In this document: piece after piece, positions 1 through 64,000 of the stretch
How positions within the stretch are numbered: the first letter of the stretch is position 1
Layout of the letters: each line of letters starts with the position of its first letter
Assembly: GCA_903828515.1 (NCBI GenBank)
Contig: CAIKMD010000002.1
Span: 496,001-560,000, forward strand
DNA length: 64,000 bases
Direction of reading: 5' to 3'
Origin: an uncultured Rhodospirillales bacterium
GTDB lineage: Bacteria; Pseudomonadota; Alphaproteobacteria; ATCC43930; CGMCC-115725
Program-made: the position numbers and the translations under genes
The notes under the pieces: model-generated
The model's database searches: none
The model's input: only the letters and a program-made list of their open reading frames with translations
Told to the model about the DNA's origin: nothing

Positions 1-1
1 G

Positions 2-1444
2 ATGAAATCGTCCCTGGTCTCGCGCGAGGCGATCGCGGATTCGGTCGAACTCACCATGCGCGGTCATTCCTATGACGCGATGGTCGGCCTCGCCGGCTGC
101 GACAAGTCGCTGCCCGGCCTCATGATGTCGATGCTGCGTTTGAACGTGCCGTCGGTCTTCATGTATGGCGGCACGATCCTGCCCGGCCGGTTCCAGAACC
201 GCGACGTGACGGTTGTCGACGTGTTCGAGGCGGTGGGACAGCACAGCGTCGGCAAGATGACCGATGCCGAATTGCACGAACTCGAATGCGCGGCCTGTCC
301 CTCGGCCGGGTCCTGCGCCGGGCAATACACGGCGAACACCATGGCCTGCGTCTCCGAGGCGATCGGCCTGGCACTTCCCGGCTCGGCCGGCACGCCCGCG
401 GTCTATGAAAGCCGCGACGGTTATGCCGAGGCTTCTGGTAAAGCAGTGATGAGCTTACTGCGTTCTGGCCTCCGCCCGCGCGACATCGCGACGCGCAAGG
501 CGTTCGAGAACGCGGCGACGGTGGTCGCGGCAACCGGCGGCTCGACCAATGCCGGGCTTCATCTGCCGGCGATGGCGAACGAGGCGGGGATCGATTTCGA
601 TCTCCATGCCGTCGGCGAGATCTTCAAGCGCACGCCCTATATCGGCGACTTCAAGCCGGGCGGCAAATACCTGATGAAGGACCTGCACGATATCGGCGGC
701 GTGCCGGTGGTGATGAAGGCTTTGCTGGATGGCGGCTATATCCACGGCGATTGCATCACCGTGACCGGCAAGACCATCGCCGAGAATCTCGAAGGCGTGA
801 AATTCCCGACCAACCAGGATGTGGTCTACACGACGGCAAAGCCGATCGCACCGACCGGCGGCGTCGTGGTGCTGAAGGGCAATCTCGCGCCCGGCGGCGC
901 CATCGTGAAGGTCGCGGGCATGCAGCAGACCTCGCTCAAGTTCCGCGGGCCCGCGCGCTGCTTCGACGGCGAGGCCGCGGCGTTCGAGGCGGTCGAGAAG
1001 CGCCAATACAAGCCGGGCGACGTGATCGTCATCCGCTATGAAGGCCCGCGCGGCGGACCGGGCATGCCCGAGATGCTGGCGACCACCGCGGCGCTCTATG
1101 GCCAGGGGATTTCCGACAAGGTCGCGCTGATCACCGACGGGCGGTTCTCCGGCGGCACGCGCGGCTTCTGCATCGGCCATGTCGGGCCCGAAGCAGCGGA
1201 TGGCGGCCCGATCGGCTTGTTGAAAGACGGCGACATGATCGCGATCGACGCGGTGAAGGGCACGATGGAGGTCGAGCTCTCGGCTGATGAACTCGCCAAG
1301 CGCAAGGCGGCGTGGAAGCCGCGTTCGCATAACTATCAATCGGGCGCGCTGTGGAAATACGCGCAGCTCGTCGGCGATGCGGAGAAGGGCGCGGTCACCA
1401 ACGGCGGCGCCCGCGCCGAGACGCATTGCTATGCGGATATTTGA
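2..1444 (+). CDS. ilvD: Dihydroxy-acid dehydratase, 5'-truncated by the window edge
   Basis: IlvD dehydrates 2,3-dihydroxy-isovalerate and -methylvalerate to the 2-oxo acids of valine and isoleucine synthesis, using an Fe-S cluster and Mg2+ in the cytoplasm. Visible family signatures are AGCDKSLPG near the start, the cysteine-rich [31 protein letters not shown], and the C-terminal [20 protein letters not shown]. Only 480 codons are present against about 560-575 usual, and the visible part starts inside the conserved [10 protein letters not shown] region. So about 90 N-terminal residues lie before base 1, and the ATG at 2 is an internal Met. The 3' end is complete. The IlvD/Edd family also contains sugar-acid dehydratases, which are not fully excluded. 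Confidence 0.9.
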
Positions 1445-1481
1445 GGCGGACTTTCTTTCGTCATTCCCGCGTTTCTTTCAC

Positions 1482-1567
1482 CGTCATGGCCGGGCTCGTC
1501 CCGGCCATCCACGACTTTATGTCGCTGTTGCAAGACGTGGATGCCCGGAACAAGTCCGGGCATGACG
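1482..1567. repeat. Intergenic palindromic repeat (about 86 bp)
   Basis: Two arms of about 31 nt begin at GTCATGGCCGGGCTCGTCCC and end at CCCGGAACAAGTCCGGGCATG. They are inverted copies with few mismatches, around a loop containing CGACTTTATGTCGCTG. This type of GTCATG...CCCGG...CATGAC palindrome is dispersed in many alphaproteobacterial genomes. It lies just after the ilvD stop, so its transcript would fold into a long hairpin there, but there is no T-run. Confidence 0.75.
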
Positions 1568-1693
1568 GGGTAAGATTGCCTTGAACCGGCGGCCTTGAAT
1601 TGCCATGTACGCTAATGAACTCAAAAAACGTTCAGCATCCGTTTCACCAACCTGACAATTACGAAACAAAGCCAATTCTGATGAGCAATTTCA

Positions 1694-2740
1694 ATGACTA
1701 AGGCGATTCGGAGTGTCGCCGAATTGGCCGCTTCGGGGCTGATTTCACCGGCGCGCGAGGCCGAACTCGTGGCCGTCGCGGCGCGTTACGACGTGGCGAT
1801 CACGCCGACCATGGCGGCGCTGATCGATCCGGCCGATCCGGCCGATCCGATCGCGCGCCAGTTCCTGCCCGACATCCGCGAACTCGACATTGCGCCGGAG
1901 GAGAACGTCGATCCGATCGGCGATCATGCGTTCTCGCCGGTCAAGGGCATCGTCCATCGTTATCCTGACCGCGTGCTGTTGAAGCCGTCGCATGTCTGTC
2001 CGGTCTATTGCCGCTTCTGCTTCCGGCGCGAGGACGTGGGATCGGGCGGCGAGATGCTGACCGCCGACGAACTCGAAGCGGCGCTCGACTACATCCGCGC
2101 GCGGCCCGAGATATGGGAAGTGATTCTGACCGGCGGTGACCCGTTCCTGTTGTCGGCGCGGCGCTTGAAGGAAATCGTCCAGGCGCTCGAAGCCATCCCG
2201 CATGTCGCGGTCATTCGCTTTCATACGCGTATTCCGATCGTCGATCCGGATTTGGTCGATGCCGAGCTGGTCGACGCACTCGCGGCCGAGAAGGCGGTCT
2301 ATGTCGTCATCCACGCCAATCACCCGCGCGAACTGACCGCGGCGGCGCGGGCGGCGGCCCTACGGATGACAAGCGCCGGCATTCCGCTGCTGAGCCAGTC
2401 CGTGCTGCTGAAGGGCGTCAACGACGACGCGGCGACCCTCACGGCCCTCTTTCGCGGCCTCGTCGCCATGCGGGTGAAGCCGTACTACCTCCACCACGCG
2501 GACTTGGCGCAGGGGACGGCGCATCTGCGCACCGGGCTCGCCGAGGGCCGCGAGCTGGTCCGGGCGCTGCGCGGGCGGGTCTCGGGCCTGTGCCAGCCGG
2601 ACTATGTCCTCGACCTGCCGGGCGGCCACGGCAAGGTTCCGGTCGGGCCTTCCTATGCGAATTTTTCGGGAAAAACGGGCTGGACGGTCGAAGATCCCCA
2701 GGGGATTGAGCACGCTTATCCACCGCAGAGTCGGCCTTAA
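1694..2740 (+). CDS. Radical-SAM lysine 2,3-aminomutase family protein (KamA/EpmB-like)
   Basis: A 348-residue radical SAM enzyme. The CPVYCRFCFRR segment (about residues 102-112) gives the CxxxCxxC 4Fe-4S motif, and GGDPF is the SAM-binding glycine motif. The family moves the alpha-amino group of lysine to the beta position using PLP and SAM. The FSPVKG...HRYPDRVLLKPS lead-in, the VILTGGDPF motif and the PYYLHHADLAQGTAHLR segment are typical. Length (348) is nearer EpmB, which makes beta-lysine for elongation factor P (about 342), than clostridial KamA (about 416). No epmA or efp lies beside it. The start is the ATG at 1694; no clear ribosome site is seen. It has about 250 nt of free DNA upstream and its own downstream gap, so it is probably monocistronic. 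Confidence 0.85.
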   Translation: MTKAIRSVAELAASGLISPAREAELVAVAARYDVAITPTMAALIDPADPADPIARQFLPDIRELDIAPEENVDPIGDHAFSPVKGIVHRYPDRVLLKPSHVCPVYCRFCFRREDVGSGGEMLTADELEAALDYIRARPEIWEVILTGGDPFLLSARRLKEIVQALEAIPHVAVIRFHTRIPIVDPDLVDAELVDALAAEKAVYVVIHANHPRELTAAARAAALRMTSAGIPLLSQSVLLKGVNDDAATLTALFRGLVAMRVKPYYLHHADLAQGTAHLRTGLAEGRELVRALRGRVSGLCQPDYVLDLPGGHGKVPVGPSYANFSGKTGWTVEDPQGIEHAYPPQSRP

Positions 2741-2890
2741 GATCATTGAAATGTAAGGTATTTTTACGGGTGTCAGGCGAATCGCGGCATTTTCGCCACG
2801 GCACCTGGATTTCGCCGAGTCCCAAATGAAAACGAATTGTTAAACAACAGGGATTGTTATGTAATCCATCCGTCGGGGTGGGGTCTGGTC

Positions 2891-3808
2891 GTGAGTACTG
2901 TTCGCAAGAATTTTGACCGCAACGAGTTGCGCCGTGATCGGCGGCATCCTCTGCCGCCGTTGACCGTCGCGCTCGGCCCCGACACCTATACGACCGTGAA
3001 CTGGTCGCTGGGTGGTTTCCTGCTTGCCGATGCACCGGCCCATGCCGTCGGCGTCCAGATCGAAGGCGCGTTGCGCATCGACGGCGGCAGCCAGGATCAT
3101 TCCTTCACCGCCGAAATCCTTCGCCACGACGACAACGCGGTCGCGTTCCGCTTCGTCGACCGTACCGAGTCGATGGTCGGCGCGCTCGATCGTGCGCTGG
3201 CCGGCCGGATGATCGGACGGCGTGCCGGCCGCGCGTCGCCGGCGGCGCTCCTCGGCATCCTGGCGCTCGCGTTCGGCCTGTCCTTCGCGTCGCCCGCGCG
3301 CGCCGATGCGCCGTTGGTGGGCTCGGGCACGCTGGTGCGCGGCGGCGCGTCGCTGCCGCAATTCGGCGGCAACTTCCCGATGGATTTCGGCAGTCCCGAA
3401 TTGCCGCCACCGCCCGCGACCACGCTGCAAACCGTGATCGCCGCGCCGGAAAGCGGCGACTGGCTTCATTTCCTGTTCACGCCGCAAACCCTGAGCGGCC
3501 AAAGCTTCGGTTTCCGCGCGTCGTCGAACGGCTCCTATGCCGGCCTTGGCTGGAACATGTTCCAGGCGAGCCGCCTCTATGGCGCGATCACCTTCTCGGG
3601 CGCGGTCAACCCCCAAGCCGCCGCCGATCCGACGCGGCGCCTCTATGGACCGCTGCTCTCGCTCCACAGCACGATCGAACTGGGCTACGACGTCGGCGCC
3701 CAGCAGAACCTCTCGCTGGCGCTCGATCACGCCCAGCCCGCGCCGCTCGCCGGCGACCGCAACGCCTTCGGCGAATATCTGCGCCTGCAATACGGCTATC
3801 ACTTCTAA
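2891..3808 (+). CDS. PilZ domain fused to a PagL-like outer-membrane barrel domain
   Basis: The GTG at 2891 gives 305 residues; an in-frame ATG at 2837 would add 18. Residues 11-100 form a PilZ domain, with RRDRRHP (14-20) and NWSLGG (37-42) matching the c-di-GMP motifs RxxxR and D/NxSxxG. Residues 116-138 are a signal-peptide-like hydrophobic stretch ending in PARA-DA. The rest looks like a lipid A 3-O-deacylase (PagL) type beta-barrel, ending in LRLQYGYHF. The putative catalytic His280 and Glu295 are present, but HxS reads HAQ. An internal ATG at 3209 would make MIGRRAGRASPAALLG..., a perfect secretory signal, so a second secreted product is possible. The combined topology is odd. The PilZ call is firm; the barrel family is tentative. 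Confidence 0.6.
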   Translation: MSTVRKNFDRNELRRDRRHPLPPLTVALGPDTYTTVNWSLGGFLLADAPAHAVGVQIEGALRIDGGSQDHSFTAEILRHDDNAVAFRFVDRTESMVGALDRALAGRMIGRRAGRASPAALLGILALAFGLSFASPARADAPLVGSGTLVRGGASLPQFGGNFPMDFGSPELPPPPATTLQTVIAAPESGDWLHFLFTPQTLSGQSFGFRASSNGSYAGLGWNMFQASRLYGAITFSGAVNPQAAADPTRRLYGPLLSLHSTIELGYDVGAQQNLSLALDHAQPAPLAGDRNAFGEYLRLQYGYHF

Positions 3809-3908
3809 ACATTCGGTCGGCGATACGGTGGACGAAGCGCCCTGATGCGGGGCGTCGGCGCGTGTGCTATGACATCCGACAAGTCGACAACATAAAAAGG
3901 GGATGGAG

Positions 3909-4925
3909 ATGCGTCTCATTCAGTCCGGTCTTGTGGCGTTCGCCGCGTTGATGGTGGCGCTTGTCGCGGGCCAGCCGGCCCAGGCCGCCGATCCGGTCAA
4001 GCTGCGCATCGCGTGGATCGTGCCCGCCGGCGACGCGCCGCTGCAGCTCCTCGGCAAAGAGGGCATCGCCCAGCACGAGGGCAAGAGCTACACGCTCGAA
4101 TTCACCCATTTCACTGCGACGCCGCCGATGATATCGGCGGTGGCGGCGGACCAGATCGATTTTGTGCCCTTCGCCTATTCGTCGCTCGGCCTCGCGATCG
4201 AGAACGCCAAGCTCGACGATCTGCGGATCATTGCCGACGTGTTCCAGGACGGCGTGCAAGACTATTACAGCTCCGAATACATGGTCGCGAACGACGGCCC
4301 GATCAAAAAGGTCGAGGATCTCAAGGGCAAGGTCGTGACCTCGAACGGCGCGGGCAGCGCGGTCGACATCGCCTTGCGCGCGATGCTGAAAAAGCACGGG
4401 CTCGAGGACAAGAAGGATTACTCGCTGATCGAAACGGCTTTCCCCAACATGAAAGCCCAGCTCGCCGATCATAAGGTCGATCTCATCACCGGCGTGGCGC
4501 CGTTCAGCAAGGACCCGGCGCTGCGCGCGATGGCGCATCCGCTGTTCCTCCAGAAAGACGCGATCGGTCCGTCGCAGATGATCGTGATGGCGGTGCGCCA
4601 GGCCTTCCTCGCCAAGAACCGCGCCGCGATCGTCGATTTCCTCGAAGACAATCTGCGCGAGATCCGCTGGTACTGGGATCCGAAGAATCACGACGAGGCG
4701 ATCAAGATCGTCTCCGCCTTCAGCAAGACGCCCGAGGCGTTGTGGGCGAGCTGGCTCTTCACCAAGGGCGACGACTACCACGATCCGAACGGCATGCCCG
4801 ATCTCGACGCGCTCAACAAGAACCTCGCGACGACGCACGAACTCGGCTTCCTCGGCGCGCCGCTCGACGCCAAGAAATACGCCGATCTCAGCCTCGTGAA
4901 GGACGCGGCCGCGCGAATCAAATAG
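3909..4925 (+). CDS. ABC transporter substrate-binding protein, NitT/TauT type
   Basis: Periplasmic binding protein of 338 residues with a Sec signal peptide (MRLIQSGLVAFAALMVALVAGQPAQAA, cleavage after AQA). The SsuA/NMT1-like pattern is visible: PPMISAVAADQIDFVPFAY, then VEDLKGKVVTSNGAGSAVDIALRAML, which is the nitrate/sulfonate/taurine/pyrimidine-precursor fold. ATG codons stand at 3903 and 3909; the AAAAGGGG just upstream is correctly spaced only for 3909. No permease or ATPase is adjacent, so it is an orphan receptor and its ligand cannot be read from context. It converges on xthA with only 6 nt between the stop codons. Confidence 0.85.
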   Translation: MRLIQSGLVAFAALMVALVAGQPAQAADPVKLRIAWIVPAGDAPLQLLGKEGIAQHEGKSYTLEFTHFTATPPMISAVAADQIDFVPFAYSSLGLAIENAKLDDLRIIADVFQDGVQDYYSSEYMVANDGPIKKVEDLKGKVVTSNGAGSAVDIALRAMLKKHGLEDKKDYSLIETAFPNMKAQLADHKVDLITGVAPFSKDPALRAMAHPLFLQKDAIGPSQMIVMAVRQAFLAKNRAAIVDFLEDNLREIRWYWDPKNHDEAIKIVSAFSKTPEALWASWLFTKGDDYHDPNGMPDLDALNKNLATTHELGFLGAPLDAKKYADLSLVKDAAARIK

Positions 4926-4931
4926 TCGGGG

Positions 4932-5714
4932 TCAGATCAGGCGAGGTGGTCCGATCTCGCACCACACCGGCGTGTGGTCGGACGCTTTTTCCTTGGCGCG
5001 CGGGGCGCGGTCGATGTCGCAGGCGACGAGCCGGTCGGCGGCCTGCGGGTTGAGCATGAGATGGTCGATGCGCAGCCCCTCGTCGCGGTGCCAGCGTCCG
5101 GCCTGATAGTCCCAGAAACTGTAGCGGCCCGGCTCGCTGTGCAGCGCGCGGAACGCATCGACATAGCCGAGATTGGCGATGATGCGGAACGCCGCGCGCG
5201 ATTCCGGCCGGCAAAGCGCGTCCTCGCGCCAGCCCACCGGATCGTAAACGTCGTCGTCGGTCGGGCAGATGTTGTAGTCGCCGGCGAGAACGACGGTCCG
5301 CTCCTCGTCGAGGAGTTCGCGCGCGTGATCAGCGAGACGCTTCATCCAGGCGAGCTTGTAGGGATATTTGTCCGTGCCGACCGGATTGCCGTTGGGCAGA
5401 TAGATCGTGGCGATCCGCACGCCGGCGATATCCGCTTCGAGATAGCGCGCCTGCGTATCGGTATCGTCGCCGGGCAGGGCGGTGTGAACGATCTCGGCTT
5501 TTTCGCGCGAGATGATGGCGACCCCGTTATAGGTTTTCTGGCCGACCGCGGTGACGTGATAGCCGAGGCTTTTGACTTCGAGGCTCGGGAAATCGTCGGC
5601 GAGGCATTTGATTTCCTGCAGGCATAACGCGTCGGGCTTGGCGCTTTCGAGCCATGACAGAAGATGCGGCAATCGCGCCTTCACCGAATTGACGTTCCAT
5701 GTCGCGATTTTCAA
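4932..5714 (-). CDS. xthA: Exodeoxyribonuclease III
   Basis: A 260-residue AP endonuclease / 3'-5' exonuclease of base-excision repair. It begins MKIATWNVNSVKARL, the family's N-terminal strand carrying the metal-binding Asn. It continues with CLQEIKC (catalytic Glu), YNGVAIISR, LAGDYNICPTDDDVYDP (catalytic Asp/Asn pair), RIDHLMLNP and the C-terminal ASDHTPVW (catalytic Asp-His). Length is normal for the XthA/ExoA group. In many alphaproteobacteria xthA and erpA are close neighbours; here three genes separate them. Confidence 0.96.
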   Translation of the reverse strand: MKIATWNVNSVKARLPHLLSWLESAKPDALCLQEIKCLADDFPSLEVKSLGYHVTAVGQKTYNGVAIISREKAEIVHTALPGDDTDTQARYLEADIAGVRIATIYLPNGNPVGTDKYPYKLAWMKRLADHARELLDEERTVVLAGDYNICPTDDDVYDPVGWREDALCRPESRAAFRIIANLGYVDAFRALHSEPGRYSFWDYQAGRWHRDEGLRIDHLMLNPQAADRLVACDIDRAPRAKEKASDHTPVWCEIGPPRLI

Positions 5715-5765
5715 AGCCCATCCCCACGCGAGAGGGCCGGACCCTAGACCGATCGCGCGCGGATG

Positions 5766-6893
5766 TTAAGCCGCCTTGGTCTCGCCGGTGGGCGGCTCTT
5801 CGCCGACCAGGATCTGGTTGAGGTTGGTCAGCACCCGTTCGAGCAGGTCGGCGGGCATCTGGCGACCGACGGAGCCCTGGCTTGCTTCCTTGAAGCAGGT
5901 GACGGCGTGACTGATCTTGCTGAGGGAGTCGCCCATCTTCCAATAGAGCGAGCGGCCGCGATGAAGGAATTGGACGAAGGCCGGTGCCGCCTCGGGCTTA
6001 CTCAGCATCGCGCCGTAGACGCTGTCATATTCGCGGGTGATTTCCTCGACCTGCTGCCAGTGAAAGCGCAGCTTGCGGATGGTGCCTTTGCGCAGCAATT
6101 CGAAATGCTCGACCATCGCGCTCGCGACGAAACCTTTCGGTTTCGCCTGATCGCGCAGCCACAGCGCGAGGTTCTCGCGCGACGGTTTCGAGCGCACATA
6201 TTGGAAGCTGTAGAAATTGATGCCCTTCCACGCGCTGAAGATTTCCAGCGCGTCGTCCTTTGGAAAACGGAAGGCGTGGATCAGCGGCGCCAGCGCTTCG
6301 AGATCGGTCGCTTCCCACATCTTGTCGACGAGCTGTATCGCCTTGACGCCGGCATTCGCCTGCCCCTCGAAAGCGATCCTGACCAGCGGGTCGAATTTCT
6401 TGCGGATGAATTCGCGGATCGCGCGATGCTCGCCCTCGGGCACCTCGAAATATTTTGGATTGGGATTCATGCCGCGGATTTCCAGCGCGTCGCGCATGAG
6501 GAATCCGTCGAGCGACGGCAGGCGGTCGACGATTTCGAGCATCGCCAAATCGTGCTCGAGCGCGATCTGGCCCGCCATGCCGAGGATTTCCTGAATCACG
6601 CGATGAAGATGGTCTTCATGGAGATAGATCGAGCGACCGCCGCCATAGACGTCGTCCGCGTCGTAAGGGAAATAGAGCTTGGTGCCGACGATCTCGCCCT
6701 TCAGCCGGCGCAGCGAGCGGTTGTCGGTGATCGCCTCTTTGATGAGAACGAGCGCGTTCATCAGCGGCGATTTGAAGAAATATGGATTGGGGTCTTTCGC
6801 CTCGATGAGTTTTCGCGCGATGTCGTTGCAATTGAACACCCGCGACGAGCCGGATTCGAGAATCGATTGAAGATTGCGGTCGATGACGGGCAC
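5766..6893 (-). CDS. Unknown 375-aa cytoplasmic protein linked to two PilZ genes
   Basis: No family is recognised. The GTG at 6893 (VPVIDRNLQSILESGSSRVF...) is chosen because any earlier start would run into the PilZ gene that ends at 6910; an AAAGG lies about 13 nt before it. The protein is soluble, charged and probably mostly helical. It has no signal peptide, membrane segment or nucleotide-binding motif. Recognisable blocks are KLYFPYDADDVYGGG, HLHRVIQEILGMAGQIALEHDLAML and SMGDSL-like segments near the C-terminus. It follows two PilZ genes in the same direction with a 16-nt gap, so it probably shares their transcript. A c-di-GMP-linked role would be inference from context only. Confidence 0.7.
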   Translation of the reverse strand: MPVIDRNLQSILESGSSRVFNCNDIARKLIEAKDPNPYFFKSPLMNALVLIKEAITDNRSLRRLKGEIVGTKLYFPYDADDVYGGGRSIYLHEDHLHRVIQEILGMAGQIALEHDLAMLEIVDRLPSLDGFLMRDALEIRGMNPNPKYFEVPEGEHRAIREFIRKKFDPLVRIAFEGQANAGVKAIQLVDKMWEATDLEALAPLIHAFRFPKDDALEIFSAWKGINFYSFQYVRSKPSRENLALWLRDQAKPKGFVASAMVEHFELLRKGTIRKLRFHWQQVEEITREYDSVYGAMLSKPEAAPAFVQFLHRGRSLYWKMGDSLSKISHAVTCFKEASQGSVGRQMPADLLERVLTNLNQILVGEEPPTGETKAA

Positions 6894-6909
6894 GGGTGGG
6901 GTGCGACCT

Positions 6910-7248
6910 TTACAGGACGGAAGCGAGCCGCGCGGCGACGTCGGCCGGCGCGTCGGTGAATTGCAATCCGATCTCGGCGGTGGCGCGCCACGCGACGCGC
7001 GCATCGAATCGGCCGAACCCGTCCAGCACGAGGGTGACCGGGTGGCTGGCGTCGAATGTCTCGACGATATGCAGCCTTGCGCCGCCGGCGCTGATATCCA
7101 TGGTCAGGCAATCGAGCGTGCCGTCCGCGGTGTCGATCTTCGCCGGCAGGATGACCGATTTGCGTTCATGCTCGCGCCGCTCGGGCCAGCCGCGATCGAC
7201 CCAGTCCCACGGCAATTCTTCGGGCAAAGTGGTGCTGCCGTCAGCCAT
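6910..7248 (-). CDS. PilZ domain protein (second of a tandem pair)
   Basis: A 112-residue protein that is essentially one PilZ domain. It has RREHERKSV for the arginine motif and DISAGGARL for D/NxSxxG, which together bind cyclic di-GMP in this family. The ATG at 7248 is preceded by GGAGGGAAAC, an excellent ribosome site that itself overlaps the stop of the upstream gene. An ATG at 7260 overlapping that stop is the alternative. The ends ARVAWRATAEIGLQFTDAP and the neighbour's ARIAWRRAPEIGLQFELTP are clearly homologous, so the pair arose by tandem duplication. Confidence 0.85.
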   Translation of the reverse strand: MADGSTTLPEELPWDWVDRGWPERREHERKSVILPAKIDTADGTLDCLTMDISAGGARLHIVETFDASHPVTLVLDGFGRFDARVAWRATAEIGLQFTDAPADVAARLASVL

Positions 7249-7259
7249 GTTTCCCTCCA

Positions 7260-7637
7260 TCACTCCGGTTGCGCCAGCTCGAAGTCGAGCACGCTCTCGT
7301 CGACCGGTGCGTCGAAGGGCAGGATGCCGCCAAAGCGATCGGCGATCTCGGCGGGCGTCAGTTCGAATTGCAGGCCGATCTCCGGGGCGCGCCGCCAGGC
7401 GATGCGGGCGTGAAAGCAGCCGAACTTCTCGAGGAGAAGCGATACGTCGTTGACGGCGTCCTCGAGCGGCTGGAGCAGGCGCAACTTGCAGCCGCCGACG
7501 CTCACTTCGAGGGTGACGCAATCGAGCGTGCCATAAGGCGTGTCGATCTTCGCCGACCAGATCACCGGCTTGCGGCGATAGCGGCGGCGGTTCGCGGGAT
7601 CTTCCGCGTCGCTGGGAGCGGAAAGTTCATTCTGCAA
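7260..7637 (-). CDS. PilZ domain protein (first of a tandem pair)
   Basis: With the TTG start at 7637 the product is 125 residues. That start is preferred because GGAGG (7646-7650, read on the minus strand) lies 8 nt before it. A TTG at 7688 would add 17 residues but has its purine run directly abutting the codon. PilZ motifs are RRRYRRKPV and EVSVGGCKL; Glu replaces the usual Asp/Asn at the first position of the second motif, which may weaken c-di-GMP binding. It is the promoter-proximal gene of a three-gene set ending with the unknown 375-aa protein. Confidence 0.8.
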   Translation of the reverse strand: MQNELSAPSDAEDPANRRRYRRKPVIWSAKIDTPYGTLDCVTLEVSVGGCKLRLLQPLEDAVNDVSLLLEKFGCFHARIAWRRAPEIGLQFELTPAEIADRFGGILPFDAPVDESVLDFELAQPE

Positions 7638-7797
7638 CGTGCGTGCCTCCGGCAGAGCGGACGGCTTCTGCCATCCGCGAAGAGGCAACCCTAATCGTTA
7701 AGTGTAAAGATCGGCTTGAAGCCGCTGGCGGATTAGGGCCGTTTTGTGGCCGAGTTTACAGCCGGCTGTGTGGGAGGCCGAGTCTTTGTGGCGAAGA

Positions 7798-8157
7798 TCA
7801 GGCGACCGAAAAAGAATTGCCGCAGCCGCAGGACGAGGCGGCATTGGGGTTCTTCACCTGAAACGAGGCGCCCATCATGTCCTCGACGAAGTCGATTTCG
7901 GCGCCTTTGACCAGTTCGAGCGAGGTCTGATCGACCACCAAAGTCACCCCGTCGCGCTCGAAGGCGAGGTCGTCGTCGTGGCGGGCCTCGTCGAAGCTGA
8001 AGCCATATTGAAAGCCCGAGCATCCGCCGCCCGACACCGCCAGCCGCAGGAACGCGGTCGGGGTGTTTTCCTGGACCTTTAATTCGGCAACCCGCTTGGC
8101 CGCGCTGGCGGACAGGCTGACAGTGGCTTCGGTGGGGGCGGTCTGGCCGTCCGGCAT
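7798..8157 (-). CDS. erpA: Iron-sulfur cluster insertion protein, A-type (ErpA/IscA)
   Basis: A 119-residue A-type carrier that passes Fe-S clusters to apoproteins. The three ligand cysteines are Cys46 (GGGCSGFQY) and Cys110/Cys112 (SSCGCGNSF). The VDQTSLELVKGAEIDFVEDMMGASFQVKNPNA block is diagnostic of the HesB/IscA fold. No isc or suf genes are adjacent, which fits ErpA rather than IscA or SufA, but that assignment is contextual. Confidence 0.9.
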   Translation of the reverse strand: MPDGQTAPTEATVSLSASAAKRVAELKVQENTPTAFLRLAVSGGGCSGFQYGFSFDEARHDDDLAFERDGVTLVVDQTSLELVKGAEIDFVEDMMGASFQVKNPNAASSCGCGNSFSVA

Positions 8158-8236
8158 GGCTATTCCCGAGGTTGAGCGCTCAATCTATGTGGTGATTCGC
8201 AAGGAATTGTCAAACCAAGCCGGTTTTTGGCGACGC

Positions 8237-9874
8237 TCATACGTTTACCGGCGCCAGGGTCGGCCGGCCGCGGATGAAGTCGGCGGCTTTCTCGGCGATC
8301 ATGATCACCGTCGCGTTGATGTTGGCGCCGACCAGGTCGGGCATCACCGCCGCATCGACGACGCGCAACCCGTCGATGCCGCGCACCCGGCATTCGGGAT
8401 CGACTACCGCGCTGGGGTCGCTGTCGATGCCCATCTTGCAGGTTCCGAGCGGATGATGCGCCGTGGCGCCGACCGCGCGGATATGCGCATCGAGTTCGGC
8501 ATCGCTTTGCTTGTCGGTGCCGGGCGAGACTTCTTTTCCCATGAAGGGCTGTAGCGCCTTTTGCCGGCCGAAATCACGGACGATGCGCACGCCCGCCCGC
8601 ACGTTGACGCGGTCGCTCTCGGTGTCGAGGAAGTTCTGGTGAATCTTCACGGCCGCTTTCGGGTCGGCCGAAGCGAGTTTGACCGCACCGCGACTGGTCG
8701 GGCGCAACAGGACCGCGCGCGCGCCGAAACTATCGGCGACAGGTCCGCCGAAGGGCGGGAGATAAGGCCGCGCGCCGCCCGGCGCCATGCGGAACAGAAT
8801 CTGGATGTCGGGCATCTTCTCTTCCGGCCGCGATTTGACGAAGGCCATGCAACCGCCCGGCAGGTCGGTCGCCCAGCCAGTGCCGAAGAGATAGGCCTGC
8901 GCCATGCCGAGCCCGATGCGATCGAGGCGGAATCGCTCGGTGAAGGGACCGGGCTCGCGGCGCGTGTAATCGACGCCGACGGAAAGATGGTCCTGCAGGT
9001 TCTTGCCGACACCGGGCAGTGCGACTTTCACGCCGATATCATGCGCCTTGAGCTCGTCGGGATCGCCAATGCCCGAGAGCATCAGCAGTTGGGGCGAGTT
9101 GATGACGCCGCCGGCGAGCAGTACCTCCCGACTGGCGCGGGCGACCGAACGCTCGCCGTCTTTTTCATACTCGATGCCGACCGCGCGATTGCCTTCGAAC
9201 ACGACGCGCGTGGCGAAAGCCTGGGTCACGACCTGAAGATTCTTGCGGCCGAGCGCGGGGCGGAGATACGCGGTGGCGGCGGAGCAGCGCCGCCCATTGA
9301 TGATCGTCGCCTGCGAATGGCCGACCCCTTCCTGTTGCTCGCCGTTGTAATCGTCGGTTTGCTTGAAGCCCGCCTGCAGCGCGGCTTCGACATGCGCCTC
9401 GATCAGCGGATCTTTGTAGCGCGTCCAGCGCGTCGCCAAGGGACCGCTGCCGCCGCGATAGGCCGTCTCGCCGCCTTCCCAGCTTTCCTGTTTCTTGAAA
9501 TAGGGCAGGGCGTGGGCATAGGACCATTGTGTCAGGCCCGAGTCGCGCCAGCGGTCGTAATCGTTACGGTGGCCGCGCACATAGCCCATGACATTGATCG
9601 AGGACGAACCGCCGATCACCTTGCCGCGCGCGCATTCGATGCTGCGGCCGTTGAGGCCGGGTTCGGCCTCGGTGAAATACATCCAATCGTGCAGCCGCTC
9701 TTCGAAGATCTTGCCCCAGGCGAGCGGTATGTGAATGAGCGGGTCGCGATCCCAGCCGCCCGCTTCGAGGACGAGAACGCGCACGTCGCTGTCCTCGGTC
9801 AGGCGATAGGCCAGACAGCATCCGGCCGATCCGGCGCCGACAATGACGTAATCGTAATCCGAGGCGTTTGCCAT
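8237..9874 (-). CDS. GMC-family FAD oxidoreductase (choline/alcohol dehydrogenase-like)
   Basis: A 545-residue flavoenzyme. Residues 7-35 are the Rossmann FAD motif [17 protein letters not shown]. The first GMC signature is [20 protein letters not shown] and the second is [19 protein letters not shown]. The C-terminal catalytic pair lies in [11 protein letters not shown] (His) and the following [26 protein letters not shown] segment. Substrate is an alcohol or choline-like compound and cannot be fixed from sequence. There is no betaine aldehyde dehydrogenase nearby, so a glycine-betaine role is not supported. It is divergent from dgt, the two sharing a 5' region of about 90 nt. Confidence 0.92.
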
Positions 9875-9963
9875 CCCGCGAGTCCTTTATATTTCCCCAT
9901 CCCGATCATCCGATACGGGCGCCCGCGTTGCAACCGTGGCCCCTCGGGATTAGGTTCCGGGTC

Positions 9964-11124
9964 ATGACCGCACAGGCACTTGCCGCTTATGCCTGCCGTG
10001 CCGAGGAAAGTCGCGGCCGGCTTTATCCGGAGCCCGAAAGTGCCACCCGTTCGGCGTTTCAGCGCGACCGCGACCGCATCGTCCATTCGGCGGCTTTCCG
10101 GCGGCTGCAATACAAGACTCAGGTCTTCGTCTATCACGAGGGAGATCACTACCGGACCCGGCTGACCCACAGCCTCGAAGTCGCGCAGATCGCGCGGTCG
10201 ATCGCGCGGCAACTCGAACTCAACGAGGACCTCGCCGAGGCAGTCTCGCTCGGTCACGACCTCGGACACACGCCGTTCGGCCATGCCGGGGAAGACGCGC
10301 TCAACGCGGCGATGAAACCGTTTGGCGGGTTCTCGCACAACGATCAGACCCTGCGCGTCCTGACCAAGCTCGAACATCGCTATGCCGGTTTCGACGGTCT
10401 CAATCTGACGTGGGAGACGCTCGAAGCGACCGTGAAGCACAATGGTCCGGTGGGTAAGCCGCTGCCGGCGACGCTGGCCGAATACGTGACGCGTCACGAT
10501 CTCGAACTCGATACCTTCGCATCGGCCGAGGCGCAGGTCGCCGCGATCAGCGACGACATCGCTTACAACAATCACGATCTCGACGACGGGCTGCGCGCCG
10601 GACTCTTCGCCATCGACGATATCTCGTCGGTGAAGCTGGCGGGGCCGATCTTCGCCGAGGTCGACCGCGCCAATCCAGGCGTCGACGACGCGCGGCTCAT
10701 CCACGAGGCCAATCGCCGCCTGATCGACCGCATGGTGAGTGACGTGGTCACCGAATCGAAAAAGCGTCTCGCCGAAAGCGGCGCGACGAGCGCGGTGGCG
10801 ATCCGTGGCTTGGACCATTCCGTGATCGGCTTCTCGCCCGCGATGCGCGAGCGCGAGCGGGAACTGCGCGACTTTCTTTATCAGCGCATGTATCGCCATT
10901 ATCGCGTCAATCGCATGGCCTCGAAAGCGCGCCGGATCGTGCAGGAGCTGTTTCAGCTTTTGCTCGCCGAGCCGCAATGCCTGCCGACCGAATGGCAGGC
11001 GCAAGCCAAAGGCGCGGGGAACCCGGAGACCGCCCGGGTCGTTGCCGACTATATCGCCGGCATGACGGATCGTTACGCGCAGGACGAGCACTATAAGCTT
11101 TTCGATAGGTATGCACCGACGTGA
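9964..11124 (+). CDS. dgt: Deoxyguanosinetriphosphate triphosphohydrolase-like protein
   Basis: A 386-residue HD-domain dNTPase that converts dNTPs to deoxynucleosides plus triphosphate. Metal-binding HD residues lie in [17 protein letters not shown] and [30 protein letters not shown] and [17 protein letters not shown] follow. The ATG at 9964 is chosen because the family N-terminus begins near [11 protein letters not shown]; the codons further upstream overlap the divergent GMC start. Its TGA overlaps the GTG of argS by 4 nt (GTGA), so the two are translationally coupled. Confidence 0.93.
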
Positions 11125-12881
11125 GAGATCTCTTCGCCCATTTTCATGCCGTCGTGATCGCCGAGATCGAGGCGCTGGTGCATGACGGCCAGGTGCCGGC
11201 CGGCCTCGATCTTTCGCGCGTGACCATCGAGCCGCCGCGCGATCCGACGCATGGCGATATCGCGACCAACGCGGCGATGGTGCTGGCGAAACCCGCAGGC
11301 ATGAATCCGCGCGCCTTTGCCGAGAAACTCCTGGCGCGTCTCAAAACCGCCGAGGACGTGACCGACGCCAGCGTCGCCGGGCCGGGCTTCATCAATCTGC
11401 GCATCGCCGATTCATTCTGGCATGCCCGGCTCGCCGATATTCTTGCCGCCGGTCCGTCTTACGGCGACAGCGAGATGGGCAAGGGCAGGCGGGTCAACAT
11501 CGAATACGTCTCGGCCAATCCGACGGGGCCGATGCATGTCGGACACGGGCGCGGCGCGGTGGTCGGCGATGCGCTCGCCGCGCTGCTGGAGAAGGCCGGA
11601 TTTCAGGTCTGCCGCGAATACTACATCAACGACGCGGGCGCGCAGGTCGATGTGCTCGCACGTTCGCTCCACCTGCGTTATCGCGAGGCGTTGGGCGAGA
11701 CCATCGGCGATATTCCCGAGGGGCTTTACCCCGGCGAGTATCTGAAAGACGCGGCGGTCATTCTCGCCGCGCGCGACGGCAAGAAATTTCTCGACGCGCC
11801 GGAAGCCGAATGGATCGCCGCGTTGCGGGATTTCGCCATCGACACGATGATGGGGCTCATCCGCGAGGACCTGAAGGCGCTGGGCGTCGAGCATGAGGTG
11901 ATTACCTCCGAGCGCGCGATCACCAAGGCCGGCGGCATCGAGACGGCGATCGCAACGCTCGAAAGCCAGGACCTCGTCTATGTCGGCGTGCTGGAACCGC
12001 CCAAGGGCAAGCTGCCCGACGATTGGGAACCGCGCGAACAGACCTTGTTCCGTTCGACCCAATTCGGCGACGACGTCGACCGTCCGCTCAAGAAGTCCGA
12101 CGGGTCGTGGACTTATTTCGCGGCCGACATCGCCTATCACTTCGACAAGGTTCGGCGCGGATTCAACGAGATGATCGACATCTGGGGTGCGGATCACGGC
12201 GGCTATGTGAAGCGCATGCAGGCGGCGGTCACCGCGTTGACCGGCGGCAAGGCCGGGCTCGACGTGAAATTGTGCCAGCTCGTCAATCTCTTCGACAAGG
12301 GCCAGCCGGTTCGCATGTCGAAACGCGCGGGCACCTTCGTCACCTTGCGCGAATGCGTCGATCAGGTCGGCAAGGACGTGTTTCGTTTCGTCATGTTGAT
12401 TCGACGCAACGATCAGGCGCTCGATTTCGATTTCGCCAAGGTCGTCGAGCAGTCGAAGGACAATCCGGTCTTCTATGTGCAATACGCGCATGCGCGCGCC
12501 TCGTCCGTGCTGCGCCACGCGGTCGAGCAATTCAGGACGACCGAACTGGCGCCGGGTTCGCTCGCGCAAACGAAACTCGCTTTGCTGTCCGATCGCGACG
12601 AGATCGCGGTGATCCGCTTGCTCGCGCAGTGGCCGCGTCTGGTCGAGGGCGCGGCCGAAGCGCATGAGCCGCATCGCGTCGCGTTCTATTTGCAGGAGGT
12701 CGCGGCGGCCTTTCACGGTCTGTGGAACAAAGGCAATGCCGATGCGAGCCTGCGTTTCATCCAGGCTGACGAGAAAGACGTAACCCTCGCGCGCCTCGCG
12801 CTGGTGCAGGCCGTGGCTTTCGTCATCGCCTCGGGGCTCGCGGTCTTCGGCGTCGAACCGCTCGCGGAAATGCGGGCATGA
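11121..12881 (+). CDS. argS: Arginyl-tRNA synthetase
   Basis: A 586-residue class I synthetase that charges tRNA-Arg. Signatures are [22 protein letters not shown] (the HIGH motif reads HVGH), [28 protein letters not shown] and [12 protein letters not shown] (the KMSK counterpart). [37 protein letters not shown] is the anticodon-binding lead. It starts at a GTG overlapping the dgt stop and ends in an ATGA overlap with the SPOR gene. Confidence 0.97.
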
Positions 12882-13678
12882 GCCAGCGGCTCGAAGCCGA
12901 TCCCGGCGGTCGCGGCCGTCGTGACGACGACGAGCCGCGCGGCGGCAAGTTCAAGGCGCTGCTGCTTGTCGTTGCGGTCGCGGGGATCGGCGGCGGCTCG
13001 TGGTGGGTCTATCGCTCGGATCTGCCGCGTCAGGCACCGGAAAACGTTCCGGTGATTCATTCCGATGCCGCGCCGGTGAAAACCGCGCCGACCGATCCGG
13101 GCGGCATGATCGTACCCGATCAGGATTCGGTGCTGCTCAACCGTCAGGGACGCGGCGAGGCGGCGGGACGAAATTTGCCGAAGGTCGAAGAGCTGTTGCC
13201 CGATCCCGAACCGATCCTGCCGCGCCCGGTCGCGCCCGCCAAGCAGGTCGCGGCGGCGCCACCACCACCGCCACAACAAGTGGCGACACCGCCCGTGCCG
13301 CAGCCCGTACCATCGCCACCGCCCGCGTCACCGGTGCAGGCAGCACCTCAACTTGCGACCGCGCCGCCGCCGCCGGTCGCAGCACCCGCGCTGCCCGCAG
13401 CCACCGCGCCGACCGTTGCGGCATCCGGCAAGGGGTATCGCCTGCAACTCGGCGCGCTCAAAACGGAAGATGCCGCAAAACAGGAATGGTTGCGTCTGCA
13501 GAAGGCCCAGGCCGATGTGCTGGGGAAACTGGCGCTGGCGGTCAGTCGCATCGATCTCGGCGACAAGGGGACCTATTACCGTATCCAGGCGGGACCGATC
13601 GCCGACCCGGCGCAAGCCGCGCAAGCCTGTGACACGCTGAAGAGCCGCAAGATCGGGTGCATTCTTGTCAAGCCGTGA
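12878..13678 (+). CDS. SPOR-domain inner-membrane protein
   Basis: 266 residues: a short charged cytoplasmic N-terminus, one membrane helix (about 30-46, [19 protein letters not shown]) and a long Pro/Ala-rich linker (about 105-180). The C-terminal SPOR domain begins at [21 protein letters not shown] and ends [18 protein letters not shown] domains bind denuded septal peptidoglycan, so a role in division or wall remodelling is expected. Position right after argS and before nagZ is typical of alphaproteobacteria. Confidence 0.88.
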
Positions 13679-14156
13679 GGTGTTGATCGGCTTTGCGTTG
13701 GCATTCTCATTCGCAACCAGCGCTTACGCCTGCATTGGTTCCAACGAGTTCAGTTCACCAGACGGCGTTGTTGTTGCCCATATAACGGAACGCACCGGAA
13801 CAGGTTGTGGCGAAAGCCGCGTCGAAATGTTTACGCGCAAGCACCACAGATTGGCGGCACGGAGTTATATGTCCAACGACAAGGAGCATGGGCTCGGTGT
13901 CGAGGAAGCCTCGTGGACGCCAAATTCGGCATTTTTCATATTCAGCATGTCAAGTTCGGGTGGCCATCAAGCGAACCATTATCCGATTTGGTACTATTCG
14001 CGTCGAAACAACAAGTTCGTTTCACTCGAAGCGCTTTTGAGCGGACTCTATGTCACCGATGCGAAATTTAGAATCATCGCGCCAGCGACGATTGAGATCA
14101 TCGGTCGCGATAACGAGACGCGTCGGGTGAATCTTCAACCAAGCCGATCCCGATGA
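13665..14156 (+). CDS. Unknown secreted protein with atypical base composition
   Basis: A 163-residue product if the TTG at 13665 is used, overlapping the SPOR gene by 14 nt; GTG 13680 and TTG 13683 are other options. The N-terminus (VLIGFALAFSFATSAYACIG) reads as a signal peptide. The body has no family I recognise; blocks are SPDGVVVAHITERTGTGCGESRV and YMSNDKEHGLGVEEASWTPNSAFFIFSMSSSGGHQANHYPIWYY. Base composition is close to 50% G+C, well below its neighbours. It splits the usual SPOR-nagZ adjacency, so it looks acquired. Start and function are uncertain. Confidence 0.6.
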   Translation: MSSREVLIGFALAFSFATSAYACIGSNEFSSPDGVVVAHITERTGTGCGESRVEMFTRKHHRLAARSYMSNDKEHGLGVEEASWTPNSAFFIFSMSSSGGHQANHYPIWYYSRRNNKFVSLEALLSGLYVTDAKFRIIAPATIEIIGRDNETRRVNLQPSRSR

Positions 14157-14218
14157 GCGCAGTAGCGAATACACGCTTGTCGAGCGGCGAGTGGATCGCC
14201 TTTGCACGGGCATCCTGC

Positions 14219-14310
14219 GTCCTTCGACTTCGCTCAGGACGAGGAAAATCTTTTGTGGCATTACAGGGGCCACAAAGAAAATCTCCTCGTCCTGAGCGAA
14301 GTCGAAGGAC
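14219..14310. repeat. Long near-perfect inverted repeat (about 92 bp)
   Basis: Arms of about 42 nt (14219-14260 and 14269-14310) are reverse complements with only two or three differences, around an 8-nt loop ATTACAGG. They start GTCCTTCGACTTCGCTCAGG and end with its complement. The TCCTTCGACTTCGCTCAGGACGAGG core is a widespread intergenic repeat in proteobacteria. It separates the atypical unknown gene from nagZ. Confidence 0.8.
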
Positions 14311-14346
14311 CCACGCTGTTCATGCGGCGCGCTTCAACAGCGTCGC

Positions 14347-15366
14347 ATGTCTGAGGATGGCTCGCCCGTGATCAGTCCCGTCATTTTCGGACTCGCCGGC
14401 ACCGAACTCACCGCCGATGAACGCGACTTCTTTCGCGAGGCCGATCCGGTCGGCTTCATCCTGTTTCAGCGCAATTGCGATCATCCGCGTCAGGTCATGC
14501 GTCTCGTCGCGTCGTTGCGCGAGACCATCGGCAGAGCCGACGCGCCGGTTCTGATCGATCAAGAGGGCGGGCGGGTCGCACGGTTGAAGCCGCCGCATTG
14601 GCGCGTCTATCCGTCGGCCGCGACGATTGCCGCGCTGCCCGCCGCGCGCGAGGCGGCGTTTCTCTCGGCGCGGCTCATCGCCGACGATCTGTCGCAACTC
14701 GGCATCACCGTCGATTGCGCGCCGGTGCTCGACATTCCGGTCCCCGGCGCCGACGCCATCATCGGCGACCGCGCTTGGGGCATAACACCCGAGTCGGTGG
14801 CACAACTGGGCGCCGCTTTTTGCGACGGATTGATGGCGGGAAACGTTTTGCCCATCATCAAGCATATTCCCGGGCATGGCCGCGGCACGGTGGACAGTCA
14901 TTTCAGCCTTCCGATCGTCGCGACTCGGGCAGACGAATTGGCAGCGACCGATTTCGCGCCGTTTCGCGCGCTCGCGGGGATGCCGTGGGCGATGACCGCG
15001 CATATCGTTTATTCGGCGTTCGACTCGGACCTGCCCGCGACGCTTTCGAAGTCGGTCATCGAGGGGGTGATTAGGGCTGGCGTCGGCTTCGACGGCGTGC
15101 TTGTCTCCGACGATCTTTCGATGAAGGCGCTCGGCGACAGCCTGGCGGCGCGCGCCCGTGGCGCGCTGAAAGCGGGTTGTGATCTGGTGCTTCACTGCAA
15201 TGGCGATCAAACGGAAATGAGCGAGATCGCTGGGGCGATCGGACCGCTCGACGCGATGGCGCGCCGCCGTGTCGACGCGGGCGAAGCGCGCCGGCACGCG
15301 CCCGGCGCGTTCGACCGCGATGCCGCCGAGCGGCGTTTCGATGCGCTGCTTCAGGGAGCGCGTTGA
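14347..15366 (+). CDS. nagZ: Beta-N-acetylhexosaminidase NagZ
   Basis: A 339-residue GH3 enzyme that removes GlcNAc from anhydro-muropeptides during cytoplasmic peptidoglycan recycling. Signatures are PVLIDQEGGRVARL, KHIPGHGRGTVDSHFSLP (the catalytic loop Asp-His pair) and GVLVSDDLSMKAL with the nucleophile Asp. The stop TGA overlaps the ATG of the next gene by one base. Catalysis residues are all intact. Confidence 0.95.
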   Translation: MSEDGSPVISPVIFGLAGTELTADERDFFREADPVGFILFQRNCDHPRQVMRLVASLRETIGRADAPVLIDQEGGRVARLKPPHWRVYPSAATIAALPAAREAAFLSARLIADDLSQLGITVDCAPVLDIPVPGADAIIGDRAWGITPESVAQLGAAFCDGLMAGNVLPIIKHIPGHGRGTVDSHFSLPIVATRADELAATDFAPFRALAGMPWAMTAHIVYSAFDSDLPATLSKSVIEGVIRAGVGFDGVLVSDDLSMKALGDSLAARARGALKAGCDLVLHCNGDQTEMSEIAGAIGPLDAMARRRVDAGEARRHAPGAFDRDAAERRFDALLQGAR

Positions 15367-16067
15367 TGCCGCCGGAAATCGCCCAACTGATTCAGGGCGT
15401 GCTGATCATGGCGCTGCCGGCGATCTTCGCGATCACGCTGCACGAAGCCGCGCATGGCTTCGTCGCCAACAAGCTGGGCGACGACACCGCGATGAAGGCC
15501 GGCCGCGTCACCTTCAATCCGATCAAACATATCGATCTGTTCGGCACGATCATCATGCCGCTGCTGCTGTTCTTCATCTCGCGCGGCCAGTTCCTGTTCG
15601 GCTATGCCAAGCCGGTCCCGGTACGCTTCGATCGTCTCAATCATCCGCGCCGCGACATGGTGTGGGTCGCCGCGGCGGGCCCCGCCACCAACATCGTTCT
15701 TGCCCTGGTTTCGGCATTGCTCCTCTATTCGGTGCCCCATGTGCCGATGTTTTTCCGCGTATGGCTTGACGGAAACCTCCAATACTCGATCATCTTCAAC
15801 GTGATCCTCGCGGTCTTCAACATGATCCCGCTGCCGCCGCTCGATGGCGGACGCGTTGCTGTCGGGCTGCTGCCCGATGCGCTGGCGATTCCGTTGGCGA
15901 ACACCGAGCGTTACGGCATGCTGGTCCTGATCGTGCTGCTATTTCTGCTGCCGCTGCTCGGCGACCAGATCGGCATGAACCTCAACATCATCAGCTATGT
16001 GATCCAATGGCCGGTCGAGTGGCTGCTCGACCTGATTTCGGGGATCACCGGCATCGGCATTCAATGA
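15366..16067 (+). CDS. Site-2 protease family (M50) integral membrane metalloprotease
   Basis: A 233-residue membrane protein with HEAAH (HExxH zinc motif) in the first helix and NMIPLPPLDGGR (the NxxPxPxLDG motif) in a later one; about five or six hydrophobic segments. Homologues in this gene position, between nagZ and scpA, are common in alphaproteobacteria but their substrate is not known. ATG 15366 (TGATG overlap with nagZ) is preferred over TTG 15363. The ATGA at 16064 couples it to scpA. Confidence 0.9.
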   Translation: MPPEIAQLIQGVLIMALPAIFAITLHEAAHGFVANKLGDDTAMKAGRVTFNPIKHIDLFGTIIMPLLLFFISRGQFLFGYAKPVPVRFDRLNHPRRDMVWVAAAGPATNIVLALVSALLLYSVPHVPMFFRVWLDGNLQYSIIFNVILAVFNMIPLPPLDGGRVAVGLLPDALAIPLANTERYGMLVLIVLLFLLPLLGDQIGMNLNIISYVIQWPVEWLLDLISGITGIGIQ

Positions 16068-16849
16068 GCGACACCGAACCGTTCGAAATGGAAAAGCCCG
16101 AGCGCGAGCAGGGCGATGAACTCGTCGTCGACCTCGAAGGTTACGAGGGCCCGATCGACGTGCTGCTGTCGCTCGCGCGCGAGCAGAAGGTCGACATCAC
16201 CAAGATTTCGATTCTGAAGCTCGCCGATCAATACCTCGCCTTCATCACCGCGGCGCGGCGCCTGAGCCTCGAGATCGCGGCCGATTATCTCGTCATGGCG
16301 GCGTGGCTCGCGTATCTCAAATCGCGCCTCCTGTTGCCGCAGCCCGCCGAGGCCGAAGAGCCGTCGGGCGAGGAGATGGCCGCGGCTCTCGCGCATCAAT
16401 TGCTGCGTCTCGAAGCGATGCAGAAGATGGGGCAGCAGCTTTTCGCCCGCGATCTGCTCGGCCGCGACGTTTTCAACCGCGGCGCGCCCGAGGGCTTGCC
16501 GCGCGTCCTGGTTCCGGTCTACGAGGCGACGCTGTATGAGCTGCTCAAGGCCTATGGCGACGAACGTTCGCGCAAGGAAGCCGGTGTCCTTCATATCGAA
16601 GCCGCCGAGCTTTATTCGATGGACGATGCGTTGCAGCGGCTGTCGCGTCTCCTCGGCCGGATGCCCGACTGGCGCACGCTGGTCAGCTTCCTGCCGCCGG
16701 GCGTGATGTCGGGGCTGGTGCAGCGCTCGGCGGTCGCCTCGACGTTCGCCGCCACTCTTGAACTCGTGCGTTCCGGCAAGCTTCAGCTTCGCCAGGATGT
16801 CGCATTCGGTCCCATTTTCCTGCGTAGTCCGCCGTCAGAGCAAACATGA
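16064..16849 (+). CDS. scpA: Segregation and condensation protein A
   Basis: A 261-residue kleisin that bridges SMC heads with ScpB. Key blocks are EGYEGPIDVLLSLAREQKVDITKISILKLADQYL and AADYLVMAAWLAYLKSRLLLP at the N-terminus, and a winged-helix end with ELVRSGKLQLRQDVAFGPIFL. The start is the ATG overlapping the M50 stop; the stop overlaps the scpB ATG in the same ATGA manner, as expected for stoichiometric partners. Confidence 0.95.
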   Translation: MSDTEPFEMEKPEREQGDELVVDLEGYEGPIDVLLSLAREQKVDITKISILKLADQYLAFITAARRLSLEIAADYLVMAAWLAYLKSRLLLPQPAEAEEPSGEEMAAALAHQLLRLEAMQKMGQQLFARDLLGRDVFNRGAPEGLPRVLVPVYEATLYELLKAYGDERSRKEAGVLHIEAAELYSMDDALQRLSRLLGRMPDWRTLVSFLPPGVMSGLVQRSAVASTFAATLELVRSGKLQLRQDVAFGPIFLRSPPSEQT

Positions 16850-17688
16850 ACGAAGACGAAGATCAACCTCAAGACCAAGCCCCACCGGAAGACCAGCAAG
16901 CGGTCCCCGAAACGACGATCGAATCTTTTTCGGACGAGCTTCGTCTGGTCGAGGCTTTGCTGTTCGCGTCGTCATCGCCGCTCGACGAAGACGGGCTGAA
17001 ACTGCGCCTGCCCGAGGGCGCCGACGTGGCGGCCCTGATCGAGGAGGTGATCGCGATCTACGCGCCGCGCGGCGTCAATATCGTGCGCGTGGCCGGCGGC
17101 TGGACCGTCCGCACCGCGCCCGATCTCGCGCCGCGCCTGAAACTGACCCAGAAGGTCGGCCGCAAGCTGTCGCGTGCCGCGATCGAAACCCTGGCGGTGG
17201 TCGCCTATCACCAGCCGGTGACGCGCGGCGAGATCGAGGAGATTCGCGGCGTCGTCATCAGCCGCGGCACGCTCGACACGCTGATGGAAGCGGGCTGGAT
17301 CGTTCCGAAAGGCCGCAAGCAGACCGTCGGCCGCCCGGCGACCTGGGTGACGACAGAAGCGTTCCTGCTGCATTTCGGTCTGGCGAGCCTTGCCGATCTG
17401 CCTGGCATGGACGAGTTGCGCGCGGCCGGCTTGGTCGGACCGCGTCCGGTCGCGACCCTACGCGAGACCATCGCCGCCGCCGACGAGCGCCTGCCCGCGG
17501 CACCGGGCGAGGACGACGAAGACGATGATGAATTGGACGACGACGATGCCGATGACGTCGTGCGGTCCCAATCCGGATCGGCCGAGGCCGAATCAGCCGA
17601 GTCCGAAGCGCCCGAGTCCGAGGATGCCGACGATGAGGAGGACGCTGTCGAGGAAGCCGAGGCGGTGGACGACGATAATACGGCGTGA
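16846..17688 (+). CDS. scpB: Segregation and condensation protein B with long acidic tail
   Basis: 280 residues. The two winged-helix domains occupy about residues 28-205, with LVEALLFASSSPLDE, LSRAAIETLAVVAYHQPVTRGEIEEIRGV and GRPATWVTTEAFLLHFGL. The final 70 or so residues are almost entirely Asp/Glu/Ala/Ser, an unusually long acidic extension. It stabilises ScpA dimers in the SMC complex. It is translationally coupled to scpA. Confidence 0.94.
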   Translation: MNEDEDQPQDQAPPEDQQAVPETTIESFSDELRLVEALLFASSSPLDEDGLKLRLPEGADVAALIEEVIAIYAPRGVNIVRVAGGWTVRTAPDLAPRLKLTQKVGRKLSRAAIETLAVVAYHQPVTRGEIEEIRGVVISRGTLDTLMEAGWIVPKGRKQTVGRPATWVTTEAFLLHFGLASLADLPGMDELRAAGLVGPRPVATLRETIAAADERLPAAPGEDDEDDDELDDDDADDVVRSQSGSAEAESAESEAPESEDADDEEDAVEEAEAVDDDNTA

Positions 17689-17785
17689 ATCGGCGCTTCC
17701 GGTCGAAGCCTCCCGCGTTGCGGCGTCGCACGCGTTTTGCCATGATCCGCGCATGAACCTCGGTAGCGGAGCGGTAGCGTAGGCA

Positions 17786-18265
17786 ATGTTCGATTTCGCG
17801 TGGTCCGAACTGGCGTTGATCGCCATCGTGGCGCTCGTCGTGATCGGGCCCAAGGACTTGCCGCGTGTCATGCGGATCGTCGGTCAGTGGGTCCGGCGCG
17901 CGCGCTCGATCGCCCGCGAGTTCCAGGGCAGCCTCGATCAGATGATGCGCGAGGCCGAACTCGACGACATCAAACGCAACATGGATCGCGCCACCGATTT
18001 CAATCTCGAGAAAGAGATCGAGAAGATCGTCGATCCCAATCGCGACATCCACAATTCGCTGACCGACCCGATGCTGACCAATCCGCTGACCGCGGAGACG
18101 GAAGCGACCATGACGCCGCAGATCGAGGCGACGCCGAGCGAAATCGGTGCGACGCCGATGGTCGGCGAGGTGGCGATGCCGCCGCGTCCGGCGATCGAAA
18201 CGTCGCCGCTTTCGGTGCCGGATGAAACGCCTAAGCCCGCGCCCGAATCGCCGGTAACGCGATGA
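17786..18265 (+). CDS. tatB: Sec-independent translocase protein TatB
   Basis: A 159-residue TatA/B-family protein: MFDFAWSELALIAIVALVVIGPKDLPRVMR is the membrane helix and hinge, followed by an amphipathic helix VGQWVRRARSIAREFQGSLDQMMREAEL. A Glu at position 8 and the long acidic/Pro-rich tail are TatB rather than TatA features. TatB with TatC recognises twin-arginine signals. The 97 nt before it, where tatA normally sits, code for nothing similar. Its stop overlaps the tatC ATG. Confidence 0.93.
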   Translation: MFDFAWSELALIAIVALVVIGPKDLPRVMRIVGQWVRRARSIAREFQGSLDQMMREAELDDIKRNMDRATDFNLEKEIEKIVDPNRDIHNSLTDPMLTNPLTAETEATMTPQIEATPSEIGATPMVGEVAMPPRPAIETSPLSVPDETPKPAPESPVTR

Positions 18266-19083
18266 CCCAGCGCGACGAGGAACTCGAAGAAGGCAAGATG
18301 CCGCTGCTCGATCATCTGATCGAGTTGCGTAAGCGGCTGCTTTATTCGGCGCTGGCCTTGCTGATCGCCTTCGCGCCGTCGTGGTATTTCAGCAAGGACA
18401 TCTACAATTTCCTCGCCCAGCCGCTGGCCGATGCGCTCGGCCAGGCAACCGGGCGCCATCTCATCTTCACCGACTTGACTGAAGCGTTCTTCACCGATCT
18501 GCGGGTCGCGTTCTGGGCCGCGTTCTGTCTCGCTTTTCCGATCATCGCCAGCCAGATCTGGATGTTCGTCGCCCCCGGGCTCTACAAGCAGGAGCGCCGC
18601 GCCTTTTTGCCGTACATCATGGCGACGCCGATCCTGTTCATCATGGGCGGCTCGCTGGTCTACTACGTGATCTTCCCGGTCGCATGGCGCTTCTTCCTGA
18701 GTTTCGAGTCGCCCGGCGGCAACGGTTCGCTGCCGATCGAGATCGAACCCAAGGTCAGCGAATACCTTACCCTGGTGATGCGGCTGATGCTCGCCTTCGG
18801 CCTGGCGTTCCAGTTGCCGGTGCTGCTGACGCTGATGGCGCGGGTTGGGCTGATCACATCCGAGTGGCTCGCCAAGCAACGGCGCTATGCGGTCGTCCTC
18901 GTCTTTGTCGTCGCAGCCGTCCTGACTCCGCCCGATATCTTCAGCCAGGTCTCGCTGGCGGTACCGTTGCTGATCCTGTTCGAGATATCGATCTGGTCGT
19001 GCAAACTGGTCGAGAAACAGCGCGCCAAGCGTCAGGCGGAACTTGATGCCGAACTTGAAGACGATGATAAAAATTCTTCATAA
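18262..19083 (+). CDS. tatC: Twin-arginine translocase receptor TatC
   Basis: A 273-residue six-helix membrane protein. [21 protein letters not shown] is the conserved N-terminal signal-binding segment, followed by [43 protein letters not shown] and [24 protein letters not shown]. It exports folded proteins such as the twin-arginine thiamine-diphosphate enzyme encoded at 41.9 kb. It overlaps tatB by 4 nt. Confidence 0.96.
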
Positions 19084-19127
19084 TCAGCCTGTTGTCGGTT
19101 ATTTCTAAAGTCTTTCAGCGAGTTTGC

Positions 19128-20405
19128 ATGTTCGACCTCAAAGCCATTCGCGACGATCCGCAGGCCTTCGACCAAGGCCTCGCCCGGCGTGGCCGGGCGC
19201 CGCAGACGCCGGCAATCCTGGCGCTCGACAAGGAATGGCGCGCCGCTGAAACCAAGGCGCAGGAACTCCAGGCCGAGCGCAATAAGCTCTCGCGCGAGAT
19301 CGGCGCGGCCAAGGCCAAGGGCGGCGATGCCGCCGACCTGATGCGCCTTGTTGCTGAAAGCAAGGACGAGGAGGCTCGGCTCGGTGTCGAGGCCGCGCGC
19401 CTCAAGGGCGAGGTCGACGCGCTGCTGGCGGGCATTCCCAATCTCCCGGCCGCCGACGTGCCCGACGGCACGGACGAGCATGGCAATGTTCAGGTTCGCC
19501 TGCATGGTGAGCCAAGGCGCTTCGCTTTTCCGGCAAAGGATCATGTCGCGCTGGGCGAGGGGCTCGGGTTGATGGATTTCGCCCGCGCCGGCAAATTGTC
19601 GGGCGCGCGGTTTGTCGTCCTGAGTGGCGCACTGGCGCAACTCGAACGCGCGCTGGGCGCTTTCATGCTGGACCTTCATACGCGCGAATTCGGCTACACC
19701 GAAATATCGCCGCCGTTGCTGGTGCGCGACGAGACGGCCTACGGCACCGGTCAGTTGCCGAAATCCGCCGACGATATGTTCAAGACCACCAACGGGCTCT
19801 GGCTGATTCCGACCGCCGAAACGCCGCTGACCAATCTCGTGGCGGGCGAGATACTCGACGAAGCCAAACTCCCGATGCGGGTGACCGCGTGGACGCCGTG
19901 CTTTCGCTCCGAGGCGGGGGCCGCCGGCAAGGACACGCGCGGCATGATCCGCCAGCACCAGTTCGAGAAGGTCGAACTTGTCTCGATCGCGCATCCCGAT
20001 CAGTCGGCCGAGGAACACGAGCGCATGACCGGCTGCGCCGAGGAAGTGCTGAAGCGCCTCGATCTGCCGTATCGCGTGATGTTGCTGTGTTCGGGCGACA
20101 TGGGCGCGGCGGCACAAAAAACCTATGACATCGAGGTCTGGCTACCGGGTCAGGATACGTATCGCGAGATTTCGAGCTGTTCGAATTGCGGCGAGTATCA
20201 GGCCCGGCGCATGAACGCGCGCTTCAAGCCCAAGGCGGGCAAGGGCAACCGCTACGTTCACACGCTCAACGGCTCGGCTCTTGCGGTCGGCCGCACGCTG
20301 ATCGCCGTGCTCGAAAACCACCAGAAGGAAGACGGCTCGGTCGCGGTTCCGGCCGCGCTGCAACCCTACATGGGCGGATTGAAGGTCATCAGGCTGGATG
20401 GCTGA
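19128..20405 (+). CDS. serS: Seryl-tRNA synthetase
   Basis: A 425-residue class II synthetase. The N-terminal coiled-coil arm (residues about 25-105) contacts the tRNA. Motif 2 is [26 protein letters not shown] and motif 3 is [23 protein letters not shown] 19128 ([14 protein letters not shown]) is the family's start; an upstream in-frame extension to 19092 has no support. The stop lies 8 nt inside the surE gene. Confidence 0.97.
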
Positions 20406-21177
20406 GCGTATCGATCTCGCCCGCGCGCGTATTCTCGTCACCAACGACGACGGCATCGAAGCCCCCGGCATCAAGCTGCTGACGCGGGTGGCGAAAGCGG
20501 TGTCGCGCGACGTCTGGGTGGTGGCGCCCGAGGTCGAGCAAAGCGGCGCGAGCCATTCGCTCACCCTCCACCGGCCGCTGCGCTTGAGGAAACTCGGGCC
20601 GAAGCGCTTCGCGGTCGACGGTACGCCGACCGACTGCGTATTGCTGGCGATCAACTGCGTGCTCGAGGACAAGCGGCCGACGCTGGTGCTGTCGGGCGTC
20701 AACGGCGGCGCCAATATGGGCGAGGATTTGACCTATTCGGGCACCGTCGCCGCCGCGATGGAAGCGACGTTGCTGGGCGTGAAGGCGATCGCCTTCAGCC
20801 AGGTCGTCGGCGACACCGGCCCGTTACGTTTTGCCTGCGCGGCGGCATTCGCCGAGAAAGTGTTGCGCCGTCTGGCCGCGCTGCCCTGGGCGGACGAGAC
20901 TCTCTACAATGTCAATTTTCCCAATCTGCCGCCCGGCAAGGTCACCGGTATCGTCGCGGCGGCGCAGGGCGGGCGCAAGATCGGCGACCATCTCATCAAG
21001 CGTCTCGATCCGCGCGGCCGGCCGTATTACTGGATCGGGCCGCAGCGCGACGACGAACGCACGCGGCGCGGCAGCGACGTGCGCGGGATAAGCGAAGGCA
21101 AGGTGACGGTGACGCCGGTCTTTCTCGATCTCACCAATCGGCGCGCGCTCGGCTGGCTCAAGAAGGCCATGCCATGA
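20398..21177 (+). CDS. surE: 5'/3'-nucleotidase SurE
   Basis: A 259-residue stationary-phase nucleotidase. [18 protein letters not shown] carries the metal-binding Asp-Asp, followed by [34 protein letters not shown] and [26 protein letters not shown]. It overlaps both serS (8 nt) and pcm (ATGA), the usual order. Confidence 0.96.
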
Positions 21178-21821
21178 GCGAGCCCGCCGCGCGGGCAAAG
21201 CTGCTCGCGGCGTTGCGCGCCGAGGGCATCGCCGACGAACGCGTGCTCGACGCGATCAAACGTGTGCCGCGCGACCGCTTCATGCCGCCGGCGTTCCACG
21301 AGCGGGCGTGGGAAAATGCCGCGCTGCCGATCGGCCACGGCCAGACGATCAGCCAGCCTTACATCGTCGCCCTGATGTCCGAGGCGCTTGAAGTCAGCGA
21401 CCGCCACATCGTGCTCGAGATCGGCACCGGATCGGGTTACCAGGCGGCGGTGCTGTCGCTGCTCGCGCGGCGGGTCTTCACCGTCGAGCGTCATCGCGCG
21501 ATGGCCGAGACGGCGGAAAAACGTCTCAAGGAACTGCGCTACAACAACGTCACCTGCCGTTTCGGCGATGGCACCAAAGGCTGGCCCGGTCAGTCCACCT
21601 TCGACCGCATCATGGTCACCGCCGCCGGCAATTCGCTGCCCGATGCACTGATGACGAGTCTCGCCGATGGCGGCGTTTTGGTCGCGCCGGTGGGCGAGGA
21701 AAAGCGCGATCAGACCCTGATGCGGATCCGTCGTACCGGCGACGAGTATGCCGTCGAGGAACTGGGTGCCGTGCGCTTCGTGCCGCTGGTCGCCGGACTG
21801 CCGCGCGCCGCCAAGGGGTGA
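21174..21821 (+). CDS. pcm: Protein-L-isoaspartate O-methyltransferase
   Basis: A 215-residue SAM-dependent enzyme that repairs isoaspartyl residues. Signatures are RVPRDRFMPPAF, GHGQTISQPYIVALM, VLEIGTGSGYQAAVLSLLARRVFTVER and DRIMVTAAGNSLPDAL. Its N-terminus begins 4 nt inside surE. Confidence 0.95.
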   Translation: MSEPAARAKLLAALRAEGIADERVLDAIKRVPRDRFMPPAFHERAWENAALPIGHGQTISQPYIVALMSEALEVSDRHIVLEIGTGSGYQAAVLSLLARRVFTVERHRAMAETAEKRLKELRYNNVTCRFGDGTKGWPGQSTFDRIMVTAAGNSLPDALMTSLADGGVLVAPVGEEKRDQTLMRIRRTGDEYAVEELGAVRFVPLVAGLPRAAKG

Positions 21822-21886
21822 CCCGGTCCTTGCCGGCGCAAAACCGGCCTGTATCGGGGATTCGTGCCGTGGCATATAACGATGCC

Positions 21887-22957
21887 ATGATGCCGTCGAA
21901 GGCACTGATTGTTCTGGCTGCTGTCGCCGCGTTGGGGGCGTGCGCGCGCAATGCGCCGCCGGCGCCGCTGTCGATGCCGGGTCAGCAGGCCACCAAATCG
22001 CCGCCGCCGGCGCTGTCGCCGCAGATGCATCTGCCGCATCCCGATCAGGTCGTGGTCGGGCAGGGGGATACGGTCTACACGATCGCACGGCGCTACGACC
22101 TGCCCGAACGCTCGATCATCGACGCCAATCATCTTCAGCCGCCGTATCGCCTGAATGCGGGCTCGACGCTTTCCCTGCCGCAGGACCGGTTCCATGTCGT
22201 GCAGCCGGGCGACACGCTCTACGGCGTCTCCCGCCTCTACGGGGTCGATGTCAGCACTCTGGCGAGCATCAATCACCTGACCGCGCCCTATGCGATCAAG
22301 GTCGGGCAATCGCTTTATCTGCCCGCCTCGGTCGAGCCGGGCGACCGCAGCACCCAGGTGCTGGCGGCCAAACCGCCGGCCGAACAGTCGCCGGCCGAAA
22401 AAGCCGCCGCGGCCGAATTGCCGCCCGAGGAAAAACCGGCATCGGAGCGACCGCCCGGCGAAAAGCCCGCCGGGGAAAATCCGCCGGGCGAAAAGCCCCA
22501 GGAGCAACGCAAGGCGGTCGCCGCGGCGCCATCCGCGCCGGCCTCTGCCGCAGCGCCCGCCGCTCGTGCCGGCAAACAGAGTTTCACCTGGCCGGTCAAG
22601 GGCCGGGTCATCGGCAAATACGGCACCAACGCGGGTGGCACGCATAATGACGGCATCAACATTGCCGTGCGCGCGGGCGAGCCGATTCACGCCGCCGATG
22701 GCGGCGTTGTCGCCTATGCCGGGAACGAACTGCGCGGTTATGGGAACCTCGTGCTGATCAAGCATCCCGGCGGCTACATGACCGCTTACGCGCATAATTC
22801 GTCGCTGCTGGTAAAGCGCGGCGACCTGGTGACCCGCGGCCAGGAGATCGCCAAAGCCGGATCGACCGGCACGGTCAACTCGCCGCAGCTTCATTTCGAG
22901 ATTCGCCAGGGCACCCGCGCGCTCGATCCGAGCACCTATCTGCCGAGCACGAGCTGA
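21887..22957 (+). CDS. LysM/M23 lipoprotein, degenerate LytM (NlpD/DipM-like)
   Basis: 356 residues. The ATG pair at 21887/21890 gives a lipoprotein signal ending in LGAC; a GTG at 21818 overlapping pcm would bury that lipobox. Two LysM repeats follow (HPDQVVVGQGDTVYTIARRYD and RFHVVQPGDTLYGVSRLYG), then a Pro/Glu-rich repeat linker and a C-terminal LytM domain (from FTWPVKGRVIGKYG). The LytM metal site is incomplete: HNDGIN has Asn where active enzymes have Asp, and the final HxH reads QLH. It should therefore bind wall and activate amidases, like NlpD, rather than cut. Typical last gene of the surE-pcm block. Confidence 0.9.
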   Translation: MMPSKALIVLAAVAALGACARNAPPAPLSMPGQQATKSPPPALSPQMHLPHPDQVVVGQGDTVYTIARRYDLPERSIIDANHLQPPYRLNAGSTLSLPQDRFHVVQPGDTLYGVSRLYGVDVSTLASINHLTAPYAIKVGQSLYLPASVEPGDRSTQVLAAKPPAEQSPAEKAAAAELPPEEKPASERPPGEKPAGENPPGEKPQEQRKAVAAAPSAPASAAAPAARAGKQSFTWPVKGRVIGKYGTNAGGTHNDGINIAVRAGEPIHAADGGVVAYAGNELRGYGNLVLIKHPGGYMTAYAHNSSLLVKRGDLVTRGQEIAKAGSTGTVNSPQLHFEIRQGTRALDPSTYLPSTS

Positions 22958-23030
22958 TCGCGTTCCGATCGCTAAAAAATTCGTAAATTTCGCGCGATGG
23001 GCCGCGGGGTCGGCGCGTGGGCAGATTCGC

Positions 23031-23045
23031 TTAACCTCGACTTAA
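23031..23045 (+). promoter_or_regulatory. CtrA-type box TTAA-N7-TTAA
   Basis: TTAACCTCGACTTAA is a perfect TTAA-N7-TTAA match to the CtrA full site of alphaproteobacteria. It lies 49 nt before the FIST gene start at 23094, in the position of a promoter. The match is exact, but function is inferred. Confidence 0.55.
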
Positions 23046-23093
23046 TGACGGAACGGTAAGAAAGGAGCATCGCCGTAATAAGGGTATCTATCG

Positions 23094-24221
23094 ATGAAGG
23101 TCGAACAACGTCTTTGGCAGTCGCGCCGGGGCTGGCATGTGCTGGGCTCCGACGGGCCGATCAAGGCGTCGCTGGTGCTGTTCTTCGCGGCGCCCGGTAC
23201 GCTCGATGACGGTGCGCGTTTCGCCGAACTCCAGGCCGCCTATCCGGGTGCGGCGCTGCTCGGCTGCACGACCGGCGGCGAGATCGCCGAAGTTGACGTC
23301 TATGACGGCTCGGTGATCGCGACCGCGATCGAATTCGAGCACACCGAAATCAAATTCGCCGTCGATTTCGCGGCGCCCGGCAAAAGCTCGTTCGAGATCG
23401 GCACCCGGATCGGTTCGGTGTTGCCGGCCGAGGGCTTGCGCAACGTATTCGTGCTGTCGGACGGCACCAGGGTCAACGGTACCGAACTGGTGGCGGGGGT
23501 TCAGCACGTTCTCGGCCGCGACGTCTGCATGACCGGGGGCCTCGCCGGCGACGGCGCCAGCTTCCAGACGACCAAGGTCGGTCTCAACGCGAATCCCGAT
23601 GCCGGTCGCGTCGTCGCGGTCGGATTCTATGGCGAACGCATTCGCGTCGGTTATGGCAGCGTCGGCGGTTGGGACGCGGTCGGCGCTGAACGGATCATCA
23701 CCCGGTCGAGCGGCAATACGCTGTTCGATCTCGACGGTCAGCCCGCGCTCGATCTCTACAAGCAATATCTCGGTGCCGAAGCGGCGAACCTGCCGGCCAG
23801 CGCGCTGCTGTTCCCGCTGCGTATTCAGCCGAAAGGCGATCCCGACGCCAGTCTCGTGCGCACGGTCGTCGGTGTCGACGAAGAAAAGAAGGCGATGATC
23901 TTCGCCGGCAGCATCCCGGAAGGCCATGTCGCCCAGGTGATGCTCGGCAATTTCGATCATCTCATCGCCGGCGCCGGACGCGCCGCGCGGAAGGCCGCGA
24001 TCCCCGACGCAAAGCTCGCGATCCTCGTGAGCTGCATCGGTCGCAAGCTGCTGCTCGGCCAGCGTATCGCTGACGAAGTCGAAGCGGTGGCTGACGTGCT
24101 GGGCGAGGGTTGCCGCACCACGGGCTTTTACTCTTACGGCGAAATCGCGCCGCTTGAAGCATCGGCGGTCTGCGATCTGCACAATCAGACGATGACCATC
24201 ACGACGTTCGCCGAAATCTGA
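23094..24221 (+). CDS. FIST-domain sensory protein
   Basis: A 375-residue soluble protein with the FIST N and C domains, found in sensory proteins thought to bind small ligands such as amino acids. The N-terminal block includes ALLGCTTGGEIAEVDVYDGSV and NVFVLSDGTRVNGTELVAGV; VCMTGGLAGDGASFQTTKVG is the core. The C-terminal block has LVSCIGRKLLLGQRIADEVEAVADVLG and TTGFYSYGEIAPLEASAVCDLHNQTMT. It is followed 2 nt later by a histidine kinase, the expected partner. A CtrA-type box stands in its promoter. Confidence 0.88.
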   Translation: MKVEQRLWQSRRGWHVLGSDGPIKASLVLFFAAPGTLDDGARFAELQAAYPGAALLGCTTGGEIAEVDVYDGSVIATAIEFEHTEIKFAVDFAAPGKSSFEIGTRIGSVLPAEGLRNVFVLSDGTRVNGTELVAGVQHVLGRDVCMTGGLAGDGASFQTTKVGLNANPDAGRVVAVGFYGERIRVGYGSVGGWDAVGAERIITRSSGNTLFDLDGQPALDLYKQYLGAEAANLPASALLFPLRIQPKGDPDASLVRTVVGVDEEKKAMIFAGSIPEGHVAQVMLGNFDHLIAGAGRAARKAAIPDAKLAILVSCIGRKLLLGQRIADEVEAVADVLGEGCRTTGFYSYGEIAPLEASAVCDLHNQTMTITTFAEI

Positions 24222-24223
24222 AC

Positions 24224-25147
24224 ATGCATAAGTTGCTGCAGCGTCAACTCCGGCAAGCGCGCCAGGCGAGCGCCACGGGCGAACTCGACCTCGACGTGCT
24301 GCTCGACTTGATCGATGCGGCCTATGTCGAAGTCGATCGCGAACGCCGCTTCACCGCCCATGCCCACCAGGTCATGCGCGACGAGCAGGCCTCGGCGATC
24401 CGGGGGCAGGCCGAGGCCGTGAATGCGCGCACCGCCGCCGAAGCCGAATTGCTGAAGCAGGAGCGCCTGTCGTTGCTGGGCCGGTTGACCGCCTCGGTGG
24501 CACATGAACTGCGCAATCCGCTGAGCACGATCCGCAATACTGTCCATGTCATCGGCCAGATGGCCGAGGCGGGCGGCGTCGACGTGGCGCGCCCGATGAG
24601 CCGTTGTCAGCGCACCGTCGATCGCTGCGACAGCATCATCGGCGATTTGCTCGATTACGCCAACGAGCGTGAACTCCATCCCATGTCGATGCGGCTTGAC
24701 GCATGGCTGGGCGAAGTGGTGGCCGATATCAAAATACCGGACCACGTCATGCTTGAGTGCCGCTTCGGCGCTCCTGAAGCGGTGGCGCCGGTCGATGCCG
24801 AACGCATGCGTTGCGTTGTCGAGAACGTCGTCCAAAATGCGGTGCGGGCGATCAGCGAGGCGACCGGGTTGCTCGATCGCCGCATCACGATCTCGACCCA
24901 TCAAGGCGCGATGGCCGAAATCGTCATCGCGGATACCGGTCCCGGCATGACTGCCGAGGTGCTGGCTCGCGTGTTCGAGCCGCTCTACAGCACCTATCCG
25001 TTCGGCACCGGCCTTGGCCTTCCGACGGTCAAGCAGATCGTCGAGCTGCATGGCGGCGACATCGCCATCGGCAGTACGCCGGGCACCGGCACGCGCGTCA
25101 TCATCCGCCTGCCGCTCGCCGCGGCGAAGGCGACGAAGGCGGCTTAG
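24224..25147 (+). CDS. Soluble sensor histidine kinase paired with FIST protein
   Basis: 307 residues without a membrane segment. After an N-terminal helical region (1-80), the H-box is SVAHELRNPLSTIRN with phospho-acceptor His94. Then come the N-box NVVQNAVRAI, G1 DTGPGM and G2 GTGLGLPTVKQIVELHGG. It lacks its own input domain, so the upstream FIST protein is the likely sensor. No response regulator is adjacent. Confidence 0.92.
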   Translation: MHKLLQRQLRQARQASATGELDLDVLLDLIDAAYVEVDRERRFTAHAHQVMRDEQASAIRGQAEAVNARTAAEAELLKQERLSLLGRLTASVAHELRNPLSTIRNTVHVIGQMAEAGGVDVARPMSRCQRTVDRCDSIIGDLLDYANERELHPMSMRLDAWLGEVVADIKIPDHVMLECRFGAPEAVAPVDAERMRCVVENVVQNAVRAISEATGLLDRRITISTHQGAMAEIVIADTGPGMTAEVLARVFEPLYSTYPFGTGLGLPTVKQIVELHGGDIAIGSTPGTGTRVIIRLPLAAAKATKAA

Positions 25148-25196
25148 TCCAACCACGGCCCGTTGCGCCTTTGCGCGCCTGCCCGCATGATGGGGC

Positions 25197-26315
25197 ATGG
25201 AACGCTTCACCCGATCGATCGCGGAAATCTGGCAACACTGGGAGCCCAACGCCAAGGCGGGGCTGCATCCGATGGTGTTCACCACCTATGAGGATCACAG
25301 CCTGGTTTTTCCCACGCTTAAATCGCTCGATCGCGATGCGTGGGCGGCGGCCTACAGCGCGGTGGCCGATCCGATCGCGGCGTTGGCGCGTGAAGCGGAA
25401 GCGGCGGGCGACGTGCAGAGTGCCAAGGATCATTACTTCCACGCCTACGGTCTTTATCGGATGGCGCGGTTTCCGACGACGAACTCGGCGGGCAAGCGCG
25501 CGGCCTACAAGAAATCGCAGGAGATGTATCGCGCAACGACGCGTTATCTCCCCTATGCGTTCGAGCGCGTCGAGATTCCGTTTTCGGGCAAGCCGGGCGA
25601 GGGCGATCATGCGGTCGCCTATTTCATCCGGCCGAAGGACAGCGCCGAACGCCTGCCGCTGGTGATCATGTGGGCCGGCATCGATACGTTCAAAGAAGAT
25701 CGCACCGAAATCTGGGAGCCGATCATCGCGGCGAAACTCTCGCTGCTGCTGATCGACATGCCGGGCACCGGCGACGCGCCGCTCAAGGGCTCGGAGGATG
25801 CCGAGCGCCTATGGGATCATGTGTTGGCGTGGTGCGCGAAACGGCCCGAGATCGATGCCGAACGCATCGGCGCCTGGGGCGGCAGCACCGGCGGCTATTG
25901 GGCGGCGAAGGTCGCTCACACGCACAAGGACAGACTCGCGGCGGTTGTCGCTCAAGGCGGCTGCGCGCATCATGCCTTCACGCCCGACTGGATCGAGAAG
26001 TCACAGCACGGTTCCTACGCGTTCGAGCTTGCCGAAACCTTGGCGAGCGCGTTCGGCCGGGCCGGCTTCGACGAATGGGTCGATTATTGTCCCAGGCTGT
26101 CGCTGTTGAAGCAGGGCGTGCTCGATCGACCGTGCACCAAGCTCCTGCTGGTCAACGGCACGCAGGATACGATCTTTCCGATCGAGGATATGCATCTGCT
26201 GCTGGAACACGGCTCGCCCAAGACGGCGCGCTTTTATCCGGTCGGGCATATGGGCTACACGCCCGATACCAACCCGACGATCGTGCGCTGGCTTGCGGAG
26301 ACGTTGCGGGCGTAG
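25197..26315 (+). CDS. Alpha/beta-hydrolase (esterase FrsA-like)
   Basis: A 372-residue hydrolase. The nucleophile elbow is GAWGGSTGGYWAAK, the oxyanion region LPLVIMWAGIDTFKED, and the acid/His end NGTQDTIFPIEDMH...YPVGHMGYTPD. The extra N-terminal 130 residues are helical, as in FrsA-like esterases. It begins 49 nt after the kinase with no clear terminator between, so co-transcription is possible. Substrate unknown. Confidence 0.82.
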   Translation: MERFTRSIAEIWQHWEPNAKAGLHPMVFTTYEDHSLVFPTLKSLDRDAWAAAYSAVADPIAALAREAEAAGDVQSAKDHYFHAYGLYRMARFPTTNSAGKRAAYKKSQEMYRATTRYLPYAFERVEIPFSGKPGEGDHAVAYFIRPKDSAERLPLVIMWAGIDTFKEDRTEIWEPIIAAKLSLLLIDMPGTGDAPLKGSEDAERLWDHVLAWCAKRPEIDAERIGAWGGSTGGYWAAKVAHTHKDRLAAVVAQGGCAHHAFTPDWIEKSQHGSYAFELAETLASAFGRAGFDEWVDYCPRLSLLKQGVLDRPCTKLLLVNGTQDTIFPIEDMHLLLEHGSPKTARFYPVGHMGYTPDTNPTIVRWLAETLRA

Positions 26316-26322
26316 TGTTGCG

Positions 26323-26865
26323 TCAGACCGGCTGCAGTGGTGCGTGCGGTTGCGGCGGCATCTCGATCCGAATGGGATCGTCGATCCGCACGTCGCCGCC
26401 GGACACCACAATCGCCATAATGCCGGACTTACGGACGGTTTTGCCGTCCGCGTCACGATCGAGAACGGCGTTCATCAGGCCGGACTGAAACTTGTTGAGC
26501 TGATGGCACGGATTGCGCAGGCCGGTCACTTCGACGATGGCGTCCTGTCCAAGGTGCAGGCGGGTCCCGGTCGGCAGGGCGAGTAGATCAATGCCGCGGG
26601 TCGTGATGTTCTCGCCCATTTGTCCCGCCGAGACGGCGAAACCGGCGCGGGACAATTCGTCATGCAGTTCGGCGTGGATGAGGTGAACCTGTCGCAAATT
26701 CGGCTCGTCGGGATTGCGCGCCACGCGGTAACGATGTTTGATCGTTTTACCCATATGGGCGTCGCCCTCAACCCCGAGCCCCGGCAAAAGCCGGATGCTC
26801 AGCTGAGTCGGTTTGCTGAATGTGTAGGTTGCGCTGCGACTGACCGCGACGACCGATCCGTTCAA
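26323..26865 (-). CDS. MOSC domain protein
   Basis: A 180-residue MOSC-domain protein, the sulfur-carrier fold of molybdenum-cofactor sulfurases. It has GVEGDAHMGKTIKHRY, MGENITTRGIDLLALPTGTRLHLG and VTGLRNPCHQLN with the conserved Cys. It starts at TTG 26865, six nt after a GGAGG ribosome site. It converges on the esterase, leaving 7 nt between the two genes. Confidence 0.88.
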   Translation of the reverse strand: MNGSVVAVSRSATYTFSKPTQLSIRLLPGLGVEGDAHMGKTIKHRYRVARNPDEPNLRQVHLIHAELHDELSRAGFAVSAGQMGENITTRGIDLLALPTGTRLHLGQDAIVEVTGLRNPCHQLNKFQSGLMNAVLDRDADGKTVRKSGIMAIVVSGGDVRIDDPIRIEMPPQPHAPLQPV

Positions 26866-26887
26866 ACGTCGCCTCCTTCTGCCGACC

Positions 26888-27745
26888 TCACCCGAGCGTC
26901 TTGCCGAGCCGTCCCGCCAGATCCTGAATGTATTGCCAGGCGACCCGGCCGGAGCGGGCGCCGCGGGTGATCGCCCATTCCGATGATTCGGCCTTGAGCT
27001 TGTCGTCCGGGTAAGCGAGGCCGTAATGAGTCGCGTAGCCGTGGACCATCGCCAGATAGGTCTGCTGGTCGCAGGCGTGGAAGCCGAGCCACAGCCCGAA
27101 GCGGTCGGACAGCGAGACTTTTTCCTCGACGGCTTCGCCGGGGTTGATCGCGCTCGATCGTTCGTTCTCGATCATGTCGCGCGACAAAAGATGCCGGCGG
27201 TTCGAGGTGGCATAAAGCACGACGTTGTCGGGCCGGCCCTCGATGCCGCCTTCGAGCACGGCCTTCAACGATTTGTAGCTCGCATCCTGATTGTCGAAGG
27301 AGAGGTCGTCACAGAAGAGGATGCAGCGCCGCGTGGTGTGGCGCAGCCGGCTCAACAGGCGCGGCAGGGATGGAATGTCCTCGCGATGAATCTCGACCAG
27401 CACCAGCGCGTGCGGTTTCTCGGCATTGGCGGCGGCGTGGACCGCCTTCACGAGCGAGGATTTGCCCATGCCGCGCGCGCCCCAGAGCAGCACGTTGTTG
27501 GCGGGCAGGCCCTGAGCGAAGCGCCTTGTGTTGTCGAGCAGGATGTCGCGGACGCGATCGACGCCCTGGAGCAGAGCGATATCGACGCGATTGACCGTCT
27601 TCACCGGTTCGAGGAATTCGCGGTCGGCATGCCACACGAAGGCATCGGCGGCGTCGAAATTACTCTCGGCCGGCGGCGGCGGGGCCTGGCGCTCCAGCGC
27701 GGCGGCGACCCGCGCCAGCAAGGCCTCGATCTTAGCGTCGGTCAT
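26888..27745 (-). CDS. AAA-type ATPase, DUF815 family
   Basis: A 285-residue P-loop ATPase. Walker A is GARGMGKSSLV (about residues 89-99) and Walker B CILFCDDLSF. The family-specific blocks LKAVLEGGIEGRPDNVVLYATSNRRHL and SDRFGLWLGFHACDQQTYL identify DUF815. Function is unknown although it is widely conserved. The lipoprotein gene upstream ends 7 nt before it on the same strand. Confidence 0.9.
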   Translation of the reverse strand: MTDAKIEALLARVAAALERQAPPPPAESNFDAADAFVWHADREFLEPVKTVNRVDIALLQGVDRVRDILLDNTRRFAQGLPANNVLLWGARGMGKSSLVKAVHAAANAEKPHALVLVEIHREDIPSLPRLLSRLRHTTRRCILFCDDLSFDNQDASYKSLKAVLEGGIEGRPDNVVLYATSNRRHLLSRDMIENERSSAINPGEAVEEKVSLSDRFGLWLGFHACDQQTYLAMVHGYATHYGLAYPDDKLKAESSEWAITRGARSGRVAWQYIQDLAGRLGKTLG

Positions 27746-27752
27746 GCGTCGA

Positions 27753-27956
27753 TCAGCGGTCGTAGGTCCACAAGGTCGGGCCGCTCGCGATTACGTATCC
27801 GTCGGCTTGGTGATTCTCGACGCATTGCCGGAGCGCGGCATACATCAGAGAATAGGTGCAGTCCTCGGTCGCACCCGATGCATCGCGCATCACGATTGTG
27901 TCGGTGCAGCCGGCAAGCACCAAGGCGGCAAGCCCCAAGGCGATAAAGGTTTTCAT
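27753..27956 (-). CDS. Small lipoprotein of unknown function
   Basis: 67 residues: a classic lipoprotein signal MKTFIALGLAALVLAGC (lipobox LAGC, Cys17), then a 50-residue tail with two further cysteines (DCTYS, RQCVENHQ). It is separated by 7 nt from the DUF815 ATPase gene and probably shares its transcript. No family recognised. Confidence 0.75.
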   Translation of the reverse strand: MKTFIALGLAALVLAGCTDTIVMRDASGATEDCTYSLMYAALRQCVENHQADGYVIASGPTLWTYDR

Positions 27957-28304
27957 CAGTGCCCCGTCTCATTTTGGTGATTTCGCGCTCATGATAGCGG
28001 GCGGGCATGAGGCCGCAAGACAAGTGACGACGCGTTGGCTTTCGGAAACACATGGCGTCGGCGATCGGTAGGGTGAAGTGTACTTGGTGCCGTGGCGACC
28101 GGCCTCACGCACCCACCTCATCCACTCGCTCGCGCTCGCACCTTCTCCTCCCGCGAACGGGTGGAGAAGGTTGGTTTTAGGGGCGCGGGATGAGGCTGTG
28201 GCCGTGAAACGGATACTCCCTAAATCCGGGGCTTCGCCTTGCGCTTTTAGGCCCTATCCAGTACCAATGCGCCGCGACGAAGAAGGCCAAGAGAGGGACC
28301 GACC
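27957..28304. other. Intergenic region upstream of yajC
   Basis: About 350 nt with no convincing gene. It holds a nested palindromic repeat (annotated separately), and just before yajC a good ribosome site GAGAGGGA. It must contain the promoters of the divergent lipoprotein-DUF815 unit and of yajC, but no clear -35/-10 pair can be named. Confidence 0.6.
28116..28195. repeat. Nested palindromic intergenic repeat
   Basis: Outer arms CCTCATCC (28116-28123) and GGATGAGG (28188-28195) enclose inner arms CCTTCTCC (28141-28148) and GGAGAAGG (28163-28170). This CCTCATCC...ACCTTCTCC...GGAGAAGGT arrangement resembles dispersed repeats common in alphaproteobacterial intergenic DNA. Confidence 0.6.
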
Positions 28305-28751
28305 ATGTTGATTTCGCCGGCTTATGCGCAGGCGGCCGGGGGCGACAGCACGAGCACGCTGATTCAGCTTGCTCCGTTGGCGCTGATCTTCGTCGTCTTC
28401 TATTTCTTCTTGATCCGCCCGCAGCAGACCAAGGCCAAGCAGCAACGCGCCATGTTGGACGCGATCCGCCGCGGCGACCGGGTCGTGACCGGCGGCGGCT
28501 TCATCGGCACGGTGGCGAAAGTCGTCAATCCGGAAGAAGTGCTGATCGATATCGCCGACAATGTTCGCGTCCGCGTCGTTCGCAGCACGATCGCCCAGGT
28601 TCTCGCCAAGACCGAACCGGCCGCGCCCAAAGGTGACGACAAGGACGGCGGCAAGGACACCGACGCGGCGGTGGTCGATGCGTCGGCAACGCCGGGCGAA
28701 CCGGCGCCGACCGGTTGGCGCGCGCTGCTCGGCATTCTCGGCCTGCGCTAG
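28305..28751 (+). CDS. yajC: Preprotein translocase accessory subunit YajC
   Basis: 148 residues with one membrane helix (PLALIFVVFYFFLIRPQQTKAKQQ) and the conserved cytoplasmic core AIRRGDRVVTGGGFIGTVAKV. The charged C-terminal extension after about 110 is variable. YajC joins SecDF; secD follows after 23 nt. Confidence 0.95.
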   Translation: MLISPAYAQAAGGDSTSTLIQLAPLALIFVVFYFFLIRPQQTKAKQQRAMLDAIRRGDRVVTGGGFIGTVAKVVNPEEVLIDIADNVRVRVVRSTIAQVLAKTEPAAPKGDDKDGGKDTDAAVVDASATPGEPAPTGWRALLGILGLR

Positions 28752-28774
28752 CGCAACCGCGCCGGAATCGCGCG

Positions 28775-30334
28775 ATGTTATATTTCTCGACCTGGAAGCT
28801 GGTGCTGATCATCGGGGCGTGTCTCCTCGGTGTCGCCTTCGCCTTGCCGAATGCGTTCTCGCCCGAAACGGTCGCGAGCTGGCCGTCCTTCGTGCCGAAG
28901 AAACAGGTTTCGCTCGGCCTCGATCTGCGTGGTGGTTCGCACCTGTTGCTCGAGGTCGATATGAGCGCGGTCGAGAAGGAACGTCTTGCCGCGCTGATCG
29001 ACGAACTGCGCACGCAACTCGTGGCCGCCAAGATCGGCTACACCGACCTGCAATCCGACAGCACGCACGCGACCTTTACCGTGCGCGATCTCGACCGCAT
29101 CAACGATGTGCGCGCGATGATCACCAAGATCGACCCTGCCATCGACATTCAGCTCGCGGCCAACGGCGTGGCCTCGCTCACGCCCAATCAGGTGGCGATG
29201 ACGCAGCGCCGCACGTCCGCGGTCGAACAGTCGATCGAGATCGTGCGCCGCCGCATCGATGAGACGGGCACCAAGGAGCCGACGATCCAGCGCGAAGGCG
29301 ATGATCGCATTCTCCTGCAGTTGCCGGGCGTCGAGAATCCCGAGCACGTCAAAGAGCTGCTCGGTCAGACCGCGAAGATGACGTTCCAGCTCGTCGACGT
29401 GAACGCAGCGCCGGGCGGCCGTCCGCCGCCGGGCGACGAAGTGTTGCAGGGCGAGACCCGGAACGGTCAGCCGCCGCAGACCTATATCGTGCGTCGTCGG
29501 GTGATGGTCAGCGGCGATACGCTGACCGACGCGCAATCGACATTCTCGAACAACGAGCCGGTGGTGAGCTTCAAGTTCGATTCCACCGGCGCGCGGCGTT
29601 TCGCCGATGCGACCAAGGATAATGTCGGCAAGCCCTTCGCCATCGTGCTCGACAACAAGGTGATCAGCGCGCCGGTGATCAAGGAACCGATCCTCGGCGG
29701 CTCGGGCGTCATCTCGGGCAGTTTCACCTCGCAATCGGCGCAGGATCTCGCGCTGCTCCTGCGCGCGGGCGCCTTGCCGGCGCCGCTGACCGTGCTCGAA
29801 GAGCGCACCGTCGGTCCCGATCTCGGCGCGGACTCGATCCATGCCGGCGCGCTCGCCTGCGTTGTCGGCGTGTTACTGGTAATCGTGTTCATGATCGTGT
29901 TTTACGGCCTGTTCGGCGTGTTCGCCGACATCGCGCTGTTCTTCAACCTGTCGCTGATTTTGGCGAGCCTGTCGCTGCTCGGCGCCACGTTGACGCTGCC
30001 CGGCATCGCCGGCATCGCGCTCACCATGGGCATGGCGGTCGATGCCAATGTGCTGATCTATGAACGCATCCGCGAGGAAGTGCGTGGCGGCCGGACGGTG
30101 ATATCGGCTCTGCAAGCCGGCTTCGAGCGCGCCTTCGGCACCATCCTCGATAGCCACGTGACGACGCTTGTCGCCGGTGGGTTGATGTTCTGGCTCGGCT
30201 CCGGTCCGGTGAAGGGCTTCGCGGTCACGCTCAGCCTCGGCGTGCTGACCTCGCTGTTCTCGGCCATCCTGGTGACGCGGCTCCAGATCGTGACCTGGAT
30301 GCGTCGCACCAAGCCCAAATCCTTGCCGATCTAG
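28775..30334 (+). CDS. secD: Protein translocase subunit SecD
   Basis: 519 residues, an RND-type protein that uses proton motive force to complete Sec export. LGLDLRGGSHLLLEVD is motif 1; a large periplasmic P1 domain follows, then six helices with GMAVDANVLIYERIREE (the proton-relay Asp). ATG 28775 (MLYFSTWKLVLIIG) fits the family; the codons upstream overlap yajC. secF starts 8 nt later. Confidence 0.96.
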   Translation: MLYFSTWKLVLIIGACLLGVAFALPNAFSPETVASWPSFVPKKQVSLGLDLRGGSHLLLEVDMSAVEKERLAALIDELRTQLVAAKIGYTDLQSDSTHATFTVRDLDRINDVRAMITKIDPAIDIQLAANGVASLTPNQVAMTQRRTSAVEQSIEIVRRRIDETGTKEPTIQREGDDRILLQLPGVENPEHVKELLGQTAKMTFQLVDVNAAPGGRPPPGDEVLQGETRNGQPPQTYIVRRRVMVSGDTLTDAQSTFSNNEPVVSFKFDSTGARRFADATKDNVGKPFAIVLDNKVISAPVIKEPILGGSGVISGSFTSQSAQDLALLLRAGALPAPLTVLEERTVGPDLGADSIHAGALACVVGVLLVIVFMIVFYGLFGVFADIALFFNLSLILASLSLLGATLTLPGIAGIALTMGMAVDANVLIYERIREEVRGGRTVISALQAGFERAFGTILDSHVTTLVAGGLMFWLGSGPVKGFAVTLSLGVLTSLFSAILVTRLQIVTWMRRTKPKSLPI

Positions 30335-30342
30335 GCCAAGAC

Positions 30343-31308
30343 ATGTTCATGCGCCCGCTCATCGTTATTCGCCACATTCCGAACATCGACTTCATGTCGT
30401 GGCGGAAAGCCGGCTTCGTGCTGTCGCTGTTGATGACGATCGCCTCGATCGTGCTGTTCGGCGTGCGCGGCCTCAATTACGGCATCGATTTCAGCGGCGG
30501 CACCATCATCGAGGCGCGCAGCACCCAGGGCCCGGCCGATCTCGCGGCCATGCGCGCGCAGCTCGACGGGTTGGGCCTGGGCGATATTTCGCTGCAAGGG
30601 TTCGGCACCCCGAACGACGTGCTGATCCGGTTGCCGCGTCAGCCCGGCGGCGACAAGGAACAGGAACAGGCGGTTCAGGTCGTCAAGCAGAAGCTCGGCA
30701 CCGCGGTGGATTATCGCCGCACCGAAGTGGTCGGTCCGAAAGTCGGCAGCGAGCTGATCCGCGCCGGCGTCATCGCGACGATCCTCGCGCTGTTTGCGAT
30801 CGCGGCCTACGTCTGGTTCCGTTTCGAATGGCAGTTCGGCGTCGGCGCGATGCTGTCGACATTGCACGACACGGTGACGACCGTGGGGCTCTTCGCGCTG
30901 CTGCAGATCGAATTCAACCTGACGACGCTCGCTGCGATCCTCACCATCGCGGGCTATTCGATCAATGACACGGTGGTCATTTATGACCGCGTGCGCGAAA
31001 CCATGCGCAAGAACCGCACGATGGATTTCGCCGAGCTCATCAACAAGAGCCTCAACGAGACCCTGTCGCGGACCATCCTGACGGTCGCGACCACAACTCT
31101 CGCGGTGTTGTCATTGCTGCTGTTCGGCGGCGAGGTGCTGCGCGGCTTCTCGATCGCGATGCTCTGGGGCATCGTCATCGGTACTTATTCCTCGCTCTTC
31201 ATCGCCGCGCCGTTGCTCTACTACATCCGCCCGAACCGCGGCGGTACCGGCAAGGAAGCCGCGCCGAAAGACCCGGCTCCCGCCGCGACACCGGCCGTCC
31301 CCCGCTGA
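30343..31308 (+). CDS. secF: Protein translocase subunit SecF
   Basis: 321 residues. LNYGIDFSGGTIIEAR, SELIRAGVIATILALFAIAAYVWFRFEWQFGVGAMLSTLHD and AGYSINDTVVIYDRVRE are hallmark segments; six membrane helices. It works as a complex with SecD. The neighbouring small Mth938 gene follows after 4 nt. Confidence 0.96.
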   Translation: MFMRPLIVIRHIPNIDFMSWRKAGFVLSLLMTIASIVLFGVRGLNYGIDFSGGTIIEARSTQGPADLAAMRAQLDGLGLGDISLQGFGTPNDVLIRLPRQPGGDKEQEQAVQVVKQKLGTAVDYRRTEVVGPKVGSELIRAGVIATILALFAIAAYVWFRFEWQFGVGAMLSTLHDTVTTVGLFALLQIEFNLTTLAAILTIAGYSINDTVVIYDRVRETMRKNRTMDFAELINKSLNETLSRTILTVATTTLAVLSLLLFGGEVLRGFSIAMLWGIVIGTYSSLFIAAPLLYYIRPNRGGTGKEAAPKDPAPAATPAVPR

Positions 31309-31312
31309 TTCC

Positions 31313-31684
31313 ATGGACGTCACCCCGCTGATCCCCAAGGAGCGGCAGGTGATCGAAAGTTACGGCCCGCGGGGATTTCGCGTCAGCGGAGTCACGCATG
31401 CGGGCGCGGTCATCGTGACGCCGCAAGCGGTTCATCCCTGGAACGCGGCGGCGTGGCCCGACATCACCATCGACAGTTTCGCGCCCATCTTCGATGCCGG
31501 CGTCGAAATCCTGCTCATCGGCAGCGGGCGGCGCATGCTGATGTTGGCGCCGACATTGCGCCAGGCATTGCGGAGTCGCGGTATCGTCGCCGACGTGATG
31601 GACACCGGCGCGGCATGCCGCACCTACGCGATCCTGCTGGCCGAGGAACGTCGTGTCGCCGCGGCGCTGTTACCGGTGGTCTAG
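31313..31684 (+). CDS. Mth938-like domain protein
   Basis: A 123-residue Mth938/DUF498 protein, recognised from ITIDSFAPIFDAGVEILLIGSGRRMLML and ADVMDTGAACRTYAILLAEERRVAAALLPV. The family is related to the complex I assembly factor NDUFAF3. Position directly after secF is a stable alphaproteobacterial arrangement. An NDUFAF6-like gene is 4.4 kb downstream, which makes a respiratory-assembly role worth considering. Confidence 0.85.
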   Translation: MDVTPLIPKERQVIESYGPRGFRVSGVTHAGAVIVTPQAVHPWNAAAWPDITIDSFAPIFDAGVEILLIGSGRRMLMLAPTLRQALRSRGIVADVMDTGAACRTYAILLAEERRVAAALLPVV

Positions 31685-31687
31685 GCG

Positions 31688-32701
31688 ATGAAGGTCGGCA
31701 ATTTTCTGTTCACCGAAAGTCGTTATCCCGAGCAGGATCACGACCTGTTGGGGAAGACGCAGGAGGAGGCTCTTCTCGCGGATGAACTCGGCATGGATGC
31801 GGTGTGGCTCGCCGAGCACCATTTCGACGGCAATTGCGTCTATGTCGATCCGATCGCGTTTGCTGCGACGCTGGCCGTAACGACCAAGAAGGTACGCATC
31901 GGCTTTGCCGTGCTGCAGACCTCGCTGCATCACCCGGTTCGTCTCGCCGAGCAGATGTCGCTGCTCGATCACCTGAGCGGCGGCCGCATGATCGTCGGCC
32001 TCGGGCGCGGCACCATGTTCAATCCCTACGAGTATGAAGGCTACCAGGTCGATCCGGCGGAAACGCCGGGACGACTGGAGGAGGCCGAGGACATTCTTCT
32101 CAAAAGCTGGTCCGGCGAGCCGGTCGATCATCAGGGCAAATACTGGCAGCTCAAATTTCCGATCCTGCGCCCCGTGCCGTTCACCAGGCCGCATCCGCTG
32201 TTGCTGCGCTCGATCTCGGTCAATCCGGAATCGCTGACGTTGCAGGCGAGGAAGGGGCGGCCGTTCCTCCTCGGTCCGGTGCGCGAGGATCTGTTGGCCG
32301 ACCGGCTCGAGACGGTGCGCGTCGCCATGCGCGAGGCCGGACACAGCGACGACAAGATCGCGACGACGATCGCCGAGAGCTGGTGCTGGCGCAACGTGAC
32401 CGTCGCCGAGACCGACGAGAAGGCGCTCGCGTTGGGCCTTGCCGCCTATCGCGAGATGGTCGATTACCGCGCCGCGATCAGCCCGGCCTTTCGCGACTAT
32501 ATGGCGCGGTTCGATCGCACCAAGGTTCCCGACGGTTTCGTCTGCGGCACGCCCAAGACCGTGCTCGAGCATTTCCGCCGCCTCAAGGCGAGCGGCATCG
32601 GCGGCGTGATCGTGCGTTTCCGTATCGGCTTTCTGGATCACGACGTGGTGATGAACGGCATCCGCCTCTTCGCCACCGAGGTTGCACCCTATCTGCGTTA
32701 G
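31688..32701 (+). CDS. Luciferase-like (LLM) flavin-dependent monooxygenase
   Basis: A 337-residue TIM-barrel flavoenzyme using FMNH2. ELGMDAVWLAEHHFDG, HPVRLAEQMSLLDHLSGGRMIVGLGRG and the C-terminal VCGTPKTVLEHFRRLKASGIGGVIV are typical. The F420/FMN preference and substrate cannot be told. It lies just before a binding-protein gene of the kind that can bring alkanesulfonates, but that link is only suggestive. Confidence 0.85.
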   Translation: MKVGNFLFTESRYPEQDHDLLGKTQEEALLADELGMDAVWLAEHHFDGNCVYVDPIAFAATLAVTTKKVRIGFAVLQTSLHHPVRLAEQMSLLDHLSGGRMIVGLGRGTMFNPYEYEGYQVDPAETPGRLEEAEDILLKSWSGEPVDHQGKYWQLKFPILRPVPFTRPHPLLLRSISVNPESLTLQARKGRPFLLGPVREDLLADRLETVRVAMREAGHSDDKIATTIAESWCWRNVTVAETDEKALALGLAAYREMVDYRAAISPAFRDYMARFDRTKVPDGFVCGTPKTVLEHFRRLKASGIGGVIVRFRIGFLDHDVVMNGIRLFATEVAPYLR

Positions 32702-32773
32702 TCGTTTATCCATTTGGCCGCGCCCGCGCGGTGCGCTACACCACACCCAATCACTCCGAGGGAGAACGCAGCG

Positions 32774-33790
32774 ATGACACGTCTGTTCGGGCTAGCGGTG
32801 GCGGCGATCAGTTTGACCGTGGCGATGTCGGGTGCCGCGCCGGCGCGCGCCGAAAGCATCAAGATCGGGCTCTCGAAACTTCTGTCCTACCCGGCCACGC
32901 CGATCGCGATCGAGCGCGGCTATTTCAAGGAACAGGGCATCGAACCCGAAATGGTGTTCTTCGATTCCGCCCAACCGGTCGCGGTCGCGGTCGCCTCGGG
33001 CAGCGTCGATTTCGGCGTCTCCGGCCTGTCGGCGGCGTTCTACACGCTGGCGGGTCAGGGTCAGCTCCGAATGATCGCATCGTCGGGTTATGAACAGCCG
33101 GGCTTTTACAACATCGTGCTGCTCGCCTCGCTGAAGGCGTGGGATGCGGGGCTGAAGTCGCCGAAGAACCTGCCCGGTCACGCTGTGGCGGTGACCCAGC
33201 TCGGCACCAGCCTCCAATTGAATCTCGGCCGCGTTGCTGAAAAATTCGGCGTCGATCTCAAGACCGTCGAGATCAAGGCGCTCCAATCCAACAGTAACGT
33301 GGTCTCGGCGCTGACCGGCGGGACGCTCGATGCCGGCATCATCCCGGCTTCGCCGGCGCTCGCGTTGATCGCGAAGAACGAGGTCAAGGTCGTCTCCTGG
33401 GTGGGCGACGACGTGCCCGGCAATACCGGCAGTGCCGCCTACACCGGCACCAAGACCGCGAATGACCGTGGCGATCTCGTGAAACGCTTTCTCGTCGCTT
33501 ACGGCAAAGGCATGAAGGATTTCCACGATGCCTTCACCGACGCGAACGGCAAGCGCAAGGATCAGGCGACCGCGCCGGCGATGCTCGATCTGCTGTCGAA
33601 ATTCACCGGTCTGTCGGTCGACGATATCGACAAGGCCACGCCGTATGTCGATCCGCAAGGCCGCATCGACATGAAGGAAATTCGCAGCCAGATCGCGTGG
33701 TACACGTCGCAAGGCCAGATCAAGGGCGAGGTCAAAGCCGACGACATCATCGATTCCCGCTACGCCGTCGCGCTGCCGGGGACCAAGTAA
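32774..33790 (+). CDS. ABC transporter substrate-binding protein (orphan, NitT/TauT type)
   Basis: 338 residues with a Sec signal (MTRLFGLAVAAISLTVAMSGAAPARA). SsuA-like blocks are AIERGYFKEQGIEPEMVFFDS, VAVASGSVDFGVSGLSAAFYTLA and NLPGHAVAVTQLGTSLQLNLGRVAEKFG. ATG 32774 follows GAGGGAG by a normal spacing. No permease or ATPase lies nearby. Confidence 0.86.
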   Translation: MTRLFGLAVAAISLTVAMSGAAPARAESIKIGLSKLLSYPATPIAIERGYFKEQGIEPEMVFFDSAQPVAVAVASGSVDFGVSGLSAAFYTLAGQGQLRMIASSGYEQPGFYNIVLLASLKAWDAGLKSPKNLPGHAVAVTQLGTSLQLNLGRVAEKFGVDLKTVEIKALQSNSNVVSALTGGTLDAGIIPASPALALIAKNEVKVVSWVGDDVPGNTGSAAYTGTKTANDRGDLVKRFLVAYGKGMKDFHDAFTDANGKRKDQATAPAMLDLLSKFTGLSVDDIDKATPYVDPQGRIDMKEIRSQIAWYTSQGQIKGEVKADDIIDSRYAVALPGTK

Positions 33791-33911
33791 CGGGTTCTAT
33801 GAAAGAACTGCGGATAGGGCCCGCTAGCGTGACAGGGCGTTGTGTTGTCGACACGGAGTGCCACTGCAGCGGAAGCTTCGCGAGTGATAGAACCGCGATT
33901 ATGCGCCTTTT

Positions 33912-34259
33912 TTAGTTCATGCCGTATTTTGCAATGAATGCTTGGTCACTCATCGTCAGGTAAACGATGCCCTCGATAAAACCAACGATGGCTGGAATGA
34001 ATGTCCAGCAAAACAACAAGTAAATTATGCCCCAGCCGATGCGGCCGAGATAGAATTTGTGAATTCCGAGGCCTCCTACGAATATTCCAAGCAAGCCGGC
34101 CGCGAGTTTGCTCTTTCCATTGGGCGCAAGCAAAGGTACCGAATTTGCCGGTGCTTGAAGTTGGCGCACACCGCATTTGGGACAAATCTCGGCTTTCTGT
34201 TTGATGACGGCACCACACTCGAAACAAAATTTTTCGTCAGTCTGCTTTTCGAGTGTCAT
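33912..34259 (-). CDS. TM2-domain protein with N-terminal zinc ribbon
   Basis: 115 residues. The N-terminal CFECGAVIKQKAEICPKCG is a two-CxxC zinc ribbon. The TM2 domain follows, with KSKLAAGLLGIFVGGLGIHKFYLGRIGWGIIYLLFCW (two helices and the conserved Phe-Tyr-Leu-Gly). A TTGAGGAGA ribosome site precedes ATG 34259. Base composition is visibly lower in G+C than its neighbours. Function of the family is unknown. Confidence 0.82.
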   Translation of the reverse strand: MTLEKQTDEKFCFECGAVIKQKAEICPKCGVRQLQAPANSVPLLAPNGKSKLAAGLLGIFVGGLGIHKFYLGRIGWGIIYLLFCWTFIPAIVGFIEGIVYLTMSDQAFIAKYGMN

Positions 34260-34374
34260 AAAATTCTCCTCAAGTTTGAAAAATAGCGAGCTTCCGATTT
34301 TTCGTGGTTTTGTACTGATCGCAACTGATGCAAAAGCATTTCAACCGAGGCGGTACACCTCTGTTGAGGAATCT

Positions 34375-35100
34375 CTAAAAAATCTCGCGAAAGAAATCCT
34401 GCATGTGGGTCCAGGAGCGCCGGTCGGCGTTGGGCTCATAGGCCGCGGGTTTGGTGCCGCTCGGGTCGAGCGGGATTTCCGGGTTGGTATAGCTGTGAAC
34501 GGCGTTGCCGTAGGAAATGAGCTGCCAGTCGGCTTTGGCGACGCGCATCTCGGCGATGAAATCGTCGATCTCCTTTTGCGGCACGACCGGATCGTCGGCG
34601 CCATGAAGAACGAGAATCTTGGCCTTGATCGAACCGGGCGTGGTCGCCGGCATCGAGGTGAGAAGCTGGGTGTGGAAGCACACCACCCCGGCGACATCGC
34701 CGCCGGCGCGGGCGACTTCGAGAATGGTGATCCCGCCGAAGCAATAACCGATGCCGGCGATCCTTTTCGGATCGGTCAGCGGATGCGCGCGCAACGCCTC
34801 GAAGCAGGCATGGCCCCGCCGGCGTAGCAGCGCGCGGTCGTCGTAATAGGGCTTTGACGTCTTGACCGCTGCCTCGAACCCTTGGGGACGGATGCCCTTG
34901 CCGTAGACATCGCCGGCGACCGCGATGTAGCCCATTTCGGCAAGCTGATCGCAACGGCGGTGTGTGGAGGCGTTGACGCCGCCCCATTCGGGAACGACCA
35001 GCACGCCGGGCCGCTTGCCGTGGATCGCGTCGTCATAGGCGACATAGCCCTCGAGGACCGTCGCGCCTTCCCGGTAATCGAACGATTGCGATTTGATCAT
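34375..35100 (-). CDS. Dienelactone hydrolase family protein
   Basis: 241 residues. GIGYCFGGITILEVARAG supplies the family's Cys nucleophile elbow; PGVLVVPEWGGVN is the oxyanion region, followed by LVLHGADDPVVPQKEID and ISYGNAVHSYTNPE for the acid and His. A GGGGGCGG sequence precedes the ATG. Substrate unknown; a lactone or esterase activity is expected. Confidence 0.87.
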   Translation of the reverse strand: MIKSQSFDYREGATVLEGYVAYDDAIHGKRPGVLVVPEWGGVNASTHRRCDQLAEMGYIAVAGDVYGKGIRPQGFEAAVKTSKPYYDDRALLRRRGHACFEALRAHPLTDPKRIAGIGYCFGGITILEVARAGGDVAGVVCFHTQLLTSMPATTPGSIKAKILVLHGADDPVVPQKEIDDFIAEMRVAKADWQLISYGNAVHSYTNPEIPLDPSGTKPAAYEPNADRRSWTHMQDFFREIF

Positions 35101-35162
35101 TTCCGCCCCCGATTTTTTCGTTTCACGTGGAACGGAGAATATCGGGGCGGGGCAAGCCTGGC

Positions 35163-35192
35163 AAAAAAGAAACGGGGCCCGAAGGCCCCGTT
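35163..35192 (-). terminator. Rho-independent terminator of the PuuD-like unit
   Basis: AACGGGGCC (35171-35179) and GGCCCCGTT (35184-35192) form a tight GC-rich stem with a CGAA loop. On the minus strand it is followed by a T-rich run (the AAAAAAGAAA at 35163-35172). It lies 25 nt after the PuuD-like gene. Confidence 0.8.
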
Positions 35193-35216
35193 CCGGTCGT
35201 CAGATCGGAGCGGCGT

Positions 35217-35726
35217 CTAGTAGAAGTGAACGCCGGCCATGCAATAGAGCATGGGGATCGACAGCAACGTATTCACGCGCGAGGTGAGGCCGGCGGTACG
35301 TGCCGCGACCTTGATCTCGTCGGGTGTTGCCGGTGTGATGCCGATGTTCTTCTTCTGGTTCGGCCAGATGATGAACCACACGTTGAACCACATGATTGTG
35401 CCCAGCCACATGCCGATGCCGATCGTCGTGTTGTGGGTGCTGTGGTCGCCGATGCCCAGCTTGATCGCCGAGCCGAGATAGCCGTTCATATAGGCGAGGA
35501 TAAGGCCGAAAATGATCGTGCCCATGGCGCCCCAACGGAACCAGAACAGGGCTTCGGGCAGGATGAACTTGGTAACGCCGGGACGGAGTTCGGCTGGAAT
35601 CTTCGGCACGGTCGGCGTCTGGGTGAAGTTGAAGTACCAGAGGTGGCCGATCCACATGATGGCGCAAATGATATGGCACCAGCGGATCGCGAAATTCCAC
35701 CAATCGATGCTGACGAATTCTTGCAT
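35217..35726 (-). CDS. PuuD-like (urate-oxidase N-terminal domain) membrane protein, short form
   Basis: 169 residues with four membrane segments, e.g. FAIRWCHIICAIMWIGHLWYFN and TTIGIGMWLGTIMWFNVWFIIWP. The FTQTPTVPKIP and WPNQKKNIG motifs match the membrane part of urate hydroxylase PuuD. The C-terminal cytochrome-c domain of full PuuD (about 400 aa) is absent and no CxxCH is present, so catalysis as urate oxidase by itself is doubtful. Conserved His residues in helices could hold heme. A 30-codon membrane-peptide gene stands 24 nt upstream, probably co-transcribed. Confidence 0.75.
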   Translation of the reverse strand: MQEFVSIDWWNFAIRWCHIICAIMWIGHLWYFNFTQTPTVPKIPAELRPGVTKFILPEALFWFRWGAMGTIIFGLILAYMNGYLGSAIKLGIGDHSTHNTTIGIGMWLGTIMWFNVWFIIWPNQKKNIGITPATPDEIKVAARTAGLTSRVNTLLSIPMLYCMAGVHFY

Positions 35727-35750
35727 AGCGTATCTCCCCTCGTGCTGGCG

Positions 35751-35843
35751 TCAGGCGATGGCGTGAATCAGAAGCATGACGACGAGCGTCAATACGAAGC
35801 CAAGCGTGATCGTCTGGCCCAGTGAATCCAGCGGATTTTTCAT
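35751..35843 (-). CDS. 30-residue single-helix membrane peptide
   Basis: ATG AAA AAT... to TGA gives MKNPLDSLGQTITLGFVLTL followed by VVMLLIHAIA: a short polar head and one hydrophobic helix of about 21 residues. GAGGGGAC stands 5 nt before the ATG, an excellent ribosome site. It precedes the PuuD-like gene in the same direction with 24 nt between them. Size and topology recall small subunits such as CydX or CcoQ, but no family is claimed. Confidence 0.65.
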   Translation of the reverse strand: MKNPLDSLGQTITLGFVLTLVVMLLIHAIA

Positions 35844-35938
35844 TGTTTCGTCCCCTCTTTACCGTCAAATGTCCGAATAGGTTTCGGGTGCATCATAACC
35901 GTAGTGAAGGCCAACCTCAATTGGGCGATAATAAGGGC

Positions 35939-36103
35939 ATGGAGACTCGCTGCGCGCGTTGCGGTGCAACCTTCGCCTGCAATCCGGGGCCCGATTGCTG
36001 GTGCGCCCGGCCGCCTTATCTGCCCATGCCGACCGGCGACGAAACGTGCCTGTGTCCGACCTGCCTGAACCGGGCCGCCGAAACCCCGCGTCCCGAGTCG
36101 TGA
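35939..36103 (+). CDS. Cysteine-rich CWC-type small protein
   Basis: 54 residues with eight cysteines: CARCGATFAC, then CWC (positions 20-22), then CLCPTC. This matches the Cys_rich_CWC family, probably zinc-binding. The ATG at 35939 has AAGGGC close upstream. Its TGA overlaps the GTG of the next gene (GTGA), so the pair is coupled. Confidence 0.75.
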   Translation: METRCARCGATFACNPGPDCWCARPPYLPMPTGDETCLCPTCLNRAAETPRPES

Positions 36104-36930
36104 CCGATACGCTGGCCGATACGCTACGCCGCCACGATCGCGACCGTTTCCAACTGGCCCTGTTCGCGCCATCGGCCCGGCGTCCGGCGATCATGGCGCT
36201 CTACGCCTTTAACTATGAGGTCGCGCGGATCCGCGAGGTTGCCAGCGAGCCGATGCTGGGGCAGATCCGCCTGCAATGGTGGCGCGACGCCCTGGCCGAG
36301 ATTTACGCGGGCGCATCGCCGCATCGGCACGAGGTCGTGACGCCCTTGGCCGAAGCCATTCGCGCGCAGGACCTGTCGCGGGTTCATTTCGACGCGATCC
36401 TCGATGCGCGCGAGGCGGATATTCTTGACCAGAGACCGGCCGACGCGGCCTCGCTGGAAACCTATGCGGAGGAGACGTCGTCGCGCCTGATTTTTCTCGC
36501 TCTCGAGATTTTAGGTGCCCCGGCGCCCGAGGCGGCGCGGGCGGTCGGAATCGCCCATGCGCTGGCCGGATTATTGGCGGCCGTGCCGTTTCACGCGCGC
36601 ATGAAACGGTGCTACTTGCCGGATGATCGTGTCGCGGCTTTGGGGCTCGATGTGGACCGGACGCTCTTCGAATTGAAGCCGTCGCCGCCGCTCGCTCAAA
36701 TCGCGCGCGAGATCGTCGGCCGAGCGCGTCAAACGCTCGATGAAGCAGGACCGCTACTGGGTGCTGCACCGCGCGCGGCGCTTCCCGCTTTATTGCCGGC
36801 GGTGCTGGCGCGTCGGCGGCTCAAGCGGATTGAACGCGTGAATTACAATCTGTTCGATCCGCGTTTGTCGGTGCCCGACGGGACACAGAGCCTGCGCCTG
36901 CTCTGGGCGGCGACGCGGGGCCGGGTGTAG
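36100..36930 (+). CDS. NDUFAF6-like squalene/phytoene synthase-fold protein
   Basis: 276 residues from the GTG at 36100. ALYAFNYEVARIREVASEPMLGQIRLQWWRDAL is close to the human complex I assembly factor NDUFAF6. It lacks the DxxxD diphosphate-binding motif that phytoene/squalene synthases have there (YAFxRxxDDxxD), so prenyl transfer is unlikely. FDPRLSVPDGTQSLRLLWAATRG closes the domain. A role in complex I assembly is the best inference; an isoprenoid synthase is the alternative annotation often seen. Confidence 0.78.
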   Translation: MTDTLADTLRRHDRDRFQLALFAPSARRPAIMALYAFNYEVARIREVASEPMLGQIRLQWWRDALAEIYAGASPHRHEVVTPLAEAIRAQDLSRVHFDAILDAREADILDQRPADAASLETYAEETSSRLIFLALEILGAPAPEAARAVGIAHALAGLLAAVPFHARMKRCYLPDDRVAALGLDVDRTLFELKPSPPLAQIAREIVGRARQTLDEAGPLLGAAPRAALPALLPAVLARRRLKRIERVNYNLFDPRLSVPDGTQSLRLLWAATRGRV

Positions 36931-38277
36931 TTACTCGGCCGCGACACGCGCCGGGTTGAGCCAGGCATCGAGTTCGGCCAGCGCACGCGCCGACAGCATC
37001 GGCTTTTTCTCGCCGCGATTGGCCCGCGTGAGCACGCCGTCGGCCAACGGCGGGAACAGGCCGAAATTCACGTTCATCGGTTGAAAGGTCTTGGCTTCGG
37101 CGCCACCGGTGATGTGCGCGATCAAAGCGCCGAGCGCGGTCGTCGCGGGCGGCGGCGGCATCGTCTCTCCCTGTTGTTCGGCTGCCGCGAAGCGACCGGC
37201 CAGCAAGCCGATCGCGGCGCTTTCGACATAGCCTTCGACGCCGGTGATCTGCCCGGCAAAGCGCAGTCGAGGCTGCGCCTTCAACCGGAGCGAACCGTCT
37301 AGTAGCATCGGGCTGTTGATGAAGGTGTTGCGGTGGAGGCCGCCGAGCCGGGCGAACTCGGCGTTCTCGAGACCCGGAATGGTGCGGAACACGCGAACCT
37401 GCTCGGCATGGCGCAGCTTGGTCTGGAAGCCGACGATGTTGTAGAGCGTGCCCAGCGCATTATCCTGGCGCAGTTGCACGACCGCCCAGGGGCGATGACC
37501 GGTGTGCGGATTGCGCAGGCCGACCGGCTTCATCGGTCCGAAGCGCAACGTGTCGGCGCCGCGGCGCGCCATCTCCTCGATCGGCAAACAGCCGTCGAAA
37601 TAAGCGGTGGTCTTTTCCCATTCGTGGAAATCGGTCTTGTCGCCCGCGAGAAGGGCGGCGACGAATTGATCGTATTGCGGCCGGTCGAGCGCGCAATTGA
37701 TGTAGTCGGCGCCGTCGCCTTTGTCGTAGCGCGATTGGCGCCAGGATTTGGTCTGGTCGATGCTGTCGTGATGGACGATCGGCGCGATCGCATCGAAGAA
37801 AGCAAGCGCTTCGGCGCCGGTCAGTTCGCGGATCGCCTCGGCCAAAGCGGGCGAGGTGAGGGGGCCGGTCGCGACGATCGTGCTACCCCAATCGTCGGGT
37901 GGCATCCCGGCGATCTCCTCGCGATGGATGGTAACGAGCGGCTCGGCGGCGAGCGCGGTTTCGATGTGTTGGGAAAATTGCGCGCGATCGACCGCGAGCG
38001 CGCCGCCGGCGGGCAGCCGGCTGGCATCTGCCGCGCGCAGGATCAGTGATCCGCAGCGCCGCATTTCCTCGTGCAGCAGGCCGACCGCGTTATTGACGGC
38101 ATCGTCCGAGCGCAGCGAATTCGAACAGACGAGTTCGGCGAGATTGTCGGTCAGATGCGCGTCGGTGCCGCGTTGCGGTCGCATTTCGTGGAGATGAACC
38201 GGCACGCCGCGTTTGGCGATCTGCCATGCCGCTTCGCACCCGGCGAGACCGCCGCCGATGACGTGAACCGGTTCCAT
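36931..38277 (-). CDS. trmFO: Methylenetetrahydrofolate-tRNA-(uracil-5-)-methyltransferase TrmFO
   Basis: 448 residues from ATG 38277 ([23 protein letters not shown] motif). It makes m5U54 in tRNA using folate and FAD. Blocks include [55 protein letters not shown] and ALIAHITGG. The ATG lies just past the uvrA stop on the same strand, so the two form one unit. Confidence 0.95.
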
Positions 38278-38278
38278 G

Positions 38279-41134
38279 TCAGGCGCGCTTGAGCTTTTTC
38301 TTCTCGCCGCTTCTCGTGAGATAGGTGCGCAGATAATCACCGGTATAGGAGCCCTTGGTCGCAGCGATCGTCTCGGGCGTGCCGGCGGCGATGATCCGTC
38401 CGCCGGCCGAGCCGCCATCGGGTCCGATATCGATCAGCCAATCGGCCGTCTTGATGACTTCGAGATTGTGCTCGATTACCAGGACCGTGTTGCCCTGATC
38501 GACCAGCGCATGGAGCACTTCGAGCAGCTTCTTCACGTCTTCCCAGTGAAGACCCGTGGTCGGTTCGTCGAGGATATAGAGCGTGCGTCCGGTCGCGCGG
38601 CGCGACAGTTCCTTGGCGAGCTTCACCCGTTGCGCTTCGCCGCCCGACATGGTGGTGGCGGGCTGGCCGACATGGATGTAGCCGAGGCCGACGCGTTCCA
38701 GCGTGACGAGCTTGTCGCGGATCGCGGGAACGGCGCGGAAGAACTCGGCGCCTTCCTCGACGGTCATGTCGAGCACGTCGGCGATACTCTTGCCCTTGAA
38801 CAGGACTTCGAGTGTCTCGCGGTTGTAACGCTTGCCGTGACAGACGTCGCATTGCACGAACACGTCGGGCAGGAAGTGCATCTCGATCTGGATGACGCCG
38901 TCGCCTTCGCAGGCTTCGCAGCGTCCGCCTTTGACGTTGAACGAGAATCGCCCCGGCCCATAGCCGCGCGCCTTTGACTCGGGCAATCCGGCGAACCATT
39001 CGCGCATCGGCGTGAAGGCGCCGGTATAGGTGGCGGGGTTCGAACGCGGCGTGCGGCCGATCGGCGATTGATCGATGTCGACGATCTTGTCGAGATGCTC
39101 GATGCCTTCGATGCGGTCATAGGGACCCGGATGCTCGCGCGCGCCGTTGAGCTTGCGCGCGAGCACCTTGTACAGCGTGTCGATGACGAGGCTCGACTTG
39201 CCGCCGCCCGATACACCGGTGACACCGGTGAAGGTGCCGAGCGGAAATTCGGCCGTGACGTTTTTGAGATTGTTGGCGCGCGCGCCGACGATCCTGAGCG
39301 TCTGGCCGGGATGGCCGGCCCGGCGCCGTTCGGGCACCTCGATCCGCCGCGTACCGTTCAAATACTGCGCGGTAATGCTCTCGCGCGTCTTCATCACGTC
39401 GGCAACCGAGCCCGCGGCGATGACGTTGCCGCCATGGATGCCGGCATGAAGACCCATGTCGATCAAATAGTCGGCGGCGCGGATCGCTTCTTCGTCGTGC
39501 TCGACCACGATGACGGTGTTGCCGAGATCGCGCAGATGCTTGAGCGTGACGAGCAGCCGGTCATTGTCGCGCTGATGCAGGCCGATCGAGGGTTCGTCGA
39601 GGACATAGAGCACGCCGGTGAGACCCGAGCCGATCTGCGAAGCGAGACGGATGCGCTGACTCTCGCCGCCCGACAATGTGCCGGCGGCGCGCGCGAGGGT
39701 CAGGTATTCGAGACCGACATTGCGCAGAAAGCCCAGACGTTCGTTGACCTCTTTGAGAATGCGCTGCGCGATGTCGCGTTGCTTGGTGGTCAGGTGCTTG
39801 TCGAGGGCCCGGAACCATTCGCCCGCATCGAGGATCGAGAAGTCGCAGACCTCGCTGATGTCGAGCTTGTTGATCTTGACCGCGAGCGCTTCGGGTTTGA
39901 GGCGACGCCCGTGACAGACTTCGCATTCGGTGGTGTTGTGATAACGCCCGAGTTCTTCCTTGAGCCAGGAACTGTCGGATTCCTTATAACGCCGTTCCAT
40001 GTTGGGAATGACGCCTTCAAAAGGACGATTGGTCGAATAGCTCTTGGTACCGTCGTCATAGCGCATCGTGATCGGCGTCGTGCCCGAGCCGAACAGAACG
40101 GTCTTGCGGACCTTTTCATCAAGGTCTTGCCACGGCGTGTTGGTCGAGGCCTTGAAGTGGCGCGCGATGCTGTCGAGAGTCTGCGCGTAATATTGCGACT
40201 TCGAACCCGCCCAGGGTGCAATCACGCCTTCGCGCAGCGACAGCCGCTCGTCGGCGACGACGAGTTCGGGGTCGAAGAACAATTTGGTGCCGAGACCATC
40301 GCAGGCCGGGCAGGCGCCGTGCGGGTTGTTGAAGGAGAAAAGCCGCGGTTCGATCTCGGGAATGGTGAAGCCCGAAACCGGGCAGGCGAATTTCGACGAG
40401 AAGATCGTCTGTTCGCCGCCATCGGCTTTCTCGGCGATGGCGATGCCTTCGGCGAGTTTCAGCGCGGTCTCGAGCGATTCGGCGACGCGGTTGCCGAGCC
40501 CTTCGCGCACCACGATGCGGTCGACCACGACCTCGATATCGTGCTTGATCTGTTTGTCGAGCTTCGGCGTTTCGTCGATCTCGTACATCTTGCCGTCGAC
40601 CTTCACGCGCTGAAAGCCGCGTTTCTGCAGGTCGAGAAGCTCTTTGCGGTATTCGCCCTTGCGACCGCGCACGATCGGCGCGAGCAGGAAAAGTCGCGTG
40701 CCTTCCGGCATCGCCATGATCCGGTCGACCATCTGCGACACGGTCTGGCTTTCGATCGGCAGGCCCGTCGCGGGTGAGTAGGGCACGCCGATGCGTGCAT
40801 AGAGAAGGCGTAGATAATCATAGATTTCGGTGACCGTGCCGACGGTCGAGCGGGGGTTTTTCGACGTCGTTTTCTGCTCGATTGAGATCGCGGGCGACAA
40901 ACCCTCGATCAGATCGACATCGGGCTTCTGCATCAGTTCGAGGAACTGGCGGGCATAGGCCGAAAGGCTTTCGACGTAGCGGCGCTGGCCTTCAGCGTAG
41001 ATCGTGTCGAAGGCCAATGACGATTTGCCGGATCCCGACAACCCGGTAATGACCACCAGGCTGTCGCGCGGCATATCCACGTCGACATTTTTCAGATTGT
41101 GTTCGCGGGCACCGCGAACCTTGATGTACTGCAT
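38279..41134 (-). CDS. uvrA: Excinuclease ABC subunit A
   Basis: 951 residues, DNA damage recognition ATPase of nucleotide excision repair. Start [19 protein letters not shown] at 41134; codons further upstream (41179) run into the SOS box. Walker A sites are [15 protein letters not shown] and [14 protein letters not shown]; signature [13 protein letters not shown] and [13 protein letters not shown]; zinc motifs CxxC ([10 protein letters not shown]...; [16 protein letters not shown]). A LexA box lies 38-52 nt before the ATG. Confidence 0.97.
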
Positions 41135-41171
41135 CGCACAATCATAGCCCGCGCGGATCGCGCTTGGCAAT

Positions 41172-41186
41172 GTTCCCACTCTGTTC
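41172..41186. promoter_or_regulatory. LexA (SOS) box GTTC-N7-GTTC
   Basis: GTTCCCACTCTGTTC is a perfect GTTC-N7-GTTC site, the alphaproteobacterial LexA operator. It is placed in the divergent promoter region between uvrA and ssb, both classical SOS genes. Site placement makes this convincing, though binding is inferred. Confidence 0.8.
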
Positions 41187-41252
41187 TAGGATTGATATAT
41201 TACCCATATGGGCGTTCACTCGCGCCCCGACAATACAAACTGGGAGACCCCG

Positions 41253-41741
41253 ATGGCCGGCAGCGTCAACAAAGTCATTCTCGTCGGCAACCTCGGCCGC
41301 GATCCCGAAATCCGCTCGACCCAGGATGGTCTTCGCATCGCCAATCTGTCGCTCGCGACGTCGGAATCCTGGCGCGACAAGAACAGCGGCGAACGCAAGG
41401 AAAAGACCGAGTGGCATCGCGTCGCGGTGTTCAACGAGCGCTTGGTCGATGTCATCGAGAAATACGTCAAGAAGGGCGCGAAGCTCTATATCGAAGGCGC
41501 CTTGCAGACGCGCAAATGGACCGACAATGCGGGACAGGAGCGCTACACCACCGAGGTCGTTCTGCAACGTTTCCGTGGCGAACTGACCATGCTCGATGGC
41601 GGACGCAGCGGCGGTAGCGAAGGCGGTTTCTCCAGCGACATGCCGGAAGAAGATGCGCCGCGCCCGGCATCGCGTCCGGCCGCTCGCGCCAGCGCGGGGG
41701 CCGGTGCTTCGAAGGAACTCGACGACGAAATTCCGTTCTGA
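41253..41741 (+). CDS. ssb: Single-stranded DNA-binding protein
   Basis: 162 residues. The OB-fold begins [21 protein letters not shown], with [39 protein letters not shown] Gly/Pro/Ala-rich linker and the acidic tip DDEIPF, the partner-binding tail, follow. ATG 41253 with GGGAGA upstream; an in-frame ATG at 41208 adds 15 unsupported residues. Confidence 0.96.
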
Positions 41742-41862
41742 AAATCGGCCTGGATCGTACCCGGAGTCGCGAGGCTCCGGTTGCACGACAACCGGGTTTG
41801 TGACCTAATCAATGCAACGCCCCATACCGTGGGGCTGCTTCTTTTTCCCTGGGGAGGGAACG

Positions 41863-43821
41863 ATGTCCAAGAGCAAGAATCCGGCCGGGGTCGGCCGCCG
41901 TAATTTCCTCAAAGGTGCCGCGCTTGCTGGTGCCGCCGCGACGGCAGCCCCGTTGCAAGCGGTCGCGCAAGGGCAGACCGCGCCGCCGGCGCCGGCCAAG
42001 CTGCCGCAAGGCATTTCCGCCGTCCACAAAGCCGCCGAGACCTCGGGTTTTCCGGCGGGTGCGGCCGATCTCGTCGTCGGGACCACGGGTTCCGACTTCA
42101 TGGTCGATGCGGTCAAGACCCTCGGCATCGAATACATCACCGCGATGCCGAGTTCGGCGTTCCGCGGCATGCAGGAATCCTTCATCAACTACGGCAAGAA
42201 CACCGCGCCGGAATGGATCACCTGTCTGCACGAAGAAATTTCCGTCGCGATGTCGCATGGCTATGCCAAGGTCGAAGGCAAGCCGTTGCTGAGCCCCGTT
42301 CATGCCGCGGTCGGACTGCAACATGCCTCGATGGCGATCTACAACGCCTACGCCGATCGCGTGCCGGTCTATGTGATGACCGCCAATATCGCGAACGCGG
42401 TGGAGCGGCGGCCCGGCGTCGAGGTCGATCACACGGTACAGGATGGCGCGGCAATCGTGCGCGACTTCACCAAGTGGGACGATTCGCCGGGTGGGCTGCA
42501 GCACTTCGCCGAGTCGACGGTTCGCGCCTATCAGATCGCGATGACGCCGCCGATGGGCCCCGTGCTGATCGTCGCCGACAGCGAGATGCAGGAAAGCGCG
42601 ATCGACGAGGATGCGAAACTCTCGATCCCGAAACAGTCGCGTTTCTCGGCGGCGCAAGGCGACAGCGGCGCGGTCAAGGAACTGGCGGCGATGCTGGTCA
42701 ATGCCGAAAGCCCCGTCATCATCGCGGATCGCGGCGTGCCGGGCCCGAACGGGGTGCTGAAATCCCTGATCGAACTGGCCGAAGTTCTGCAATGCGCCGT
42801 GGTTGACGGCGGCGCGCGCATGAATTTCCCGACCCAGCATCCGCTCAACCAGGGCGATCGCAAGGGTGCGATGCTGGCGCAGGCAGATCTCGTGGTTGGC
42901 CTCGACATGACTGACTTCTGGGGCACGCTCCATTCCTATCGCGACCAGCTTCATCGTAGTTCGCGTTCGTTGTTGAAGCCGGGGGCGAAGACCGTGTCGG
43001 TTACCTCCGCGACGCAGTTCATCAAATCCAATTTCCAGAACTTCCAGCGCTTCACGGAAGTCGACATGGACATCAGCGGCGACGGCGCCGCGACACTGCC
43101 TTCCCTGATCGAGGCGGTGAAGAAAGCGATGACCGACGACAAGAAAAACGCCTTCGAGGCGCGTGGCAAAAAATATGCGACGGCTCGACTGGCCAGCTAC
43201 GAAGCGGCGAAGACCGAGGCTGCATCGGGCTGGGACGCCTCGCCGATCAGCACCGCGCGCCTGACGATGGAAGTCTGGAACGCCATCAAGAACGAAGACT
43301 GGTCGCTGGTTGGCGGCACGCAGCCCGCCGGCTACTGGTCGCACAAGCTGTGGAAGGCCGACAAATACTATAACTTCCTCGGCGACTCCGGCGCTTACGG
43401 CGTCGGTTACGGCGGCGGCGGTTCGGTCGGATCGGCGTTGGCCAATCGGAAATACGGGCGGCTGTCGGTCGCGATCATGGGCGACGGCGACCTGATGGTT
43501 TCGCCGGGTTCGCTGTGGACGGCCGCCAAGCACAAGATTCCGATCATGATGGTGATGCACAACAACCGCTATTACTTCCAGGAAGTGATGCATCTCCAGA
43601 GCATGGCCAATCGCCATATGCGCGATCCGCATACCGCGCGCATCGGTACCGAAATCGCCGATCCGAACATCGATTTCGCGAAGATGGCGCAGAGCATGGG
43701 CGTGCAGGGCTTCGGCCCGGTGACGGATCCTTCCAAGCTCGGTGCGGTGTTGAAACAGGCTGTCGCCATCGCCAAAGCCGGTGAACCGGTCCTGGTGGAC
43801 GTGGTCTCGCAAGGACGTTGA
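41863..43821 (+). CDS. Tat-exported thiamine-diphosphate enzyme (acetolactate-synthase-like)
   Basis: 652 residues. The start ATG 41863 follows GGGGAGGGAA. RRNFLKG (12-18) and the following Ala-rich stretch form a twin-arginine signal ending AVAQ. The rest has the ThDP-enzyme architecture. The PYR domain has CLHEEISVAMSHGYAKVEGKP with the catalytic Glu (Glu124) as in RHEQ of acetolactate synthase. A central domain follows, then the PP domain with GDG (540-542), 24 residues, and NN (567-568). GDG is followed by Asp, not the usual Ser/Ala. A c-type cytochrome gene begins 11 nt after the stop, so periplasmic oxidation of a 2-oxo acid or aldehyde with electrons to cytochrome c is plausible. The substrate is unknown. 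Confidence 0.85.
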   Translation: MSKSKNPAGVGRRNFLKGAALAGAAATAAPLQAVAQGQTAPPAPAKLPQGISAVHKAAETSGFPAGAADLVVGTTGSDFMVDAVKTLGIEYITAMPSSAFRGMQESFINYGKNTAPEWITCLHEEISVAMSHGYAKVEGKPLLSPVHAAVGLQHASMAIYNAYADRVPVYVMTANIANAVERRPGVEVDHTVQDGAAIVRDFTKWDDSPGGLQHFAESTVRAYQIAMTPPMGPVLIVADSEMQESAIDEDAKLSIPKQSRFSAAQGDSGAVKELAAMLVNAESPVIIADRGVPGPNGVLKSLIELAEVLQCAVVDGGARMNFPTQHPLNQGDRKGAMLAQADLVVGLDMTDFWGTLHSYRDQLHRSSRSLLKPGAKTVSVTSATQFIKSNFQNFQRFTEVDMDISGDGAATLPSLIEAVKKAMTDDKKNAFEARGKKYATARLASYEAAKTEAASGWDASPISTARLTMEVWNAIKNEDWSLVGGTQPAGYWSHKLWKADKYYNFLGDSGAYGVGYGGGGSVGSALANRKYGRLSVAIMGDGDLMVSPGSLWTAAKHKIPIMMVMHNNRYYFQEVMHLQSMANRHMRDPHTARIGTEIADPNIDFAKMAQSMGVQGFGPVTDPSKLGAVLKQAVAIAKAGEPVLVDVVSQGR

Positions 43822-43832
43822 GGAATAGCATC

Positions 43833-44192
43833 ATGAAGTTTGGTATTGTCGCTTCGGCGGCCGCGCTGGTCTTTGCCTTCGCGTCCGTCGCCTCGGCTCA
43901 GGACGCGGCGCCTGCCGGCAACGCCCAGACCGGTCAGAAAATCTTTCTCTCCGACGGGTGTTGGGAGTGTCACGGTTCGGTCGGACAGGGCGGTGCGGTC
44001 ACCGGTCCGCGTCTCGCGGCAACCGCATTACCCTATGCCGCGTTCGTCCAGCAGTTGCGGGTCCCGCAAAACGCCATGCCGCCTTACGAGACCACCATTC
44101 TCTCGGATGCGGACGCGGCGAATATCTATGCCTTCCTGAAGTCGCTCCCGGCGGCCCAGGCGGCGAAGGACATTCCGCTCCTCAACAACTAG
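43833..44192 (+). CDS. Monoheme c-type cytochrome, partner of the ThDP enzyme
   Basis: 119 residues with a Sec signal (MKFGIVASAAALVFAFASVASAQ). The heme site is CWECH (Cys43, Cys46, His47); the axial Met is in NAMPPY (Met82). The fold is class I. It lies 11 nt after the ThDP enzyme stop with its own TGAGGA ribosome site, so the two are almost certainly co-transcribed. It is the natural electron acceptor candidate. Confidence 0.87.
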   Translation: MKFGIVASAAALVFAFASVASAQDAAPAGNAQTGQKIFLSDGCWECHGSVGQGGAVTGPRLAATALPYAAFVQQLRVPQNAMPPYETTILSDADAANIYAFLKSLPAAQAAKDIPLLNN

Positions 44193-44572
44193 ACGACGCA
44201 TCCGCGTCAACGCGCCGTGCGAGGTAGGGGCCTCGCGCGGCGTCGTGCGCTGGGGCTGGCGGGGCGGCAATCGGGGCGTTCAAACCATCTTGCTCGGCGA
44301 CTCGCCAGCGGTCTTTTTGCGTTGCAGCATTGGCGGCCCTTAACCGGCTTGGGCGGGTCGGCCGAGCGCCTCATCGCGGTGCCTTGAGAAGTCAGGATAA
44401 TACCCTGTTTTTGAAAGATAATTTTTAAAGTCTTTTTCGCGTCTCCCGGCCTGTTTTGCGGCCCGGCTGGCATTGTTGAACAGCGCAAAATCCGCTACTC
44501 TTTTTTGACAGTTTCGCCGGGGATTTTCGCCGGCATTTTTATTTCGCATCCGCTCATTTCGGGACCCCCATA
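44193..44572. other. Intergenic region before gyrA
   Basis: About 380 nt without a gene. A TTGACA lies at 44505-44510, but no well-spaced -10 box can be seen. A small inverted repeat GCCGG...CCGGC is at about 44516-44535. The AT-rich patch at 44395-44440 is unlike the flanks. The gyrA promoter must lie here. Confidence 0.55.
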
Positions 44573-47350
44573 TTGGCTGATACGCCTACGCTGCCGCCGA
44601 CGTTCGACATCACGCCGGTCGCGATCGAAGACGAAATGAAACGCTCCTACCTCGATTACGCGATGAGCGTGATCGTGGCGCGGGCGTTGCCGGATGTGCG
44701 CGACGGGTTGAAGCCGGTGCATCGCCGCATCCTCTTCGCGATGAAGCAGGCGGGCTACGAGTGGAACCGCGCTTTCCGCAAATCGGCGACCAGCGTCGGC
44801 GAGGTGATGGGCAACTATCATCCGCATGGCGACGCGCCGATTTACGAGGCGATGGTACGCATGGCGCAGGATTTCGCCATGCGCCTGCCGCTGATCGACG
44901 GGCAGGGCAATTTCGGCTCGATGGACGGCGATCCTCCCGCCGCGATGCGTTACACGGAATCCCGCCTCTCGCGCGCTGCCGATGCACTGCTCGACGACAT
45001 CGATAAAGAGACGGTCGACTTCCAGCCCAATTTCGACGGCACCCGCCAGGAGCCCAAGGTTGTTCCGGCGCGCTTTCCGAACATGCTGGTCAATGGCGGC
45101 TCCGGCATCGCCGTCGGCATGGCGACCAACATCCCGACCCACAATCTCGGCGAAGTGGTCGATGCCTGCATCGCCTATCTCGACAATCGCGATATCACCA
45201 TCGAAGAGTTGATGGAGATCGTACCCGGTCCCGATTTCCCGACCGGCGGCATCATTCTCGGCAGGGCCGGTATCCACGCGGCTTATGCGCTGGGGCGCGG
45301 TTCGATCGTCGTGCGCGGTCGCGCGACCGTCGAGCAGATACGCAAGGATCGCGAAGCCATCGTCGTCACCGAGATCCCGTTCCAGGTCAACAAGGCGCGC
45401 ATGATCGAGCGCATGGCCGAGCTGGTACAGGAAAAGACCATCGAGGGCATCTCCGATCTGCGCGACGAAAGCGATCGCGACGGCGTGCGCGTCGTGATCG
45501 AGTTGAAGCGCGACGCGATGGCCGAGGTCGTGCTGAACCAGCTCTATCGCTACACGGCGCTGCAGACCACTTTCTCGGTCAACATGTTGGCGCTCGACGG
45601 CGGCCGGCCGGTGCAGATGACGCTGCGCGACATCATTCGCGCATTCGTCGAGTTCCGCGAGGAAGTGGTCACCAGGCGGACCGTCTTCCTGCTGAAGAAG
45701 GCGCGCGAACGTGCGCATACGTTGCTCGGGCTTGCCGTCGCGGTCGCCAACATCGATGCGATGATCGCCTTGATCCGCGCCTCGTCCGATCCCGCCAGCG
45801 CCCGCGCCGAAATGATGGCCCGGAACTGGCCGGCTGAAGACGTGTCGGCGCTCATCGGATTAATCGAAGAGGAAGGGCGCGGCGGCATCAGCGCCGACGG
45901 CACCTATCGTCTGACCGAAGAGCAGGCGCGTGCGATCCTCGATCTGCGCCTCCAGCGCCTGACGGCGCTCGAACGCGACAAGATCGCCGAGGAACTCGAC
46001 GGCATCGTCACCGAGATCAAGGGCTATCTCGAAATTCTCGGCTCGCGCGCACGCCTGCTCGAGGTCATTCGCGACGAATTGCGCGCGGTGAAGGAACAAT
46101 TCGCCGATCCGCGTCGAACCGTCATCGAGGATATCGAATTCGAAACCGATATCGAGCAACTGATCCAGCGCGAAGACATGGTCGTGACGGTCAGTCACAC
46201 CGGTTATATCAAACGCGTGCCGCTTTCGACCTATCGCGCGCAGCGTCGCGGCGGGCGCGGCCGTGCCGGCATGGCGATTCGCGATGAGGATTTCCTTGAG
46301 CAGGTGTTCGTCGCTTCGACCCATGCACCGGTGCTGTTCTTCACCTCATCGGGACGTGTCTACAAGCTCAAGGTCTATCGCCTGCCGGTCGGCACACCGC
46401 AGGCGCGCGGCAAGGCGATGGTCAACCTGTTGCCGAATCTGATTGCCGGCGAAACCATATCGACGGTCATGCCGTTGCCCGAGGACGAGGCCAGTTGGGC
46501 CGATCGCACGGTCGTTTTCGCGACGGCAAAGGGCAATGTCCGGCGCAACGCGATGTCGGATTTCGCCAACGTCATGGCCAATGGCAAGATCGCGATGAAG
46601 TTCGAAGGCGCCGATGCCGACGACCGTCTGATCGCGGTCGCGAGCTGCGGCCCAAGCGACGATATTCTTTTGGCGACGCGCAACGGCAAGGGCATCCGAT
46701 TCTTCGCCGCCGAAGAAGTCCGCATTTTTTCCAGCCGCAATTCAGTCGGCGTGCGCGGCATCAAGCTGGCGCCCGGCGATGCCGTGATCTCGATGTCGAT
46801 CCTGCGTCACGAGGAAGTCTCGACCGGTCAGCGTTATGCGTTCCTGCGGATGGACGCCGAGCGCCGTCGCGGCGAGGTGGAAGAGGTCGAGAGCGAAGAG
46901 GGCGATGCCGAGACCGCGGCGGCCCAACTCAGCGACGAGCAATATGCCGATCTCGCCGCGCGCCAGGAATTCGTGCTGGTGCTGACCGAGAAGGGTTATG
47001 GCAAGCGCAGTTCGGCCTACGACTATCCGATTACCGGGCGTGGCGCGCAGGGACGCGAGAACAACGACCCGTCGCGTGGCCAGGGCGCCACGGTCGCGGT
47101 GTTCCCGGTCAAGAAGGGCGACCAGCTCATGCTGGTGACCGACGGCGGCACGCTTATTCGCGTGCCGGTCGACGATATCAGCATTCGCCGGCGCCGCAGC
47201 GGCGGCGTCACCGTCCTCAAGGTGGAGGAGGGCGAGCGCGTGGTCTCCGTGGCGCGTCTTCCCGAGGCGGCGGAAGTGGTCGATAGCGGGGACGGCATCG
47301 CTTCAAGCGGCGAGGTCGAGGGTGGCGAGCAAGGGGGCGACGAGGCATGA
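44573..47350 (+). CDS. gyrA: DNA gyrase subunit A
   Basis: 925 residues from a TTG start ([35 protein letters not shown]). Catalytic Tyr128 is in AAMRYTE; the C-terminal wrapping domain has the GyrA-box QRRGGRG. The quinolone region reads GDAPIYE: Ala88 stands at E. coli Ser83 and Glu92 at Asp87. A Glu-rich insert and tail lie in the C-terminal domain. coaD overlaps its stop. Confidence 0.96.
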
Positions 47351-47883
47351 CAAAACGGATCGGCGTCTACCCCGGCACTTTCGATCCCATCACGAACGGC
47401 CATGCCGATATCATTCTGCGGGCCGTGAAGATCGTCGACAAACTCGTGATCGGCGTCGCGCGCAACGCGGGCAAGGGTCCGCTGTTCACGACCGACGAGC
47501 GCGTCGAGATCGTGCGCGACGAGTTGAAGCATCTCGATCCCGCCGCGGCCAAGCGCATCGTCGTGCGCCCGTTCGACAATCTGTTGATGCATTTCGCGGT
47601 GGAGGTCGATGCCTCGGTCATCATCCGCGGCCTGCGCGCGGTGTCCGATTTCGAATACGAATTCCAGATGGCGGGCATGAACAACCGGCTCAACAATAAA
47701 GTCGAGACGGTCTTCCTGATGGCGTCGGACCGCTTTCAGTTCATCTCGTCGCGCTTCGTCAAGGAAATCGGGCAGCTCGGCGGCGACATTTCGCACTTCG
47801 TCAGCGGCCGTGTCGCCAAGCGGCTGTCCGAACGCTTCAACCTCAAGGACGATGCGAAACCGATCCGGCGGCGCCGGCGCTAA
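47347..47883 (+). CDS. coaD: Phosphopantetheine adenylyltransferase
   Basis: 178 residues, catalysing the penultimate step of coenzyme A synthesis. [16 protein letters not shown] is the nucleotidyl-transferase HxGH-type motif; [19 protein letters not shown] and SSRFVKEI follow. It starts in an ATGA overlap with gyrA. Confidence 0.95.
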
Positions 47884-48041
47884 GTCACGAATTTATCGGA
47901 CGAAATTCGCGCGTCGTGGCGCGCGTCAAAATAACATAGCTTTAACTTGGATTGAATTTCGCTTTGCGCGGTAATGGCGTCAGCGGCCCTGCCGCTTGCC
48001 CGCTCGACCCCCTTTGGCGGGCATAAGGACCCTCGGGTCAG

Positions 48042-48080
48042 CCCCGCCTGCACCCCCCAATTCCTCCAGAGCAGGCGGGG
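48042..48080. repeat. Hairpin-forming inverted repeat after coaD
   Basis: CCCCGCCTGC and GCAGGCGGGG are exact inverted arms separated by 19 nt, flanked by a direct repeat CCCTCGGGTC on both sides. There is no T-run, so it need not be a terminator. It sits between coaD and the old-yellow-enzyme gene. Confidence 0.6.
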
Positions 48081-48134
48081 TCCCTCGGGTCAAATCGGTT
48101 GCCCATATCTTCGGCACGCGATAAATTTGCGGCC

Positions 48135-49253
48135 ATGACAAATCAGCTGTTCACGCCGATCACCCTCCGCGACGTCACGTTCGAAAACCGCGTGGTCGTC
48201 CCGCCGCTCTGCCAATACAGCTCCGACGACGGCGCGTGTACCGATTGGCACATGCTCCATCTGCCGGGTTTGGCGATTTCGGGCGCCGGCCTGGTCGTGT
48301 TCGAGATGACCGACGTCGAACCGATCGGACGCATCACGCCCTTGTGCGCCGGGTTGTGGAACGATCGGCAGGAAGAGGCACTTGCCCGCGTGATCGCTTC
48401 GTGCCGTGCCTACGGTCATTCGAAGCTCGGGATTCAGATCGCTCATGCCGGTCGCAAGGCTTCGACGACACAGCCATGGAAGGGCGGCAAGTACCTGCCG
48501 CCGGATCAGGGCGGCTGGCAGACCATCGCGCCGTCCGCCATCGAATTTGGCGAGGGCTATGGCGCGCCGCGGGCGATGGTGCGCGAGGATTTTGCGCGCG
48601 TGCTCGACGGCTTCGTCAACGCGACCCGTCGCGCCGCGCGTCTCGGCTTCGATGCCTGCGAAATGCATGGCGCGCACGGTTACCTGCTCTCGTCGTTCTT
48701 CTCGCCGCTTTCCAACAAGCGCGAGGACGAATACGGCGGTTCGATCGAAAATCGCATGCGCTTTCCGCTCGAGGTTTTCCGCGCCATGCGTGAAGTATGG
48801 CCGGCGACCAAGCCGTTGGGCGTGCGCCTGTCGTGCAGCGATTGGGTCGAGGGCGGCAACACCATCGAGGAAACTGTCGTCCTGTCGCGGGAACTCAAAA
48901 AAGCCGGCTGCGATTTTATCTGTTGCTCGTCGGGCGGCATCGTTGCGGCGGTTCCGCCATTGATTCGAGCCAATTACCAGGTCGAGTTCGCTGAACGGAT
49001 CCGCAAGGACGTCGGCATCGCGACCCGCGCGGTCGGCATGATCTTTACCGGCAAACAGGCCGACGGGATCATCACGGAAGGCCGGGCCGACATGGTCGCG
49101 GTCGGGCGCGGCTATATCGACGATCCTCGTTGGGCGTGGCATGCCGGCGACGATCTCGGCGTCGTGGCACCCTATGCCTTGCCGACCCATACCGCCCGCA
49201 GCGGCAACTGGGTGAAGAACAAGCTCGCCGCACAAAAAGCCGAGCGCAATTAG
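48135..49253 (+). CDS. NADH:flavin oxidoreductase (old yellow enzyme, YqjM-like)
   Basis: 372 residues. LFTPITLRDVTFENRVVVPPLCQYSSDDGACTDWHMLH, GIQIAHAGRKAS, GFDACEMHGAHGYLLSSFFSPLSNKREDEYGG and RGYIDDPRW are family signatures of the YqjM/Xenobiotic reductase group. It reduces activated C=C bonds using NAD(P)H and FMN; natural substrate unknown. Confidence 0.92.
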   Translation: MTNQLFTPITLRDVTFENRVVVPPLCQYSSDDGACTDWHMLHLPGLAISGAGLVVFEMTDVEPIGRITPLCAGLWNDRQEEALARVIASCRAYGHSKLGIQIAHAGRKASTTQPWKGGKYLPPDQGGWQTIAPSAIEFGEGYGAPRAMVREDFARVLDGFVNATRRAARLGFDACEMHGAHGYLLSSFFSPLSNKREDEYGGSIENRMRFPLEVFRAMREVWPATKPLGVRLSCSDWVEGGNTIEETVVLSRELKKAGCDFICCSSGGIVAAVPPLIRANYQVEFAERIRKDVGIATRAVGMIFTGKQADGIITEGRADMVAVGRGYIDDPRWAWHAGDDLGVVAPYALPTHTARSGNWVKNKLAAQKAERN

Positions 49254-49282
49254 GGCAAAGTTTAAAGACGTTTTTGCATTCT

Positions 49283-49297
49283 TTAACAACAGTTTAA
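49283..49297 (+). promoter_or_regulatory. CtrA-type box TTAA-N7-TTAA
   Basis: TTAACAACAGTTTAA is a perfect TTAA-N7-TTAA match, 52 nt before the ATG of the Flp pilin. In Caulobacter, pilA of the same pilin family is under CtrA control, which supports this reading. Confidence 0.6.
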
Positions 49298-49348
49298 GGC
49301 GCGTCGCGGTAGTTAGGTGGGGTTGGTCCCTGCCTGCTGGAAGAATTG

Positions 49349-49510
49349 ATGTCGGCGATGTTGAAACGGCTCCTGCGCGACGCAAGCGGAGCCACAGCCA
49401 TCGAATATGCGTTTCTCGCGGTACTGATTGCCGTGGCGATCGCGGGAACTGTCGCGACGATCGCACCCAAGCTCACTTCGGGTTTCAGCACGATCGCTTC
49501 GGCGCTCTGA
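49349..49510 (+). CDS. Flp/Fap-type pilin subunit
   Basis: A 53-residue gene. MSAMLKRLLRDASGATAIEY is followed by AFLAVLIAVAIAGTVATI, matching Flp pilins (GATAIEYA before the hydrophobic helix). GGAAGA lies just upstream of ATG 49349. No tad/cpa secretion genes or prepilin peptidase are in the window, so it is an orphan copy here. Confidence 0.85.
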   Translation: MSAMLKRLLRDASGATAIEYAFLAVLIAVAIAGTVATIAPKLTSGFSTIASAL

Positions 49511-49712
49511 ACCGCGCACGCGGAGAACCGGAACATTAACCATGTTCGGGAAAAAATAATAAATAAATCAATTGGTTAAAATACGAAATTAATAAAGGAC
49601 TTCTACCACTTCGTCGCGATATGACGCTAGGATACCGTCGCGATCAAAGGGGTAGTTACGTGACGAACGCGGCATTCACACGATATCCGACCGTCCTCGC
49701 CGGGAGAGGCTG

Positions 49713-50714
49713 ATGGCGGACGGGTTCGGCGCACCCAAGACCAAGGGTTTACGCGGGCGTGATGAGTCGCGTCCGCTTTATCTCGTCACCGGCGGTTGCG
49801 GATTTCTCGGTTCGCACCTGACGGCGGCATTGGTCGGGCGCGGTGCCGCCGTGCGCGTGCTCGACGATCTATCGAACGCGGCGCCAGGTCCCGCGCCACG
49901 CGGAATCGAATTCCTTCACGGCGACATCGCCGATCCGATGGTGGTGCGTCACGCCATGCAAGGCGTCGGCGGTTGTTTTCATCTCGCGGGCCTTGCCTCG
50001 GTGCCGCAATGCCAACGGCAATGGCTGACCGCGCATCGCACCAATCTGACCGGCACGGTCAACGTACTCGACGCGGCCCATCGCGAACGTCCGGGCAATC
50101 CGGTCCCCATCGTTTACTCTTCCTCGGCCGCGGTCTACGGCAATCACGAAGATCACCTGCTTTCCGAACGTTTGCCGCCGCGACCGATTTCGTCTTATGG
50201 CGCCGATAATGTCGGGGCTGAGTTGCATGCGCGAATCGCGCGTGCCGTGCATTCCATTCCGGCGGTCGGCTTGCGCCTGTTCAATGTCTATGGGCCGCGA
50301 CAATCGCCGCGCGCACCCTATGCCAGCGTGATCGCCATCTTCTGCGAGCGTCTCAAGACCGGCCGGCCGGTCACCATCTTCGGCGACGGTCACCAGACCC
50401 GTGATTTCGTCTATGTCGACGATGCGGTGACGGCCCTGCTTGCCGCGATGGAACATTTGCCGCTCGTGCCGGAGACGCTCAACATCGCGACGGGGCGCGG
50501 CATTACGATTCTCGATCTGGTGGGCCGTATCGCGGATATATGCGGTGTCGAGCCGCAAATTTCGTTCGGCCCGGCGCGCCAGGGCGATATCCGGTATCTT
50601 GCCGGCGATGCGTCGCGTGCGCGCGATTATCTCGGCTTCGAGCCGGGCACCGATCTCGAAACCGGTATCGCCGAAACGCTCCGCTTCCTCAGCAGCGCGG
50701 TTCCGGCTCGCTGA
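49713..50714 (+). CDS. NAD-dependent epimerase/dehydratase (SDR), altered YxxxK
   Basis: 333 residues. Rossmann motif GGCGFLGSHL, VYSSSAAVYG, RLFNVYGPRQ and VYVDDAV are extended-SDR sugar-epimerase signatures. The catalytic YxxxK reads YGADN (Tyr162, Asn166; codon AAT at 50208): the Lys is absent, which should weaken catalysis. First of a short group with a FemAB-like and a glycosyltransferase gene, which are convergent with it. Confidence 0.88.
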   Translation: MADGFGAPKTKGLRGRDESRPLYLVTGGCGFLGSHLTAALVGRGAAVRVLDDLSNAAPGPAPRGIEFLHGDIADPMVVRHAMQGVGGCFHLAGLASVPQCQRQWLTAHRTNLTGTVNVLDAAHRERPGNPVPIVYSSSAAVYGNHEDHLLSERLPPRPISSYGADNVGAELHARIARAVHSIPAVGLRLFNVYGPRQSPRAPYASVIAIFCERLKTGRPVTIFGDGHQTRDFVYVDDAVTALLAAMEHLPLVPETLNIATGRGITILDLVGRIADICGVEPQISFGPARQGDIRYLAGDASRARDYLGFEPGTDLETGIAETLRFLSSAVPAR

Positions 50715-51800
50715 TCAGGCGATCTGCCGGGCGATCATCGGCCCGAGGAAATTCGCCACCGGCATCGGAAGGCGTTTCCAGGCTTCGACCATCAAGTGGT
50801 ATTTCGGATTGAGGGGATTGATCTCGGGCATTTCCGTGCCGCGGACGAGATGAACCTGATAATTCAGCCGTTCCGGCTCGAATCCCCAATAGGTCTTGTA
50901 GTCGAACGCACCGGTGCCGCGTTTGCTGCGGCCGAAATCATAGGTGGTGTAGCCGCGCGCGCATGCACGCTCGATGAGTCGCCAGTAATTGAGATCGAAG
51001 GCGTGAAGCTCGCGCGCGGCAAAGCTTGCGCCGCTGTAATAGGGCAGGACCCGATCCTTGAAGTAATAGGTCATCATCGCCGAAACCGGTCCGCCGGGTC
51101 CGCAGATCGTCGCGATCTCGACGGCAGGGCCGAACTCTTTGACGATTGCCGCGTAAAAGCGTTTGGGCAGCACGGGCGTTCCGAGATTGCGCACGCTCTC
51201 CGAATAGATTCGGAAAAACGTATCGATATCGGGGCCGACTTCGCAGCGCAGATCCGGATTTTTGATGGCTTTGCGTAGGTCGGCGCGCTTTTTGCGCGGG
51301 ACCGCCTTGAGATTGAGGTCGTCGGTCGCGGCGATCGGACGGCGAAAGGTGAAATAGAGTTCGGGTTTGGTCAGGTAGCCGGAAAGGTTCTGCTCCGTGT
51401 CGTGGCGCAGTTCGACGAAATCGACGGCCAGGCTCTCGCCGAGTTGGGCCGCGTCGTCGGCTAATGCCTGTGCTGCCTCATTGTCGCTCGCGGCGATCCC
51501 GCCATAGGTGCCGAAAGCCATCGAGATAAGCGCGTTGCCGAAGAGCGGCGAGCGGACATGGATGAGCGGCAATATGCCGACGAGCGCACGACCACGCCAG
51601 GCGCAGCGATAATAGGCGCGATGGCCGAGAGTGGATTCGACCACGCGACGCCAGCCGGCGCGATGGAAAAAGCCGGTGTCGGGATGGCGCGCGACGAGGG
51701 CTTCCCACTCGCCTTCGTCGTCGTCCACCATCGGGCGAACGCTGACGGTGGTCGAGACGAGCGGCGCTTCGTCCTTAGCGTTCGCTGAAAACGCGATCAT
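50715..51800 (-). CDS. FemAB-family GNAT-like protein
   Basis: 361 residues. VPRKKRADLRKAIK, FRIYSESVRNLGTPVLPKRFY and CARGYTTYDFGRSKRGTGAFDYKTYWGFEPERLNY place it in the FemAB-related group often tied to exosortase/PEP-CTERM polysaccharide loci. It ends one base after the epimerase and overlaps the start of the glycosyltransferase gene's 3' end by 26 nt. Confidence 0.8.
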   Translation of the reverse strand: MIAFSANAKDEAPLVSTTVSVRPMVDDDEGEWEALVARHPDTGFFHRAGWRRVVESTLGHRAYYRCAWRGRALVGILPLIHVRSPLFGNALISMAFGTYGGIAASDNEAAQALADDAAQLGESLAVDFVELRHDTEQNLSGYLTKPELYFTFRRPIAATDDLNLKAVPRKKRADLRKAIKNPDLRCEVGPDIDTFFRIYSESVRNLGTPVLPKRFYAAIVKEFGPAVEIATICGPGGPVSAMMTYYFKDRVLPYYSGASFAARELHAFDLNYWRLIERACARGYTTYDFGRSKRGTGAFDYKTYWGFEPERLNYQVHLVRGTEMPEINPLNPKYHLMVEAWKRLPMPVANFLGPMIARQIA

Positions 51801-52950
51801 AAGTATCGACCATCACTTGCCAGGGATACGTCTCGCGAACGTGGCGTTGATTGAGGCGGCCGAGTTCGGCGCGCCGGTTGGGCTCGGTGACCAAGGTATC
51901 GAGCGCGGACGCAAATCCCGCTTCGTTGGCCGTCGGGACGGTTAGCGCGCGATTGGCCGGTGCCAGCATGTGTTTGACGTCGCCGACATCGACCGAGACG
52001 ATCGGGAGTGCCATCGCCATTGCCTCGAGCACGCACATCGGCATTTGCTCGGTGTTGGACGACAACGCGAAAATATCGAATTGCGCGAGGGCGCGGCCGG
52101 GCTCGTTGATCGCGCCGAGAAACAGAACACGGTCGGCGACGCCGAGGCTTTGCGCCAACGCTCCGAGTTCATCGCGTTGAGCCCCGCCGCCGGCAATGAC
52201 AAGCCGTGTCGATACGGTAGAGTTCATGGCAGCGAACGCGCGGATCAAGCGCCCGACATTTTTTTCCGGACGCAATGGCGCGACCGTGCCGATGATTGTT
52301 TCGTTCGCGGCGCGCGCGAAGAGCGGCTTGGCGCCATGAGATGTCGCGGCGAAAGCGTCGGCGTCGATACCATTGGGGATATAACGCACATGATCCGGCG
52401 CGAGATGCCATTCGCTCAGCGCGATCGTTTCGAGCGTGTGCGAGGGCACGATAACGTGCCGCGCCTTGCCGAGCGCGAGCCGGCGCAGGAATGCGCGGCG
52501 TTTCAACCGATGTTCGATTTCATCCGGGCCGAAGCCGTCTTCGAAATGAACATGATTGCAACGTGAGAAGAATCGCGCGCCCATCGCCCAGTCGATGGCG
52601 CCCCAATTGTAGGTGCAAAGCAAGTCGGGCATTTCGGCGCGGATACGGCGGCGAACGGCGAACAGTGAAGCGGGGGGGTGTTTCGGCAGGTGCTTCACGG
52701 CTTCAACGTCGACATCAACCGCCGGATCGAGGATGGCGGATGCCGCGAGATTGCCGTCGAGAGCTAGAACCGTATGGCGATAGCGGTGGCCCAAGGCACC
52801 GATCAATCGCGCCAGTCGCACCTGAACGCCGCCCAGAGCGAAGCTTGGCAGGACATGGAGGAGGTGGCGCGGACGGATTTCGGGTGCCGTGACGCGCCCA
52901 TGAAGGAGCGTCCCGCCGTCCGCGATCGGGCCGGGCAACTGCAATGCCAT
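51775..52950 (-). CDS. GT4-type glycosyltransferase
   Basis: 391 residues. HVLPSFALGGVQVRLARLIGAL opens the donor-site fold; IVPSHTLETIALSEW, GTVAPLRPEKNVGRLIRAFA, VLFLGAINEPGRALAQFDIFALSSNTEQMPMCVLEAMAMALPIV follow. The EQMPMCVLEAMA segment is the GT4 donor-binding motif. It is likely co-transcribed with the FemAB gene and could work on an exopolysaccharide or exosortase-linked glycan; that is context inference. Confidence 0.85.
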   Translation of the reverse strand: MALQLPGPIADGGTLLHGRVTAPEIRPRHLLHVLPSFALGGVQVRLARLIGALGHRYRHTVLALDGNLAASAILDPAVDVDVEAVKHLPKHPPASLFAVRRRIRAEMPDLLCTYNWGAIDWAMGARFFSRCNHVHFEDGFGPDEIEHRLKRRAFLRRLALGKARHVIVPSHTLETIALSEWHLAPDHVRYIPNGIDADAFAATSHGAKPLFARAANETIIGTVAPLRPEKNVGRLIRAFAAMNSTVSTRLVIAGGGAQRDELGALAQSLGVADRVLFLGAINEPGRALAQFDIFALSSNTEQMPMCVLEAMAMALPIVSVDVGDVKHMLAPANRALTVPTANEAGFASALDTLVTEPNRRAELGRLNQRHVRETYPWQVMVDTYDRVFSER

Positions 52951-53048
52951 TCCTAAGGAATAGCCTTGAAAAACCTAAGAAATCGATACCGTCCACGCTC
53001 CGGCGGAAGCCAGCGCGTGTTCGGCACAAATGTACCGATCGGCTCGAT

Positions 53049-53375
53049 CTACTGCCCGGCTAGCTCGCGTTCGAGATCGCCGTGAAGGTACTGCCGTGAA
53101 AACCGCAGCAGTTCGAGGTCGCAGCTCATCTTTGCGATCGCCTCAAGATCGCGGAAATAGATATAAAGCTCATTCGTGCTGATCTTGGTGGCGAGCCAGC
53201 GGACGAATTCTTCGGGCGTTTTGATCCAGGCTGGAAACGGCCCCATGGGCTCCGTCCGCGGCTTGGCGGCATGCAGAATACGCCAGCGCCGCCGCGGTAA
53301 TTGGGCGTCCATCGGGTCAGTGTCGGTGATCGTCCAGCCTGGGCGCATTTGAGCGCCGGCAGGGTACCGTGTCAT
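53049..53375 (-). CDS. Unknown 108-residue protein
   Basis: A small soluble protein (MTRYPAGAQMRPGWTITDTD...). The segment AWIKTPEEFVRWLATKISTNELYIYFRDLEAIAKM is helical. No family recognised. Composition and codon use fit the flanks, so a real gene is likely. It borders an AT-rich block. Confidence 0.6.
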   Translation of the reverse strand: MTRYPAGAQMRPGWTITDTDPMDAQLPRRRWRILHAAKPRTEPMGPFPAWIKTPEEFVRWLATKISTNELYIYFRDLEAIAKMSCDLELLRFSRQYLHGDLERELAGQ

Positions 53376-53542
53376 AGTCGGGCTCCATCCTCATACGCGG
53401 GGCGTTTTTGCCCCTTTTTTCAGCTTCGTTATTGTGAGGACGACAATAAAAAATAAATAATAGTTAATGCAATACAAATTTATTTCAATTGTTAAAAAAA
53501 CTATGGTTAACAGATTGGGGTATGGTTAATTTTATTAAGAAC
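53376..53542. other. AT-rich intergenic block
   Basis: About 110 nt at 53430-53540 are roughly three-quarters A+T (TTATTTCAATTG, TTAAAAAAAC, TTAATTTTATTAAG), against about 35% elsewhere. No gene is seen. It marks the right edge of the polysaccharide group. Confidence 0.6.
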
Positions 53543-53764
53543 TCATTTGTTTCTTTTCTTTGTTTCGGCGTTCCGGGTGGCTGATATGAGGCGAGCGAGC
53601 GCTGTGCGCGCCTGATCGCGCTCACGCTCGGCGCGGCGCAATCGAGCTTGCGCGCGGGTTAATTCACGGCGAAGCAGGATCAGGTAGGGATCGTTACGCT
53701 CCAGAGCGGGAACGGTTTTCGATTTTGCGAGGTTCTTGGGGGTGGTGCGGCGATGTACGGCCAT
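53543..53764 (-). CDS. Small basic coiled-coil protein
   Basis: 73 residues from ATG 53764 (MAVHRRTTPKNLAKSK...). The C-terminal half is heptad-like (LRRELTRAQARLRRAERERDQARTALARLI) and rich in Arg. No family recognised. Weak evidence for expression beyond an open frame and plausible start. Confidence 0.45.
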   Translation of the reverse strand: MAVHRRTTPKNLAKSKTVPALERNDPYLILLRRELTRAQARLRRAERERDQARTALARLISATRNAETKKRNK

Positions 53765-54243
53765 GGGGCATCCAAACCATCGGTCACAAAGCAGTGTGAG
53801 CACACTTAGAACAGAAAAATACGGTTCGTCAGCGACACGCTTAGGCCGAATCGACCGCAGGCATCGTCAGAGAGGCAAAAGCCGGTCGTGGCCGTCGTTC
53901 GGCGTCGAAGTTTGCGGTGGAGCCGGTAATTCCAGGCTCGCTGGTGGGTGGGCGTGAGGTGACGCCAAAATCGCCGGGCGGATCGTCAGAAATGGCGGTC
54001 AAGCTCGGTAAACTATCGATCGGTTGTCAGTTTATAAGCGGTGCGGTTTTGCCTTATTTCGGCCTGAATTGAACGAACCGGTGCCTTCTGCGACAGAACG
54101 ACACCGATTGGCGTGGCGATGCTGCCACAGCATTCGGAAAAGGGGCGGAACGCGCGGGAAATGAACAGGTATTGATTGCTTGCTCGAACGTTCTGGCGGA
54201 CGCTGCCCCACGTTGAATTGCGCTTATATTTTTTGAGGATCAA
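53765..54243. other. Intergenic region before the OmpA-type porin
   Basis: About 480 nt with no supported gene on either strand. A good ribosome site GAGGA ends it just before the ompA-type start. No operator or repeat was recognised. Confidence 0.55.
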
Positions 54244-55425
54244 ATGACTATGAGAAAGACTTGGCTCGGCGCGGCGATGGGTGTGGCGGCATTTGCCGCT
54301 TTGACCTCGCCGGGTTTCGCGCAACAGGCTCAACCGATGGGCTGGTCGTGGCTGAACGGTTTCTATGTCCGCGGCGATGTCGGCGGCGCCTTCGGCCAGA
54401 GCACGACTTTCAAGGACAATAGTCCTGGGGCCGCGGGTACCATCCTTGGCACGGGCTCGTTGAATGCTTCGACCGGCAATTCGATCTATTTCGATGCCGG
54501 TATCGGTTATCGCTTCAATCCGATGTTCCGCACGGACTTCACGCTCGGCTATATGCCGTCGCTTCAGGCGAGCGGAACGATCTCGGGCGGTGTTCTGAAC
54601 GGGTTTAGTGGTTCGGCTGGTGTCAAATCGCTGCTCGGCTTGGCCAACGGTTATCTCGACCTGAATGGCGTGATGCCGAACATGTTCGGTCCGTTCCAGC
54701 CTTACTTGGATGCGGGCATCGGTTTTGCGAATAATTCCATGGGTGGATTTACCGCGAAGAACGGCGCCGGACTGGGCGTAGCCGTCAATGGCTCGACGCA
54801 GACCAATTTCGCATGGGGCGTGGGTGCGGGTGTCGCTTATCCGATCACGCCTAACCTTTCTCTCGATCTGGCCTACAAGTATGTCGATCTCGGCGGGTTG
54901 AAAACCGGAACCACCGGAGCGGTTCTCGGTGTTCCGACCGCAATGACCGCCGGCGCAAACTCGAACGACCTGAATGTCCATCTCGTGACCCTCGGCCTGC
55001 GTTGGAGCTTCTCGGCTCCGCCGCCGCCGCCGCCCGCGTTGGCGCCGGTTGCAGCACCCGTCGCTCGTCCGGCACCCGCGCCGGCCCCGGCCGCGCGGAT
55101 GTTCATCGTGTTCTTCGACTTCGACAAAGCGACGCTGACGGCTGACGGCCAAAAGGTCGTCGATGCGGCCGCCGCGGCCTTCAAGGCCGGTGGCAATCCG
55201 CAGCTCCAGGTGTCGGGCTACACCGATCTCTCGGGCACGGCGGCTTATAACTTGAAGCTGTCGCAGCGCCGGGCCGATGCGGTCGATGCCGCTTTGATCA
55301 AAGACGGCGTGCCGAAGAGCGCAATCACATCACATGCGATGGGCAAGAACAGCCCGCGCGTTCCGACCGCCGATGGCGTTCGCGAGCCGCAGAATCGCCG
55401 CGTGGAGATCGTGTTCCCCGGCTGA
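54244..55425 (+). CDS. OmpA-family outer membrane protein
   Basis: 393 residues with a Sec signal (MTMRKTWLGAAMGVAAFAALTSPGFAQ), a 220-residue beta-barrel rich in Gly and aromatic alternation (GWSWLNGFYVRGDVGGAFG...), a Pro/Ala hinge (PPPPPALAPVAAPVARPAPAPAP) and a C-terminal OmpA domain binding peptidoglycan (FFDFDKATLTADGQKVVD ... GYTDLSGTAAYNLKLSQRRADAV). The ATG at 54250 is the alternative start. A terminator follows. Confidence 0.9.
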   Translation: MTMRKTWLGAAMGVAAFAALTSPGFAQQAQPMGWSWLNGFYVRGDVGGAFGQSTTFKDNSPGAAGTILGTGSLNASTGNSIYFDAGIGYRFNPMFRTDFTLGYMPSLQASGTISGGVLNGFSGSAGVKSLLGLANGYLDLNGVMPNMFGPFQPYLDAGIGFANNSMGGFTAKNGAGLGVAVNGSTQTNFAWGVGAGVAYPITPNLSLDLAYKYVDLGGLKTGTTGAVLGVPTAMTAGANSNDLNVHLVTLGLRWSFSAPPPPPPALAPVAAPVARPAPAPAPAARMFIVFFDFDKATLTADGQKVVDAAAAAFKAGGNPQLQVSGYTDLSGTAAYNLKLSQRRADAVDAALIKDGVPKSAITSHAMGKNSPRVPTADGVREPQNRRVEIVFPG

Positions 55426-55452
55426 ACGACCACGTTCTGACGTTCTGACGAC

Positions 55453-55484
55453 AACGGCCCGGATGAAAATCCGGGCCGTTTTTC
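55453..55484 (+). terminator. Rho-independent terminator of the OmpA gene
   Basis: AACGGCCCGGA (55453-55463) and TCCGGGCCGTT (55470-55480) form an 11-bp stem with a 6-nt loop, followed by TTTTTC. It lies 28 nt after the porin stop. Confidence 0.85.
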
Positions 55485-55514
55485 TATGTCGGCGATGATA
55501 CGATCCAACCGCAC

Positions 55515-55550
55515 AACGAAAAACGGCCCGACAAGAGGTCGGGCCGTTGT
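55515..55550 (-). terminator. Rho-independent terminator of the RRM gene
   Basis: On the minus strand, ACGGCCCGAC pairs with GTCGGGCCGT around a short loop and is followed by TTTTTCG. It lies 20 nt after the RRM-protein stop. Confidence 0.8.
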
Positions 55551-55570
55551 CGATTGAACCGGAATAGGGC

Positions 55571-56041
55571 TTAGCTGCCGCCTTCGTTCTTCGTTTCGTC
55601 GAAAAAGCGAACCCGCTTGTAGCCCGGCCCGCCAAGCGTACGACGCTCGACGATCGGAGCACGCCGCACGACGACGGGAGCGGGGGCTGATACGAAAGCG
55701 GGAACATTGGGGCGTCCGCCCGCATGCGCACTATGCGCGGCCGGCCGGCGTGCCTGCGCGGGGCGCTTCGGTCGCTTTTGCGGTTCGGGGGCCTTGCGCA
55801 CTTTGAGGTGGCGCGATCCCAGGACTTGGCCATCGAGCTTTTCGATAGCCGCCTCGACGGCGCTGGGCGGCGCCAAGCTCACCATGCCGCGGGGCGCGCG
55901 GGTTTCGTCACCATGGGGGTGTTCGATGACGGCTCCCAGCACCAGACCAAATTCGTCGAACAAAGCCGCCAGAGTCGCGCCCGTGAAGTCTTCCGGCATG
56001 TTTGTGACGATTATGTTGCCTTTGAATTGTGCGGCGCGCAT
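55571..56041 (-). CDS. RRM-domain RNA-binding protein
   Basis: 156 residues. NIIVTNMPEDFTGATLAALFDEFGLVLGAVIE (RNP2 region) and RAPRGMVSLAPPSAVEAAIEKLDGQVLGSRHLKVRKA (RNP1 region, GMVSL) are an RRM. The rest is a basic Pro/Ala/Arg tail. ATG 56041 is 8 nt after AAAGGA; a TTG at 56047 is the alternative. Confidence 0.85.
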   Translation of the reverse strand: MRAAQFKGNIIVTNMPEDFTGATLAALFDEFGLVLGAVIEHPHGDETRAPRGMVSLAPPSAVEAAIEKLDGQVLGSRHLKVRKAPEPQKRPKRPAQARRPAAHSAHAGGRPNVPAFVSAPAPVVVRRAPIVERRTLGGPGYKRVRFFDETKNEGGS

Positions 56042-56361
56042 GGCCAACGTCCTTTTTGAATCGATCCCTGTTTCTACGAATACTAAGCGGATTTAGATCG
56101 TTTCGCCGCAGGATTTCACGAAACTCTCCCCTGTCCATACCGCATGGAATACTCAAGTCGGGTCGAAAGCCTCGATTTCAAGCGGGGTCGTGCCTGAAAT
56201 CGCGTCTCCAGGGTGCGTCGCGTGGTCGCGCCCTCGCTTGTACCTAACGCTCGAAAGCTTCGGTTTTATCCGGCGATTCGCGAGTCGTATGGTTTTGGCT
56301 TGTCATGACGGGCAGAGAATCCATCGCCGATCCTTCCATGCAGAAGATCGGCCATCCACGC
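56042..56361. other. Intergenic region between mntH and the RRM gene
   Basis: About 320 nt. No gene, tRNA or terminator stem of note is seen. The promoter of the RRM gene is expected near 56050-56100. Confidence 0.5.
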
Positions 56362-57660
56362 TCAGATCGGCAATGGAACGCCGACGAGTTGCAGCAGCAA
56401 GACGAGGTTAAGCACGAGGACGAGCGCGGTGGCCACGATTGCCGCCCATGCCGACACGCCGCGATTGGCGAACTCGCCCATCAAATCGCGTCGATTGGTC
56501 AGGATCACAAGGCTGATCATGGGGACGGGAAGGGTGAGGCTCAAAATCACCTGGCTCATGATGAGTGCCTGGGTCGCATCGACGCCGAGGGCGACGACGA
56601 TGAACGCCGGAATCATCGTGACCACGCGCCGGATCCAGATCGGTATGCGGAAGGCGACAAAGCCCTGCATGATCATCTGCCCCGCCATGGTGCCGACGGC
56701 GGAACTCGATATGCCGGATGCGATGAGCGAGGCGAGAAAGATCGACGCGGCGGCCAGGCCGAGCAGGGGTACCAGCGTGTGATAGGCCGTTTCGAGTTCG
56801 GCGACCTCGGGATGACCGGCATGAAAGGCACTCGCCGCCATGATCACCATCGCCATGTTGACCAGGCCGGCGATCGTCAGCGCGATGATCACTTCACGGT
56901 TCGAAAACCGAATCAGCAGGCCGCGTTCCGATGGCGCGTGTGGCGGCGCGCGGTCCTGCGCGAGGCCGGATTGAAGGTAGACCGCGTGGGGCATGACGGT
57001 TGCGCCGATGATCCCGACGGCGAGGATCAGGGCCGCCGCGTCGGGTAGTTGCGGCAAGCTCGTGCCGAGTGCCGCCGCGCCCCAATCGACAGGCGCCAAA
57101 AACAATTCGGCCAGATAGCAAAGCGCGATGATCGCGACGAAGCTGCCGATCAATAATTCGACCGGGCGGAAGCCGGTGCGCCCGAGACTGAGAATGAGGT
57201 AGGTGATGATCGCCGTCACCAACATGCCGGCCAGCAGCGGGAGATGAAAAAGAAGCGAGAGCCCGATCGCTCCGCCGAGAAATTCCGCGAGGTCCGTCGC
57301 CATCGCCGCGATTTCGCTCACGATCCACATGCCGATGACAATCGGCCGGGGAAACTGGTCGCGGCATAATTCAGCGAGATTGCGTCCGGTCACGATGCCG
57401 AGTTTTGCCGAGAGCGCCTGGAACAACATCGCGATGAGATTGGCGAGCACCACCACCCATAGCAGGCGATAGCCGTAGCGCGCGCCGGCCTGGATGTTGG
57501 TGGCAAAATTGCCGGGATCGATATAGGCGATCGAGGTCACCAGCGCCGGTCCGAAAAACGGCAACAGCGCGCGCCAGCCATGGCGCTGTCCGTCGAGCGC
57601 CTCGCGCATGCCGATCCGTGTGCGCTCGGTTAGACCGGGCCGGGGCGATCGATGATCCAT
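56362..57660 (-). CDS. mntH: NRAMP-family divalent metal transporter (MntH)
   Basis: 432 residues with eleven or so membrane helices. The metal-binding motif DPGN (in TSIAYIDPGNFATNIQAGARYGY) and the helix-6 MPH motif (GATVMPHAVYLQS) are intact, indicating Mn2+/Fe2+ proton symport. SEIAAMATDLAEFLGGAIGLSLL is also diagnostic. No MntR or Fur box was seen at its promoter. Confidence 0.93.
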   Translation of the reverse strand: MDHRSPRPGLTERTRIGMREALDGQRHGWRALLPFFGPALVTSIAYIDPGNFATNIQAGARYGYRLLWVVVLANLIAMLFQALSAKLGIVTGRNLAELCRDQFPRPIVIGMWIVSEIAAMATDLAEFLGGAIGLSLLFHLPLLAGMLVTAIITYLILSLGRTGFRPVELLIGSFVAIIALCYLAELFLAPVDWGAAALGTSLPQLPDAAALILAVGIIGATVMPHAVYLQSGLAQDRAPPHAPSERGLLIRFSNREVIIALTIAGLVNMAMVIMAASAFHAGHPEVAELETAYHTLVPLLGLAAASIFLASLIASGISSSAVGTMAGQMIMQGFVAFRIPIWIRRVVTMIPAFIVVALGVDATQALIMSQVILSLTLPVPMISLVILTNRRDLMGEFANRGVSAWAAIVATALVLVLNLVLLLQLVGVPLPI

Positions 57661-57792
57661 CGTGACTATTGTGGCGGAACTTGGTGGCGGTTTCGAGGTG
57701 TGCGAACGGCGCCTTCTTGCGGGTGTCGGGGCAGGAACCTAGTCTGCGTCGCAGGCACGACGATATAGACGAAAAAATCGGGAGGGCACCGC

Positions 57793-58314
57793 ATGGCGAC
57801 GCCGAAGAGTACCGAGGATCGGTTGCGAGCGGTCGAGGATCAGCTCGAGATCATCAACCTGATCGCGGGTCATCCACCGGGTGCCGACAGCGCGTCACCC
57901 GAGTACGCCGCATCGTTCTGGGCGGAAGACGGCGTGATCGACATGGGCGCGGGCGAGAAGCCTTACGATACGATGCTCGATATTCTGCGCTCGCCGGGGT
58001 TCAAAACCGCGCAGACACAGGGCATCTGCCATTTTGCCGGTTTGCCTCATGTCGAGATCGACGGCGACACGGCAGTCGCGACATCCTATCTGCAGATTCT
58101 TGCCGCCGATCCGAAGGGCGAGCCCTTCGAGCTGTCGGCGCATGGCACGTCGAAGGGTTTCCGGGTGTTGCGCCTCTCGGCCAATCGTTGGGAATTGGTG
58201 CGCGGCAAGGATGGCTGGCTGATCAAAAGCCGAACCTGGCGCGGCATGGATCATCCGGAATCGCGTACGCTTCTGGGGAAGACAGCAAAGAAGCGGATGG
58301 CGCGGGGCGTTTAG
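57793..58314 (+). CDS. SnoaL-like (NTF2-fold) protein
   Basis: 173 residues. RLRAVEDQLEIINLIAGHPPGADSASPEYAASFWAEDGVIDMG is the opening of the SnoaL/NTF2-like fold; KDGWLIKSRTWRGMD is its end. The family includes steroid isomerases and polyketide cyclases, but function here is unknown. It overlaps the convergent CinA-like gene by 4 nt. Confidence 0.78.
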   Translation: MATPKSTEDRLRAVEDQLEIINLIAGHPPGADSASPEYAASFWAEDGVIDMGAGEKPYDTMLDILRSPGFKTAQTQGICHFAGLPHVEIDGDTAVATSYLQILAADPKGEPFELSAHGTSKGFRVLRLSANRWELVRGKDGWLIKSRTWRGMDHPESRTLLGKTAKKRMARGV

Positions 58315-58790
58315 GCCAGCACCGTCGCCAGAAGATCGAGCGCCGCCGCCGCGAAAGCGCGCATGTTTGCCGCGCGATCGCCGCTGCCGGTTTCGATGGT
58401 GATCGCGCGTTCGATCGGCCCGACCAGGGCGATGCAGCTATGGCCGGCCTTGTCGCCGTAGCGATTGCCCGTCGGACCCGTGGCGCCGGTTTCCGCGAGG
58501 CCCCAGTCGCTCTCGAAACGTTCGCGCACGCGTCGCGCCGCCAGCAGGGCATAAGCCTCGGTCGATGGCCGCATGCCGGTGAGATCGGCATCGCCGAGCC
58601 CAAGAAAAATGAGCCGCGACTTCGCCGTATAGACCACCGCGCCGCCGAGAAAATAATCCGAGGCGCCGGGGACGGCGAGAAGCGCGCTCGAGATCAGCCC
58701 GCCGGTAGACGATTCCGCGACGGCGATTTTGTGATGTTTGGCACGGAGCAGGTTACCGACGGCAGCGGCCTGAGGCAAAAGGGCTTCCAT
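58311..58790 (-). CDS. CinA-family nicotinamide-nucleotide amidohydrolase
   Basis: 159 residues, C-terminal CinA domain (PncC). AVAESSTGGLISSALLAVPGASDYFLGGAVVYTAKSRLIFLG contains the catalytic Ser, and ETGATGPTGNRYGDKAGHSCIAL is the nucleotide loop. It recycles NMN to nicotinic acid mononucleotide. GAGGAA precedes the ATG. Confidence 0.9.
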   Translation of the reverse strand: MEALLPQAAAVGNLLRAKHHKIAVAESSTGGLISSALLAVPGASDYFLGGAVVYTAKSRLIFLGLGDADLTGMRPSTEAYALLAARRVRERFESDWGLAETGATGPTGNRYGDKAGHSCIALVGPIERAITIETGSGDRAANMRAFAAAALDLLATVLA

Positions 58791-58809
58791 GGCGATTATT
58801 CCTCGCGCG

Positions 58810-59340
58810 TTAGATCCAGCCGACGATACCGCCGAGGCCGGCGATGAGGAACAGCCAGAGCGGATTGATCTTGGTGGCCAGCGAAATCACTGCGGTCACC
58901 GCGGTAACGGCAAAGGTTGTCCAATCGTGATCGGAGGCAATGCTCAGGACATAGCCTGATGAAAATATCAGGCCGATGGTGATCGGCGCCAACCCGGCCT
59001 GAACCGCGCGGCGCCACGGCGTGTCGCGCAAGCGATGCCACCATCCGCCAAAAACGAAGGCGCAGGTCGCAGGCGGCACGGCGATCGCCAACGTGGCGGC
59101 GACCGCACCGACAAAGCCTGCGATCTTCCAGCCGAACAGGGCGAACATCATGAAATTCGGGCCGGGCGCTGCTTGTGCGATCGCGAAGAAATCCGCGAAT
59201 TCCTGCTCACTGATCCAATGATGAACATCGACGAGGTAACGATGGGTTTCGGGCAGCACCACGTTCACGCCGCCGATCGACAACAGCGACAGCAGGGCGA
59301 ACTGCCCCATCATTTGAACGAGGACGCTGTCGTCGTTCAT
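58810..59340 (-). CDS. Chromate transporter, second half-size subunit
   Basis: A 176-residue CHR-family half-protein: FALLSLLSIGGVNVVLPETHRYLV and IAQAAPGPNFMMFALFGWKIAGFVGA are the duplicated CHR motif. ATG 59340 (MNDDSV) is preferred to 59352. Two such half genes usually act as a heterodimer for chromate export. Confidence 0.87.
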   Translation of the reverse strand: MNDDSVLVQMMGQFALLSLLSIGGVNVVLPETHRYLVDVHHWISEQEFADFFAIAQAAPGPNFMMFALFGWKIAGFVGAVAATLAIAVPPATCAFVFGGWWHRLRDTPWRRAVQAGLAPITIGLIFSSGYVLSIASDHDWTTFAVTAVTAVISLATKINPLWLFLIAGLGGIVGWI

Positions 59341-59903
59341 CGTTTCGACCACCAGGCAATCGCAACGCTGGGTATCGCCAGAGCGAAGAACACATCGATC
59401 AGCGGAAACCGCAGCAGGCCCACGCCGACGAAGGCGCCCGTCCCAAAAACCAGCGACCAGAATTTATGACGATGCGGCTGAGCAAGCTTGACCGACACGG
59501 CGATGACGAAACCTGCGGCGGCGGCGGATACGCCGTTCAAGGCGCCATGGACGATCGTCATCTGTCCGTAGCGTTCGTAGAGCCAGCCGAAGGCGAGGAA
59601 GATCGCGAACGGAATGGCCATCACGCCCGCCAGGGCGCTGAGCGCGCCGGATAAGCCGTGCGCGCGCTGGCCGACGCAGACGGAGAAATTGACGATGTTG
59701 GGACCGGGCAGGAACTGACAGAAGCTCAGCGTCTCGGTGAAATCCTGATCGGTCATCCAGCGCCGCCGTTCGACCAGCGAGCGATGCGCCCAGTTGATCG
59801 CGCCGCCGAATCCCGACAGGCTGATCTCGAGGAAGGCGAGGAAGAGGTCGAGCAATCCTTTGCTGCCGCTGCGCGGTGCGGCGAGAACTCCGGGTTGCTC
59901 CAT
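59337..59903 (-). CDS. Chromate transporter, first half-size subunit
   Basis: 188 residues. FLEISLSGFGGAINWAHRSLVERRRWMTDQDF and CQFLPGPNIVNFSVCVGQRAHG are CHR-family signatures. It is translationally coupled to the second half (4-nt overlap). Together they resemble the split short-chain CHR pair; the known function is chromate efflux. Confidence 0.88.
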   Translation of the reverse strand: MEQPGVLAAPRSGSKGLLDLFLAFLEISLSGFGGAINWAHRSLVERRRWMTDQDFTETLSFCQFLPGPNIVNFSVCVGQRAHGLSGALSALAGVMAIPFAIFLAFGWLYERYGQMTIVHGALNGVSAAAAGFVIAVSVKLAQPHRHKFWSLVFGTGAFVGVGLLRFPLIDVFFALAIPSVAIAWWSKR

Positions 59904-59912
59904 TCGCCGATC

Positions 59913-60299
59913 CTAGGGAAGCAGGGTGACGATCACTTGATGCGCGGCCACGCCCGTGCGCGTCGGATCCGGCGCGTCGGGTTGCTGGGCGATGCGGGTG
60001 GCAGCCACGCCCTGGTCGACCAGGGCGCGCATCACCACGGCGCCGCGCTGATCGGCGAGCGACGCATCATGCGCGGTATTACCGTCGGCACGCCCCGATA
60101 CGACGATGCGTGACGGATTGGAACTTTTCGCGGCCTCGGCGATCTGCGTGACGACTTGCTGCGCCGTTGGGCCGAGTTCAGCCGTATCGGTCAGAAAGAA
60201 CACGGTGAAATTGCGCGGTGCCGGGAGCGGGGTCGTGCACGCGGCGAGTGCCACGAGTGCGGCGGCACCGAGAATTCGTATGAAGGCGCGGATCGGCAT
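59913..60299 (-). CDS. OmpA-like lipoprotein
   Basis: 128 residues from ATG 60299 with lipoprotein signal ending LAAC (Cys21), then a short OmpA-like domain (FTVFFLTDTAELGPTAQQVVTQIAEAAKSSNPSRIVVSGRADGNTAHDASLADQRGAVVMRAL). Its start overlaps the stop of the upstream secreted protein (TAATG). Confidence 0.8.
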   Translation of the reverse strand: MPIRAFIRILGAAALVALAACTTPLPAPRNFTVFFLTDTAELGPTAQQVVTQIAEAAKSSNPSRIVVSGRADGNTAHDASLADQRGAVVMRALVDQGVAATRIAQQPDAPDPTRTGVAAHQVIVTLLP

Positions 60300-60583
60300 T
60301 ATTGGTCCTCCCGCACGACATGGCCGTCGGGCAAGACTGCCACGTCCATTTGCGTGCCGTTTATGCTCGCATCGCCATGCCAAGAGCTGTCACAGCCCTT
60401 ACGCAGATGATGGATGTTCTTATAGCCGGCTTTGAACAGGATCTGACGGATATCCTCGACTGTGGTTTTGTCGAGCCGGGTGCCCGGATCGCAAGCGGCC
60501 CAGGCCGGCGCGCCGCTCAACACTGTTTCGATCGCGACTCCGATCACGAGCAACGCGGCCAAGGATAGAAGTTTTCGCTTCAT
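60299..60583 (-). CDS. Small secreted protein of unknown function
   Basis: 94 residues with a Sec signal ending PAWAA. The mature part (LDKTTVEDIRQILFKAGYKNIHHLRKGCDSSWHGDASINGTQMDVAVLPDGHVVREDQ) resembles PepSY-like folds in its ending but this is not certain. GAGG precedes the ATG. It is coupled to the OmpA-like lipoprotein. Confidence 0.72.
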   Translation of the reverse strand: MKRKLLSLAALLVIGVAIETVLSGAPAWAACDPGTRLDKTTVEDIRQILFKAGYKNIHHLRKGCDSSWHGDASINGTQMDVAVLPDGHVVREDQ

Positions 60584-60607
60584 GCAGGCCTCGAGTCCGG
60601 TGTCGCG

Positions 60608-60682
60608 TGGTGGGCTCGGCGGGATTCGAACCCGCGACCTCCCGATTAAAAGTCGGAAGCTCTACCACTGAGCTACGAGCCC
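60608..60682 (-). tRNA. tRNA-Lys (anticodon UUU)
   Basis: Full cloverleaf on the minus strand: acceptor GGGCTCG/CGAGCCC, D-arm GCTC...GAGC, anticodon loop CTTTTAA with TTT at 34-36, T-arm GCGGG-TTCGAAT-CCCGC and an encoded CCA end. All stems pair, with one T-G in the anticodon stem. Confidence 0.95.
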
Positions 60683-60737
60683 GCTCAGCGCGGGCAACCA
60701 TAGGGGGCGGCCTGTGGCGGGTCAATGAAACGGGCGG

Positions 60738-61085
60738 CTATTCGACGATGATAACGCCTTGCGCGGTATCCGAATGATATTCGCCGATGAAGGGGTAGCG
60801 CCCCTTGTCGAGGGGGCGGATACGCACGATTCCGGAACGTCCGCCGGCGATCACTTTTTCGATCGTGAGCGCGTCCGAATCGAACTCTTCCGCCGTCGGA
60901 TCGAGATTGTGGAGATTGATCACCGCCGACGTGTTCGCGGGGATCCGTATTTCGGACGGATCGTAGCGGTGATCCTTGAGCGTCAATTCGATCTGAATCG
61001 GATCCTGCGCCGATGCCGCGTTCATCGCGAGAAGGAGCGCAAGCCCGCTTCCCACGGCATAGGAGACGAAGCGATAGCGGCGCAT
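60738..61085 (-). CDS. Cupredoxin-like periplasmic protein without the copper Cys
   Basis: 115 residues with a Sec signal (…LALLLAMNAASAQ). The mature fold (IQIELTLKDHRYDPSEIRIPANTSAVINLHNLD ... GRYPFIGEYHSDTAQGVIIVE) is the cupredoxin_1 type found beside iron permease FTR1. No Cys or Met occurs in the mature part, so it cannot be a blue-copper protein; His in LHNLD and EYH may bind metal. It is transcribed after the His-rich protein at 61.8 kb. Confidence 0.82.
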   Translation of the reverse strand: MRRYRFVSYAVGSGLALLLAMNAASAQDPIQIELTLKDHRYDPSEIRIPANTSAVINLHNLDPTAEEFDSDALTIEKVIAGGRSGIVRIRPLDKGRYPFIGEYHSDTAQGVIIVE

Positions 61086-61090
61086 CGGGA

Positions 61091-61819
61091 TTACCGCTTC
61101 GCGACCGTCGCCGCTTCGGCGGCGATGGCGCGATAGGCGTCGAGCGAGGCGCGCGGCGTCGGATCGGGCAGCAGCGGCTCGACGATCCATTGCGCCTTTG
61201 CCAGCACGGTTTTGAAGCGGTCGAGCAGGCTTTGCGAGGCAGGATCGGCATGAGAGGCGCTCAGCCGGCCGATCTCGTCGCTGACGTATTCGAGGTAACC
61301 CCTGCTGTCATGGTATTCGACGACGGACGCGATCCGGCCTTGTTCGAGCCCCTCGCCGAACTCGCCCGAGGCGGCGTCGATCGTGTCGGAACAGATCTGG
61401 ATCATGTCGGGAAGCGAGGCGCGCAGGCTTGCCGGTGTCAGATCGCGGGCCTTGTGGATGGTCACGATGATGGCTTGGTATCGCTTCTCGGTGTCAGCAC
61501 TGTCCGGTGCCGCGGCGGCAGCGGCTTCGAGCCCGGCCAACTGTTTGTCGAAACGGGGGAATTTGTTCTTTTCGAGATAGCTCGAAATATCGTCATAAAT
61601 TTCATGGACCGGGTGGCCGAAATGGGGAAGCGCCAAGGCCGGCCGGTGGGCCTGCAATAGTTCATGCCCGATCAGCAGATGTCCCTCCATCATGCCCAAC
61701 CGGAACAGGAAGTCGGTGGCCTCATCATTCGGGTTGGCGGGTGGCTTGTCCGCCGCCATGGCCTGTGGCATCGCGAAAGCCAGCAGGAACAGGCCGAGTA
61801 GGGCGATAAACCTCCGCAC
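61091..61819 (-). CDS. His-rich helical exported protein, iron-region
   Basis: 242 residues from the GTG at 61819, which follows GGAGAG by a proper spacing; no ATG gives a better signal peptide. The signal is FIALLGLFLLAFAMPQAMA. The mature part is helical with metal-ligand-like clusters MEGHLLIGHELL and PHFGHPVHEIYDD. No family recognised; EfeO/imelysin-type iron proteins have a similar overall character. It has a Fur-type box just upstream and the cupredoxin gene just downstream (5 nt). Confidence 0.7.
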   Translation of the reverse strand: MRRFIALLGLFLLAFAMPQAMAADKPPANPNDEATDFLFRLGMMEGHLLIGHELLQAHRPALALPHFGHPVHEIYDDISSYLEKNKFPRFDKQLAGLEAAAAAAPDSADTEKRYQAIIVTIHKARDLTPASLRASLPDMIQICSDTIDAASGEFGEGLEQGRIASVVEYHDSRGYLEYVSDEIGRLSASHADPASQSLLDRFKTVLAKAQWIVEPLLPDPTPRASLDAYRAIAAEAATVAKR

Positions 61820-61855
61820 GAATGCTCTCCACCGATTGAACCTTGAGTGCTCGGC

Positions 61856-61872
61856 ATGAGAATAGTTCTCAT
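61856..61872. promoter_or_regulatory. Fur-type operator in a divergent promoter
   Basis: ATGAGAATAGTTCTCAT is a perfect 7-3-7 inverted repeat, extended by TTGCAAA on one side. It matches the GATAATGATAATCATTATC-like Fur consensus as used in alphaproteobacteria. It lies between the divergent genes at 61819 and 61931, so it could repress both. Confidence 0.7.
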
Positions 61873-61930
61873 TTGCAAAGTCAAGGGACTTCTGGCATGA
61901 AGGGGCATACGCGCGAGGAACTACGATCAA

Positions 61931-62467
61931 ATGCCTGATGTTTATGGAAATTCCTGGCCGCATCTGCCGGTCGGGTTGCTGGTCTGGTTGGCGACGACCG
62001 ATCTGCGGCTCTGGGTCTACGGGCTGAGACCGGTTTATGGCCTCTTCCGGTTTCTCCACCTCTTCGGCGTCGCCGGCTTTCTCGGCATGCTGATGCTCAT
62101 TGAAGTGAAGCGGCTCGGGTTCTTCGCCAGCTCGTCGTTTCAGGCGATGCGGCTACCGGTTCTGACGCTGATGAATTCGGCTTTCGCGCTGACCGTGGTG
62201 ACCGGCCTGGCGCTCTTCCTCTATGACCCGGTTGGCGTGGGGCTCCATACCATGTTCTTGCCCAAGCTCGTCCTGATCGTGCTGGGCCTGATCCACGCCT
62301 ATGGCGTCGAGCGTACCCCGATGATGCGGAACCAGTCTCTGCGGCGTCTCTCGGCGGCGGTTGCTCTGGTTGTCTGGACCCTGGTCATGGGGGCATCGAC
62401 CTGGAACGCGGTCGAACGGCCACTCAACCCGGCCGACGTCCATCGCGTCGATCCCCGCGTCAAATAG
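61931..62467 (+). CDS. Four-helix membrane protein of the iron region
   Basis: 178 residues with about four hydrophobic segments (LPVGLLVWLATTDL; LFRFLHLFGVAGFLGMLMLIEV; NSAFALTVVTGLALFLY; RLSAAVALVVWTLVMGAS). Conserved-looking His residues (FLHLFG, GLHTMF, LIHAYG) could be heme or metal ligands. No family named with certainty. Divergent from the His-rich protein across a Fur-type box. Confidence 0.7.
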   Translation: MPDVYGNSWPHLPVGLLVWLATTDLRLWVYGLRPVYGLFRFLHLFGVAGFLGMLMLIEVKRLGFFASSSFQAMRLPVLTLMNSAFALTVVTGLALFLYDPVGVGLHTMFLPKLVLIVLGLIHAYGVERTPMMRNQSLRRLSAAVALVVWTLVMGASTWNAVERPLNPADVHRVDPRVK

Positions 62468-62493
62468 CTCGTCGGATTGCCTGATTCAGGCAT

Positions 62494-62515
62494 TGCAAAT
62501 GGTTCTCAATTGCGA
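62494..62515. promoter_or_regulatory. Fur-type operator before hemP
   Basis: TGCAAATGGTTCTCAATTGCGA is an imperfect palindrome of the same family as the box at 61856. A GCAAWTGAGAAC core is shared on the opposite strand. It lies about 50 nt before hemP. Confidence 0.6.
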
Positions 62516-62563
62516 TTATAAACTTTCTGCAACTCACTCGCAATTGCATTGGAAACAGAATCG

Positions 62564-62737
62564 ATGACCGAAGAGCCGACGAAAATGATCGGCGAACTCC
62601 CGCCCGAAACAGATTCACCGCCGGTGATTTCGAGTCGGGACCTGCTGACTGGTCATCGCGAAATCATCATCCAGCACAACAGCGAGCAGTACCGGCTTCG
62701 TCTCACCAACAGCAACAAGCTGATTCTCTGCAAGTAA
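62564..62737 (+). CDS. hemP: Hemin uptake protein HemP
   Basis: 57 residues (MTEEPTKMIGELPPETDSPP...). ISSRDLLTGHREIIIQHNSEQYRLRLTNSNKLILCK matches the HemP pattern of SxxLLxGxxxxxIxHxxxxYxLRxTxxxKLILxK. HemP genes usually precede a TonB-dependent receptor, as here. ATG 62564 is preferred over an upstream TTG at 62549. Confidence 0.85.
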   Translation: MTEEPTKMIGELPPETDSPPVISSRDLLTGHREIIIQHNSEQYRLRLTNSNKLILCK

Positions 62738-62839
62738 GTCACGTGCCGTTCTTCACCAGCAACCAAGCCAGCCGGTCCGATACTGAGGACGAAAGCCAGC
62801 CAGGAATGCTTCTCGCAACCTCATCTCCTGGGATTCAAC

Positions 62840-64000
62840 ATGGCTTATCGTCGTCTTTCGCAACTTCTCGCTTCGACGTCGCCGGCGGCACTGCTCGGCC
62901 TTGCCTTGTCGAGCGCGATTCATCCTGCCGCTGCCCAAAGCTACGGCAATGGACCGGTCCAGATTCCGACCATCTCGGTGCAGGACACCGCGCAGCAACA
63001 GAATTACCGCACCGACTCATCGTCTCTGCCGAAACTCACCCAGCCGTTGCTCGACACGCCGCACTCGATCGACGTCGTTCCGCAGCAACTGATGAAAGAC
63101 CAGGGTGTGACGACCTTGCGTGACGCTCTGCGAAACGTCACCGGCGTCAGCCTTGCGGCCGGTGAAGCGGGCGCACAGGGCGATAACCTGACGCTGCGCG
63201 GCTTCACGGCGCGCAACGACATCTATCTCGACGGCATGCGCGATTTCGGCAGCTATTATCGCGATCCGTTTTTCCTCGAGGATGTCGAGGTCCTGAAAGG
63301 GCCGGCCTCCATCCTGTTCGGGCGCGGCTCGACCGGCGGCGTGATCGAACAGGACAGTAAGCTGCCAAAGCTCGAGGGCTTCACGAACAGCTCGGTCCAG
63401 TTCGGCACCGACATGACCAAGCGCATGACGGCGGACATCGATCGGCCGATCGGCGGACTTGGCACGGGCGCGGCATTCCGCATCAACCTGATGGCGCATG
63501 ATTCGAACGTGGCGGGACGCGATACCGCTGAGTTCAGCCGTTTCGGCATTGCGCCGACGCTGGCATTGGGGATGGGCACCGATACGCGCATCACGTTGAG
63601 CTACCTGCATCAGACCGAATACGACACGCCCGATTATGGTTTGCCGTGGGTTTTCTCGGCTCCGTCGGGAGTAAAAAACGCAACCGCGACTCCCTTGCAG
63701 GCGAGCCGTTCAAACTTCTATGGCTTTGCCAGCAACGATTATCTGCGCACCAACGCCGATATAGCCACCGGCAAGATCGAGCACGACATCAACGATTCGA
63801 TCACGGTACGCGATCAGTTGCGCTACGCCCATTACACGCGTCAGTTCCGCATCACCGAGCCGCAGATTAATGCAACCGCCGCCCTCGGTGCATCGGGTGC
63901 GGTGCAACTGGTGCCGCCGAACACGCCGACCAGTTCGCTCCTCGTGTCGCGCAATCAGCTTGCCGGCACCAGCCTCGAAACCTTCCTCCAGAATCAAGCG
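62840..64000 (+). CDS. TonB-dependent siderophore receptor, 3'-truncated by window edge
   Basis: 387 codons from ATG 62840, open to the last base. The signal peptide ends in AIHPAAAQ; a TonB-box-like PTISVQ follows. The plug is LLDTPHSIDVVPQQLMKDQGVTTLRDALRNVTGVSLAAGEAGAQGDNLTLRGF, with YLDGMRDFGSYYRDPFFLEDVEVLKGPASILFGRGSTGGVIEQ before the barrel. The Fiu/catecholate receptor group fits best. It is probably expressed with hemP from the Fur-controlled promoter. The remaining barrel lies beyond base 64000. Confidence 0.9.
   Translation, partial: MAYRRLSQLLASTSPAALLGLALSSAIHPAAAQSYGNGPVQIPTISVQDTAQQQNYRTDSSSLPKLTQPLLDTPHSIDVVPQQLMKDQGVTTLRDALRNVTGVSLAAGEAGAQGDNLTLRGFTARNDIYLDGMRDFGSYYRDPFFLEDVEVLKGPASILFGRGSTGGVIEQDSKLPKLEGFTNSSVQFGTDMTKRMTADIDRPIGGLGTGAAFRINLMAHDSNVAGRDTAEFSRFGIAPTLALGMGTDTRITLSYLHQTEYDTPDYGLPWVFSAPSGVKNATATPLQASRSNFYGFASNDYLRTNADIATGKIEHDINDSITVRDQLRYAHYTRQFRITEPQINATAALGASGAVQLVPPNTPTSSLLVSRNQLAGTSLETFLQNQA

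Follow-up and report, generated by a model that had tools for sequence, protein, structure and literature searches.

Thiamine diphosphate (ThDP)-dependent enzymes are textbook cytoplasmic enzymes, and those of the acetolactate-synthase type are normally found in the cytoplasm as well. Benzoylformate decarboxylase (BFD), for instance, is a cytoplasmic, non-oxidative enzyme that carries no twin-arginine (Tat) signal and has no cytochrome partner, and E. coli PoxB, which uses FAD and quinone, works at the cytoplasmic face. The SorAB sulfite dehydrogenase, on the other side of the membrane, is a two-gene periplasmic dehydrogenase with its own cytochrome c. ThDP radical chemistry without flavin has been established for the 2-oxoacid:ferredoxin oxidoreductases, in which ThDP adducts are oxidized in one-electron steps (PMC5020499), and for ScyA, which takes part in scytonemin synthesis, the predicted site of action is the cytoplasm (PMC2726228). 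Neither the open-access literature nor curated models yielded a description of a ThDP enzyme that is exported and paired with a cytochrome. In concept, what comes closest are the cytoplasmic ThDP oxidases and those periplasmic metal or quinone dehydrogenases that have their own cytochrome.

The window, that is, the whole analyzed stretch of 64,000 nucleotides from an uncultured Rhodospirillales bacterium, encodes a 652-residue, benzoylformate-decarboxylase-like ThDP enzyme with predicted Tat export (P0001; 41863-43821; all window features given here lie on the + strand), as judged from the open reading frame, Pfam, a structural model and fold matches. Its start codon at 41863 is preceded by a Shine-Dalgarno-like purine stretch (41851-41859), and its stop codon occupies 43819-43821. 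The Pfam models TPP_enzyme_N and TPP_enzyme_C are matched above their curated cut-offs and TPP_enzyme_M slightly below (29.9 vs 30.4 bits). With PYR and PP domains, a catalytic Glu and a GDG...NN motif, P0001 is a ThDP enzyme of the benzoylformate-decarboxylase/acetolactate-synthase (BFD/AHAS/POX) superfamily. Glu124 (codon 42232-42234) falls in the alignment column that holds the catalytic Glu of PoxB, IlvB and AHAS and the known Val of Gcl. The ThDP/Mg-binding motif GDG(540-542)...NN(567-568) spans 43480-43566, and E124, D541, G542, N567 and N568 are invariant among 49-50 relatives. His147 (42301-42303), which aligns with His70 of BFD, is nearly invariant, and no conserved equivalent of BFD His281 was seen by eye. 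An AlphaFold2 model built from 49 relatives (mean pLDDT 84, pTM 0.84) gave top Foldseek matches that are all ThDP enzymes (TM, target, ~0.8), the best in the PDB being HKA synthase, hydroxyacyl-CoA lyase, BFD, benzaldehyde lyase, glyoxylate carboligase and acetolactate synthase. Non-oxidative decarboxylases, lyases and ligases predominate among the closest relatives of known structure, and BFD is the nearest by sequence. In NCBIfam, P0001 reached no family cut-off, and general ThDP models recur across the 50 family members scanned.

The enzyme opens with a textbook-like twin-arginine signal peptide (MSKSKNPAGVGRRNFLKGAALAGAAATAAPLQAVA, then Q; 41863-41967), in which RRNFLKG at residues 12-18 is followed by a hydrophobic stretch and, as read from the sequence, an AVA/Q cleavage site after residue 35. 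Residues 1-48 have low confidence in the model, and homologues without the signal align to P0001 from about residue 70 onward. An RRx[FLIM] motif is present in all 89 family members with an intact 5' end, and Tat export of P0001, predicted from the motif and conserved in relatives, is strongly supported. Export through Tat rather than Sec is plausible, as the enzyme would acquire its cofactor in the cytoplasm, and the window also contains tatC, whose product forms the core of this machinery (18310-18966, contig 514310-514966; 245 bits against PF00902). Eleven nucleotides after the enzyme's stop codon, the ATG at 43833 opens the gene of a predicted Sec-type secreted monoheme cytochrome c of 119 residues (P0002; 43833-44192, stop codon 44190-44192), which scores over the cut-offs of Pfam Cytochrome_CBB3 and Cytochrom_C. 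Its heme-binding CWECH motif comprises residues 43-47 (43959-43973) and its presumed axial ligand is Met82 (44076-44078); C43, C46, H47 and Met82 are invariant in all 90 neighboring cytochromes compared, and Arg76 is kept in 89 of them. With its predicted signal peptide, CxxCH and axial Met, P0002 is a monoheme class I-like cytochrome c. The first-pass annotation of this DNA had read a strong twin-arginine signal, complete ThDP signatures and a secreted monoheme cytochrome c 11 nt 3' of the enzyme, and all three readings are borne out by the conservation among relatives.

A genome scan returned 187 relatives, of which 80 were examined; they had been selected by mature-enzyme peptides alone, and the sampling was therefore not biased towards Tat or cytochrome. 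The family counts also take in additions from the source genome, a plasmid and the same bacterial family; the sampled family has identities of at least 42%, and a few of its members, four at most, duplicate a locus already counted. A CxxCH protein is encoded directly 3' of the enzyme gene in 90 of the 93 loci with enough downstream sequence, and the start offsets of the cytochrome cluster at +11 nt, so that conservation of the cytochrome beside the enzyme, for which the earlier annotation had looked to genome comparison, is upheld. There is no third fixed gene, since no Pfam family matches more than five of 120 neighbors, and the enzyme has no fixed partner besides the cytochrome. The pair duplicates as a unit: one locus (L058:5255-12800) has three tandem pairs, with enzymes 46-67% identical and one cytochrome each, and two others (L036 and L053) have two pairs each. 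Distances among the enzymes and among the cytochromes are correlated (r = 0.65; none of 2000 permutations as high), which shows co-inheritance of the two and not contact between them. Taken as a predicted periplasmic unit, the paired module almost certainly exists.

The cytochrome is absent next to the enzyme in three loci (L014, L017 and L078); it may therefore not be needed in every case, or its gene may lie elsewhere in those genomes. At L078 nothing obvious stands in its place, and in the two Acidobacteriota loci (L014:9950-11410 and L017:9952-11412) the next gene after that of the Tat-ThDP enzyme is an exported abhydrolase-like one. By record title, the hosts of the family are Alpha-, Beta- and Gammaproteobacteria and Acidobacteriota, most members coming from metagenome-assembled genomes. 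In a broad phylum sample, none of 298 other genomes held a relative at E<=1e-100, and the distribution is therefore patchy. The viral contigs searched contained no relative, and the phage records searched gave distant IlvB-like matches only. On a mobilizable plasmid of the cultured relative Caballeronia zhejiangensis (NZ_CP084287.1; L096:11752-12372), a pair whose cytochrome has two CxxCH motifs lies beside an aromatic-dioxygenase cluster.

In a maximum-likelihood tree (quick search, support as SH-aLRT), the proteins having both Tat and cytochrome form one clade (97), sister (98) to ten proteins of 35-39% identity, including one encoded in the source genome (L094), that have neither a cytochrome nor an N-terminal extension matching the signal. 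Because these ten lack both, it appears that Tat export and the cytochrome were acquired jointly. Branches outside the Tat-and-cytochrome clade are long, the tree tool warns on the join of L098 with its neighbors, and the pattern matches for 'Tat' in L106 and L110 are chance occurrences of the RRxAM type. Among the other ThDP paralogues examined (from the source genome, E. coli PoxB, IlvB and Gcl, a plasmid, and the class level), a neighboring cytochrome was found only in a second clade, here called type B. Its member in the source genome, P0003 (L095:7504-9393), is a second Tat-bearing ThDP enzyme, 31% identical to P0001, and almost directly 3' of its gene a predicted secreted diheme cytochrome, P0004 (CTQCH, CALCH), is encoded. 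Within the bacterial family, four genomes retain this pair (L095:7504-10061, contig C2, from ~697503), the counterparts of P0003 in three related genomes (64-73% identity) keeping both Tat and the diheme partner. Distant type-B relatives with Tat (36-38%) have no adjacent cytochrome; they were seen in G679 (L157, L172, L173) and at L158, where within ~300 nt 3' of the ThDP gene there begins a gene whose Tat-bearing product was judged by eye to be a molybdopterin-type oxidoreductase. The P0003 clade stands apart from the P0001 family in the tree, which is consistent with a separate origin.

The pair in the window is bordered on the left by ssb (41253-41741) and on the right by gyrA (44573-47350), as delimited by open reading frames and locus comparison. 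It has this position in both genomes of the genus, the second genome's enzyme being 77% identical, and in two sister genera ssb and gyrA are immediate neighbors at seven loci; the pair is therefore an insertion in the source genus. The first-pass annotation had proposed such an insertion between genes that are 'usually neighbours in alphaproteobacteria'. The insertion stands for the genus, on two genomes and the seven sister-genera loci, and the broader statement, as examined within the order, agrees with those seven loci; many ssb loci of the order show no gyrA within the short flank covered. The source genome's own second copy of the P0001 family (L093, 54% identity) has different surroundings, and since this and other copies lie in differing settings, the ssb-gyrA location carries no functional information. 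Around that second copy (L093:1-18001) FAD monooxygenases, a GST, a hydantoinase-B-like gene and several substrate-binding proteins were named by eye. Across the family, the neighbors that recur by clustering, also named by eye, are TctC-type binding proteins (16 loci), luciferase-like proteins (12), FAD monooxygenases (11) and Rieske oxygenases (6), a hint of aromatic or carboxylate catabolism that, like the BFD-like features, may serve as a lead only. Reading the substrate from the gene neighborhood was set aside, as positions and strands vary, the families are abundant in genomes of this kind, and nothing dominates among the 120 neighbors.

The FAD GG(G)/GSG motif is found in none of 90 family members vs all five controls (PoxB, IlvB, two Gcl and AHAS), and the central domain of the family has no GMHG-type loop. 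R319, N390, R396, W457, W480 and Y516 are residues specific to the family. As the family does not have the FAD motifs that known ThDP oxidases carry, electrons would have to pass from ThDP to heme without a canonical flavin. Missing motifs are not the same as a missing flavin, and FAD could be bound at a non-canonical site of the enzyme. A terminal oxidase subunit, COX1, is encoded in the source genome, and we infer that oxidation would take place in the periplasm, with electrons delivered to the respiratory chain. Redox coupling of the enzyme to its cytochrome is probable, and for coupling without flavin the chances appear evenly balanced. About evenly poised, too, is the full reading, in which the two genes would encode a flavin-free periplasmic ThDP:cytochrome c oxidoreductase converting a 2-oxo acid or aldehyde to a carboxylate.

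Under the oxidoreductase reading, the enzyme would bind ThDP in the cytoplasm and then be exported folded via Tat. In the periplasm, a 2-oxo acid would add to ThDP and be decarboxylated, or an aldehyde would add and be deprotonated, and the resulting enamine would be oxidized by the docked partner cytochrome c in two one-electron steps with no intervening flavin. Hydrolysis of the acyl-ThDP would release the carboxylate, and the reduced cytochrome would pass its electrons to the terminal oxidase. Direct oxidation of the enamine by the cytochrome is favored because no other partner of the enzyme is fixed, the FAD signature is absent, and flavin-free one-electron oxidation has a precedent; from this we infer the ThDP adduct as electron donor, direct transfer, and a carboxylate product. 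A wider proposal, held with slightly less than even confidence, is that of a new class of periplasmic, flavin-free ThDP:cytochrome c oxidoreductases, to which cytoplasmic decarboxylase-like enzymes would have given rise at least twice (with monoheme and with diheme partners) and which would have spread through Proteobacteria and Acidobacteriota, the heme protein oxidizing the ThDP-bound intermediate directly.

It may be, though we consider it unlikely, that the enzyme is a non-oxidative periplasmic decarboxylase, lyase or carboligase that makes or splits an aldehyde or acyloin, the cytochrome serving an unrelated or later oxidation. Such an activity would accord with BFD, benzaldehyde lyase and acetolactate synthase being nearest by sequence and fold, with the lack of an FAD site in the family, and with the three loci that lack a cytochrome; however, no conserved dehydrogenase is present to use the cytochrome instead, which is the sole fixed partner, and one cytochrome per enzyme is kept in tandem copies. 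Distinctly less probable is a ThDP oxidase in which FAD or another carrier at an altered site would relay electrons to the cytochrome, making it a periplasmic functional counterpart of PoxB. The well-known ThDP oxidases of the superfamily do use FAD, and a flavoprotein would likewise be exported folded via Tat, yet the FAD motifs retained by every known FAD-binding member compared are missing throughout the family, and P0001 scores 147 bits against BFD and 85 bits against pyruvate oxidase. That enzyme and cytochrome are genomic neighbors under shared regulation with no common reaction is very improbable, for although the distance correlation is also expected from co-inheritance, the two genes stay adjacent in two phyla and in many gene contexts that have nothing else in common, and both features are present or absent together when compared with the sister clade.

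With coupling to the cytochrome as the preferred reading, the pair may be set against the known systems. P0001 resembles BFD (best PDB match 4q9d, also 1bfd) in its ThDP fold, catalytic Glu, His147 and lack of FAD motifs, but it is only ~21% identical and scores 147.2 bits vs the curated BFD cut-off of 493. PRK08327 'thiamine pyrophosphate-requiring protein' (NF006203), its best NCBIfam match and one shared by 50 of the 50 members scanned, gives 213 bits vs a cut-off of 456, the non-exported sister L094 scoring 226. Like PoxB, P0001 is proposed to feed electrons from ThDP chemistry to respiration; unlike PoxB, its family lacks the FAD motif. With PFOR/OFOR, P0001 would share the oxidation of a ThDP intermediate in single-electron steps and without flavin (PMC5020499), whereas those enzymes are cytoplasmic, use Fe-S clusters and CoA, and belong to another family, P0001 having no OFOR Pfam match and no invariant Cys among 49-50 relatives. 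ScyA, also a ThDP enzyme, belongs to a pathway that is periplasmic in some of its steps but, unlike P0001, is itself predicted to be cytoplasmic. If the proposal is true, ThDP would presumably be loaded beforehand and carried through Tat with the enzyme, and soil and freshwater bacteria would have a means of oxidizing aldehydes or 2-oxo acids in the periplasm that needs no flavin, PQQ or molybdenum. The arrangement of an exported cofactor enzyme with an adjacent small c-type cytochrome is that of SorAB, whose SorB the type-B partner P0004 resembles below cut-off; SorAB-type pairs are built on molybdenum or PQQ enzymes, whereas P0001 is a ThDP enzyme. Apparent export, together with the near-constant neighboring cytochrome, suggests an outside-facing respiratory ThDP enzyme of a kind so far undescribed, and coupling to its own cytochrome would give ThDP chemistry a third electron outlet besides FAD and iron-sulfur.
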